A DNA stretch of 47,583 nt from positions 1 to 47,583 of the forward strand of contig NZ_GG668581.1 of the NCBI RefSeq assembly GCF_000160755.1. The letters are read 5' to 3'. Under the pieces are notes generated by a model that was given only the letters and a program-made list of their open reading frames with translations, made no database searches and had not been told where the DNA came from. This document shows positions 1-47,583 of the stretch, piece after piece. The stretch comes from Proteus mirabilis ATCC 29906. Lineage in GTDB: Bacteria; Pseudomonadota; Gammaproteobacteria; Enterobacterales; Enterobacteriaceae. Made by a program: the position numbers and the translations under genes. Numbering within the stretch: position 1 is the stretch's first letter; each line of letters begins with the position of its first letter.

Positions 1-1
1 C

Positions 2-31
2 GTATACTACGCTATTCCTATGAAGAGTCAA
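2..31 (-). promoter_or_regulatory. rRNA operon P2 promoter
   Basis: On the minus strand a -35 element TTGACT (26-31) is followed after 16 bp by TAGTAT (4-9). Its place about 80 bp downstream of a clear P1 promoter matches the tandem P1-P2 arrangement of enterobacterial rrn operons, and hemG lies next to rrsA in E. coli. The rRNA genes themselves would be beyond position 1. Confidence 0.75.
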
Positions 32-100
32 GAGTTTTTTCAAACTTTTTTCTTTTCTCTTCCCTTTCCGTCGTTGCTGTTGTCAGCTCATCGTCGGTCA

Positions 101-165
101 GTGGGTGCGCATTATAGGGGCTTCTCAGATTAGCGCAAGTGTTTTTTGAAAAAAATTCACCGTTC
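101..165 (-). promoter_or_regulatory. rRNA operon P1 promoter with UP element
   Basis: On the minus strand the -35 TTGCGC (133-138) and a perfect -10 TATAAT (111-116) are separated by 16 bp, the spacing typical of rrn P1. The -10 is followed directly by a GC-rich discriminator, GCGCACC, the feature behind ppGpp/DksA and growth-rate control. A/T tracts at about 140-157 upstream of the -35 fit an UP element. The promoter fires leftward, away from hemG. Confidence 0.85.
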
Positions 166-215
166 GATTAAAACACCAACAATACGTACAAAAAACAGGT
201 CACAACGAACAGATA

Positions 216-746
216 TCACTCAATTTTGGAAAATTTTGTCGCAAATTCACTAACTTTATTCCAATCAGTATATTCGATTTCTTTTGTTGGATCGGTTTCA
301 CCCTTAGTCATCTTCATAATAAGCTGGATCATCACTCTATCAATCCATTTATAACGTGGGTAAAGAAGCGCGCCTGCAAAAACACCTGTTAATCTAGGCT
401 TCCATGGAGTCTTATCTAAAAACTTACGCATATAAGCATTGGTTTCTGGCGTACTCTTTTCAGCTTTTCTTGCCGTAAGATTCACCCCAAAAAAGGCGGA
501 TGGCATACTATTTAATTGAGAAAGGTGTTGGGTAATAAATTTATCCAGTACTTTATTAAAATAGCCATATCTAATTGATGCCCCAACTAACACTTTATTA
601 TAAGCAGATAAATTAAGGCTATGGTGAACAGCAGTTAAATCTCTTACATCACATTCATAGCCCTGTTGTCTTAGTTCATTAGCTATGTGCGTCATTATTT
701 TTTTAGTTTGACCATCTGTACTGCAGTACAGCAACAGCGCGCTCAT
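216..746 (-). CDS. hemG: Menaquinone-dependent protoporphyrinogen IX oxidase HemG
   Basis: HemG oxidises protoporphyrinogen IX to protoporphyrin IX in haem synthesis, passing electrons to the quinone pool. The 176-residue product is a long-chain flavodoxin-like protein with an N-terminal FMN phosphate-binding loop (STDGQTKKI, residues 9-17) and the HemG signatures GASIRYGYF near 55-63 and YPRYKWIDR near 129. E. coli HemG is 181 residues. It is the last gene of a pepQ-yigZ-trkH-hemG run and starts 20 bp after trkH. As in E. coli, it is followed by the rRNA operon promoters. I see no clear terminator between hemG and those promoters. Confidence 0.95.
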   Translation of the reverse strand: MSALLLYCSTDGQTKKIMTHIANELRQQGYECDVRDLTAVHHSLNLSAYNKVLVGASIRYGYFNKVLDKFITQHLSQLNSMPSAFFGVNLTARKAEKSTPETNAYMRKFLDKTPWKPRLTGVFAGALLYPRYKWIDRVMIQLIMKMTKGETDPTKEIEYTDWNKVSEFATKFSKIE

Positions 747-766
747 ACATCACTCCTTGTTTTTGG

Positions 767-2218
767 TTAATCACGCCAAAATGTTGGTGTAAATAAAACC
801 AATAATGTGAAAACTTCTAATCGGCCAAATAACATGGTGACAACAAGTATCCACTTAGCGGCTGGATTCATTGTTGTAAAGTTATCAGCAACAATACCTA
901 ATCCTGGACCCAAATTATTAAGTGTTGTAGCAATAGCAGAAAAAGCAGAAAACTCATCAACGCCTGTCGCTATTAATAGCATTAAGCTAATAATAAACAC
1001 TAAAGCATATGCTGAGAAAAAGCCCCAAACCGCTTCTATAATACGCTCTGGTAATGCTCGATGTCCTAGTTTAATCGTATAAACCGCATTAGGGTGTACA
1101 AGACGTTTTAATTCACGAGAGCCTTGTAAAAACAGCAGTAAGATACGGATTACTTTTAATCCCCCCCCCGTTGAACCAGCACAGCCCCCGATAAAGGCAG
1201 AACACAACAGTAACAGAGGTAAAAAAGTTGGCCACTGGGCAAAACTATCTGTTGCAAACCCTGCGGTTGTTGCCATTGAAACAACTTGGAAAAAAGCTTG
1301 ATTAATTGTTGTCCATCCAGAGTCATATACCGAATAGAGCCATAGAACAAGGCTACAAATAATCACTAATCCGAGCTGTATAAAGATAAACATGCGAAAT
1401 TCAGGATCACGCCAATAAATATTGAGGCTTCGCCCTGTTAAAACCGAAAAGTGTAAAGCAAAGTTACACCCTGAAATTAATAGAAAAACACCAATAATGA
1501 CGTTAATTGTTGGACTATTAAAATAGCCAATGCTTGCATCATGGGTAGAAAATCCACCGATTGCAATAGTAGAAAAACTATGCGAGATAGCATCAAACAC
1601 GTCCATACCCGCAATCCACAACGCAAGGGCACAAATAATAGTGAGTAAGACATAAATCAGCCACAATGCTTTCGCAGTTTCTGCGATCCTTGGGCGCATT
1701 TTATTGTCTTTCAAAGGCCCCGGCATTTCTGCCCGATAAAGCTGCATTCCCCCAACGCCTAACAGTGGAAGAATGGCCACCGCTAATACGATGATCCCCA
1801 TTCCCCCTAACCATTGCAGCATTTGGCGATAAAATAAAATCGCTTTAGGTAAGCTATCCAACCCAACAAGTGTCGTAGCCCCTGTGGTTGTTAATCCGGA
1901 AAAAGATTCAAAAAAGGCATCGGTAATCGATAGATGAGGTTGTTCCGAAAAAATAAAAGGCAATGCCCCTACGCTGCCTAACACAGTCCAAAATAAAACC
2001 ACAATAAGAAAACCTTCTTTGGGTTTTAGATCACTTTTATTGTTTCGATTGGGGATCCACAACATTAGCCCAATAATAAGAGCGACAATAAATGTCTGAC
2101 TAAATGCTCGTCCTGCACCATCCCGATAGATCAACGCAACGATACCGGGGATGATCATCGTGACAGAGAATAAAATAACAAGTAGCCCAACAATTCGGGT
2201 TATTGAACGAAAATGCAT
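767..2218 (-). CDS. trkH: Trk system potassium uptake protein TrkH
   Basis: TrkH is the inner-membrane, K+-translocating subunit of the Trk uptake system, working with TrkA. The 483-residue length matches E. coli TrkH. The four pore-loop repeats are visible: GLTTTGATT near 108, IAIGGFSTHD near 219, SMATTAGFAT near 314 and GGCAGSTGGGLK near 344, each with the filter glycine. The N-terminus MHFRSITRIVGLL is nearly identical to E. coli. Codons for the last filter (Gly351-Gly353) contain an uninterrupted run of nine G (nine C on the plus strand, 1161-1169), an unusual slippage-prone tract. The gene begins 25 bp after yigZ and probably shares its transcript. Confidence 0.96.
   Translation of the reverse strand: MHFRSITRIVGLLVILFSVTMIIPGIVALIYRDGAGRAFSQTFIVALIIGLMLWIPNRNNKSDLKPKEGFLIVVLFWTVLGSVGALPFIFSEQPHLSITDAFFESFSGLTTTGATTLVGLDSLPKAILFYRQMLQWLGGMGIIVLAVAILPLLGVGGMQLYRAEMPGPLKDNKMRPRIAETAKALWLIYVLLTIICALALWIAGMDVFDAISHSFSTIAIGGFSTHDASIGYFNSPTINVIIGVFLLISGCNFALHFSVLTGRSLNIYWRDPEFRMFIFIQLGLVIICSLVLWLYSVYDSGWTTINQAFFQVVSMATTAGFATDSFAQWPTFLPLLLLCSAFIGGCAGSTGGGLKVIRILLLFLQGSRELKRLVHPNAVYTIKLGHRALPERIIEAVWGFFSAYALVFIISLMLLIATGVDEFSAFSAIATTLNNLGPGLGIVADNFTTMNPAAKWILVVTMLFGRLEVFTLLVLFTPTFWRD
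1161..1169. repeat. C9/G9 homopolymer inside trkH
   Basis: Nine consecutive C on the plus strand encode part of the TrkH selectivity-filter glycines. Synonymous GGT or GGC codons could interrupt it. A slip of one base would frameshift the last quarter of TrkH. Confidence 0.9.
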
Positions 2219-2243
2219 TTAGCGATTTCCTTGGTAGCAACGA

Positions 2244-2864
2244 TTATTCATTCGGTTCTAAACATATTAATTGCATACTGCCACGACTGATATCGCGTAG
2301 TTTACTTTCAACTTTTTCACTCTCTACTGCTGGCAATGATAGTTCAAAAGTGACTTTATCAGTATATTCACTAGAGAGGATCTTCCCTTGATATTCTGCA
2401 ACAACTTGCTCAAGTAATGACACCAAGGAATATTCACACTCCACAAGAAATCGGCGCTGAGGTACTTTAGTTTTCGTTGGCAAAAGTTTTAATGCCTGCT
2501 GTACCCCACTGCCATAAGCACGTACTAATCCACCAGTGCCTAATTTGATCCCGCCGAAATAACGTACCACAACCGCAGTCACCTCTCCCATACCACTCCC
2601 TAACAGGGGTGCTAGAATAGGTTTTCCCGCCGTGCCTGTTGGTTCACCATCGTCAGAAAAACCTAACTGCTGTGAATCATCAGGTCTTCCGGCAACAAAT
2701 GCCCAACAATGATGCCGAGCATCGGGAAACTGCGCTTTAATTGATTGGATATACGCTTTGGCAGCCTCAATCCCTTCAGTATGAGCAATAAATGTAATAA
2801 AACGGCTCTTCTTTATTTCTTCACTGAATTCTACCGTTTCAGCGGGGATCAAATAAGCTTTCAT
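2244..2864 (-). CDS. yigZ: IMPACT-family protein YigZ
   Basis: This 206-residue protein belongs to the YigZ/IMPACT (UPF0029) family. The central region carries the family signature: HHCWAFVAG, then FSDDGEPTGTAGKP near residue 74, then VVVRYFGGIKLGTGGLVRAY near 98-117, followed by a C-terminal ferredoxin-like domain. Its precise role in bacteria is not settled; the eukaryotic relative regulates the GCN2 kinase. The start overlaps the pepQ stop as ATGA, so translation is probably coupled to pepQ, as in the conserved pepQ-yigZ-trkH-hemG cluster. Confidence 0.93.
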   Translation of the reverse strand: MKAYLIPAETVEFSEEIKKSRFITFIAHTEGIEAAKAYIQSIKAQFPDARHHCWAFVAGRPDDSQQLGFSDDGEPTGTAGKPILAPLLGSGMGEVTAVVVRYFGGIKLGTGGLVRAYGSGVQQALKLLPTKTKVPQRRFLVECEYSLVSLLEQVVAEYQGKILSSEYTDKVTFELSLPAVESEKVESKLRDISRGSMQLICLEPNE

Positions 2865-4198
2865 CAGGCTAAATGTAAGTCTCTTGTGATATTTTCAATT
2901 TTGTTATCGTGGATAATAATATTATCTTCAATACGAATGCCACCAAAAGGCTTGAAGTGTTCAATCAAATGCCAATCAAAATGACTACGATATTTCCCTT
3001 CACGCCAAGGTGCTAATAATGAATCAATAAAATAGAATCCTGGCTCAATGGTAAGTACCATTCCCGGCTCTACAATACGTGTACAACGTAAGAAAGGATA
3101 CATGGCTGGCGCAGCTAAATGAGTCCCTTTATCATCCTGCATAAATCCACCCGCATCATGAACTTGTAAACCTAGCGCATGGCCTAATCCATGTGGTAAG
3201 AAGGGAGTTGTTAATCCTTCACTCACCATCTCTTCTTCGCTAATTCCCTTAACAATACCGTATTTATGTAATAATCCGGCAATACGTTGATGCATTTGAA
3301 TATGATATTCGCTGTAGCGTACTCCCGCTTTCATTGTCGCTATCAATGCCTGTTGCGCATCATTCATATCTTTGACTAAAGCAGTAAATTCATGATTTTC
3401 TTTCGCTGAATAAGTACGCGTAATATCCGCAGCATACCCATTATACTCTGCTCCTGCATCAATGAGGAAACTACGATATTCATCTGGCGATTGATGATCT
3501 AATTTGGTGTAATGCAAAACAGCAGCATGTTCATTTAATGCAACAATATTGCCATAAGGTACATCTGTGTCCCGATGTCCTGTTGCCATTAAATAAGCCA
3601 TATTAATATCAAATTCACTTAACTCAGCTTGGAATGCCTCACGAGCGGCGATATGTCCATTGACTGCCATTTTCTGCGCTTCGCGCATACATGCCAGTTC
3701 ATAACCCGTTTTATAAGCACGATAATAATGATAATAGTTAAGAAGAGATTGGTTATTAACATTATCAAGACTGACACCTAATGAATCAGCCCGTTGTGTA
3801 TTTGGCCCAATATAAGCAGTATTTTTATTAATAAAAGGTGCTAGCTCTTTTTGAATATCATCGACATTTTTTAAATGGATCAGCTCAATTTCATGGGTCC
3901 AATAGCTACTTGGTAAAGCTTCAACACTATGCCAATAATCAACAGGTGAATAGAACCAGAGTTTTGGTTTATTGACACCATCAACCAATAACCAACAATG
4001 TGGCACATCAGTTACTGGCACCCACGCTTTAAAGTGTGCATTCACTTTAAAAGGGTAATCACTATCATCAAGGAAAACACCAATAGGTTCACCAGAGTGA
4101 ATCAAGACATTATCAAGGTGGTGTCTAGATAAAGCATCACGAGTACGATTTTGTAGTGTTTTGATATGTTCTTGATACAGAGAAAGCAATTTTTCCAT
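2864..4198 (-). CDS. pepQ: Xaa-Pro dipeptidase PepQ
   Basis: PepQ is a cytosolic metallopeptidase (M24B, pita-bread fold) that splits dipeptides with C-terminal proline. The product has 444 residues (E. coli 443). The di-metal ligands sit in recognisable motifs: [42 protein letters not shown] and the C-terminal GGIRIEDN. It is the first gene of the leftward pepQ-yigZ-trkH-hemG run and is divergent from fadBA across about 290 bp, the E. coli arrangement. I could not place its promoter with confidence. Confidence 0.95.
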
Positions 4199-4423
4199 TA
4201 CTAATCACCTATCTTTATTTATTGTTAATTATTCAGCTTAACACGCCAACTCTTTTACAGGGTAACACCATAGCAAAAATAGCTTACCATGACTTATTAC
4301 TATGTTTTTACGATCCTTAATTATGCTGATTTATTCATTTAAACCAATCATATAAAAATCAATATATTAGATAATTTCATTGTGATCAGCCCTACATTTC
4401 CTTAATCGAATATTTGCAATTAA

Positions 4424-4471
4424 TTAACATTGTATTCACACTCTAATTATCTGGTCATACCAGTTTATACT
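4424..4471 (+). promoter_or_regulatory. fadBA promoter region with FadR-type operator
   Basis: A 17-bp dyad at 4449-4465, ATCTGGTCATACCAGTT, with perfect arms CTGGT/ACCAG, matches the FadR operator (consensus near ATCTGGTACGACCAGAT). A possible -35 TTAACA (4424-4429) and -10 TTATCT (4447-4452) would put the operator over the promoter, fitting repression lifted by long-chain acyl-CoA. The operator match is strong; the promoter hexamers are tentative. Confidence 0.75.
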
Positions 4472-4486
4472 TTAGGGAGAATACAA

Positions 4487-6667
4487 ATGCTCTATCAAAG
4501 CGAAAATATTCAAGCCGATTGGGTGAAGCAAGGTATTGTTGAGCTCGTTTTCAATGCTAGCGGTTCTATTAATAAATTAGATACAAAAACGGTGGCAATG
4601 TTAAGCGAAGCGTTAACAGTATTAGAAAACACATCTGATCTAAAAGGGGTTATTTTACGTTCAGAAAAACCCGCCTTTATTGTTGGTGCCGATATTACCG
4701 AATTTTTATCACTTTTTGATGCACCGGTTGAAGAACTGACACAATGGCTACATTTTGCTAATCATATTTTCAATCGATTAGAAGATCTCCCCGTTCCTAC
4801 AGTTTCTGCCATTAATGGCTACGCCCTAGGCGGTGGCTGTGAATGTGTATTAGCAACGGATTTTCGTATTGCATCACCGGATTTACGCATTGGTTTACCC
4901 GAAACAAAACTTGGTATTATGCCGGGTTTTGGTGGCTCTGTTCGGCTACCTCGCCTTATTGGCGTTGATAATGCCTTAGAAATTATTACCGCAGGTAAAG
5001 ATATTAATGCCGAAACAGCACTTAAGAATGGCTTAATTCAAGCTATTGTCCCTGTTGATAAGCTAAAAGAAAGTGCCATTTCACTGATAGAGCAAGCCAT
5101 TGATGGCAAATTTGACTGGCAAGCTGCTCGTCAACCTAAAACTGTGGCATTAAGATTAACGGAACTTGAACATAAAATGTCATTTGCTGTGGCAAAAGGC
5201 ATGGTGATGAAAGTCGCAGGCCCTCATTATCCAGCCCCAATGACCGCCGTTAATACGATAGAAAAAGCCGCATTTCTAGATAGAAAAGCGGCACTTGAAT
5301 TGGAAACAGAAAACTTTGTCAAACTGACCCGCACCGATGTTGCCAAAGCATTAGTGGGTATTTTCCTTAATGATCAATATGTGAAAGGTATTACTAAAAA
5401 ACGTCATGCTAGCTTACCAAAACAAGCGGCAGTATTAGGCGCGGGGATCATGGGTGGCGGAATTGCCTATCAATCTGCACTAAAAGGCATTCCTGTTACC
5501 ATGAAAGATATTAATGCCAACTCCCTTGAATTGGGTATGACAGAAGCACTCAGTCTGTTACAAAAACGTCAAGAAAAAGGACGTATGAGTGCCGTTGATA
5601 TGGCAAAAACCCTCGCCTCTATTCATCCTACCCTAAACTATGCCAGTGTAGCTGATGCACAAATTGTGGTCGAAGCGGTGGTTGAAAACCCTAAAGTAAA
5701 AGCCTCTGTACTTGCTGAAACCGAAGCGCTCCTTGCTGATCATGCTGTACTTGCTTCGAATACCTCAACAATCCCCATTTCGCTACTTGCCAAATCACTA
5801 ACACGCCCTGAAAATTTCTGTGGAATGCACTTCTTTAATCCCGTTCACCGCATGCCTTTAGTTGAGATCATTAAAGGTGAAAAAACCAGCGAAGAGACGA
5901 TTAATCGCATTGTCAGTTATGCTAGCAAAATGGGTAAAACGCCAATCATTGTTAATGACTGTCCGGGGTTCTTTGTCAATCGCGTGCTCTTCCCTTATTT
6001 CGCCGGGTTTTCTCTTTTATTAAGAGATGGTGCTGATTTTATTGCTGTAGATAAAGTGATGGAAAAAGCCTTTGGCTGGCCAATGGGTCCGGCTTATTTA
6101 CTGGATGTTGTCGGTATCGATACAGCGAATCATGCTCAAGCAGTGATGGCTCAAGGTTTCCCAGACAGAATGGGAAGTATTGATAAAGACGTTATTGCGC
6201 TTTTATATCAACAACAACGCTATGGTCAGAAAAATAATCATGGTTTCTATGACTACACTATTGATAAGCGTGGTAAAAAACAAAAGCAGGTAGATAACGA
6301 TATTCACAGCCTTATTGAACATCATGTCGGCAAAAAACAGGAATTTAACCAAGACACTATTATTGCTCGTATGATGATCCCAATGATCAATGAAGTTATT
6401 CGTTGCTTAGATGAAGGCATTATCGCCTCACCTGCAGAAGCCGATATTGCATTAGTGTATGGTTTAGGCTTCCCTCCTTTCCGTGGTGGTGTCTTCCGTT
6501 ACCTCGATACCATTGGATTAGCACAATTTGTTGCAAATGCAGAGCAATACTCAGAATTAGGGCCACTTTACCAAATTCCTGAGAGCTTAAAACAAAAAGC
6601 ATTACGTAACGAAACCTACTATCCAAAGCCTGCAAAAGTAGATGTTAACATCAGAGAACTCGCTTAA
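4487..6667 (+). CDS. fadB: Fatty acid oxidation complex alpha subunit FadB
   Basis: FadB supplies enoyl-CoA hydratase, 3-hydroxyacyl-CoA dehydrogenase and epimerase/isomerase activities of aerobic beta-oxidation, in an alpha2beta2 complex with FadA. The product has 726 residues (E. coli 729). The crotonase half includes [11 protein letters not shown] and [12 protein letters not shown], which hold the two catalytic glutamates. The dehydrogenase half begins with the NAD-binding [11 protein letters not shown] near residue 317. I chose ATG at 4487 because it follows a good Shine-Dalgarno (AGGGAGA) and gives the family N-terminus MLYQSENI; an upstream TTG at 4430 would start within the operator region. 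fadA follows after 11 bp. Confidence 0.96.
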
Positions 6668-6678
6668 GGAGAGAAGAA

Positions 6679-7842
6679 ATGGAAAAGGTTGTCATAATTG
6701 ATGGTGTTCGCACCCCAATGGGACGTTCAAAAGGCGGGGCATTTCGCCATGTAAGAGCTGAAAATCTCTCTGCGCAATTAATGCAAGCTTTGCTTAAGCG
6801 TAACCCTGATATTGATCCCAATGATATTGGCGATGTGATTTGGGGCTGTGTGCAACAAACTTTAGAGCAAGGCTTTAATATTGCACGTAATGCCGCACTA
6901 TTAGCAGAATTACCGCATAAAGTTCCGGCAGTAACCGTCAATCGTTTATGTGGCTCTTCGATGCAAGCCTTGCATGACGGTGCTCGCCAAATTATGTTAG
7001 GAGAGAGCCAAGTTGCTTTAATTGGTGGCGTTGAACATATGGGTCATGTACCGATGACCTATAATGCTGACTTTAACCCAGCATTAAATCTTTCTGTAGC
7101 AAAGGCTTCATTCTCAATGGGGTTAACTGCAGAAATGTTAGCAAAATCATTTCAAATATCTCGTGAAGAACAAGACAAATTCGCCTATCGCTCACACCAT
7201 TTAGCCGCCCTCGCGACCCAAAAAGGCTATTTTGACAACGAACTTGTTGCCATTAATGGTCATGATGCAGCAGGAGATTTTATACGCGTCAGCACGGATG
7301 AGGTTATCCGTTATAACCCAAGTCTTGATGAATTAGCACAACTTAGACCCGTGTTTGATCCCGCCACGGGCTCCGTCACTGCGGGGAATTCATCGGCCGT
7401 CTCTGATGGGGCATCCGCGATGTTTATCACGAGCGAAAGTTATGCTAAGCAACATCATTTAAAACCCCGTGCAATTATTCGTTCGATGGCGGTAACAGGT
7501 TGTGATCCGGCAATCATGGGATATGGTCCCGTTCCTGCCACTGAAATAGCGCTAAAGAAAGCAGGGTTAACCCTCAGTGATATTGATATCTTTGAACTTA
7601 ACGAAGCCTTTGCAGCGCAATCCTTAGCTTGCATGAAAAAAATGAATTTACTCGATAGCATTGATGACAAAATCAATCTTAATGGTGGTGCTATTGCACT
7701 TGGGCATCCATTAGGTTGTTCTGGTGCCAGAATAACCACCACGCTATTAAATATTATGGAGCGTAAAGATGCACAATTAGGATTAGCGACAATGTGTATT
7801 GGATTAGGCCAAGGGATAGCAACCATTATTGAGCGAGTTTAA
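6679..7842 (+). CDS. fadA: 3-ketoacyl-CoA thiolase FadA
   Basis: FadA is the beta subunit of the fatty acid oxidation complex and cleaves 3-ketoacyl-CoA to acetyl-CoA plus a shortened acyl-CoA. The 387-residue length equals E. coli FadA. The acyl-accepting cysteine is Cys91 in [14 protein letters not shown]; the base-providing motifs are [16 protein letters not shown] (His) and MCIGLGQG (Cys) near the C-terminus. It has a strong ribosome binding site (AAGGAGAG) and is followed by a clear intrinsic terminator. Confidence 0.96.
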
Positions 7843-7914
7843 TCAAGATGATTTTTCATTTTGAGTAATATCACTTGGTTGACATGTTTGATTGCTTGGT
7901 TTTTTAACCATTTT

Positions 7915-7939
7915 CCCGCCGTCAGGGGCGGGTTTTTTT
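7915..7939 (+). terminator. Rho-independent terminator of fadBA
   Basis: A GC-rich stem CCCGCC (7915-7920) / GGCGGG (7927-7932) with a six-base loop is followed by seven T. In the opposite direction there is no U-tract, so it serves fadBA only. Confidence 0.9.
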
Positions 7940-7964
7940 ATGGTTTTTTTATCGTTATTGCTTA

Positions 7965-8666
7965 TTAAATAAACTCAAAAGCATCACTAAATAAGCGTTC
8001 TCTATCAGCATTACGCTCATTACAAAAACGATCTCGCGCTATTTTAGCCATTTCAAAACGTCCTGCGATATAAATATCATAGGATGATAAATCGCCAAAA
8101 TCTTCACTAATTGCCGTTAATACAGTCCCTTTTCTACCACGCCAAGCGTCATCAGGTTGTTCAACAACAGGTACGACTGATAATGAGGGATACTTTTCCG
8201 TTAAATCTTGCAACTCATTAAGATCATAAAGATGCACCTGCTCTCGTCCTCCCCAATAAAGCGTTATCGCACGTTGAGGATTTTCTTGTAATGCCGCTAG
8301 CAAGATAGAGTGAGTATAAGAAAATCCTGTTCCTCCTGCGATAAGCAACAAAGGACGTTGGCTCTGTTGTCTAAACCACGCATTACCATGGGGAATATCA
8401 ATCTTTAATTGTTGAGTTTCTAAAATAAGATCGAGCACAGCCATTGCGTAAAGATTCAGATCTGACGCGCCAATATGAAGCTCAATAAAGTCTTTATTTT
8501 CGGGAATAGAGGCAATAGAGAATGGGCGCTTATCTCGCTCATCCATAACCGCTAAAAGGTATTGTCCAGCCTGAAAATCAAATGGGCCATCAGGTAATAA
8601 TCTTACCCGATACACCGTATCTGTTATCGGCTCAACGAGTGAGACTTTACAGTTCAGTATCGCCAT
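7965..8666 (-). CDS. fre: NAD(P)H-flavin reductase Fre
   Basis: Fre reduces free FMN, FAD and riboflavin with NAD(P)H and so supplies reduced flavin, including FMNH2 that can be prenylated for UbiD. The 233-residue length is that of E. coli Fre. The flavin-binding segment RPFSIAS lies near residue 47 and the nucleotide-binding [15 protein letters not shown] near residue 105. It follows ubiD by 15 bp on the minus strand and is convergent with fadA, matching E. coli. Confidence 0.95.
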
Positions 8667-8681
8667 GTTGTTCCTCTATTA

Positions 8682-10151
8682 TTATTTAACAATATCGAGC
8701 TGTTCCCAAATAGTATCGACCCGCTGTTTTATTTCATCCGTCATTACGATAGGTCGCCCCCACTCTCTCTCTGTTTCACCGGGCCATTTATTGGTCGCAT
8801 CTAACCCCATTTTGGAGCCTAAACCTGAAACAGGTGAAGCAAAATCAAGATAATCAATTGGCGTATTTTCCATCATAATGGTATCTCTTGCGGGATCCAT
8901 TCTAGTTGTGATAGCCCAAATCACATCTTTCCAATCTCTTGCATTCACATCATCATCGCAAACAATCACAAATTTAGTATACATAAATTGTCGCAAATAA
9001 GACCAAACTCCCATCATTACGCGTTTAGCGTGACCAGCATACTGCTTTTTCATGGTCACAACCGCTAAACGATAAGAGCAACCTTCAGGAGGTAAATAAA
9101 AATCGACAATCTCAGGAAATTGTTTTTGTAATATCGGTACTAATACTTCATTAAGCGCAACGCCTAATACTGCCGGCTCATCCGGTGGACGCCCTGTATA
9201 AGTAGAGTGATAGATAGCATCTTTACGACGTGTTAGATGTGTTATGGTAAATACTGGAAAAGAGTCAATCTCATTATAATAACCAGTATGATCACCATAT
9301 GGCCCTTCTGGTGCAAGCTCACCGGGTTCAATATACCCTTCGAGAATAATTTCGGCACTTGCCGGGACTTCCAAGTCATTGGAAAGGCATTTAACGACTT
9401 CTGTTTTATTACCTCGCAATAATCCAGCAAAGGCATATTCAGATAATGTATCTGGTACTGGCGTTACGGCACCTAAAATTGTCGCAGGATCAGCTCCTAA
9501 TGCAACAGAAACGGGAAAACGTTCTCCTGGGTGTTTTTGACACCATTCTTGGAAATCTAACGCGCCACCGCGATGAGATAACCAACGCATAATCACTTTA
9601 TTTTTGCCAAGCACTTGTTGGCGATAAATACCTAAATTCTGGCGCTCTTTAAATGGCCCTCGCGTTACTGTAAGTCCCCATGTAATCAAAGGTGCTGCAT
9701 CTTCAGGCCAACAATGCATCACGGGGATCTTAGTTAAATCAACATCATCGCCAGTTAACACAACCTCCTGACAAGGGGCTTTGCTCAGGCGCTTAGTTGG
9801 CATATTTAAAACTTGCTTAAATTTAGGTAACTTATCAAAAAGATCACGAAATCCTTTCGGAGGATCAGGCTCTTTTAAAAATGCTAATAGCTTACCCACT
9901 TCATGTAAGGCTTTAACATCATCTTGCCCCATCCCCATAGCAACACGCTCAGGTGTACCAAATAAATTACATAGCACTGGCATATCAAACCCTTTAGGAT
10001 TTTCAAATAACAGTGCAGGCCCACCAGCACGTAATGTTCTGTCCGCTATTTCGGTCATTTCAAGGTAGGGATCTATTTCAAAGGTGATGCGTTTTAATTC
10101 ACCTTTTTCTTCGAGTAATGAAAGGAAATCTCTTAAATCGCGGTATTTCAT
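8682..10151 (-). CDS. ubiD: 4-hydroxy-3-polyprenylbenzoate decarboxylase UbiD
   Basis: UbiD removes the carboxyl group of 3-octaprenyl-4-hydroxybenzoate in ubiquinone synthesis, using prenylated FMN made by UbiX. The product is about 489 residues (E. coli 497) and shows family landmarks [42 protein letters not shown] and the C-terminal DATNKWPGE. The start was set at the second of two adjacent ATGs (10151) because it gives the conserved [10 protein letters not shown]; an upstream in-frame ATG at 10208 would add unconserved residues encoded across a hairpin. fre follows immediately. Confidence 0.94.
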
Positions 10152-10181
10152 CATAATCTTACGAGCCAGTGAGTGAGAGAA

Positions 10182-10200
10182 AAGAGGGCAAAGCCCTCTT
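10182..10200 (-). terminator. Stem-loop downstream of pepE, just before ubiD
   Basis: A perfect 8-bp inverted repeat, AAGAGGGC / GCCCTCTT, with a three-base loop is followed on the minus strand by TTCTCTC. It lies downstream of pepE and only about 30 bp before the ubiD start, so it could be the pepE terminator or a leader attenuator for ubiD. The short loop and interrupted U-tract weaken the call. Confidence 0.6.
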
Positions 10201-10270
10201 TGAAACACTATAAGCTAAACGCATAACTCACTAAAAAGCAATGCCTTTTATATGAGATTGCAAATTATTA

Positions 10271-10996
10271 TTATAAACAGCGAAATGGAACCCATTTTGC
10301 CAACATTTTTGTATCAAACTGTTCTGGAAAAGTTTTTCCATGTTGGAAAATTTTAAAGCCTTCATTTTTAGCGCTGTAATAACGTAACTCTTCACCCTGA
10401 ATATATAAGTAACTACCTTCACGAATGGCAACCACTATCTCGTCTGGGTTCATCGCACAAAACTCCGCAATACGCTCATCTCGAGTTTCGCCCATATGTC
10501 CACTAATGGTGGCATCAATATAGTGCGGGTTAATTTGTACAGGGAATAATCCCAGTGAAGGCATAACAACAGAACAGCGCACAGGCATATCATTTGTAGT
10601 ACGGATAGTCGGAGTGGCAACATTACAACCCGCACTCCAACCGATATAAGGGATATTACGTTCACGAACTGCACGCTGGATAGGAACCACTAATCCTTTC
10701 TCATGCAGCATTTGGTTTAATAACCACGTATTCCCCCCACTAACTAAAATACACTCAGCATTGTTAATGGCTTCCACTTCTGAATCAAAATGTTCAATAC
10801 AAGTCACTTCAATACCTAATACTTCTGATAATTCACGAGCACGTTGGTCGTGATCAGAACGAATAACCGCATATGCAATAAGCACGGCAGAACGAATACC
10901 ACGCTTTTTAATCATGCTGTCGATATTATCTTTGGCGTAACTTAACCATTGTGGGTCCCCGGCAATCTTCCCATTACTCAATAAAAAAACTTCCAT
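10271..10996 (-). CDS. pepE: Alpha-aspartyl dipeptidase (peptidase E)
   Basis: PepE is a cytosolic serine peptidase of family S51 that hydrolyses N-terminal Asp-Xaa dipeptides. The product has 241 residues (E. coli 229). The nucleophile elbow GWSAG places Ser121, with Asp136 in TTNDMP and His158 in QINPHY, the expected triad with the usual spacing. SGGNTWLLN near 86 is another family segment. In E. coli pepE is elsewhere; here it sits between rfaH and ubiD and reads the same way as ubiD, divergently from rfaH. Confidence 0.9.
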   Translation of the reverse strand: MEVFLLSNGKIAGDPQWLSYAKDNIDSMIKKRGIRSAVLIAYAVIRSDHDQRARELSEVLGIEVTCIEHFDSEVEAINNAECILVSGGNTWLLNQMLHEKGLVVPIQRAVRERNIPYIGWSAGCNVATPTIRTTNDMPVRCSVVMPSLGLFPVQINPHYIDATISGHMGETRDERIAEFCAMNPDEIVVAIREGSYLYIQGEELRYYSAKNEGFKIFQHGKTFPEQFDTKMLAKWVPFRCL

Positions 10997-11280
10997 TTGA
11001 AAACCTCTTTATAATTATGGATCAGGATCTAAGATAATTATCTTGGGAGTTTTTTCTTGTTTTTGCCATCATTTTTTTGTCAACTTGTTACCTCTATCTG
11101 AGATAAGATTGAAACTTCTCAAAACCACTGCATTTATTGCGTCTGAACACGGTTTCAGTGATCATTTTCTAGTATAAAATTGCATTTCACTTGTTACATT
11201 TACCGACAGATTACTGTTACCTTTATCATAAATTTGCTATTATCCTCCTAATTAGAATCAACTAACCCTTTGTCTCTATT
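10997..11280. promoter_or_regulatory. Divergent pepE/rfaH intergenic region
   Basis: This 284-bp gap holds promoters for pepE (left) and rfaH (right). A perfect 14-bp palindrome AAGATAATTATCTT occupies 11031-11044, about 35 bp upstream of the pepE start, and may be an operator. A plausible rfaH -10 is TATTAT at 11237-11242. I see no ORF or RNA gene here. Confidence 0.5.
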
Positions 11281-11781
11281 ATGAAAAACTGGCACCTTCT
11301 GTATTGTAAACGCGGACAAATCGCTCGGGCGATCGAACACTTAGAACGTCAGCAGGTGATCTGCTTTACGCCGATGGTGACAATAGAAAAGTTAATAAGA
11401 AATAAAAGAACTTTGGTCACCGAGCCTTTGTTCCCGAATTATCTATTTATTCAATTTGATCCAGAGGTCATTCATACCACTACGATAAATTCTACCCGTG
11501 GTGTTAATGCCTTTGTGCGCTTTGGACGCTATCCTGTCACAGTGCCACAAGAGGTTATAGATACCTTACAATCGCCGACACCGTCTTCAGTTATCTACAG
11601 TGAAGAAAATGTGCCGCATAGTGGTGATTATGTATTAATTACGGAAGGTGTTTTTCAGGGGATCAAAGCGATATACCAAGAGCCAGACGGCGAAACTCGC
11701 TCTATTTTGCTATTAAAAATATTAAATAATGAAGTGAAAAAATCCGTTGATAATAAAGAGTTTAAAAAAGAGCCTTTCTAA
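11281..11781 (+). CDS. rfaH: Transcription antiterminator RfaH
   Basis: RfaH is a NusG paralogue recruited to RNA polymerase at ops elements to promote transcription and translation of long operons for LPS core, capsule and other surface components. The 166-residue product (E. coli 162) has the NusG-like N-terminal domain (NWHLLYCKRGQIARAIEHL, then FPNYLFIQFD near 57) and a C-terminal KOW domain (GDYVLITEGVFQGIKAI near 120). The region before its ATG (TTTGTCTCTATT) lacks a recognisable Shine-Dalgarno, suggesting low or unusual initiation. Confidence 0.93.
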   Translation: MKNWHLLYCKRGQIARAIEHLERQQVICFTPMVTIEKLIRNKRTLVTEPLFPNYLFIQFDPEVIHTTTINSTRGVNAFVRFGRYPVTVPQEVIDTLQSPTPSSVIYSEENVPHSGDYVLITEGVFQGIKAIYQEPDGETRSILLLKILNNEVKKSVDNKEFKKEPF

Positions 11782-11785
11782 AAAG

Positions 11786-11809
11786 TTAACCCAGCCTTAG
11801 CTGGGTTAA
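11786..11809 (-). terminator. Terminator between convergent tatC and rfaH
   Basis: A perfect 10-bp stem TTAACCCAGC / GCTGGGTTAA closes a four-base loop. On the minus strand it is followed by CTTTTT, so it best serves tatC; on the plus strand the T-richness is weaker, but it may also stop rfaH transcription. Confidence 0.8.
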
Positions 11810-11843
11810 TAAATTATGTTTTTAGAAAACTCACTTCCTAAAA

Positions 11844-12629
11844 TTATTTCTGCTGTTCTGTTGCTTGCGCCTCAGCCTCTTCAGCTTCTTCTTCTGGTGT
11901 TTTTCTTCTGCCATTATTGACATAAAAACGGGACACCAAGACACCAATCTCAAACAATAAATACATCGGTATTGCTAATAATGTTTGAGAAAAAACATCA
12001 GGTGGCGTTAATACCATGCCAATAACAAAAGCACCCACTAAGATATAAGGACGTTTTTTCTTTAATGCATCAGGTGTTGTGACACCACTCCAACACAGCA
12101 AGATGATCGCAATAGGAACTTCAAATGCGGCCCCAAACGCCATAAACAGCGTCATTACGAAACTTAAATACTTACTGATATCTGGAATAAAGTTAACCCC
12201 TTCTGGGGTAGTATTCACAAAGAAACCAAATGCAAGTGGAAACACAACAAAATACGCAAACGCCATACCGAGATAAAATAATACGGTACTTGAAACCAGT
12301 AACGGTAACATTAAGCGACGTTCATGTTTATACAGTGCTGGTGCGATAAAAGCCCATACCTGATAAAGGATCACAGGAACAGAAGCAAAAACGGATACCA
12401 TAATAGTCAATTTAATCGGCGTCAAAAAAGTTGAGGCAACATCAGTCGCACTCATATTTGACCCCTGCGGCAACTTATCAAGTAAAGGTGCCGAGATTAA
12501 TTGATAGATATCGTTAGAAAAATAAACCAAAGCCAGAAAAACCACTAGAACTGAAACTAAGCTGTACATTAGACGCTTACGCAGTTCTATTAAATGGCTG
12601 ATCAGCGGTTGGGTATCATTTACTGCCAT
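11844..12629 (-). CDS. tatC: Sec-independent protein translocase subunit TatC
   Basis: TatC is the polytopic receptor of the twin-arginine translocase and binds RR signal peptides together with TatB. The 261-residue product (E. coli 258) starts with the cytoplasmic segment [13 protein letters not shown], contains six hydrophobic helices and the conserved [11 protein letters not shown] near residue 90. The C-terminal tail is Glu/Ala-rich. It follows tatB by 3 bp. In E. coli tatD and rfaH come next; here rfaH is convergent and no tatD lies between them. Confidence 0.95.
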
Positions 12630-12632
12630 GTT

Positions 12633-13172
12633 TTAGTGCTCACCATTTGCCTGATCAGTTGTTTTCTTCTCTACTGTTACTGTTTTGGTAACAGGAACAT
12701 CTGGCTTAATAACATGTTCTGTATTTTCAGTTACCGTTTTGGAACTGTGTTGAACATCGTCATTCGCTTCATTCGCTTCATTCGCTTCAGCCAGTGCCGC
12801 TAAATCAGAAGGCGTAGGTTCCGTAGAGTCGGTTTTTACAGACTGCTCTGTCTCTGTAGATCCTGGCGTTGTAGGTGCTTGATAAGTTTCTTTTAAAGAC
12901 TGTGCAGCCTCTTTTAACTCATCCATCGACGCTTTTAGCTCAGGGGATAATGTTTGCAAATTCGCTTTCTCTTCCACTTTCTTCAGGCTCTCTTGAAGCT
13001 CTTGAAGTTTTAGTTCTTGAGTTAGCTCATTTTGCACATTCGCCGCCAAAGAGCGCAATGCCCTTACCCAGCCAGCAATTGTTTTTACTGCTACGGGCAA
13101 TCGTTCTGGCCCCAGAAAAACAAGACCTATCACCATGACCAATAGCAGCTGACTAAAACCAATGTCAAACAC
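12633..13172 (-). CDS. tatB: Twin-arginine translocase subunit TatB
   Basis: TatB forms the substrate-receptor complex with TatC. The 179-residue product has the diagnostic N-terminal membrane helix [20 protein letters not shown] with the [10 protein letters not shown] hinge, then a long amphipathic helix and a low-complexity acidic/threonine-rich tail. Within the tail a three-codon unit, Glu-Ala-Asn, is tandemly repeated three times (12762-12788). It lies 3 bp after tatA. Confidence 0.95.
12762..12788. repeat. 9-bp tandem repeat in tatB
   Basis: Three exact copies of the plus-strand unit ATTCGCTTC encode repeated Glu-Ala-Asn in the TatB tail. The unit is a multiple of three, so copy-number change would alter tail length without frameshift. 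Confidence 0.85.
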
Positions 13173-13175
13173 GGT

Positions 13176-13442
13176 TTACACCTGCTCTTTATTTTTGCTC
13201 TCAGTGGTTGACTTCTCTTCTGTCGAAGTCTTCTGCGCTAAATTTTTAGTATCAAAATCTGCGTCGTTCGTGGTTTTTTCTGCGTTGTTGGTCTCTTTTT
13301 GGTTTTCGTCACCCATCGCTTTTTTAAAGCCTTTGACTGAAGCACCCAAATCTGAGCCTAAAGTGCGCAGTTTATTAGTACCAAATAATAAGACTACGAT
13401 GACAGCGATGATGAGTAATTGCCAAATGCTAATACCGCCCAT
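13176..13442 (-). CDS. tatA: Twin-arginine translocase subunit TatA
   Basis: TatA oligomerises to allow folded RR-signal proteins across the inner membrane. The 88-residue product starts [20 protein letters not shown], followed by the [14 protein letters not shown] hinge, an amphipathic helix with GFKKAM, and a charged tail, as in E. coli TatA (89 residues). It starts the tatABC run, 125 bp downstream of ubiB, and probably has its own promoter in that gap besides read-through from ubiEJB. Confidence 0.95.
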
Positions 13443-13567
13443 TTTATGTTCCTCAACTATTTTAGGAGTTATACTTTACAACAGTGCCCATTATATACAT
13501 CGAATTCAATTTTCGGGAATCTCGAATTCATATTATAAATTGTTCAAAGACAAACTTTGATGTGTTT

Positions 13568-15205
13568 TTATTGTGCATTACCTGATTTAAACCAGCCCCA
13601 AATCCATGCGAGAAGGCCTAAACTGATAAAAACACTAAATAATGTTTTAAAACCAGAAACAAAAAACAGGCTACCGCATAAAAATAGCGTTGTTCCCATA
13701 CCCAATAAAAAATAGGACTGTCTTTGTTTGACTCTCTGTGAACTTATTTGTTCCGTCAATTTTTCTAGCGTTAACTTCATATTTTTGTGTTGTTTCAGGC
13801 TATCATAAACCAATTCAGGCAATTCAGGCATCTTTTCAATCCAGTAAGGCGCCTTACTTTTGATACCATTTACCAACGCAGTAATACCAATTTGACTATG
13901 TAGCCAATCTTCTAAGAAAGGTTTTGCCGTTTTCCAAAGATCAAGCTGTGGATAAAGCTGACGACCTAAGCCTTCAACATACAACAAAGTTTTTTGCAGT
14001 AAAACCAATTGCGGTTGTACTTCCATATTAAAACGACGAGCCGTATTAAAAAGATTCAGTAGCACATGCCCAAAAGAAATTTCTGACAAGGGTTTTTCAA
14101 AGATTGGCTCACACACTGTGCGAATAGCAAATTCAAAATCTTCTACATTGGTATCAGCAGGTACCCAACCAGAATCAACGTGTAACTCAGCCACACGACG
14201 ATAGTCACGATTAAAGAATGCTAAGAAGTTTTCCGCTAAATAACGTTTATCTTCTTTATTCAGTGAGCCGACAATACCACAGTCAATGCCAATATAGTAT
14301 GGATTTTCCGGATGATCATAACTGATAAATACATTACCCGGATGCATATCTGCATGGAAAAAACTGTCTCTAAATACTTGAGTAAAAAAGACTTTAACCC
14401 CACGCTCTGCCAATAGCTTCATATTGGTATTTTGGGCATTTAACGCATCAATATCTGAAACAGGAATACCATAAATACGCTCCATCACCATTACATTTTC
14501 ATGGCAATAATCCGAATACACTTCCGGAATATAAAGCATAGAGCTATTTTCAAAGTTACGACGCAATTGAATGGCATTTGCCGCTTCACGTAATAGGTTT
14601 AGCTCATCAAGTAATGTTTTTTCATATTCGCGGATCACTTCTTTAGGCCGTAACCGACGCCCATCGGGTAAAAATGGCAATAAATTCGCTAACCGATACA
14701 TCAAACGAATATCCGCTTTAATAACAGGCTGAATATCAGGACGGATCACCTTTAATACCACTTCTTTACCATTTTCTTTCAATGTAGCGGTATGGACTTG
14801 TGCAATAGACGCAGAAGCAAGAGGTGTTTCGTCAAAATCATCAAACCATTTATCGATAGGGCCACCAAATGATTTTTCAATATATTGTCGCGCTTTTTTA
14901 CCATCAAAAGGGGCTACTTTATCTTGCAGTAACGCCAACTGATCAGCGATATGAGGAGGAAAAAGATCACGTCGAGTCGATAACATTTGACCCAGTTTTA
15001 TCCAAACAGGCCCTAATGTTTGTAATGCAAGTCGTAAGCGCTCACCTAATGGTTTATCGGCATGCTGATTTTTGATCCAAAATAGTGCTCGGCACCCCAA
15101 TCTTGCTGGCAAGGTAATTCGATGTTTAGGAATTAGCTCATCAAGCCCATAAGATAAGAAGACTTTAATAATATGATAAAGGCGCTTTAACTCACTGAGG
15201 AGCAT
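13568..15205 (-). CDS. ubiB: Ubiquinone biosynthesis regulatory protein kinase UbiB
   Basis: UbiB is an atypical ABC1/ADCK-type kinase-like ATPase needed for ubiquinone synthesis and associated with the inner membrane. The 545-residue product (E. coli 546) contains the family KxGQ motif ([16 protein letters not shown] near residue 69), the Ala-rich nucleotide loop [10 protein letters not shown] near 130, [10 protein letters not shown] in the catalytic loop, the IDCGIVG metal motif, and two C-terminal hydrophobic helices. Its start overlaps the ubiJ stop (TAATG). Confidence 0.95.
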
Positions 15206-15846
15206 TATTTTTTCTCCAAGGTGCTTAACCGTTTTTCTAACTCGGCTGTTTGCTGTGCCAGTTGTTCTATTTCATCATAAAAATGGACAGTCTCTAATGT
15301 TGAGGGGGCGGTTTTCCACTCTTCAATCAAAGCGTCTCTTAAATAAGCTTTTTGTCGGCCAAATAGTGTAGTGAATAATTTGAGCCCTTTACTTGCTGCA
15401 AGCGATAATCCTTCTGCAGCCAAATCACCAATATAAGGCGCTAAATATTGCGCAGGCTCCCAGGGTGCCATATCCAGCAAGGCAGACCAGTTTTGTACCA
15501 CCTGCATATCGCCTTCAATGGTAATATCACCACGATTAATTAATTCAGACAACTTTTGTCGGTCAGTGAGTTTAATTAAGGTTAATAATTTAGTTTTTAT
15601 CGTGCAATCAGTCTCATCATTCCATTGAGTTAACACATCAACTTGCTGTTCGCTGAAAATTAAATAGATAGATTGAGGAAACTCATTAATAGAAAGCGCC
15701 AAGACTTTGCCCGCAAGGCGATTGCGGGCAGGTTTAAGCACATTTTCCTGATATAAAACATGATTAAGTGCCGTTTCCATCGATGCAGTTATCAGTGGAT
15801 AGAGCACTTGAGAAGCAATATCATGAGAAAAAGTGGCTTTTTCCAT
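15205..15846 (-). CDS. ubiJ: Ubiquinone biosynthesis accessory factor UbiJ
   Basis: UbiJ is a lipid-binding SCP2-domain protein that scaffolds the soluble Ubi complex with UbiK. The product is about 213 residues (E. coli 201), with an SCP2-like region over roughly 20-120 and a C-terminal coiled coil ([22 protein letters not shown] region). The start was set at the ATG at 15846, one base after the ubiE stop; an upstream in-frame ATG at 15876 would overlap ubiE. The ubiE-ubiJ-ubiB order matches E. coli. Confidence 0.9.
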
Positions 15847-15847
15847 C

Positions 15848-16603
15848 TTAGAATTTAAACCCTTTGTGTAATGCAACTATACCTCCAGTCATATTGGTAT
15901 AGGAAACCTGATCAAACCCAGCTTCTTCCATCATTCCTTTTAATGTTTCTTGGTCTGGGTGCATGCGAATGGATTCGGTTAAATAGCGATAGCTATCTGC
16001 ATCATTCACAATCACTTGACCAATTCTTGGTAATATATGGAAAGAGTAAGCATCATAAATCTTACTTAGCGGATCAAGAACGGGTTTAGAGAATTCAAGG
16101 ACTAATAGACGTCCACCGGGTTTTAGCACACGGAACATAGAACGTAACGCTTTGGCTTTATCAGTCACATTACGTAAACCGAACGAGATAGTGATACAGT
16201 CAAAGTAATCATCAGGGAATGGCAGCTCTTCTGCATTCGCTTGTACATAACTGACATTACCAACAATACCGTGATCACGCAGTTTCTCACGTCCCATTTT
16301 TAACATGGAGTCATTGATATCAGCTAAAACCACTTCACCATTCTCTCCTACTAAACGAGAGAATTTTGCCGTTAAATCGCCGGTTCCACCTGCCAAGTCA
16401 AGTACACGTTGATTACGTCTTACACCACTTGCCTCAATGGTATAGCGTTTCCAGACACGATGGATGCCAAAAGACATTAAGTCATTCATTAAATCGTATT
16501 TAGATGCAACAGAGTGAAAAACCTTGGCCACCATGGTTTGTTTTTCATCTTTGTCAACGGTTTGGAAACCAAAATCTGTTGTTTCCTTAGATTGTTGAGT
16601 CAT
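15848..16603 (-). CDS. ubiE: Ubiquinone/menaquinone C-methyltransferase UbiE
   Basis: UbiE methylates 2-polyprenyl-6-methoxybenzoquinol and demethylmenaquinol using S-adenosylmethionine. The 251-residue length equals E. coli UbiE. The SAM motif [11 protein letters not shown] lies near residue 68, followed by [23 protein letters not shown]-type UbiE signatures and a [14 protein letters not shown] motif. It leads the ubiE-ubiJ-ubiB(-tatABC) run; its promoter presumably lies in the roughly 80-bp gap after rmuC. Confidence 0.96.
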
Positions 16604-16684
16604 ATTATTTGCCCGCTAATTAATCAAAATTTAGTAAATTCAGTACATTTCTTGCCCGGAAACCGCTATTTTTATTTATGTAAA

Positions 16685-18025
16685 TCAATCAGAAGCTGAT
16701 TTTTCAACCAGATCATTATCAATGGTCTTTTTTATCTCAACCCCTAAGGATTTAAAGCCTTCTGCTTGGCTGATAAGGTTTCCACGACCTTCAGAGAGTT
16801 TTTTCATCGCTAATAGATAGCCCGATTGCGCTTTTTGAATGCTATTACCTAGCCCTTGCATATCATCAACGAAAAGTCTTAATTTGTCATACATTTTAGC
16901 CGCTCTATCAGCAATTTCTTGCGCATTTTGGCTTTGGTATTCATAACGCCACAATGCGGCTATTGTACGCAAAGCAACAAGTAAAGTAGATGGCCCAACC
17001 AACATTATATTATTTTTCAATGCTTCTTCTAATAAATCTGGAGAATGACCAATAGCAACGAGGTAAGCAGGCTCTATCGGTATAAACATTAAAACGTAGT
17101 CTAACGAAGTCACTCCCGGTAGCTTATGATAATCTTTGAGACTTAAGCCTTTAATGTGCGCTCTGATAGAGTTCACATGAGCATGCAGCGCTTGTTTTTG
17201 TTCATTTTCATCACTGCTATTAAAGTATCTTTCATAAGCAATCAGCGACATTTTAGCATCAATAATCACATCTCGACGATGCGGTAAATGCACAATCACA
17301 TCGGGTTGATAACGACTGCCATTTTCATGGCGAATACTGACTTGAGTTTCAAACTCGTGCCCTTCGCGTAAACCAGATGACTCTAAGATCCGCGCTAATA
17401 CCGTTTCTCCCCAGTTGCCTTGGATTTTATTATCCCCTTTTAAGGCATTAGTCAGATTAACGGCTTCTTGCGCCATTTTGACATTGAGTTGTTGCAGTTG
17501 GCGAATTTCATGTACCAGTGTATGCCTTTCTCGCGCTTCTTGTCCAAAACCTTCTTGTACCTGCCGACGAAAACTCTCTAGTTGCTCTCGAAATGGAGAA
17601 AGGAGATGGGTTAAACCTTGACGATTAAGCTCTTGCGCTTTACGTCCACTTTGCTCAAAAATGCGGTTAGCCAGATTTTCAAACTGAGTGGCTAGTCGTT
17701 GTTCACTATTAAGCAGTAAACGCTGTTTCTCTTCAGCGGATATTCGGCTCTCTTCCCAACGCGTGGTCACTTCCCTTAATTCGGCTTCTTGAGAAGTAAT
17801 TATTTCACGTTGTGCACGTAACTCTTGCTCTAAGTGCGCTATCTGTTGTTGTAAAGAAGGGATCACCAATGCTTTTTGTTGTGCAACCGCAAGCTGAGTA
17901 TAATTTTCACGTAATAGGTTTTCTTTTTCGGCTAAGCGTTGTTGGATAAGCCACCAAACGGCGATCCCCCCCACCAAAACACCGCCTAATAAACCAATGA
18001 TCCCGTATAACAACTGAATATCCAC
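16685..18025 (-). CDS. rmuC: DNA recombination protein RmuC
   Basis: RmuC limits recombination at inverted repeats and has a nuclease-like fold. The 446-residue protein has an N-terminal membrane anchor (residues about 5-27), a long coiled coil to about 160, and the RmuC domain starting around IQGNWGETVLARILESSGL with the conserved PDVIVHLPHRRDVIIDAKMSL segment (D and K of a PD-(D/E)XK-like site). E. coli RmuC is 475 residues. It precedes ubiE, as in E. coli. Confidence 0.93.
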   Translation of the reverse strand: MDIQLLYGIIGLLGGVLVGGIAVWWLIQQRLAEKENLLRENYTQLAVAQQKALVIPSLQQQIAHLEQELRAQREIITSQEAELREVTTRWEESRISAEEKQRLLLNSEQRLATQFENLANRIFEQSGRKAQELNRQGLTHLLSPFREQLESFRRQVQEGFGQEARERHTLVHEIRQLQQLNVKMAQEAVNLTNALKGDNKIQGNWGETVLARILESSGLREGHEFETQVSIRHENGSRYQPDVIVHLPHRRDVIIDAKMSLIAYERYFNSSDENEQKQALHAHVNSIRAHIKGLSLKDYHKLPGVTSLDYVLMFIPIEPAYLVAIGHSPDLLEEALKNNIMLVGPSTLLVALRTIAALWRYEYQSQNAQEIADRAAKMYDKLRLFVDDMQGLGNSIQKAQSGYLLAMKKLSEGRGNLISQAEGFKSLGVEIKKTIDNDLVEKSASD

Positions 18026-18127
18026 TCAAGTAACCTTTTTATTTTCTAGCGGGCTACGTTAAAACGCATCAGTAACATTGTCTAGCAACAATTTACATCA
18101 TACGCTGATTTGCGATAAAGGACGCAA

Positions 18128-18658
18128 TTATCCTATCCATTTCGCCAGCCATTGCAGACCAAACGCCCCTGGTGCCAGAATACCAAATGCCCAGATCATC
18201 GCAGAAGCCAAATTCGCCAACTGAAAATAGCGTTGTGGCATAGCACAAATACCCGCAACTAAAGGCACTATTGCCCGAAAAGGCCCAAAAAATCGCCCAA
18301 TAAATACCCCCCAAACACCCCAGCGATTAAAAAATTGATGCCCTCTTACCAAGGTCTGCGGTGAGCGAGAAATCGGCCATAAGTTTCTTACCCCCTCTTT
18401 ATAGTGATAACCCACCCAATAGGAGATCCAATCACCAAAAAAAGCGCCTAGGGCGGCGGCAAGCCAAATTGGCCAAAAGAGTAGACCACTTTCACCTATT
18501 AATGCTCCTAGGCCTAATAGGATAACAGTGGCAGGTATTAATAACGAGATAAAGGCAAGTGACTCACCAAATGCGAGTAAGAACACGATAGGCACAGCCC
18601 ATATTTCGTGCTCTTTTACAAACAGAGTGATGGTATGAATAATGTCTTGTACTGTCAC
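18128..18658 (-). CDS. DedA family membrane protein
   Basis: This 176-residue inner-membrane protein belongs to the DedA/SNARE-associated family, some members of which are implicated in flipping undecaprenyl phosphate or phosphatidylethanolamine. Family features are the acidic residue in FGESLAFISLLIPATVIL near 31, the GDWISYWVGYH segment near 75, and FIGRFFGPFRAIVPLVAG near 118, including the conserved arginines. It is shorter than YabI or YqjA and nearest in size to YohD, so no symbol is given. E. coli has no dedA gene at this location. Confidence 0.85.
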   Translation of the reverse strand: MTVQDIIHTITLFVKEHEIWAVPIVFLLAFGESLAFISLLIPATVILLGLGALIGESGLLFWPIWLAAALGAFFGDWISYWVGYHYKEGVRNLWPISRSPQTLVRGHQFFNRWGVWGVFIGRFFGPFRAIVPLVAGICAMPQRYFQLANLASAMIWAFGILAPGAFGLQWLAKWIG

Positions 18659-18729
18659 AATAGAGACCTTAAATTCGGTTAATTTCAGTAAAAAAGCACA
18701 ACATCTTTAACCGAATATAAATCACTTCA

Positions 18730-19512
18730 CTATTCGAGAAAATAGTTTTGTAAGCTTTCTCTACTTTGCGCATCCAAGCCAATATCTTTTTCAAGCCAAG
18801 TATCGATATTGCCATAGTGTTGATTAATACTGGCAAGGGCTGTTTGCAGGAACTCTTCTTGTACTGAATAAACATACGCAAATTTATTCACCACATTTTC
18901 ACTCAGTGTTTTAGCATGCTCTTCTAAAAGATAAGCGCGGAAAGGCGCTAATGTTTCATTGGTGAGTAAGTAATCTTCCATCACCACATCTAATGAGGCC
19001 CCTAAGGCAAATAGAACTAAAGCAGAGCCCACCCCCGTTCTATCTTTACCTACTGCACAATGTTGTATGACACCGCCTTTTTCTGGTTGCTTCAACAACG
19101 TTGCCAACTGTTTATAAGCCGGATTATTAATAGGTAGTAATTTATATAGCTGAAACATAAATGCTTTAGCATCAAACTGTTCCAGTATTTCTGGGGTGAG
19201 TTTTTCAAGGTTAGCTGACACTTCTTTCGATAATGGATTGGCTGGAGCATGGTAATATTGTGCCCCTTCCCATACTCGATCCGGCTTATCAACAATTTCA
19301 CCTGTGTCACGATAGTCTAAGATTTGAAAAAGATTTTTATCAATAAGAAGCGCTTGATCGGTATCCGTTAATCTATCCAGTGAACCGGAGCGAAAGAGTA
19401 AGCCGGGTTTGATAATACCGCCATTACTGAGCTTTTTTCCCCCTAGATCACGAAAGTTAATCCCACCTGTTAAAGGCAACACCGAAGGATGTGTTTGTAA
19501 GATATCAGTCAT
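18730..19512 (-). CDS. Tyrosine-protein phosphatase (Y_phosphatase3 type)
   Basis: The 260-residue product has the cysteine phosphatase signature HCAVGKDRTGVGSAL near 160 (C-x5-R loop) and an N-terminal GGINFRDLGG motif, both typical of the bacterial dual-specificity/tyrosine phosphatase family that includes LipA of Listeria. Possible substrates are phosphotyrosine or phosphoinositides; none can be assigned here. The start is the ATG at 19512, after an AGAGG ribosome site. It sits between dedA and udp, where E. coli has no such gene, suggesting a lineage-specific insertion. Confidence 0.82.
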   Translation of the reverse strand: MTDILQTHPSVLPLTGGINFRDLGGKKLSNGGIIKPGLLFRSGSLDRLTDTDQALLIDKNLFQILDYRDTGEIVDKPDRVWEGAQYYHAPANPLSKEVSANLEKLTPEILEQFDAKAFMFQLYKLLPINNPAYKQLATLLKQPEKGGVIQHCAVGKDRTGVGSALVLFALGASLDVVMEDYLLTNETLAPFRAYLLEEHAKTLSENVVNKFAYVYSVQEEFLQTALASINQHYGNIDTWLEKDIGLDAQSRESLQNYFLE

Positions 19513-19602
19513 AATGCCTCTTCTCATTGTTGTATTGTTAAGACCATCAAGACCTTAACAGAAATCTATAACGGTTGACATATTAACATGATGAATTACC
19601 GC

Positions 19603-19642
19603 ACAAAAAAAGCCTTTAATACACCAATGTATTAAAGGCTTT
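19603..19642 (-). terminator. Rho-independent terminator of udp
   Basis: A perfect 15-bp stem (19609-19623 with 19628-19642), four-base loop, is followed on the minus strand by a run of seven T. It lies 20 bp after the udp stop. Confidence 0.93.
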
Positions 19643-19661
19643 AGTATTTCATTTAGAAAAC

Positions 19662-20420
19662 TTATTTCATTAAAGTGCGAGCAGCTTCAATCACGATACC
19701 TAATGCATTATTTTCAGTTTTCTTCAGTAATTCAGCATCGGGGATCTCTTGTTGAGTACGGTTAACAATAACGCCTGCAACCATACCTGCACGTAAGCCT
19801 TGGCTTGCACACATGGTTAATAATGTAGCGGATTCCATTTCATAGTTCATCACACCCATTTCTTGCCACTCTTTCATAGAGCCTTTAAAACGACGAACGA
19901 CTCGACCAGTATAGGTGTCGTAACGCTCTTGGCCTGGGTAGAAGGTATCAGAAGAGGCTGTAACACCAACGTGAACCGTTGAACCATTGTCTTTAGCCGC
20001 TTTATACAGTGCATTCATACATTCAAAGTCAGACACTGCAGGGAATTCCATTGGTGCAAAGTGCAAACTTGCACCATCTAAACGAACCGCTGCTGTGGTT
20101 ACTAAGATGTCACCAACATTGATGTGCTCTTGAATAGCGCCCGTTGTACCAATACGTAAGAAAGTACGAATACCTAATTGTGCTAATTCTTCCACTGCAA
20201 TTGAGGTTGATGGACCACCGATCCCTGTAGAACAAACGATCACTGCTTTTCCATCAATTTCACCACGCCATGAGGTGTACTCACGTAAAGAGGCCAGATG
20301 AACTGGGTTATCCATTAATTTGGCAATTTTTTCAACACGCTTAGGATCACCTGGAACAATTGCTAAAGTGGCACCCTGTAGGTCATTTTTGGTTAAACCT
20401 AAGTGAAATACATCAGACAT
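19662..20420 (-). CDS. udp: Uridine phosphorylase
   Basis: Udp reversibly phosphorolyses uridine to uracil and ribose-1-phosphate in pyrimidine salvage. The 252-residue product (E. coli 253) starts [17 protein letters not shown] and has the phosphate-binding [13 protein letters not shown] near 22, [16 protein letters not shown] near 65 and the catalytic [11 protein letters not shown] near 88. Upstream are two CRP-like sites spaced 52 bp centre to centre, typical of CRP/CytR-controlled nucleoside genes. A terminator follows. Confidence 0.96.
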
Positions 20421-20494
20421 ATCGGACTCCTCAATGGGACAAAACCAATGTTCATTAAATTAAGTGTTACTTTATCAGTTTTTTAGACCTTTTT

Positions 20495-20562
20495 AGTGAT
20501 TGACGTCACCTGTCAGGTAATAAAAAAAGTAACAATTTCATAAAAACGTGATAGTTATCACA
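20495..20562 (-). promoter_or_regulatory. Tandem CRP sites (CytR-type architecture) of udp
   Basis: Two CRP-like dyads, AGTGATTGACGTCACC (20495-20510) and CGTGATAGTTATCACA (20547-20562), resemble TGTGA-N6-TCACA. Their centres are 52 bp apart, the spacing at which CytR binds between two CRP dimers at deoP2 and udp in E. coli. The promoter-proximal site would centre near -41 if transcription starts near 20461. Confidence 0.8.
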
Positions 20563-20762
20563 AATAACAATGTCAAATAGTGACGCCGTGGCGGCATTAT
20601 CAATATCGCTTTGGCGTAATAAAATCCTGCATTCTATTCTTGCTTAGTCGGATAAATATCACTTGAGTATAGATGAAGATACTAACTTCACGTACACTAC
20701 TCGCCTTTAAAATTAACATCTCAATATAACGTAATAATGCGTTGATAGTTATTGGAGCAAGC

Positions 20763-21155
20763 ATGAGCTTATTTAACCAAATCGCAAGCCTGTTGGGCGG
20801 TGAGAAAATTAATCAATTCAAAACAGTACTCGAATGGGTAGAAACCCAAGGGGGAATTGAAGGCTTGGTTAAACAGTTTAATAGCGCAGGATTAAGTGAA
20901 CTGATCCAATCTTGGATTAGCACAGGCAGTAATTTACCTATTAATGCCGAGCAAATCGTACAAGTTTTTTCATCGCCAGTGATTAATGAATTGGCTGCAA
21001 AGATCAATATGAATACCGCTGAAGCCTCTGATATGGCTGCACAATATTTGCCCAAATTGGTTGATAAACTCACGCCAGAAGGTGTTATCCCCAAAGAGTT
21101 AGATTTAATGAGCGCCGGTATGGATATGCTTAAAGCAAAAATCTTTGGTGGCTAA
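20763..21155 (+). CDS. YidB-like DUF937 family protein
   Basis: The 130-residue product resembles YidB of E. coli (DUF937): it begins MSLFNQIASLLGG and is built of short helices with a central LSELIQSWISTGSN segment and NPI-like LPINAEQI. The family's function is unknown. ATG at 20763 was chosen because GGAG lies 6 bases upstream; the reading frame stays open 21 bases further upstream. It is divergent from udp and ends before a hairpin. Confidence 0.8.
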   Translation: MSLFNQIASLLGGEKINQFKTVLEWVETQGGIEGLVKQFNSAGLSELIQSWISTGSNLPINAEQIVQVFSSPVINELAAKINMNTAEASDMAAQYLPKLVDKLTPEGVIPKELDLMSAGMDMLKAKIFGG

Positions 21156-21165
21156 TAAATTGAAT

Positions 21166-21222
21166 GATGGCTATGGCGCTATTGTTTCTTAACCAATCAA
21201 GCGCAATAGCCATCTTGTTTTC
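21166..21222 (+). terminator. Stem-loop terminator after the YidB-like gene
   Basis: A 9-bp inverted repeat GATGGCTAT (21166-21174) / ATAGCCATC (21206-21214) is followed by TTGTTTTCT on the plus strand. An alternative inner pairing GCTATTG/CAATAGC exists. The loop is long, so the call is moderate. Confidence 0.6.
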
Positions 21223-21259
21223 TATAATCAATCGCTCTCATCACTGCATTAAAGCGTAA

Positions 21260-22087
21260 TTAGAGAATACCTTCCTCTATTAATGCCTCATGAAAACGTT
21301 GTTTTTCTTCTTCTGTTGCTTGAATTCGAGCTAAAGGAACATCTAATACATAAGGAATATTTTGTTGTGGCTCGTACACCGCCAAAACATAAGTTTTGCC
21401 TTCCATTTCTAATGTAATGGGTGGCGTTTTCTTATTACCTGAATAAGTAATTGAAGTCTCTTTTCCGGCAACATTGGTTTTATAGGTAGCAATAAATTGT
21501 TTATTACTCACAACGACCTTAGCAGGGATAGCCGTTAATTTTAAAGGTTTGGTGCCTACTGAAAGCAATGCTTTTTTGACTTTATTGCTGATCATTTGAC
21601 GATAAATGAAAAAGATCACGCAAAAAGCAAATAATGCAGTAAAAACTAATGCACTAATTAAGCGTAACCAAATATTATCAATTGCCACATCGACGGTCAT
21701 TTTAGTCAGATCGTTTTCATCTGCTACTGGCTCAACCAATATATCTTTATTGCCAAAATCAAGAAAAGTAAAATTTCGTGAAACCTCGTTACCTTTATAG
21801 CGTAAGTCAACACTACAATTGGTTAAAACAAATAGTTTTGAACGGCAAGAGCCATCAACATCGGCATCAATAAATACGGGGTTTTTACTAATTTGATAAT
21901 CATAAACAATATTAGGAATTTGATAAGCACTAAATACTGTCATCCCTAACATTGCAATCACTAAAAATAAGGTACGGAATAAACCGCCATCCCCTTTTAA
22001 TGGAGATAATGTTAAGGCTCGAGTAGGAAATGCATTTAATATTTTTTCTGACAGGTGAATACCATTTTGCACAATATCTATATCCAT
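21260..22087 (-). CDS. Hypothetical two-helix membrane protein
   Basis: I do not recognise this 275-residue protein. It shows a hydrophobic helix near residues 37-57 and another near 140-165, with a roughly 80-residue segment between them containing two cysteines (CRSKLFVLTNC) that could form a periplasmic disulphide. The C-terminal 110 residues are soluble and probably cytoplasmic. ATG at 22087 was preferred over 22114. It lies between the YidB-like gene and metE, where E. coli has dlhH (ysgA); it is not a homologue of that hydrolase by eye. Confidence 0.7.
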   Translation of the reverse strand: MDIDIVQNGIHLSEKILNAFPTRALTLSPLKGDGGLFRTLFLVIAMLGMTVFSAYQIPNIVYDYQISKNPVFIDADVDGSCRSKLFVLTNCSVDLRYKGNEVSRNFTFLDFGNKDILVEPVADENDLTKMTVDVAIDNIWLRLISALVFTALFAFCVIFFIYRQMISNKVKKALLSVGTKPLKLTAIPAKVVVSNKQFIATYKTNVAGKETSITYSGNKKTPPITLEMEGKTYVLAVYEPQQNIPYVLDVPLARIQATEEEKQRFHEALIEEGIL

Positions 22088-22185
22088 AAAATTAAGTTTT
22101 GTGCAGTATAGCAATATTAAAAAATATCAATAATAAGATTATCTCTTATTTTTATTTACCTATTAATAAACATTTTTGATTAATA

Positions 22186-22232
22186 AGAAAAAAATAGCCT
22201 ATTATATTGATAACATCAAAATAACAGGCTAC
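22186..22232 (-). terminator. Rho-independent terminator of metE
   Basis: A stem with outer arms TAGCCT/AGGCTA (22195-22200 with 22226-22231) and further internal pairing is followed on the minus strand by seven T. It lies about 25 bp after the metE stop. Confidence 0.85.
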
Positions 22233-22255
22233 TAAAATATATTATTTAAATATTA

Positions 22256-24529
22256 TTATACGTTCTGGCGTAAATATTTAGCCGCTTCAACCATATTTGC
22301 CAATGCTGCACGGGTTTCACTCCACCCCCGCGTTTTTAAACCACAATCTGGATTTACCCATAAACGTTCCGCAGGGATACGCGATTGCGCTTTTCTTAAC
22401 AACCCTACAATCCATTCTACATTCGGTACATTAGGCGAATGAATATCGTATACCCCAGGACCAATTTCATTTGGATAATCAAAATGTTCAAAGGCTTCTA
22501 ATAACTCCATATCTGAGCGTGATGTTTCAATGGTGATCACATCCGCATCCAATGCAGCAATCGCCTCCATAATGTCATTAAACTCGCAATAACACATATG
22601 TGTATGAATTTGTGTCTCATCATCAGCGATAGCTGCACTGAGCTTAAAGGCATCAACAGCCCAATCTAGGTATGCTTGCCACTCATCACGACGTAACGGT
22701 AATCCTTCGCGTAATGCAGGCTCATCTATCTGAATAATACCGATACCGGCTTTTTGTAAATCATCCACCTCATCACGTAACGCTAACGCAATTTGTTTAG
22801 CGATAGTTTCACGGCTGACATCCTCACGCGGGAAAGACCAACATAAAATAGTCACCGGCCCAGTTAACATACCCTTAACAGGCTTATCGGTTAATGATTG
22901 AGCATAAGTCGCCCAATCTACCGTAATCGGTGCAGGACGACTAATATCACCAATGATCACCGGCGGTTTTACGCAGCGGGAGCCGTAGCTTTGTACCCAG
23001 CCATTTTGAGTAAAGACATAACCTTCAAAATGCTCGCCAAAATATTCAACCATGTCATTACGCTCAGCTTCACCATGAACCAACACATCAAGCCCTAAGC
23101 GCTCTTGTTCATCTATGGCTTGCTTAATATGCTCGCTAATATTAGTGCGATAAGCAGTGGTATCAATACGCCCTTTTTTAAAGTCTAAACGTACTGTGCG
23201 GATCTCGGTAGTTTGTGGGAATGAACCTATGGTTGTCGTTGGCCACAGAGGGAGATTAAACCGAGCGCGTTGCACTTTAGCTCGTTGTTGATAAGGCGAT
23301 GTTCTCTCACTGTCTTGTGCATTAATCGCCTGCAAGCGTGCGGCCACTTTTGCATTATGTACACGACTAGAGTGTTCACGTTGACGAATGGGGGCACTGT
23401 ATTGGGCAAGTTGTTCGTCATATTCACCTTCTGGTGCATTTAATGCTTTTGCGAGTAACGCCACTTCTGCACATTTTTGCACCGCAAAGGCAAACCAGCT
23501 TTTCACTTCATCATCAAGCTTAGTCTCCGCACTTAAATCAATTGGACTATGCAACAAAGAGCATGATGTGCCAATCCATAATGGACGCTTACCTTTTAAT
23601 GCAACTACTTGTTGATAACGGGTAGTTAGATCCGCTTTCCAGACGTTGCGACCATTAATGACCCCTAACGATAACACCCAGTCTTTAGGCAATGCTTGGT
23701 GTATAACTTGCAATGCGTCCTGTCCTGCACATAGATCAATATGTAGTCCATTTACCGGTAAGTTTTTAATAATATCAAGATGATGAGTAATACCATCAAA
23801 ATAGGTAGTCAATAATAGTTTAACCTGTCCAGTCAATGCTTGATAAGCAACTTGATAAGCATTTTGCCACTCAATGGGTAAATCAAGTACCAGTGCAGGC
23901 TCATCAATTTGTACCCATTCGATACCTTTTTGCTGTAACTGACTCAATACTTGCTGATAAACAGGTAAAATAGCGTCTAACAGTGACAATCTATCAAACT
24001 CAGGTCCTTTAACTTTTCCTAACCATAAGTAGGTGATCGGCCCCAAAAGTACCGGTTTCACATTATGGCCTAATGCTAAAGCCTCATCGACTTCATCCAG
24101 TAGCTGTTGCCACGCCAGTGTAAATGATTGTCCTTGCTGAAATTCTGGCACGATATAGTGATAGTTAGTATTAAACCATTTTGTCATTTCTGAGGCGGCC
24201 GCAGGTTTACCCGTTGGTGCTCTGCCTCTCGCCACTCGAAATAGAGTATCAAGATCTAGGCGACCATCTTCATTACGATGGCGTGGCGGTATATTGCCTA
24301 ATAGGAGACTAGTACCCAAGACTTGGTCGTACCAAGCAAAATCGCCAACGGGTAATAATTCGACTCCTGCATTAGCTTGCTGTTGCCAATGACGAGCGCG
24401 TAATTCTTTACCAACTGCCAGAAGTTCTGCCTGAGAAAGATCACCAGCCCAATAGCTCTCTTGTGCCTTTTTTAGCTCTCTATTTAAGCCAATACGTGGG
24501 AAACCTAATGTGTGATTGCGAATTGTCAT
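22256..24529 (-). CDS. metE: Cobalamin-independent methionine synthase MetE
   Basis: MetE transfers the methyl group of 5-methyltetrahydropteroyl-triglutamate to homocysteine in the cytosol. The 757-residue length fits the family (E. coli 753). It has the N-terminal [16 protein letters not shown] segment and, in the C-terminal barrel, zinc ligands in [22 protein letters not shown] and [11 protein letters not shown]. It is divergent from its activator metR; the intergenic region contains tandem MetJ-like boxes. Confidence 0.97.
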
Positions 24530-24636
24530 AATAAAAAATCCTGTTTTTAGCCGTCTAGATGTTTACACATCCATAATCTACAGGTAGTGTATAAACCACA
24601 AGCGCAAATTTTTCATTCACAACCTGAAGGTTTCTC
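24530..24636. promoter_or_regulatory. metE/metR intergenic control region with MetJ boxes
   Basis: Three adjacent 8-mers at 24549-24572 (AGCCGTCT, AGATGTTT, ACACATCC) resemble tandem MetJ met boxes (AGACGTCT), which repress with S-adenosylmethionine. A MetR-like half-match TGAA-N5-CTCA overlaps the metR ribosome site at 24625-24637; it is weak and I would not rely on it. Confidence 0.65.
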
Positions 24637-25590
24637 ATGATAGAAATAAAACACTTAAAAACGATATTGGCACTTAAGCAAACAGGATCTCTTGCCAATG
24701 CGGCAAATCAGTTACATCAAACACAATCCGCGCTCTCTCACCAGTTTAGTGAATTAGAGCATCGTCTTGGTTATCGTATTTTTGTCCGTAAAAGCCAACC
24801 ACTACGATTTACACCACAAGGCGAAGTGTTATTAAGATTAGCGCAAGAAGTCCTACCCATTGTGCGCCGAGCGATAGAAGAGTGTAATGAGCCGGGTAAT
24901 GCTCATTTAAATATTGCTATTGAATGCCATAGCTGTATTCAATGGTTAACGCCCGCATTACAGCAATATCGCCAAACATGGCCGGATGTGAATGTCGACT
25001 TTCATTCAGGTGTCACTTTTGATCCACAACCGGCTTTATTACAACGAGAATTAGATGTCGTACTCACTTCTGATATCTTGGATAACCAACGCCTGCACTA
25101 TACTGCGTTGTTTGATTATGAAGTTAAGCTTGTGTTATCTCCTGATCACCCGCTGGCTAATCGCTTACATATTCAACCACAAGATTTGATCTCAGAAACA
25201 CTGTTTATCTATCCCGTCCAAAGAGAGCGTTTTGATATTTGGCGTCATTTTTTACAGCCCGCAGGGATCACGCCACATTTTAAACATGTAGATAACACCT
25301 TACTTCTTATTCAAATGGTGGCAGCAGGAATGGGTATAGCGGCACTGCCGCACTGGGCCGTAGAGAATTTTGAAAAACAAGGATTAGTGGTCACAAAGAC
25401 CTTAGGAGAAGGATTATGGAGCCGGCTATATGCAGCTAACCGTACAGGTGAGCAACATCAACCGGCAATACGAGAGTTTATACGCTTAGCAGGCCAACAT
25501 GCCGTTAATCATCTGCCTTTTGTAAAACAGGTTGGTGTATCCAACGCCGATGGAACCAAAGTGATGCAACAATCAGGCTCGCGCCTATGA
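24637..25590 (+). CDS. metR: LysR-family regulator MetR
   Basis: MetR activates metE and related genes with homocysteine as coregulator. The 317-residue length equals E. coli MetR. It has the LysR winged helix at residues 1-60 ([20 protein letters not shown]) and a substrate-binding domain. Its 3' end overlaps the 3' end of the opposite yigM-like gene by 86 bp (25505-25590), so the last 29 codons are also antisense coding sequence. Confidence 0.95.
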
Positions 25591-26377
25591 TGAAACTTGG
25601 CCAATTAGGATGCTGTTGCCAAATAGAGAAGTTCACTAATAATCCCGCTGGAACCATCATATTATTCATAATCGCAAGGGTTCCAGCATCTACCTGTGTC
25701 GCCCCATAGTTCCACATAAAATAGCCTATTCCAGAAGCGCCAATACCTAACCAAAGCAATACCCCCCACTGTAACGATGTGGTTGGCATTTTTTGCCAAT
25801 CGGCAAAACATAACGAGCCGACTAACACAACCACCACCGCCCCGATATAAAACCAAGAGAATGCGTGATGTTGAGGAAGTGGATGCATTTCCATTAATCG
25901 TTTATAGCCTACCTGTCCTATGGCGAAGAAAATATTGGCTAACTGAACCAATAATAATCCCAGCCAGAAGTCATCACTAAGATGATCATAACGAATAATG
26001 GCCGCCCCTAATACCGCCAGTAGTGCGCTAAAGGCATAGCCCCAACGTAAACGTTGTCTTTCAAGTAGATCATAAATTAAGGTGACATAAAGTGGTGTTA
26101 ATACAGTAAAGAGTAAAAACTCAGCTACGGTTAAATAGTTATAAGCGTGGAACACAAACAGGTACATAATACCCAATTGGCATGCGCCTACTCCCATATA
26201 CAATAAAATCACTTTAAGGCGAATGCCTTTCCAACGTAGGAAAGGCAAAAAGACGATGGCAGCTAACACCACTCTAATCAATACTGAGATCCAACTATCA
26301 ACCTGACCTGCGAGATATTCACCAATCAGACTAAAAGAAGCCGCCCATAACAACGTTGTAATAACCAGTAGCCACAT
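25505..26377 (-). CDS. yigM: YigM-type DMT/EamA transporter
   Basis: This 290-residue protein has ten hydrophobic helices in two EamA repeats and sits beside metR, like E. coli yigM, which encodes a biotin transporter (BioP/YigM). I infer the same role from position and topology; substrate cannot be read from sequence. It begins 2 bp after the upstream Na+/H+ antiporter gene, so the two are likely cotranscribed. Its 3' end overlaps metR tail to tail by 86 bp. Confidence 0.75.
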
Positions 26378-26379
26378 AA

Positions 26380-28029
26380 TTAACTGTCTTTCTCAACTAA
26401 CAGCGCTTCCATTAAATCTAATTCATGAAGCAAAAGTTGTAGTGTTTCGTTACTAATTTTACGCGTTGCACGTAAGTGATAAAGCTCACCACGCTCTGCA
26501 CGCAATGCCGTTAGGCGAAAACGTCTTTCCAAATCTTCCACCAACATATTGTGCATCATCTCGTCCTGATCCGCGGTACGTCGTCTTAAATAACCGGCAA
26601 CTCGAGAAGCTACTTCATTAATTTCTTCCGCATCTAGTTGCTCTTCTGTACTTGCAGCTAAACGCTCTTCCATCTTATTGAGGCTAACAATAGCGACTTC
26701 TGCCATGACTTTCTTGGCATAACGTACTTCATTTTTATCCGCTTCTTTATCGGTAGCTTTAATCCCTTTTAGTAAGAAAGGTAATGAAATAATACCGACC
26801 AAAATGGATAACAGGATCACCCCTGCCGCAATAAAGATTATCTGATAGCGCCCAGGGAAAGTACTGCCATCAGTTAAAAATAGCGGTATAGAGAGCGCAC
26901 CGGCTAAGGTGATAGCACCACGTACCCCGGCAAAAGAAGATAGCCATAATTCTCTCGTCGTATAAGTGGCGAAATCAAGGGGATGTTTTTTCATAAAGAG
27001 ATGGCTGATTTTCTTCATTAGCCATAACCATGTAAAACGTAAAATCAGTAACGCAAAATAGATAACAAAGACGGCGGCAAACAGCATCCATACTTCAACT
27101 TCAGGATCGAGATCAGCTTGAATAACCGAGCTTGTCCAAATAACAGGAAGCTGTAAACCCAGCATAATAAAGACCAGTCCGTTAAAGACAAACTCTAACA
27201 TTGACCAGACACTATCTGCACGCAAGCGCATCGCCAATGGTGCATTGCGGATCACACCTGATTTACTGATAGTCATACCTGCGGCCACGGCAGCAAGGAT
27301 CCCGGAAAAGCCAATATGTTCAGCAATCAAATAAGAAGCAAAAGGCAACAGCAGCATAAAGACAATTTGAGTGGCAGGATCATCACCACTCCAACGGCTC
27401 ATCAATCGCAGTGATTTACTATAGACTAACGTTACCGCAATACCCGCTAATAAACCGCCTATTGCCACTTTAAAAAACTCAAAGGTTGCGCCACCCACGG
27501 TAAATATCATCGTGCCCATAGCCACAGCAACGGCAAATTTTAGCGCCACCAGACCCGAAGCATCATTCATTAAGGCTTCGCCTTCTAAAACCCCCATGAT
27601 CCGCTTCGGTATTCGCCCCTTACCGACAATGGAGGATAATGCCACCGCATCAGTTGGCGAGAGAACCGCGGCGAGCGCGAAAGCAGAAATAAGTGGAATA
27701 CTAGGCATTATCCAGTAAATAAGGTAACCAATACCTACTACTGTCACCATTACCAAAACCAGCACAAGGATAAAGATCTCTCGACCATTTTGGATAAATT
27801 CACGTGTGGGGGTTTTCCATCCATCAACAAAAAGTAAAGGAGGGATCAGTAAAACTAAGAAGAGTTCAGGATCAAAGGTGACATGTAAACCAAACTGAGG
27901 CCAAGCCAAAAGTGCCCCGATCACAATCTGGATTAATGGTAATGGAATGCGAAAAGGAATAACTTTGGTAATGACACCTGAAACAGAAACTACCAATATT
28001 AAAATTAAAATAGTAAAGAAAATTTCCAT
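26380..28029 (-). CDS. Na+/H+ antiporter, YjcE/CPA1 family
   Basis: A 549-residue, 11-12-helix cation:proton antiporter with a C-terminal cytoplasmic domain of about 130 residues. Length and sequence follow E. coli YjcE closely: MEIFFTILILILVVSVSGV at the N-terminus, ALSPTDAVALSSIVGKGRIP-like TM5 near 125, GEALMNDASGLVALKFAV near 148 with the essential ND pair, and FAGVRGAITLAGALS near 366. It probably exchanges Na+ (or K+) for H+ at the inner membrane. yigM follows 2 bp downstream. Confidence 0.92.
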   Translation of the reverse strand: MEIFFTILILILVVSVSGVITKVIPFRIPLPLIQIVIGALLAWPQFGLHVTFDPELFLVLLIPPLLFVDGWKTPTREFIQNGREIFILVLVLVMVTVVGIGYLIYWIMPSIPLISAFALAAVLSPTDAVALSSIVGKGRIPKRIMGVLEGEALMNDASGLVALKFAVAVAMGTMIFTVGGATFEFFKVAIGGLLAGIAVTLVYSKSLRLMSRWSGDDPATQIVFMLLLPFASYLIAEHIGFSGILAAVAAGMTISKSGVIRNAPLAMRLRADSVWSMLEFVFNGLVFIMLGLQLPVIWTSSVIQADLDPEVEVWMLFAAVFVIYFALLILRFTWLWLMKKISHLFMKKHPLDFATYTTRELWLSSFAGVRGAITLAGALSIPLFLTDGSTFPGRYQIIFIAAGVILLSILVGIISLPFLLKGIKATDKEADKNEVRYAKKVMAEVAIVSLNKMEERLAASTEEQLDAEEINEVASRVAGYLRRRTADQDEMMHNMLVEDLERRFRLTALRAERGELYHLRATRKISNETLQLLLHELDLMEALLVEKDS

Positions 28030-28386
28030 GCTACCCTTACATGCTTATTTTTATCTAAGAATCTGCCATCTTTCCTGATATGAAAAGAACCCTTGCTGAA
28101 TGATAAAGAAACGCATCATAAAAGTTTATCTACCATGCCTATCTTTACCTTTCCTATTTTAAACTGAACCCACATCGACTAATGAAGAATGATATAAAAT
28201 TAAGATTAATCGTATCTTACAAAAAAGCTAACATATTAATGCATAGTGTTATCTATTAACGGCATCAGAAAGAGAAAAAGTATGCTGTTATTGCTGTTTT
28301 CTGTTCTAGTCATACTCTTAAGAGGATCAAAAAGTAAAATAGGCTCTATCATTGAAAAATGAAAACAGCGTCAAGCCCCCACAGAG
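28030..28386. other. Intergenic region upstream of the antiporter gene
   Basis: About 357 bp, AT-rich, between the antiporter start and the stop of the acetyltransferase gene. It must contain the antiporter promoter on the minus strand. On the plus strand it contains a short ORF of 26 codons with a hydrophobic N-terminus, listed separately. Nothing else is recognisable. Confidence 0.5.
28282..28362 (+). CDS. Possible 26-residue small membrane peptide
   Basis: ATG at 28282 opens a 26-codon frame ending in TGA. The first 13 residues are almost all Leu, Val, Ile, Phe (MLLLLLF-like run, then SVLVILL), followed by a charged tail RGSKSK and IIEK. The A/G-rich stretch AAAGAGAAAAAG before it is a weak ribosome site. 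It is alone on the plus strand in an intergenic gap. Single-helix proteins of this size are common but unverified; chance is a real alternative. Confidence 0.3.
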   Translation: MLLLLFSVLVILLRGSKSKIGSIIEK

Positions 28387-28890
28387 TTATTCGATATTTT
28401 TTAGCTGAGCCATCATCACAACATCACAATATTTACCTTCTCTGAAGGCTGCATTACGACGAATGCCTTCCACTTCAAAACCTAATTTTTTATACAAATG
28501 AAGTCCTCTTTCATTATCAGCATAAACTTCTAGCTCGATACGTGTTGCAGCCAACCAATTAAAAGCATAATCAATTGCCGTATTAATGAGTGCTTTACCT
28601 ATACCTTTTCCTGAAAACTCAGCACCAACACCAATACCAAAGCTGACGATATGCCGACGACGAGGATGATTGTCGATGATCAACGCCAAATGACCTGCGA
28701 TTTGACCGTCAAAAGAAGCAACAAAATGTGGAATATTTTGTTCAGAAAATTCAATTAGCCTTTTTTTCCACATAGTGACTGATGGATAAGGGAACTGACA
28801 AGTACAAATATATAAGTCTGGATGTGTATACAATTGCTGTATTGCTATAGCATCTTCAGGCTCACCATGTCGTATTTCTATCTGATGCAT
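28387..28890 (-). CDS. yhhY: GNAT N-acetyltransferase, YhhY/AaaT type
   Basis: The 167-residue product has the GNAT fold: an N-terminal IRHGEPEDAIAIQQLY segment, the acetyl-CoA pyrophosphate loop GAEFSGKGIGKALI near 90-103, and the C-terminal LEVYADNERGLHLYKKLGFEVEG. It resembles E. coli YhhY (162 residues, L-amino-acid N-acetyltransferase AaaT), including MWKKRL and PRRRHIVSFGIGV. Substrate is inferred from that similarity only. It lies downstream of the ghxP terminator and seems to be transcribed alone. Confidence 0.82.
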   Translation of the reverse strand: MHQIEIRHGEPEDAIAIQQLYTHPDLYICTCQFPYPSVTMWKKRLIEFSEQNIPHFVASFDGQIAGHLALIIDNHPRRRHIVSFGIGVGAEFSGKGIGKALINTAIDYAFNWLAATRIELEVYADNERGLHLYKKLGFEVEGIRRNAAFREGKYCDVVMMAQLKNIE

Positions 28891-28960
28891 TTATTTTACC
28901 AAAAAATTAACAATGAGTCTTAACCTCGACAATAGCGAATAAAACTAGATAAATAAATAG

Positions 28961-28994
28961 CAAAAAAGCGGAATAAAAATATATTCCGCTTTTT
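28961..28994 (-). terminator. Bidirectional terminator after ghxP
   Basis: A 12-bp stem AAAAGCGGAATA (28964-28975) / TATTCCGCTTTT (28982-28993) with a six-base loop is flanked by A and T runs that give U-tracts in both directions. It lies 25-55 bp after the ghxP stop and separates it from yhhY. Confidence 0.88.
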
Positions 28995-29017
28995 ATGTTT
29001 AAACCTGATGATTTTAA

Positions 29018-30364
29018 TTAAATTGCCCAGTGTCCGGCATAAAATGCCACTAAAGCAATAGCAATTAGAACTGTACCAATATTAAGTTTACGCCACTCAC
29101 CGGCAAAAATACGGCCAATCACTAAACAGCCAAAACCCAACATAATGCCTGTAACAATATTACACGTTAATACGATAAATACCGCGCACACCATACCTGA
29201 CATCGCATCGACAAAATCACTGAAATCTAACTTAGTGACATTACCTAACATCAATAAACCCACATACATTAATGCAGGGGCTGTCGCATAGGGGGGAACT
29301 AAATAAGATAGTGGTGATAAAAAGAGGATCAATAAAAAGAGAATACCGACCACAGTTGCAGTGAGCCCTGTTTTACCACCAGCTGCAGTACCCGCTGCAG
29401 ACTCAACATATACTGCTGCAGGTGCTGCACCAATTGCCCCAGCAAATATACTGCTCACGGAATCAGAAGTTAACGCTTTACCACCATTGATAATTTGTCC
29501 TCGTTTATCAAGTAAATTAGCTTGTCCCGCCACTGCGCGAATGGTTCCTGTCGCATCAAAAATAGCCGTCATCACTAAAGCTAATACACTAGGTAAAACA
29601 AGTGGTTGTAATGCGCCTTTAATATCCATGGCAAATAATAGTGCAAGGCCCTCTTCGCCTAATTGTGGCATTTTAAAGAACCCTTGGTATTTCACGTTAG
29701 GATCAAAAATCAATCCAATAATCGAAATCGCAATAATGACTAATAACACACCACCGGGAACTTTACGTTTTTCTAGACCAAAAATAGCAGCAAGACCGGC
29801 CAATGACATTAATACTGAAAAAGAAGTAAATTCTCCCATCGCAACAGGTAATCCGGCTAATGGATTTTTCACCACTAACCCAACACTATTGGCTGCGATC
29901 AAAAGTAAAAATAGCCCGATACCAATACCGGCGCCATGAGCGATACCAATCGGAATATTTTTTAAGATCCACGTTCTGATCCCTGTTAAAGAAAATAGGG
30001 TAAATAGGCACCCCATCAAAAACACCGCCCCCAAAGCAACAGGTACAGAGATATGTTGACCAAGTACCAAACTAAAGGCGGTAAACGCCGTTAATGAAAT
30101 GGCACAACCAATCGCCATAGGTAGATTTGCCCACAATCCCATTAACAGAGAACCAAATCCTGCCACTAAACAGGTTGCGATAAATACCGCCGTGTGGGGG
30201 AACCCCGCTTGCCCTAGCATACTGGGTACGACAATAACGGAATAGACCATCGCCAAAAAGGTTGTTAAACCGGCGATCATCTCTTTACGAACCGTAGTGC
30301 CCCGGGCGGTAAGCTTAAAATAATTATCCAGTTTACCTGTGGTTGCTGATTGATTAGCAGACAT
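29018..30364 (-). CDS. ghxP: Guanine/hypoxanthine permease, GhxP (YjcD) type
   Basis: An NCS2-family (AzgA-type) proton-coupled purine-base importer with about 13 hydrophobic segments and 448 residues (E. coli GhxP 449). Identity with GhxP is extensive: [52 protein letters not shown] and [19 protein letters not shown] at 30364 follows AGAGGA; the upstream in-frame start at 30403 lies inside a PurR-like box. Three PurR-like boxes cover the promoter and leader, so purine repression is expected. Confidence 0.92.
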
Positions 30365-30402
30365 TACATTCCTCTGACATAAAAAACAGTTCACCCTCCC
30401 CA

Positions 30403-30551
30403 ACGAAAACGATTACGTCTAAAATTATTATCACCTCCAATGGTAAAAAAATCATCAGAGGAGTGAAAAAGCAAACGTTTGTTTATTAATGTGGATAGAG
30501 TGAGAGAATTTGACGCAAACGATTATCTGGTGCTTTTAGGGTAAGAATCAA
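30403..30551 (-). promoter_or_regulatory. ghxP promoter with three PurR-like boxes
   Basis: On the minus strand, -35 TTGATT (30546-30551) and -10 GATAAT (30522-30527) are 18 bp apart. PurR-like 16-mers (consensus ACGCAAACGTTTGCGT) lie at 30513-30528 (12 matches, covering the -10), 30469-30484 (13 matches, perfect GCAAACGTTTG core) and 30403-30418 (13 matches). The first blocks the promoter; the others are downstream. Multiple boxes could allow looping. Confidence 0.75.
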
Positions 30552-30606
30552 GAAAAAAAATACTTTTTTAGCAAAAATGTCATAAAAAGACATTCTAGTG
30601 TTCGCA

Positions 30607-30646
30607 GAAAAAAGAAAAGAGGAGAATAGTGATATATTTCTCCTCT
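30607..30646 (-). terminator. Intrinsic terminator upstream of ghxP
   Basis: A perfect 9-bp stem AGAGGAGAA (30618-30626) / TTCTCCTCT (30638-30646) is followed on the minus strand by TTTCTTTTTTC. It lies about 490 bp past the MFS gene and about 60 bp before the ghxP promoter, so it may end a short untranslated transcript (possible small RNA) or late read-through from the MFS gene. Confidence 0.7.
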
Positions 30647-31097
30647 GGTTAAACTGTTTTAGCAACGCAATCACCCTAAAAGGTGAAGCGTACTTATAAT
30701 CAACTGTTTTTATTAATATCATTGATGTTTATATTAATAATGCTTGGTTTGATACTATAAATATTAATTAAATATTTCTTATGTTTTTATCATTTTTGAA
30801 CTTACTGTTTTAACAGCATCTTCCCTTGTTTGGCGATAATATTGACTCAGTATTCATCACACTCTGCTTGAAAAACACACACCTCCTTGTGATAAAACTA
30901 GATGAAAATAGTGCCATTTAGCAAATCTTTCTTATTTCATTTTATTATTTCTGGATTATTCTTAATAAATCACCAATAAAAACCTTTGAATAGTATGTAT
31001 TACATTGATTATTAAAATAAAGATAATAAAAGAAAAAATAATTGAATGGGTGATAAAACAGCAGGAAATTATTGTCTAATTTAATGAAAATAGCGCC
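30647..31097. other. AT-rich gap between the ghxP region and the MFS gene
   Basis: No convincing ORF. A compact hairpin TCACC/GGTGA lies at 30671-30685; transcribed leftward it would precede the 30607-30646 terminator. The remainder is A/T-rich without recognisable repeats. Confidence 0.4.
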
Positions 31098-31126
31098 CTC
31101 TTTTACCTACAATAAGGTAAAAAAGA
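31098..31126 (-). terminator. Stem-loop after the MFS gene
   Basis: An inverted repeat, CTCTTTTACC paired with GGTAAAAAAGAG apart from two extra A, lies 10-35 bp past the MFS stop. On the minus strand only a weak ATTTTC follows, so termination is uncertain. Confidence 0.4.
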
Positions 31127-31134
31127 GCATGCAA

Positions 31135-32322
31135 TTATGATGTATGACGATTTAGAGTGTCGACATGCAAGTTAAAGCGATCCATCGTCGAAACTAAAAA
31201 TAATCCCGTCATAACCACCAATAAAAAAGGTAACGCAGATGGGGAGATTTCAGACATAGCACCGGCTAAAATGGGACCAGAAAGATTACCAATGCCCCAT
31301 AACATCGCCGCTGAAGCATTTGCTATCATCAGATCATTTCCTGAAAAGTATTGCCCAATTTGTACCAATGCAATGGTATAAATGGCTCCCGCCGTTGCAC
31401 CAAGCACTAATAATAGTGGCCAAATAACTAAAGTATGTGGCATAGCAATGGGTAATAATAAGCTTGCTAATAATGTAATGACTCCACAAATTCGGTATAG
31501 CCGTGTTCTATTCATATGATCAGCAAGCCAACCAAATGGCATTTGCATTATGGCATCTCCCGCCAAAATAGCACTGATCATCATGGCAGCAATCGCTTCA
31601 CTATGACCAACACTTAGCCCATAAATAGGGAACATAGACAACACTGTGCCATCAAAAAATGCAAAAAAGATAATGCCACCACATATCGCAGGCGCCACTT
31701 TAATAAAACGAAGAATAGAAAAGTGCGACTCTTCTGAGTCTTTAGCTAATTTATCGCCCACTTTCTGATCCATCATTAAAAATAGCACGATAGAGATAAT
31801 ATGAAGCAGTACGCTGATTAAGATCGGTGTTTTATCAGCAACGCCATATAACGCAATAATTGAAGGGCCTAGCAACTGGCTGATAGTAAACACGGTCGTA
31901 TAAATCGCTAAAATACGACCTCGCTTATTATCCGGTACAAGTTCATTGATCCATGTCTCCCCCAAACAGATCATCACACCACTGGCAATCCCGGTGATTA
32001 GTCGTAATGGGAACAGGAATTCTAATGGCAAACTCCCCATTAAAGGCAATAGACTAATGGCTGATATAATCGTTGCTAATAACATCGCTAAACGTTTACC
32101 AAGCCATTGCACAATATAGCGTGCAAAGGGTGAGATGATTAACATTCCCATCGCAGGTGCGGCTGAAATCAGACCAATAATAGATTCACTGATCCCCGCC
32201 AAGTTTAGCCGTAAAGCCACCATCGGAATAGTTAATCCAATAACAATCCCTATCACCGCAATACTGACTGTAATAGTAGTAATAGCAAAAAGCTCGGACT
32301 GACGATAATTTTGTTGCAACAT
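31135..32322 (-). CDS. MFS transporter (YcaD-like family)
   Basis: A 395-residue major facilitator with 12 predicted helices. The loop 2-3 region (RYIVQWLGKRLAMLLA) and a LGETWINELVPDNKRGRILAIY segment near 120-141 resemble the YcaD/YfkF group of exporters with unknown substrates. A perfect 9-bp-arm dyad lies 9-29 bp upstream of its start, and a divergent XRE-cupin regulator is encoded 238 bp away, a typical regulator-exporter pair. No strong Shine-Dalgarno is visible before its ATG. Confidence 0.85.
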   Translation of the reverse strand: MLQQNYRQSELFAITTITVSIAVIGIVIGLTIPMVALRLNLAGISESIIGLISAAPAMGMLIISPFARYIVQWLGKRLAMLLATIISAISLLPLMGSLPLEFLFPLRLITGIASGVMICLGETWINELVPDNKRGRILAIYTTVFTISQLLGPSIIALYGVADKTPILISVLLHIISIVLFLMMDQKVGDKLAKDSEESHFSILRFIKVAPAICGGIIFFAFFDGTVLSMFPIYGLSVGHSEAIAAMMISAILAGDAIMQMPFGWLADHMNRTRLYRICGVITLLASLLLPIAMPHTLVIWPLLLVLGATAGAIYTIALVQIGQYFSGNDLMIANASAAMLWGIGNLSGPILAGAMSEISPSALPFLLVVMTGLFLVSTMDRFNLHVDTLNRHTS

Positions 32323-32330
32323 ATTATTTT

Positions 32331-32351
32331 GTTTCTACACGCTGTAGAAAC
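32331..32351. promoter_or_regulatory. Candidate operator before the MFS gene
   Basis: Perfect inverted repeat with arms GTTTCTACA and TGTAGAAAC separated by CGC. It lies in the expected leader of the MFS gene, 9 bp before its start, and is a good candidate site for the divergent XRE-cupin regulator. As RNA it would form a hairpin at the ribosome entry site. Confidence 0.65.
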
Positions 32352-32560
32352 CTCATCATAGTGAATATTGAATGAATGGAAAATATTGCCTTATTATAGG
32401 GGATAAGAAATAGATAAACATGCTTTAAAATATCGCCTGATACGCGCACCCTGTTCACAAAATATTGTCTAAATAGTCTGTGCTTTTCCCGTCTGTGAAG
32501 AATTGATGTTATCATCTACAGGAAATTATACTTTTAAACTGACAATATTTTGAATTGGCA

Positions 32561-33139
32561 ATGAACCCACAATCACCGAAAAAGACAAACGAATACCTTG
32601 GTAATAAGGTTAAGCAGTTAAGACAATCTCGAAACTTGTCACTTAATGAGTTATCAAGAAAATCAGGCATATCTAAAGCGGCATTGTCCAAATTAGAGTC
32701 TGGCGATTCTAATCCTCGCATCGATACCTTAGAAGCTATCGCGATAGCCCTTGGATTTCCATTAGGTGATTTATTTAGTTTTACCCGCGAAGAATATCCT
32801 CGCTTAGAGCGACATAAGCCTATCGTTGGCGACTATGCACAAGAATTTAAATTCCGTATTGGCATCGGCAATATTACTGAAATTTGGCATATTGAGATGA
32901 AGCACGGGGCAATTATTAATAGCCCAGCCCATGCCGACGGCACCCAAGAGCATATTATGGTCTATTCTGGCAAACTGATGATGCGTTTTGCTAACGATGA
33001 AACCGTATTATTAGAAACCGGCGATTTTTATGCCTTTCATGGTAATGCGCCACACTCTTATATTTGTGTGGAAGGCCATATGCGTGCATCAGTTATCATG
33101 TCTAGCCCCAATCAACAACACTATCATCATCGTCCTTAA
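32561..33139 (+). CDS. XRE-family regulator with cupin domain
   Basis: The 192-residue product has an N-terminal HTH (KQLRQSRNLSLNELSRKSGISKAALSKLESG, residues about 17-47) and a C-terminal cupin (HADGTQEHIMVYSGKLMMRF, then LETGDFYAFHGNAPHSY), the architecture of PuuR/SutR-type regulators that sense small metabolites. ATG at 32561 was chosen over TTG at 32555. It is divergent from the MFS gene, which it probably controls; the inducer is unknown. Confidence 0.88.
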   Translation: MNPQSPKKTNEYLGNKVKQLRQSRNLSLNELSRKSGISKAALSKLESGDSNPRIDTLEAIAIALGFPLGDLFSFTREEYPRLERHKPIVGDYAQEFKFRIGIGNITEIWHIEMKHGAIINSPAHADGTQEHIMVYSGKLMMRFANDETVLLETGDFYAFHGNAPHSYICVEGHMRASVIMSSPNQQHYHHRP

Positions 33140-33215
33140 GACAAATACCCATTATATTTCACCGCCATTTAAACTATTATTCTAAGTATTATTAATAATG
33201 GCGGGGATAAATAGC

Positions 33216-34112
33216 ATGAGTGCAGGCCACGAGCACGGTGATGTCAAAGCGCTACCTGAATCACGTCTGTTAATTGCTTTTGCATTAACAGGCTCTTTTA
33301 TGGTGATTGAGTTTATTGGTGGCTACTTAACAGAAAGTTTAGCCTTGATTTCTGATGCAATGCATATGATGACAGATGCATTTGCACTCTTACTTGCTCT
33401 TATCGCGATCCACGCAGGTAGAAAAGCAGCAGATCTATTCAGAACTTATGGCTATGCTCGTTTTGAAATATTGGCTGCTGCGATGAATGCACTGATCTTA
33501 ATGGCGGTGGCTTTTTATATTCTTTATGAGGCTTATCAACGACTCTCTTCCCCTCCTGACATTCAGTCTATGGGTATGCTTGTTGTGGCAATCGCAGGGC
33601 TTATCATTAATTTTATCTCAATGAAAATGCTCACCAGTGCAAAAGATGAAAGCTTAAACGTTAAAGGGGCTTATCTTGAAGTGTGGGCGGATATGTTAGG
33701 CTCAGTGGGCGTCATTATTGGGGCGGTAATTATTTGGCTAACCGGTTGGCAATTAGTTGATTCTATTATTGCGGTATTAATCGGCTTTATGGTCTTTCCG
33801 CGCACGTGGATCTTATTAAAAGAGTGCCTGAATATTTTATTAGAAGGCGTGCCTAAAGGCATTAATTTAACTGAGGTAACAGACACCATTAATAATACCG
33901 CAGGGGTGGCTAGCTCCCATGATTTACATTTATGGGCACTGACGCAAAGCAAGTTGATCCTCAGTGGTCATATTGTCTATCAACCCAATGTAGATAGTGA
34001 AGCATTACGCCTTACTATTGATAAGCAACTACGTGAACAATTTCATATCAATCATATTACCTTACAGATGGAAAGTGAGGATAAACAACATCTGGAAGAT
34101 AATCATCATTAG
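33216..34112 (+). CDS. Cation diffusion facilitator (CzcD/ZitB-type Zn2+ exporter)
   Basis: A CDF-family antiporter of about 298 residues with six helices and a C-terminal metallochaperone-like domain. TM2 has the metal site SDAMHMMTDAF; the TM5 site reads EVWADMLGS, with Glu where ZitB has His (HVLGD), as in CzcD-like members. This may broaden selectivity to Zn2+, Cd2+ or Co2+. The C-terminus is His-rich. ATG at 33216 was preferred because GGGGAT precedes it; ATG at 33198 is possible. It is 76 bp after the XRE-cupin gene in the same direction. Confidence 0.85.
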   Translation: MSAGHEHGDVKALPESRLLIAFALTGSFMVIEFIGGYLTESLALISDAMHMMTDAFALLLALIAIHAGRKAADLFRTYGYARFEILAAAMNALILMAVAFYILYEAYQRLSSPPDIQSMGMLVVAIAGLIINFISMKMLTSAKDESLNVKGAYLEVWADMLGSVGVIIGAVIIWLTGWQLVDSIIAVLIGFMVFPRTWILLKECLNILLEGVPKGINLTEVTDTINNTAGVASSHDLHLWALTQSKLILSGHIVYQPNVDSEALRLTIDKQLREQFHINHITLQMESEDKQHLEDNHH

Positions 34113-34120
34113 ATATTTAG

Positions 34121-34155
34121 GTTCTGGCTCTCTCGTACCTAAAAAGAGCCAGAAC
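34121..34155. terminator. Stem-loop between convergent CDF and ilvN genes
   Basis: Perfect 11-bp inverted repeat GTTCTGGCTCT / AGAGCCAGAAC with a 13-base loop, between two converging 3' ends. Neither strand has a proper U-tract, so it may be a 3'-end stabiliser rather than a classical terminator. Confidence 0.5.
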
Positions 34156-34166
34156 AAACAGTGCAA

Positions 34167-34451
34167 TTAATTTAAATAACTTTCCATCTGTTCAAAAACG
34201 CGCAGATCATCACTAAAACGCACTTCTTTTACGTCCTCAAGTTTTTCCACTTGACTCACCATCTGCATTAAACGCTCATCTTTTTGTACTAATAACCAAA
34301 TACGACTTTTATCGCTGTTTTTCATTGGTAAACATAAAATACCATCGACGTTAAATGCACGACGCGCAAATAGCCCACAAATATGGGTCATCACACCGGG
34401 ATGGTTACGAACAATAAGTTCTAGTGCGATAGGTTGTGATTGTAGTGACAT
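34167..34451 (-). CDS. ilvN: Acetolactate synthase I small subunit IlvN
   Basis: IlvN is the regulatory subunit of acetohydroxyacid synthase I and confers valine feedback inhibition. The 94-residue product (E. coli 96) is an ACT-domain protein: [30 protein letters not shown]. It follows ilvB by 3 bp on the minus strand. Confidence 0.95.
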
Positions 34452-34454
34452 AAA

Positions 34455-36149
34455 TTAAGCTCCTATCATCTCGATATTTGCCGCCCCCGGCGGAACCATT
34501 GGAAATACTTTTTCGTTAATATCAATCATGGCATGAATTAAACAAGGCCCAGGTTTAGCAATTGCCGCTTGTAGCGCCGCCTGAGGATCTGCTTCTTGAT
34601 TTAAATCACAAGTATCCAACCCAAATCCTTGAGCAATACGAATAAAATCCGTTTGATAAGGGTAGGCTGCGGCATAAATACGCTCATCAAAAAAGAGTGT
34701 TTGTTGTTGGTGTACTAACCCTAATGCTTGATTATTTATCAAAATAATCTTTACATCTAACTGATGCTCAGCGGCTGTTGCTAACTCCTGAATATTCATC
34801 ATGATGCTACCATCCCCTGAAAAACAGAGGATCTTTTTATTTGGCTCTGCCAATGCGGCCCCTATCGCTGCCGGCAACCCAAATCCCATCGTCCCCAAGC
34901 CTCCTGATGTTAACCATTGGCGCGGTCGATTCAGTGGATAAGCTTGAGCAACCCACATCTGATGCTGCCCTACATCGGTGGTAATAATCGCTTCATCATC
35001 AACACAATTTGCCGCAGCAAGTACGATGCCGTAACCGCTAAGAATATTGTGTGAGTTTTTCATTTCTAAGGGATATTCTTGTTTTAAGGTATTGACTCTA
35101 TCTATCCATTCGTTGCGCTGATTAATATTAATTAAAGGTAATAACAGCGACAGCACCGCTTTAGCATCTGCATGAATGGCAATATCAGGACGTTTGATCT
35201 TACTTATCTCTGCCCTATCAATATCAACATGAATGATCTTCGCATTGGGGCAAAATTTTTCTGCTTTACCAATTGCCCTATCATCAAATCGCGCCCCCAA
35301 TACGATCAGCAGATCGGCTTCTTCTAAAATAAAGTTGGTACTCCGTGCCGCATGCATACCTAACATCCCTAAATATAGCGGGTGTGTTGGTGGCATTAAA
35401 CCTAATCCCATTAACGTCATCGTGGTGGGTAGGCTATTTTTCTCCGCCAATTCAATCGCTTCTTTACACGCTTCAGAGCTAATAATACCGCCCCCTAAAT
35501 AAAGCACAGGATTTTTCGCTTGGTTAATCATTTGCGCGGCTTGGATCACCAAATCGGTATTAAAGGCTGGAGCTGCATCTTTTTGTGGTATCGGTGGCAA
35601 TTTATCTAAGGTGATAGTCGCTTGTTGAATATCTTTAGGTACATCAACCCATACAGGTCCAGGGCGACCTGACATTGCCAAACGAAACGCATCACAGATA
35701 ATTTCCGGCAACTGTGCGATATCGCGGACTAAATAGTTGTGTTTGGTAATAGGAATAGACATCCCATAGGTATCAACTTCTTGAAACGCATCAGTCCCAA
35801 TCATGGCAGAAGAGACTTGCCCCGTAATGCAAACCAAAGGAATTGAGTCTAATTTTGCATCAGCAATGGCTGTAACTAAGTTTGTCGCCCCCGGTCCACT
35901 TGAGGCAATACACACCGCAGGCTGACCATTTGCTCTAGCCATACCTTGGGCAATAAAACCCGCCCCTTGTTCATGACGTGTCAAAATATGGCGAATAGAC
36001 TGACTTTGGCTTAATGCATCATACAAAGGAAGAGCGGCTCCGCCGGGGATCCCCGCAACCGTAGTGATACCTTGCCGTTCCAGTAAATAAACAATTAATT
36101 GCGCACCAGTGAAGGTTTTTCCTGTGGCATTATCTTGTTGAGCACCCAT
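34455..36149 (-). CDS. ilvB: Acetolactate synthase I large subunit IlvB
   Basis: The catalytic thiamine-diphosphate enzyme that makes acetolactate or acetohydroxybutyrate, first common step of valine, leucine and isoleucine synthesis. The 564-residue length matches E. coli IlvB (562). The ThDP glutamate lies in RHEQGAGFIAQGMARA and the Mg/ThDP motif is GDGSIMMNIQEL near 447. Expression should be attenuated by the upstream Val-rich leader peptide and terminator. Confidence 0.96.
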   Translation of the reverse strand: MGAQQDNATGKTFTGAQLIVYLLERQGITTVAGIPGGAALPLYDALSQSQSIRHILTRHEQGAGFIAQGMARANGQPAVCIASSGPGATNLVTAIADAKLDSIPLVCITGQVSSAMIGTDAFQEVDTYGMSIPITKHNYLVRDIAQLPEIICDAFRLAMSGRPGPVWVDVPKDIQQATITLDKLPPIPQKDAAPAFNTDLVIQAAQMINQAKNPVLYLGGGIISSEACKEAIELAEKNSLPTTMTLMGLGLMPPTHPLYLGMLGMHAARSTNFILEEADLLIVLGARFDDRAIGKAEKFCPNAKIIHVDIDRAEISKIKRPDIAIHADAKAVLSLLLPLININQRNEWIDRVNTLKQEYPLEMKNSHNILSGYGIVLAAANCVDDEAIITTDVGQHQMWVAQAYPLNRPRQWLTSGGLGTMGFGLPAAIGAALAEPNKKILCFSGDGSIMMNIQELATAAEHQLDVKIILINNQALGLVHQQQTLFFDERIYAAAYPYQTDFIRIAQGFGLDTCDLNQEADPQAALQAAIAKPGPCLIHAMIDINEKVFPMVPPGAANIEMIGA

Positions 36150-36195
36150 TGTTCTGTGTCCTTTTTACTAAGCCGGACTTTATGGGCGGTAGATA

Positions 36196-36231
36196 TGAAA
36201 AACCCCGCCCGGTTAATACGCCGGCGGGGTT
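36196..36231 (-). terminator. ilvBN attenuator terminator
   Basis: A GC-rich stem AACCCCGCC (36201-36209) / GGCGGGGTT (36223-36231) is followed on the minus strand by TTTTTC. It lies between the leader peptide stop and ilvB, the standard position of the branched-chain attenuator. Confidence 0.92.
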
Positions 36232-36256
36232 GCGAAACTGTGTTGATTCGGACCCG

Positions 36257-36355
36257 TTACGGCGCTTTGCCGACGACCACCACCACACGCACAACAACCA
36301 CAGCCGCGATGTGCGCTGTTAGTCGTAGAGTTTGTAGTAGAGTAGTGATGATCAT
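36257..36355 (-). CDS. ivbL: ilvB operon leader peptide IvbL
   Basis: A 32-residue leader peptide whose second half reads AAVVVVRVVVVVGKAP, nearly identical to E. coli IvbL (AAVVVVRVVVVVGNAP), preceded by several Leu codons. Shortage of charged valine or leucine tRNA stalls ribosomes here and prevents formation of the downstream terminator. It starts at ATG 36355, too short for most gene callers. Confidence 0.95.
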   Translation of the reverse strand: MIITTLLQTLRLTAHIAAVVVVRVVVVVGKAP

Positions 36356-36590
36356 GGGTTACCTATCAATTAATGTAATGATGTGTTTGTCTGTTATCTG
36401 TATCTAAAAAAACATAACTTCTATAAATTAACAACCTTTTTTTTCAGTTTATTTTTTATCACCGCTCAAAACGAGAGCTAGATCACTTGTTAATCCAAGT
36501 AGTAACTCCGTGTTGTAACAGCATAAAAAACTAGAAAAAAACACCAACCAAGAATAAAGAATCGACGCAATGCCATAGTATGGCTATCAG

Positions 36591-37379
36591 TTAAAACAAT
36601 CTCGCCAACATCATGAAAGCGCTGCATAAAATTAAAAACAACGTTGCATACTGAAATACCCTATCCGGCATTTTAATTAATAGCCATTTTGATAGAGGAA
36701 TGGAGATCAAAGAGCCAAGAAACAGCAGCAATGCTAAATGAATATCGGTATGACCATCTTGCATATAAGCTAATGCAGAAGAGCCTGATAATAGGGTGGT
36801 CGTAAAAATCGAAGTACCTATCGCTTGTTTTATCGATAGATTGGCGTAACGCAATAATAAAGGTAACACCACCACACCACCACCGACCCCTGTGGCACCT
36901 AAAACAACACCTGCTGCAATCGCCGGCAATAACAGTGCCTTAATATTAAGAGGCGCTAATGGGGTTATCTGTTTAGCTATCACAGGTGAAGAGAAAAACA
37001 TTCTTTGAATAAACAAAAAGAGAGAAAAAATAATGGCAGCCACCACCAGCGCATTAATCCCCCACTCAACTTGCTGCTGATATTGCGTTAATGAACCTAA
37101 ATAATTGACGAGTAAACTCGCTAAAAAAGTACTTGGCAACATAATGGCAAGGACTATCATGGCTCGTTTAAAGGGAATATTCCCCAAACGGAAATGCATA
37201 TATGAGGATGTCACTTTCATCAACATTGAAAGTAAATTTGCGGTTGCCACCGCCATTAATGCATTCATACCAAAGAAATACGTTAATATAGGTAAAACAA
37301 TAACACCACCACCTACCCCCGTTGTGCTAATAATTAAGCCAATCGCCGCACCAACAGCTAATATGGTGATAAATAACAT
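36591..37379 (-). CDS. TSUP-family (TauE/SafE) membrane transporter
   Basis: A 262-residue protein with about eight hydrophobic helices and two TSUP repeats, each with the GVGGGVIVLPIL-type motif (GTTGVGGGVIVLP near 20 and GATGVGGGVVVLP near 162). TSUP proteins move sulphur-containing or organic anions; the substrate here is unknown. It overlaps the murR stop (TAATG), so it appears to be the last gene of the murQPR operon, suggesting a link to N-acetylmuramate breakdown, possibly efflux of lactate or acetate; that is inference. Confidence 0.82.
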   Translation of the reverse strand: MLFITILAVGAAIGLIISTTGVGGGVIVLPILTYFFGMNALMAVATANLLSMLMKVTSSYMHFRLGNIPFKRAMIVLAIMLPSTFLASLLVNYLGSLTQYQQQVEWGINALVVAAIIFSLFLFIQRMFFSSPVIAKQITPLAPLNIKALLLPAIAAGVVLGATGVGGGVVVLPLLLRYANLSIKQAIGTSIFTTTLLSGSSALAYMQDGHTDIHLALLLFLGSLISIPLSKWLLIKMPDRVFQYATLFLILCSAFMMLARLF

Positions 37380-38230
37380 TATTGATTTCCTTGCATTACA
37401 GCTTGTCGCCCTTTTAATAGCGCTTTTTCCGCTGAGCCTTTTGCCAGTGTCATATATTTAAAAAACAGCACATCAAAAGCGACCATTTGCAATACTTGCG
37501 GTGTGATCACCCCCAATTGTGAATGTTGCTCATCATAAAAATAAGGTAATGTGTAATTCGCTAAGCGCGTAGCTTCATCTTGCCCAAAACGTGTTAAAGC
37601 CACTGTGATACAGCCTTCTTGTTTTGCCGCTTTCAGCATTCGATTAATATCCGCAGTATTACCTCTTGCAGTAACAGCAATAGCCAAATCATCCGCGGAT
37701 AAATTCGCTGAATAAGCAAGTTGCGCATGGAGATCTGCACTAAATAAGGTGTTTTTATTCACTCGGATCAGTTTATGGAAGATATCGCTCGCAACGATCG
37801 CAGATGCGCCCACACCAAATAAAACGATCCGTTTAGCGCTGATCATTTTCTCAGCGAGTAGATCTATCGTCGCTGCATCCAGTAACGCTATCGAATCCTG
37901 AATGGCGGTAGTAAATAGATGTCCTGTTTTAGCAATAATCTGCTCAGTCGAGTCTGTTTTGGCTAAATTGGCATAAAGAATATCACTACTGCTTTTTTGT
38001 TGTTTTTCCTCTGAGAGATAATCAATTTTAAACTCAGGATAACCGCCATACCCCATTTGGCGGGAAAAACGGATAACAGAAGCACTACTGACACCGGCTT
38101 TTTGTGCCAATTCTGCGGCATTCATACTGGCAATATTATCGCTATTTTCTAATAAATAGTGGGCGAGACGTTGCTCTGTCCCTTTGCCTTGTAAGCGCAA
38201 ATTTTCAAGTTTCTTAGTCAGTGTTGACAT
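37379..38230 (-). CDS. murR: RpiR-family regulator MurR
   Basis: The 283-residue product has an N-terminal RpiR helix-turn-helix (NAAELAQKAGVSSASVIRFSRQMGYGGYPEF, residues about 37-67) and a C-terminal SIS sugar-phosphate domain (LFGVGASAIVASDIFHKL near 136). In E. coli, MurR represses murQP and is released by MurNAc-6-phosphate. Here it is the third gene of a murQ-murP-murR run rather than divergent. Twin palindromes upstream of murQ are candidate operators. Confidence 0.88.
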   Translation of the reverse strand: MSTLTKKLENLRLQGKGTEQRLAHYLLENSDNIASMNAAELAQKAGVSSASVIRFSRQMGYGGYPEFKIDYLSEEKQQKSSSDILYANLAKTDSTEQIIAKTGHLFTTAIQDSIALLDAATIDLLAEKMISAKRIVLFGVGASAIVASDIFHKLIRVNKNTLFSADLHAQLAYSANLSADDLAIAVTARGNTADINRMLKAAKQEGCITVALTRFGQDEATRLANYTLPYFYDEQHSQLGVITPQVLQMVAFDVLFFKYMTLAKGSAEKALLKGRQAVMQGNQ

Positions 38231-38261
38231 TCTATTATCCTTTTTCTTTTCTTCTTCTGAC

Positions 38262-39626
38262 TTATTTTTCTGGATCGGTAAATCCGATTAATATACTGGC
38301 AATAAAACCGACAACCCAAGCCCCCAATACTGCGATAAGGAATTTGATGATCTGCCCATCCCCTACCAGTGGAATTAATGATAACCCAGCAGTACCAAAT
38401 GGAATAATGATCCCAACCTGAAAATAAGCCATTAATGCACCACCCGCAGCTCCGCCAATACAACCTGCAATAAAGGGCTTACCTAAAGGTAAAGAGACAC
38501 CAAATAATAAAGGCTCACCCACGCCGAAAATTCCGACAGGCAATGCACCCATTAACGTTTTCTTTAAGCGTTGGTTTTTAGTACGTAAATAAACCCAGAA
38601 ACAAGAGCCTACTTGCCCCATTCCGCCCATTGCTAAAATAGGGAATAGGTAATTTAACCCAAAGGTATTTAAAATTTCAGTGTGGATCGGTATTAAACCT
38701 TGGTGTAGACCGGTTAGTAATAAGAATAAGAAACTGCCCCCTAACGCTGCGCCTGTCACAACCGCACCGCCACCATGATTTAATAGTGATAAGGAGACGC
38801 CTTGCGCTAATAGTTGATTCAGATAATGACCAATAGGTTGGAATACCATAATCGCCACTAACGCAGAAACTAAAATAGTGACAAAGGGGGTTAAAATAAG
38901 ATCAAGACTCTCTTTTACAATACTGCGAAACCATAGTTCTAATTTTGAAGAGAATACCACCACCATTAAGACCGCGAAGATCCCGCCACTATTAGGCTGT
39001 AATTTCTCACCAAATAATGTGATATCAGCCAGTCCCGGCATGGCTAATAATCCCGCCATAACAGCACCTATGGAGGTTGAAGCCCCTAACTCTTTAGCCG
39101 TATTTATACCTATCATAATAGAGAGATAAGCAAATACGGTGCTTCCGATCAGTTTAAATAGCTTAAAGAGTTCAGGAAACTGATCAACTAAGCCGGGAGC
39201 CACTAAACGGATAATATTAATTAGCCCCATAATTAAACCACAGCCAATTAATGCTGGGATAGTAGGAACAAAAATAGCCGCCAACGTATTTAGCATACGA
39301 CGAATGGAAAACCCTTTTTTCACTGGTGTTGACGCAGGGGTTTCTTCGCTATTATCTGTGTTTTTTTGCATACGTTTATTCATGATTGAATAAACTTTGG
39401 CGGCCGTTCCCATTCCTACTATGACTTGATGTTGCTCGCCATTAAATACCACGCCTTTGACACCTTCGACTTGTTTTAATGCTTCGGTATTAAATAGCGA
39501 ACTATCTTTTAAGATCAAACGAATACGGGTCATGCAATGTGTTAAGGTTGCGATATTGCTAAACCCACCAGCCTGTTTTTCTATTTCTGATGCTAAGGTG
39601 TCGAGATGTTCTATTTTATTAGCCAT
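38262..39626 (-). CDS. murP: PTS EIIBC, N-acetylmuramic acid specific (MurP)
   Basis: Imports and phosphorylates N-acetylmuramic acid; like E. coli MurP (474 residues) it has EIIB and EIIC domains but no EIIA, so it needs Crr. The phosphorylated cysteine lies in LTHCMTRIRLIL near residue 30. The EIIC part (from about 105) carries about ten helices and the GVGEPLLFGVSLPL motif near 370. Substrate is assigned from its place between murQ and murR. Confidence 0.9.
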   Translation of the reverse strand: MANKIEHLDTLASEIEKQAGGFSNIATLTHCMTRIRLILKDSSLFNTEALKQVEGVKGVVFNGEQHQVIVGMGTAAKVYSIMNKRMQKNTDNSEETPASTPVKKGFSIRRMLNTLAAIFVPTIPALIGCGLIMGLINIIRLVAPGLVDQFPELFKLFKLIGSTVFAYLSIMIGINTAKELGASTSIGAVMAGLLAMPGLADITLFGEKLQPNSGGIFAVLMVVVFSSKLELWFRSIVKESLDLILTPFVTILVSALVAIMVFQPIGHYLNQLLAQGVSLSLLNHGGGAVVTGAALGGSFLFLLLTGLHQGLIPIHTEILNTFGLNYLFPILAMGGMGQVGSCFWVYLRTKNQRLKKTLMGALPVGIFGVGEPLLFGVSLPLGKPFIAGCIGGAAGGALMAYFQVGIIIPFGTAGLSLIPLVGDGQIIKFLIAVLGAWVVGFIASILIGFTDPEK

Positions 39627-39665
39627 AATTGTGCCTGCTAGAGTTCAGAGGATTGACTGATATTG

Positions 39666-40580
39666 TTATTCATTAAATAGGGCTAACTGTTGTTGTAAAG
39701 AGTGGTAAGGATAGCGTTGTGTCATTTGCTCAACCTTCTCTACACTCAGATGAAGCTCATACATTAAAATGGCTTTTCGCGGATGATAATTAACCATTTT
39801 TAATAACTCCGCTGCTTTTTGTGTTGTGATCCCACACACTTCACTCACAATACCTTCAGCACGTCGCTGTAATTTTTCATTACTGGCCACCACATCGACC
39901 ATCAGGTTTTTATGCACCTTACCTAAACGAGTCATTACACTGGTACTTAGCATACCTAAGATCATTTTTTGAGCCGTGCCACTTTTCATTCTTGTCGAGC
40001 CTGTTAACACTTCGGCGCCGACATCTGGCGCGATGGATAAATCGGCTATTTCACTCATCATACCTTTACCGCGGGTAGTAATTGAGAGCGTTAATGCATT
40101 GATCTGCTTTGCATACTGTAATGCAGCCACTGTAAATGGCGTGCGACCACTGGCAGCGATACCAATAACGACATCGTTAGAATTTACCTCACGGCGTTGC
40201 AACTCTTCGATAGCAGCTTGTTGATTATCTTCAATATTCTCAACGGCTTGAAGCATAGCATCATGCCCACCAGCAATAATGGCTTGTACCAGTGAGGGAG
40301 AAACGCCAAAAGTAGGCGGACATTCCGCGCTATCTAATACCGCTAATCGGCCACTTGTTCCTGCGCCGACATAAAAAATGCGTCCCCCTTGACGTAGACG
40401 TTCACAAATTTTGTCTACGGCTTTCGCGATTGCGGGTAGTTCTTTCTTTACGGCATAGGCCACGGTGATATCGGCACTATTAATTAACGAAACTAACGCT
40501 AAGGTACTTAGCTCAGAAAATTGTGCGGTCTCTTGGTTACTTTCATTTTGAAGACATAAACTCAATGCATCATCTTTCAT
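39666..40580 (-). CDS. murQ: N-acetylmuramic acid 6-phosphate etherase MurQ
   Basis: MurQ cleaves the lactyl ether of MurNAc-6-phosphate to give GlcNAc-6-phosphate and D-lactate in peptidoglycan recycling. The 304-residue product (E. coli 298) has the SIS fold with GRIFYVGAGTSGRLAVLDSAECPPT near 70 holding the catalytic Glu, and GSTRMKSGTAQKMILGM near 200. ATG at 40580 was chosen because AAGG precedes it; 40610 would start inside a palindrome. It leads the murQ-murP-murR-TSUP run. Confidence 0.95.
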   Translation of the reverse strand: MKDDALSLCLQNESNQETAQFSELSTLALVSLINSADITVAYAVKKELPAIAKAVDKICERLRQGGRIFYVGAGTSGRLAVLDSAECPPTFGVSPSLVQAIIAGGHDAMLQAVENIEDNQQAAIEELQRREVNSNDVVIGIAASGRTPFTVAALQYAKQINALTLSITTRGKGMMSEIADLSIAPDVGAEVLTGSTRMKSGTAQKMILGMLSTSVMTRLGKVHKNLMVDVVASNEKLQRRAEGIVSEVCGITTQKAAELLKMVNYHPRKAILMYELHLSVEKVEQMTQRYPYHSLQQQLALFNE

Positions 40581-40594
40581 TGTAATAACCTTAA

Positions 40595-40641
40595 TGAAAT
40601 AGTATTTCAATTAAAATTACATCTAATGAAATTTTAATTCA
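40595..40641 (-). promoter_or_regulatory. Twin palindromes upstream of murQ, candidate MurR operators
   Basis: TGAAATAGTATTTCA (40595-40609, perfect 6-bp arms) and TGAAATTTTAATTCA (40627-40641, one mismatch) have the same length and consensus and centres 32 bp apart, close to three helical turns. Position just upstream of murQ suits a dimeric RpiR-family repressor bound on one DNA face. Confidence 0.6.
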
Positions 40642-40736
40642 ATCTTATTGATGACTATTTTGTGAACAAAATCACAATACCGTAAAAACATTCAACTAAA
40701 AACAAACTTAACGCGATGTAAAAAAGATAACTTATT

Positions 40737-40772
40737 GATAATAAAGCTCTCCTGATTTTAAACAGGAGAGCT
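40737..40772 (-). terminator. Terminator of deoK
   Basis: A 10-bp stem AGCTCTCCTG / CAGGAGAGCT with an eight-base loop lies 25-50 bp past the deoK stop and is followed on the minus strand by TTTATTATC. The U-tract is modest. Confidence 0.7.
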
Positions 40773-40796
40773 GTGAGAGGTATGGCTCATTGATGG

Positions 40797-41717
40797 CTAT
40801 TTTGCTGAGCTTAAAAATTCGCTAAATTCTTCAATACTAGGATAAGAAGATTGAGTGCCTTTTCCTGTGACACTTAAACCCGAAAACATAACCGCTTTAT
40901 TTAACGCTTCTTCAATATTGCCGGTATGCACATAGTAATGAGAAAAACAGCCAATAAAAGCATCTCCAGCACCGCTGGTATCAACGGCATTAACTTCAAT
41001 GGCGGGGATATATTTCTCAATTTCCCCATTCACCCATAACGCCCCTTTTTCACCTAATGTAACAATGATATTTTTAAACCCTTTTTCGAGTAAAAAGTAG
41101 GCTGCTTCTCGAATTTCATCCAACGTATTAATTGGCATACCCGTTAAAATTTCCAGCTCTGTCTCATTGGGGACAAAAAAATCACATTGTGCGGCGATAG
41201 TGATATCTAAAGCTTTCGATGCTGGTGCAGGATTAAACAATACTGGAATATGATGTTTATTACCGAACTCAATCGCGTGATAGACCGTTTCAAGCGGGAT
41301 TTCTAATTGCAGCACAATCATACGACATTTTTTTAAACTCACCGCGGCTCTATCGATATCTTCAGCAGATAGATGCTGATTCGCGCCTTTTACGATCAAA
41401 ATACTATTGGATGATTGAGAGGTAACAAAAATAGGTGCAACACCGCTGGTGGTTCCGGGCACTTTTTCAACATAACGAGTATTAATACCATAAGACTCTA
41501 AATTCATGATGGTGTTATCTGCGAAAATATCATCTCCCACTTTGGTTAACATCATCACCTTAGAATTTAATTTTGCAGCGGCAACCGCTTGATTTGCCCC
41601 TTTCCCGCCGCAACCAATCTTAAATGCTGGCGCCTCAAGGGTTTCTCCCTCTTTTGGCATCCTATCTATATAGGTGATCAAATCCACCATATTTGAACCA
41701 ATCACTGCAATATCCAT
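40797..41717 (-). CDS. deoK: Deoxyribokinase DeoK (ribokinase family)
   Basis: A 306-residue PfkB/ribokinase-family sugar kinase. It has the N-terminal GCGGKGANQAVAAAKL motif near residue 36 and the C-terminal catalytic DTSGAGDAFIGCF near 247 with the base Asp. Sequence resembles Salmonella DeoK (MDIAVIGSNMVDLITY, KIGCGGKGANQAV), which phosphorylates 2-deoxy-D-ribose. Divergent deoC and deoR support the assignment: DeoK makes deoxyribose-5-phosphate and DeoC splits it. Confidence 0.88.
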   Translation of the reverse strand: MDIAVIGSNMVDLITYIDRMPKEGETLEAPAFKIGCGGKGANQAVAAAKLNSKVMMLTKVGDDIFADNTIMNLESYGINTRYVEKVPGTTSGVAPIFVTSQSSNSILIVKGANQHLSAEDIDRAAVSLKKCRMIVLQLEIPLETVYHAIEFGNKHHIPVLFNPAPASKALDITIAAQCDFFVPNETELEILTGMPINTLDEIREAAYFLLEKGFKNIIVTLGEKGALWVNGEIEKYIPAIEVNAVDTSGAGDAFIGCFSHYYVHTGNIEEALNKAVMFSGLSVTGKGTQSSYPSIEEFSEFLSSAK

Positions 41718-41896
41718 AGTGCCCCTCTCACCCTAATGAAAAAGTTAAAATGTTAGAATAGTTACATTTAGATAGATATATAACAATATCATGTTATTTA
41801 AATATCATTTGTGATTGTTATCCCGTTAAAAGCTCACTATTATGTTGCCAAACTAACATGAGTGATAAATAACAATCTTCTCTTAAGGAAACGATT
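41718..41896. promoter_or_regulatory. deoK/deoC divergent control region with DeoR-like operators
   Basis: TGTTAGAATAGTTACA (41751-41766) matches the E. coli deo operator TGTTAGAATTCTAACA at 13 of 16 positions. TGTTGCCAAACTAACA (41843-41858) is a weaker match (11 of 16) 92 bp away, near the deoC side. A CRP half-site TTGTGATTG lies at 41819. The two-operator layout fits DeoR looping between divergent promoters. Confidence 0.6.
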
Positions 41897-42565
41897 ATGC
41901 GTCCATTAGCTAATTATATCGATCATACTCTACTTGCTGCAGATACAACTGAAGCACAAATCAAACAATTATGTGCTGAAGCTGTTGAACACGGTTTCTT
42001 CTCTGTGTGTATTAACACTTCTTATATCCCTTTAGCAAGAACTTGCCTAACCGGAAGTGATGTAAAAGTATGTTGTGTTATCGACTTCCCATTTGGTGCA
42101 GGCTTAACAGCAACCAAAGCATTTGAAGCGGCAGAAGCTATTCGCCAAGGTGCTCAAGAAGTCGATATGGTTATCAACATTGGCATGTTAAAAAGTGGTC
42201 GTTTTGATTTTGTAAAACAAGATATTGCCGCGGTAAAAGCCGCTTGCGGAAATACAACACTAAAAGTTATTCTAGAAACATGCCTATTAACTGACGACGA
42301 AGTACGTTTAGTTTGTGAAATGTGTTGCGAAGTCGGTGTTGATTTTGTTAAAACATCAACTGGATACAGTACAATGGGTGCCACAGAACACCATGTCGCT
42401 TTAATGCGTCAAACTGTCGGTGACAAAATGGGCGTAAAAGCGTCAGGTGGTGTACGTGATCGCCAAACTGCCTTAAAGATGATCAAAGCGGGGGCAACAC
42501 GTATTGGTGCAAGTGCCAGTGTTGCGATTGTAACAGATTCAGATGCACCAGAATCAAATTACTAA
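41897..42565 (+). CDS. deoC: Deoxyribose-phosphate aldolase DeoC
   Basis: DeoC cleaves 2-deoxyribose-5-phosphate to glyceraldehyde-3-phosphate and acetaldehyde. The 222-residue product is the short DERA subtype common in Gram-positives and archaea, not the 259-residue E. coli form. The Schiff-base lysine lies in [11 protein letters not shown] near 151 and the second lysine in [11 protein letters not shown] near 181. It has a good ribosome site (AAGGA) and is followed by deoR. Confidence 0.94.
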
Positions 42566-42570
42566 TAGCC

Positions 42571-42597
42571 TAGCGTATCGTTATATGGGATACGCTA
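42571..42597 (+). other. Intercistronic hairpin between deoC and deoR
   Basis: A perfect 9-bp stem TAGCGTATC / GATACGCTA with a nine-base loop fills most of the 55-bp gap between deoC and deoR. No U-tract follows. It may protect the deoC message or reduce deoR expression. Confidence 0.6.
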
Positions 42598-42620
42598 TTC
42601 GATAATAGAAGGATCCTTAG

Positions 42621-43397
42621 GTGATAGAGACCAAACAGCATGAACGTTTGCGTCGCCTTAGCGAATGCATAAAACGCTCAGGCCGCATCCATCTCAAAGA
42701 TGCCGCGAGGATCCTTGAAGTATCTGAAATGACCATTCGTCGTGATCTCAGTTCAGATGTTGAAAACCCCTATCCGATGTCACTGCTTGGTGGCTATATT
42801 GTCGCATTGGCACAACCTCATAGTAACCTAATCACATCGACTAGTGATATTATCACCCCGGATCAAACCCAAGAATTACATATTCCTAATCTTGCTGCGG
42901 GCATGGTGTCTGAAGGTGATGTACTATTTTTTGATAATGGCCAACTTATTCCGACATTAATTGAGCTTATTCCTGAGAGTTTACACTTTACTGGTATTTG
43001 TTATTCGCACCGCGTTTTTCTGGCATTAAGCCGAAAGAAAAATGCGACCGTACTACTGTGTGGTGGCGAATATCGCCCTAAAAGCGACTCATTTTATAAT
43101 CCCCTCCAGCCTTGTTACCTTGATAACATAAACCCGAAAAAAGCCTTTATTTCCGCAGAGGGTGTCCACCTCGATTTTGGTGTCTCTTGCTACAACATCG
43201 ATGATCTTCATATGAAAAGAAAAGCGATGGATAAATCGATTCGCAAGATCTTACTCACCAAATACCACGCCTTCGATGAAACCGCCACAGGCAATATGGG
43301 GGATTTAGCGCAATTTGATGTCGTGATCACCGATAGAAAATTAACAGATGATTACGAAGCCTATTGCCGAAAAAGCTCAGTTAAAATTATTTATTAA
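42621..43397 (+). CDS. deoR: DeoR-type transcriptional repressor
   Basis: The 258-residue product (E. coli DeoR 252) has the DeoR helix-turn-helix (RIHLKDAARILEVSEMTIRRDLSSD, residues about 22-46), LLGGYIV, and a C-terminal sugar-phosphate sensing domain (FFDNGQLIPTLIELIPE, then LCGGEYRPKSDSF, ISAEGVHLDFGVSCYN). In E. coli, DeoR is induced by deoxyribose-5-phosphate. It starts with GTG at 42621 after AAGGA. It presumably represses deoK and deoC. Confidence 0.9.
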   Translation: MIETKQHERLRRLSECIKRSGRIHLKDAARILEVSEMTIRRDLSSDVENPYPMSLLGGYIVALAQPHSNLITSTSDIITPDQTQELHIPNLAAGMVSEGDVLFFDNGQLIPTLIELIPESLHFTGICYSHRVFLALSRKKNATVLLCGGEYRPKSDSFYNPLQPCYLDNINPKKAFISAEGVHLDFGVSCYNIDDLHMKRKAMDKSIRKILLTKYHAFDETATGNMGDLAQFDVVITDRKLTDDYEAYCRKSSVKIIY

Positions 43398-43473
43398 CCC
43401 AAAAGAAAAATCTCACTGTTCCCTAATTTACTTTTTTTGGTAAACAGAAAGAAAAATCACGCTACTTTTTTAA

Positions 43474-43502
43474 TTGCTAAAGTGAAAAAAAGTGATTACT
43501 AT
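43474..43502 (+). promoter_or_regulatory. Sigma-70-like promoter of rtcB2-prfH
   Basis: TTGCTA (43474-43479) and TACTAT (43497-43502) are separated by exactly 17 bp, four and five matches of six to consensus. Transcription would start near 43509, giving a leader of about 140 nt before rtcB2. No sigma-54 -24/-12 elements and no rtcR are visible, unlike the E. coli rtcBA locus. Confidence 0.6.
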
Positions 43503-43538
43503 TCGCCTGATTTATTATTTTCCATTTCACAGAACTGC

Positions 43539-43599
43539 AAGGAGGTATCCCATGACAACAACAAATATGAATACTCTTTGCGGACAATCTCAAAAGTAA
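43539..43599 (+). CDS. 15-codon upstream ORF in the rtcB2 leader
   Basis: A consensus Shine-Dalgarno AAGGAGGT (43539-43546) five bases before ATG 43552 drives a short frame reading MTTTNMNTLCGQSQK and ending TAA (43597-43599). AAGGAGGTATCC also extends pairing to the 16S tail with one bulge (full complement AAGGAGGTGATCC). The rtcB2 gene itself has no comparable ribosome site. A regulatory leader peptide is the likely reading. Confidence 0.55.
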
Positions 43600-43620
43600 T
43601 CCTTTCTTTTTACTGTCCGC
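43580..43620 (+). promoter_or_regulatory. Leader hairpin overlapping the upstream ORF
   Basis: Inverted repeat GCGGACA (43580-43586) / TGTCCGC (43614-43620), with extra inner GTAA/TTAC pairing. The 5' arm lies within codons 10-12 of the upstream ORF, so a translating or stalled ribosome would block it. TGTCC can also pair with GGACA at 43666-43670, at the start of rtcB2. A T-rich stretch (43630-43637) follows but is too distant for a standard terminator. Confidence 0.5.
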
Positions 43621-43651
43621 CAATCACGTTATTTTTTATCCTTTACAATAT

Positions 43652-44800
43652 ATGGATTGGAATATGGACAAGTGTGTTCATTATTTATCTGATCGCGTTT
43701 GTTATATCGCCTCAGATAAAACTTGGATTGAAAGTAAAGCAATCCAACAACTAGTAACAACCGCTCAACTTCCTGAAATGGCTTATGTCACTGGCATGCC
43801 AGACTTACATCCCGGTCGTGGTTATCCCATTGGAGCGGCTTTTTTTTCTGTTAACCGTTTTTACCCTGCTTTAGTCGGTAATGACATTGGCTGTGGTATG
43901 ACACTGTTTCAAACAGAATTTAACCATAGCAAACTCAATTTAGATAAAATAGAAAAAAAATTGAGCGAAATGAGTGATATCGCGCCCATCGAATGGTTGA
44001 TAGATAATTTACCTGCAGATATGCAAAATCATCCATTTGCTCACTCATTAGGCTCTATTGGTGGTGGAAATCACTTTGCTGAATTCCAACAAATTGACCA
44101 AGTTATTAATCAAGCATTGTTTACAAACAGTGGTATTAATAAAAAACAATTATTGCTATTGGTGCATAGTGGTTCACGTGGTTTAGGGCAATCTATTTTA
44201 CGTGCTCACACAGAGCAATTTGGCCATCAAGGATTGGTCGCGAATACAGACGCTGCCAATGACTACTTACAAGCCCATGACCATGCTCTTAATTATGCTA
44301 AGCTCAATCGCCACTTGATTGGCCATAGAATGATGGAACAAATTCATACACAAGGAACGGTTATTACTGATGTTAACCATAATCTGGTAGAGCCTTGCGA
44401 ATTATATAATCAACAAGGATGGTTACATCGCAAAGGGGCGACGCCCGCTCATCACGAAATTGTGGTTATTCCTGGTTCACGTGGTGATCACAGTTATCTC
44501 GTTAAGCCTATTATCTCTGAATTAAGCCTTCATTCTCTACCACATGGTGCGGGTAGAAAGTGGATGCGAACGGAGTGTAAAGGCCGTTTATCACATCGAT
44601 TTACGCCATTACAGCTCTCACGCACAGCACTAGGTAGCCGTATTATTTGTGCTAATAAACAATTAATTTATGAGGAAGCGCCTCAATCGTATAAATCAAT
44701 TGAAACTGTTATAGAAAGTATGAGGAGTCTTGGTTTAATTGAGGTTATCGCCCGCTTAAAACCGGTTATTACTTATAAAACCAGTGGGGAGATAGCATAA
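43652..44800 (+). CDS. RtcB2-type RNA ligase
   Basis: RtcB ligases join 2',3'-cyclic phosphate or 3'-phosphate to 5'-OH RNA ends through a GMP-histidine intermediate with Mn2+. The 382-residue protein is shorter than E. coli RtcB (408). Active-site motifs are complete: GNDIGCGM (Asp78, Cys81), GGGNHFAEFQ (His141), HSGSRGLGQ (His172) and LPHGAGRKWMR (His298, the guanylated His by alignment to SHGAGR). The prfH-linked form (RtcB2) repairs 16S rRNA cut at the decoding centre. The start could be 43652 or 43664; neither has a strong ribosome site. prfH overlaps its stop (TAATG). Confidence 0.88.
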   Translation: MDWNMDKCVHYLSDRVCYIASDKTWIESKAIQQLVTTAQLPEMAYVTGMPDLHPGRGYPIGAAFFSVNRFYPALVGNDIGCGMTLFQTEFNHSKLNLDKIEKKLSEMSDIAPIEWLIDNLPADMQNHPFAHSLGSIGGGNHFAEFQQIDQVINQALFTNSGINKKQLLLLVHSGSRGLGQSILRAHTEQFGHQGLVANTDAANDYLQAHDHALNYAKLNRHLIGHRMMEQIHTQGTVITDVNHNLVEPCELYNQQGWLHRKGATPAHHEIVVIPGSRGDHSYLVKPIISELSLHSLPHGAGRKWMRTECKGRLSHRFTPLQLSRTALGSRIICANKQLIYEEAPQSYKSIETVIESMRSLGLIEVIARLKPVITYKTSGEIA

Positions 44801-45411
44801 TGTTATTACAATTTTCTTCAGCACAAGGCCCCGAAGAATGCTGTATAGCGGTAGAAAAAACATTGAATTATTTTCTAACCGTCACAGAGCAGCGGCAAGT
44901 TGATGTGATAATTCTTGAGCAAGAGCCATCGCGTTATGGTTTAAAGTCAGTATTAGTATCGCTTAAAGGTGCAGAGGCTAAAGCTATCGCACAACAATGG
45001 TCAGGCACAGTGCAATGGCAATGTACAAGTACTTTAAGACCTAAACATAAACGCAAAAATTGGTTTATCGGTATCGCTTATTTTGAACCACCACAAGAAA
45101 TCCAAGACACCGAAATTTTATTTGAAACCATGCGCGCCAATGGCCCCGGAGGACAACATGTTAATAAAACGAGTTCAGCTGTCAGAGCGACGCATATTGC
45201 AACAGGCATTAGCGTCAAGATCCAGTCTCAGCGAAGCCAACATGCTAATAAAAAATTAGCGAAACAGCTTATTGCTTGGCATCTAAATCATTATCTATCC
45301 CAACAGCAAGCTTCATTTAATAACCAGCGGCACCTAGCTCATCACCGAGTGATCCGTGGTAATGCAACTCATTGTTTTTATGGACGTGAGTTTTTACCAA
45401 TAACGAAATAA
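44800..45411 (+). CDS. prfH: Peptide chain release factor homologue PrfH
   Basis: The 203-residue product has a class-I release factor catalytic domain with GPGGQHVNKTSSAVR (GGQ at 117-119), which triggers peptidyl-tRNA hydrolysis, but lacks the stop-codon-reading domain of RF1/RF2. Published work shows that PrfH rescues ribosomes stalled by cleavage in the 16S decoding centre so that the linked RtcB2 can religate the rRNA. Its ATG overlaps the rtcB2 stop, so the two are translationally coupled. Unlike the K-12 prfH, which is degenerate, this copy looks intact. Confidence 0.92.
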   Translation: MLLQFSSAQGPEECCIAVEKTLNYFLTVTEQRQVDVIILEQEPSRYGLKSVLVSLKGAEAKAIAQQWSGTVQWQCTSTLRPKHKRKNWFIGIAYFEPPQEIQDTEILFETMRANGPGGQHVNKTSSAVRATHIATGISVKIQSQRSQHANKKLAKQLIAWHLNHYLSQQQASFNNQRHLAHHRVIRGNATHCFYGREFLPITK

Positions 45412-45425
45412 CTCATATAAAACTA

Positions 45426-45450
45426 AAGCCACGTTATTAAATCGTGGCTT
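45426..45450 (+). terminator. Stem-loop after prfH
   Basis: An 8-bp inverted repeat AAGCCACG / CGTGGCTT with a nine-base AT-rich loop lies 15-40 bp after prfH. No proper U-tract follows, so termination strength is uncertain. Confidence 0.5.
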
Positions 45451-45886
45451 AACTGACTAATAAATCTAATAATTAAACCATCACTGTGATCTTAAATAAT
45501 AAAATCGGTTATACATCTTAGTAGATAGCGAAAATAAAAACGCATCAGCGATGTTAAATGCCATCAGTATAAGATAGAGGGTTATTATTAATTCACTTTA
45601 GTGATGATTAGCCATCTATCACGACTTTTAATTACTATTTCATTTAACATTAGACCTGATTTTATACTATAAAAACAAAGCTTTAACACTATAGAGTAGT
45701 AATAGAAAACATTTTAAAACGATCAAATATGCATCATCAATTATTGATTTATGACGTTCAATAAAGATATATACTTATATTTTAATATCAAAGATGCCTA
45801 GAAGTAATTTCTTATCATTACTATATTACTCAATAAACTACTACTATATGAGTATTTTTTAACAAAGCACTATTGTGATAATATTA
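45451..45886. other. AT-rich gap between prfH and the XRE gene
   Basis: About 430 bp without a recognisable gene, RNA or repeat. It is strongly A/T-rich, consistent with acquired or decaying sequence beside the rtcB2-prfH unit. Confidence 0.4.
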
Positions 45887-46144
45887 TTAGTGATAATAAT
45901 TATTTAATTGGCTATCCTTATTTTGCTGACTAACAGTTGATTTTAGTAATAAACTTTGTGGTGACACTTTCAAAATAATCGCAATACATATTAATTCATC
46001 AACGGTTATCTTAGTATAACCATTTTCTAATTTTAGATAATATTGCTCTGTCATCCCTAACTGTAATGCAATTTTCGAACTTGATATATTTAATTCTTTT
46101 CTTCTATTTTGTATTCTTTTCCCTACCACTGTATTGATCATCAT
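45887..46144 (-). CDS. Small XRE-family DNA-binding protein
   Basis: An 85-residue protein with a single helix-turn-helix (KRIQNRRKELNISSSKIALQL, then MTEQYYLKLENGYTKI) spanning residues 9-64. Length and N-terminus recall MrpJ-type regulators, which are numerous in Proteus and usually close fimbrial operons, but no fimbrial gene is present and the MrpJ-type SQQQ-x-SRYE motif is not seen. ATG at 46144 follows GAGGGG; 46141 is an alternative. A nested dyad lies 58-112 bp upstream and may be its operator. Confidence 0.75.
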   Translation of the reverse strand: MMINTVVGKRIQNRRKELNISSSKIALQLGMTEQYYLKLENGYTKITVDELICIAIILKVSPQSLLLKSTVSQQNKDSQLNNYYH

Positions 46145-46969
46145 ATACGCCCCTCAATGACAGGTAACCCTAATGATGATTCTAGTACAAATTGATAAAA
46201 ACGATCAATAAAAAGATTACGATAGCTAACAGCTATCAAAAAACAAGCATTGATCGGTAGTAACAATACTTAGATAGATATACCTATAAATGCGTTTTTT
46301 AAGTATTAAATTTTAATAATTTACCTTAATAAAGATTATTATCTAAACAAAAGCCTAATTTACAGTTAATATAATGTTAAAAAATTAATACTTGCATGTA
46401 TAAATAAAAATATATTTTAAATTTAAAGATAAAAATAATCTCCACCAATAACTATATTTATAAAAATATATCAAATATGATATTACTTATAATATTACCA
46501 TAGCATAAAAATGCTTTCTTATAAGCATTTCAAAGAATAGAATAATTAGCTATTTTTACTTATAGATATTTTGAGTCTATTATTTTATTTTTTTTAAAAT
46601 ACGACTAAAAATAGTACAAAATGTAAGAATGGTTGTTATTCTATAATAAAACAGATTTACCTATTAGAATCTTTAAAATAAAGATAAAACCATTTTTAAT
46701 AGTAAAATCAAAAAAAATGAGCGATTAGAGGATGTTTTACCATTTTATTTTTATATTGTATTTAATAGAGTGAGGAAGATGTTTGAGACATTAAAATCAC
46801 TATTGTTACGTTAAGTATCAAGATGTTGCAAAGAAATTAAAAAACAATGTTATTATAACAGATATGAATAATTAAACATATTTCTGTACTTCTTCTATAA
46901 AATAAGATTTTATACGACTATATTAATAAACTTTCGCATTCGCTATCATTCAGCCATTCACTTATTATC
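46145..46969. other. Very AT-rich region without clear genes
   Basis: About 825 bp, visibly richer in A and T than the core genes. It contains the nested dyad at 46202-46256, a hairpin AAATGCTT/AAGCATTT (46509-46530), and an 11-codon frame at 46779-46814 after GAGGAAG that continues sensibly (YQDVAKKLKNN) only after a one-base shift. No gene can be supported. Confidence 0.45.
46202..46256. promoter_or_regulatory. Nested dyad upstream of the XRE gene
   Basis: Outer arms CGATCAAT (46202-46209) / ATTGATCG (46249-46256) and inner arms GATAGCT (46221-46227) / AGCTATC (46231-46237) share exactly the same centre, 46229. This concentric symmetry suggests a regulator-binding site, possibly autoregulation of the XRE protein. 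Confidence 0.55.
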
Positions 46970-46979
46970 TAAAATACCC

Positions 46980-47583
46980 ATGTATACTCAAAAAATCCTA
47001 CAACAGAAAATTCTAATATCACGATCTGGCGTAAAGGTGATAACAGAGCGCCCCATAAACCACTGTTACTCTTATTAGCGCTTTCCGAGTACCGCAAAGG
47101 CCATCCACGACTATTTAATTATGGTAATGAAATTCATCAACAGTTATTAGAATTATTGATTAATTTTGGCCCATCTCGCCGTGAGCATTATCCAAATCTG
47201 CCTTTCTGGCGATTAGTTCGCGATGGTTTTTGGGAATTGCAACAACCAAAAGAGAGCGATCTATCAAAAGATAATAAGCAACCATCGAAAAATAAATTAA
47301 TTCAGCAAAATGTGTTAGGTGGATTTGACCAAGAAAGCTATCAGCTTCTTATAAAAAAGCCAAGTTTAATCAATAAGCTAGCACAACAGATTTTAAGTGA
47401 ACACTTCCCTGATAATGTTCAAGAAGTTATTGCTAACCGTCTTGATTTTTCCCTACAAGAAATTCGCCAAAACCGAGATCCCACTTTTAGAAAAAATATC
47501 TTACGTGCTTACAATTATCAGTGTGCTATATGCGGTTATAATCTACGTTATGATAGCGCCGTGGTTGGCCTAGAAGCCGCTCA
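46980..47583 (+). pseudogene. 5'-frameshifted, 3'-partial phosphorothioate-DNA HNH endonuclease
   Basis: In the frame of position 47018 the translation reads ITIWRKGDNRAPHKPLLLLL, then a region to about 47500, then YQCAICGYNLRYD and VVGLEAA at the window edge. RAPHKPLLLL is typical of the sulphur-binding domain of ScoMcrA-like enzymes that cut phosphorothioate-modified DNA, and CAIC begins a zinc-HNH domain. The frame has no ATG, GTG or TTG before that domain; a TAA lies at 46970-46972. ATG at 46980 is one base out of frame, and one extra A in the A6 run at 46990-46995 would join them. It may be a pseudogene, a phase-variable gene or a sequencing error. The 3' end is cut off. Confidence 0.75.

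Follow-up and report, generated by a model that had tools for sequence, protein, structure and literature searches.

A conserved short open reading frame and alternative RNA pairings precede rtcB2-prfH in Proteus mirabilis and probably monitor translating ribosomes

The window, meaning the whole stretch of 47,583 nucleotides of Proteus mirabilis ATCC 29906 that was analysed, contains an rtcB2-prfH gene pair preceded by a leader with the following features.

43474..43511, plus strand: predicted sigma-70 promoter (TTGCTA 43474-43479, spacer of 17 nt, TACTAT 43497-43502, GC-leaning discriminator)
43535..43544, plus strand: segment A, CTGCAAGGAG, which holds the Shine-Dalgarno sequence (SD) of the upstream open reading frame (uORF) and pairs with 43574-43583
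43539-43546, plus strand: uORF SD, AAGGAGGT, followed by a 5-base gap (ATCCC) and the ATG at 43552
43552..43599, plus strand: uORF of 15 codons, MTTTNMNTLCGQSQK and a stop, read directly
43574..43586, plus strand: segment B, CTCTTTGCGGACA, within the latter half of the uORF; its partner is A (through 43574-43583) or C (43580-43586 facing 43614-43620)
43614..43625, plus strand: segment C, TGTCCGCCAATC, whose partner is B or D
43654..43670, plus strand: segment D, GGATTGGAATATGGACA, comprising a weak SD and the rtcB2 start; pairs with C
43664..44800, plus strand: rtcB2, RNA ligase RtcB family (NCBIfam NF007153/PRK09588, 564 bits against a cutoff of 407; TIGR03073)
44800..45411, plus strand: prfH, peptide chain release factor H (NCBIfam TIGR03072, 264.7 bits)

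The start of rtcB2 was corrected from 43652 to the ATG at 43664. The motif ATGG[GA]CA marks the conserved start in 43 of 44 leaders examined, the exception being L030 with ATGAGCA. In a genus with small genomes (f27/g140), 13 of 14 RtcB2 matches contain one TGA, and in four of five genes read from that genus the TGA lies between the two ATGs; because this in-frame stop follows the upstream ATG in relatives, the second ATG is taken as the true start. The TGA was found two codons 3' of the upstream ATG in L130, L133, L136 and L140, and L132 of the same genus has TGG instead. Recoding of this TGA was considered and rejected, since the codon precedes the true start. The genome of the window holds a single RtcB-family match, RtcB2, and 16 of 19 congeners have an RtcB1-like match as well. 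In two Proteus-type loci, L019 and L037, rtcB2 matches in two pieces in different frames, and the leader is kept.

Transcription is predicted to start near 43510, from the sigma-70-like promoter, which a plain consensus scan of the window did not list. The initial annotation had described an SD five bases 5' of an ATG, a 15-codon ORF, the repeat GCGGACA/TGTCCGC and a GGACA at 43666-43670, and all of these are present. The exact sequence AAGGAGGTNNCC occurs once in the window, as the uORF SD; only this exact match is notable, because with up to two mismatches there are 22 occurrences against 21.2 expected. Two copies of AAGGAGGTATCC are found in the whole 4.03-Mb genome, and AGGAG followed after 4-9 nt by an ATG and an ORF of 10-26 codons occurs twice on both strands of the 47.6 kb, the leader uORF among them. 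The B:C arms, read directly, are GCGGACA 43580-43586 and TGTCCGC 43614-43620. For C:D, GATTGG 43655-43660 faces CCAATC 43620-43625, and TGTCC 43614-43618 can indeed pair, as had been proposed, with the GGACA that overlaps the rtcB2 ATG (43664-43666). The uORF stop lies 64 nt from the rtcB2 start. Folded as a single sequence, the leader of the window is of ordinary stability (z -0.92), and its significance therefore rests on comparison. An Rfam search of 43300-45500 at E values up to 5 gave two matches, both outside the leader.

RtcB2 relatives came from two sources: a set of 197 relatives, 53 of which had a match (RtcB1 counted), and named genomes, which contributed 69 loci. The leaders used were the upstream stretches of L001-L040 and L051-L109 (99 in all), L041-L050 being left out because their contigs match in length Proteus contigs already in the set. 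Seven of the 99 were without a scripted uORF (L026, L038, L039, L098, L101, L103, L109), and in L026, L038 and L098, where the stretch is short or misanchored, the uORF or the B letters are still visible. Removal of these seven and of four identical copies left 88 leaders; removal of L019, with its anchor off and its rtcB2 broken, and of Clostridia L102, L105 and L106 left 84, of which 49 are non-redundant. Among the 47 of these 49 with at least 100 nt upstream, TTGN3-N16..18-TAN3T stands 20-75 nt 5' of the SD in 36, against 3% of letter shuffles, and the discriminator has 6.3 G/C of 9 against 3.6.

A uORF of 12-19 codons with an SD precedes rtcB2 in Proteus, Providencia, Morganella, Klebsiella, Kosakonia, Superficieibacter, Citrobacter, Phytobacter, Pectobacterium, Lonsdalea, Serratia, Oceanospirillales and Tahibacter. 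Strong SD, uORF and all three linked helices are found together ahead of rtcB2-prfH across Enterobacterales, a Pseudomonas-like genus, Oceanospirillales and Tahibacter. A diverged form is present in Burkholderiales (Hydrogenophaga, Rhodoferax, Ideonella and kin). There, in L079-L084, L087-L092, L104 and L108, the uORF peptide is nearly constant (MQKNTTSLWAGSAVAGL in many) and a GACCTCC within the uORF could pair with the uORF SD, which makes this leader form different and more peptide-like. Other short uORFs stand before rtcB2 in Clostridia L102, L105 and L106 and in L154 and L161, where the covariance model described next has no match.

This model, R1, rests on 23 leaders, none of them from Proteus or Pseudomonas. 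It scores the window at 83.3 bits, as the one strong copy in the genome (runner-up 18.6), E. coli L110 and L113 at 108.9 and 107.7, and eleven Pseudomonas-like loci at 65-78; it did not match Clostridia L102, L105, L106 or Burkholderiales L079, L081, L104. Forty of 394 Enterobacterales genomes were matched, 33 at full length (at least 143 nt) and seven over 55-59 nt, the latter taken as chance. The full-length matches precede rtcB2 in 31 of 33 cases (L129 is a contig-end fragment; G369 and G484 were placed by coordinates), and the one in G324, inside a glycosidase-like frame, was taken as chance or false. The remaining full-length match, L126 (G137, 1300-1720, minus strand), is an intact leader directly before prfH, with rtcB2 reduced, as judged by eye, to a short remnant. 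With presence of RtcB2 set at E <= 1e-60, the protein is found in 36 Enterobacterales genomes and the leader adjoins it in 34, 30 of them by R1 and four (G124, G390, G440, G478) by a smaller R1 search and by eye; G143 and G381 have rtcB2 without a recognisable leader. Beyond this tally, leaders occur in G907 and G984 and a short uORF only in G516 and G1146; inspection of G694, G564, G747 and G962 revealed no leader, and the stretch of L162 (G1029) was too short to judge. In the genus of G907 the protein is present in 12 of 25 genomes, and R1 matches all 12.

The leader core is found in 5343 of 5426 complete E. coli genomes, and in K-12 MC4100 it is kept before truncated rtcB2-prfH genes. A Klebsiella leader-rtcB2 query is covered to 80% or more in 2649 E. 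coli genomes. Several E. coli strains, K-12 MC4100 among them, carry repeat-like insertions that separate C from D (L111 at about 1308-1440, L112, L113). The uORF is annotated in none of 12 E. coli rows inspected and in none of four regions examined. The K-12 gene ykfJ is reported to be inducible by 4-azaleucine. The stretch upstream of ykfJ ranks 98th among candidate switches (PMC4448311); it coincides by coordinates with the C-D repeat, and the accessible part of that report does not remark on the uORF. Judged by comparison of genomes, the leader is a real, widely conserved and largely unannotated element.

Conservation extends to the pairing of the segments. In 23 non-Proteus leaders all 138 of 138 B:C cells are paired and three of six pairs have changed on both sides, an outcome that upholds what the initial annotation expected of relatives, in which strong SD, uORF and stem are all kept. 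The numbers of paired cells and of both-side-changed cells and the covariation score were reached by 0 of 500 shuffles; 63 of 500 shuffles reached the number of both-side-changed pairs and that of pair types. These counts were made on alignment A2, without Proteus (and also without L072), since alignment A1 misaligned C in the Proteus rows; on A1, RNAalifold returned B:C only, with four pairs. The hexamer and tree tests covered 40 RtcB2 rows. Pairs were scored in 37 of them, all but the three of the Pectobacterium group, and in each of these 37 the B hexamer has a counterpart further downstream with which all six positions form standard pairs, five or more being Watson-Crick. On the RtcB2 tree the number of supported independent contrasts for the three variable B:C pairs is 3, 4 and 4, in each case fewer than a formal test needs; on average the partner followed in 2.7, 2.9 and 1.7 of them, and in none did it change in the opposite direction.

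All three helices were also compared by swapping segments among 27 leaders, a few of them from one genus and with relatedness uncontrolled. Cognate and permuted mean duplex energies were -12.75 and -11.02 for A:B (21 of 27 rows better, 0 of 2000 permutations reaching the cognate mean), -22.10 and -17.34 for B:C (26 of 27; 0 of 2000) and -17.89 and -15.27 for C:D (24 of 27; 0 of 2000). A:B, which comprises ten pairs including G-U when read directly in Proteus and Providencia, is paired in 81.3% of cells in one fixed register on A2. The fixed-register result for C:D is weaker: 74.6% of cells are paired, and the covariation score was reached by 58 of 500 shuffles. By eye, L144 (G478), whose letters are largely different, keeps CTGGAAAGGA/TCCTTTTCAG, AGGTCTT/AAGACCT and CCTTTCAA/TTGAAAGG. 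In Proteus the B:C and C:D cores abut with one base in common, and their mutual exclusion would therefore depend on the pairing that spans the start codon, which is the weaker one. Peptide sequence is not conserved among the uORFs, the B core being read in two frames (LCR in 28 and FAG in 11 of 39 leaders scored), which argues that selection acts on the RNA. The spacing from uORF to B is narrow (core at +20 to +29, stop at +37 to +49 in 28 gamma leaders). Comparison of the leaders shows a predicted constitutive-type promoter, a strongly initiated uORF and segments able to pair as A:B, B:C and C:D.

The leaders were also folded with a ribosome footprint blocked at positions along the uORF. The rtcB2 start is easier to open with the ribosome at the uORF start than at the stop in 71 of 88 leaders, and the reverse holds in eight (margin 0.3 kcal/mol). 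In 30 leaders chosen from the 84 (28 gamma and two beta), the difference is +2.97 kcal/mol, with 28 leaders above 0.3 and one below -0.3; 360 shuffles gave -0.03 (sd 1.54). Averaged over the 28 gamma leaders, the change in opening energy relative to free RNA is -1.43, -1.07, -0.58 and -0.97 kcal/mol with the ribosome at codons 1 to 4, +0.54 at codon 5 and +1.1 to +1.7 at codons 6-15, the sign changing between codons 4 and 5. In the leader of the window, opening takes 13.3 in free RNA, 12.6 with the ribosome at codon 1 and 14.6 at the last codon. For E. coli L110 the values are 12.7 free, 8.7-11.3 at codons 1-4, 13.5-15.2 at codons 6-9 and 11.3-12.0 at codons 10-15; the start is hidden at codons 6-9 and at 10-15 about as open as at codon 1. 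No clear switch is seen in L175, L126, L027 and L066, it is small in most Burkholderiales, and in the 30 leaders opening the rtcB2 start still takes 7.5-14.5 kcal/mol when a ribosome occupies the start of the uORF. In these models, the folding favors translational attenuation, in which a ribosome at codons 1-4 would free the rtcB2 start and one at codons 6-15 would hide it.

The initial annotation knew of no description of such a leader. This was mistaken: a described relative exists in the PA5471.1-armZ-prfH system of P. aeruginosa. In the accessible parts of the reports on that system, PA5471 (armZ) is an RtcB-like protein, PA5470 is prfH or a release factor, and PA5471.1 is a 13-residue leader that monitors ribosome disruption, full translation giving a 3:4 terminator and a stall or a codon-3 amber turning armZ on (PMC12057347, PMC3516279, PMC13041342). 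The codon-3 amber raises ArmZ in P. aeruginosa (PMC13041342), and PA5471.1 lies about 250 bp before the gene (PMC3516279). The uORF of L175, from the genus of G907, encodes MIQFSTLCRLRLA and a stop; it has 13 codons, among them Gln3 and Phe4, and a C at both nt 7 and nt 12. From its first base to the gene ATG is 254 nt, and from its stop 215 nt. In length, codons 3 and 4 and distance this agrees with PA5471.1 as far as the published text available describes it (PMC13041342, PMC3516279). R1 recognises L175 at 35.7 bits (E 9e-9). Because L175 fits PA5471.1 and is recognised by R1, the leader of the window is assigned to the same kind.

We propose that the leader is probably the version found in Proteus of a conserved leader with which rtcB2-prfH operons monitor ribosomes, working through a switch between B-C and C-D. 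According to this proposal, healthy ribosomes would traverse the uORF and cover B, C would pair with D, and rtcB2 would be poorly translated; without a ribosome, A:B would form and C would again pair with D. A ribosome that starts on the strong SD and halts within about four codons would cover A and leave B free to capture C, and the rtcB2 start would open; PrfH would then be supplied through translational coupling. That ribosome position on the uORF sets rtcB2-prfH expression, as had been suggested, is very likely, and the folding is consistent with induction of the Proteus leader by an early stall.

The nature of the damage offers a candidate signal. RtcB2-PrfH protects E. coli ATCC25922 against colicin E3, according to the available part of PMC9223846; cleavage of the E3 type falls on 16S rRNA. 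E3-cut ribosomes retain about 75% of initiation and about 15% of pentapeptide synthesis, and by extrapolation make nothing longer than about eight residues (PMC2615495). Since the uORF has 12-19 codons and B lies at about nt 20-35, such ribosomes would sit where the folding predicts the ON state; this match is suggestive, and the uORF would act as a processivity test for ribosomes that start and halt within a few codons. The earlier idea that slow termination at the TAA turns rtcB2 on finds no such agreement, as the modelled rtcB2 start is less accessible with a ribosome at or near the stop and E3-cut ribosomes, given the extrapolated limit of about eight residues, would hardly reach it (PMC2615495). 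A sensor of anti-SD loss was also rejected, because failure to initiate would let A:B form and leave C:D, hence OFF. General elongation inhibitors should induce the leader too, and we do not claim specificity for damage, since antibiotics that hold ribosomes at early codons should signal alike, as the accessible text reports for toiL (PMC12121999). It could tentatively be hypothesized that the leader is an ancient sensor of ribosome integrity, its uORF length and B position tuned such that ribosomes cut in the decoding centre, which start and read few codons, induce the RtcB2-PrfH that releases and repairs them, and that P. aeruginosa later tied it to drug efflux via ArmZ.

The strongest competitor is transcription attenuation, in which the state of translation would choose between B:C and a terminator formed from C and D. 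This is the model stated for P. aeruginosa in the available text of PMC13041342 and PMC12057347, the latter adding that further studies are needed, and the four-segment layout is common to both leaders. However, the leader of the window has no terminator-like site, 10 of 84 leaders have any and at no common place, and D coincides with the rtcB2 start, the letters after it in the window being coding sequence that lacks a T run. We consider this reading unlikely for the Proteus leader, where Rho-dependent loss of untranslated mRNA may be a secondary effect. Reinitiation, by which ribosomes ending the uORF would restart at rtcB2 and the uORF would merely feed or throttle the gene, draws on a strong uORF before a weakly initiated gene and on the 64 nt separating them in the window; yet stop-to-start distances range from 63 to 215 nt among the measured gamma and beta leaders (the misanchored L019 aside), E. 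coli strains carry the repeat insertions between C and D, and three coevolving helices would be left unexplained, all of which renders it improbable. A leader peptide whose own sequence stalls the ribosome, or which responds to a single amino acid or drug, would account for the TLCG/LCR residues that recur in many uORFs and for the importance of PA5471.1 codons 3 and 4 in a P. aeruginosa cca mutant, but the peptides differ, the conserved letters of B are translated in either of two frames, and in the wild type neither Q3K nor F4L obviously affected ArmZ (PMC13041342); this reading is quite improbable. That the leader is a plain 5' UTR masking the ribosome-binding site (RBS), with rtcB2 constitutively low and the uORF a by-product, is very improbable: C:D does mask the start even in free RNA in several folds, but a strong-SD uORF at a narrow distance from B in 28 gamma leaders, the A:B pairing and the dependence of control on the uORF in the P. 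aeruginosa relative (accessible part of PMC13041342) speak against it.

Set beside known classes of control, the preferred reading of translational attenuation places the leader as follows. Between uORF and gene there is no GC-rich hairpin with a T run, as an intrinsic-terminator attenuator would have; an alternative helix lies over RBS and start, as in RBS masking, with D holding the start and fixed-register C:D covariation weak; and a conserved nascent peptide, as in arrest-peptide leaders, is not found in gamma leaders, the Burkholderiales peptide being nearly constant. Translational attenuators of the erm/cat type use alternative hairpins, and a stalled leader ribosome opens the downstream RBS; there, stalling is drug-specific at a defined codon, whereas the peptide of the rtcB2 leader is not conserved. 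Control of rtcBA relies on the protein sensor RtcR and a sigma-54 promoter; an RNA-repair ligase is controlled in both systems, but rtcB2 has a sigma-70-like promoter and an RNA leader. The toiL uORF of topAI-yjhQ in E. coli is similar in that stalled ribosomes unmask the RBS of the next gene in translational control, tetracycline and retapamulin stalling at the start codon; the genes are different, the repressive hairpin of toiL joins uORF and RBS directly, and the model includes Rho termination inside topAI (all from the available text of PMC12121999).

In the open-licence literature we found neither a link between PA5471.1 and the leaders of Enterobacterales rtcB2-prfH nor the damaged-ribosome logic. 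The leader joins three literatures that we found apart, on repair of colicin-damaged ribosomes by rtcB2-prfH, on the PA5471.1-armZ leader and on uORF attenuation; it suggests a route of induction for rtcB2-prfH in Enterobacterales, and through a K-12 leader reporter the signal of PA5471.1, and the choice between transcriptional and translational control, become testable. The two leaders differ in that the Proteus uORF has 15 codons instead of 13, the C-D distance is shorter, a terminator-like site is absent in Proteus and the P. aeruginosa-like L175 has no switch in folding. They share a PRK09588 gene followed by prfH, a short uORF with an SD, four alternatively pairing segments (C:D being weaker in a fixed register) and detection by R1, which finds both the window and L175; an early hold of the ribosome turns the gene on in P. 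aeruginosa, as stated in the accessible part of PMC13041342. On this comparison of sequences, the Proteus leader is related to PA5471.1, under whose control stand prfH and armZ, itself an rtcB2.
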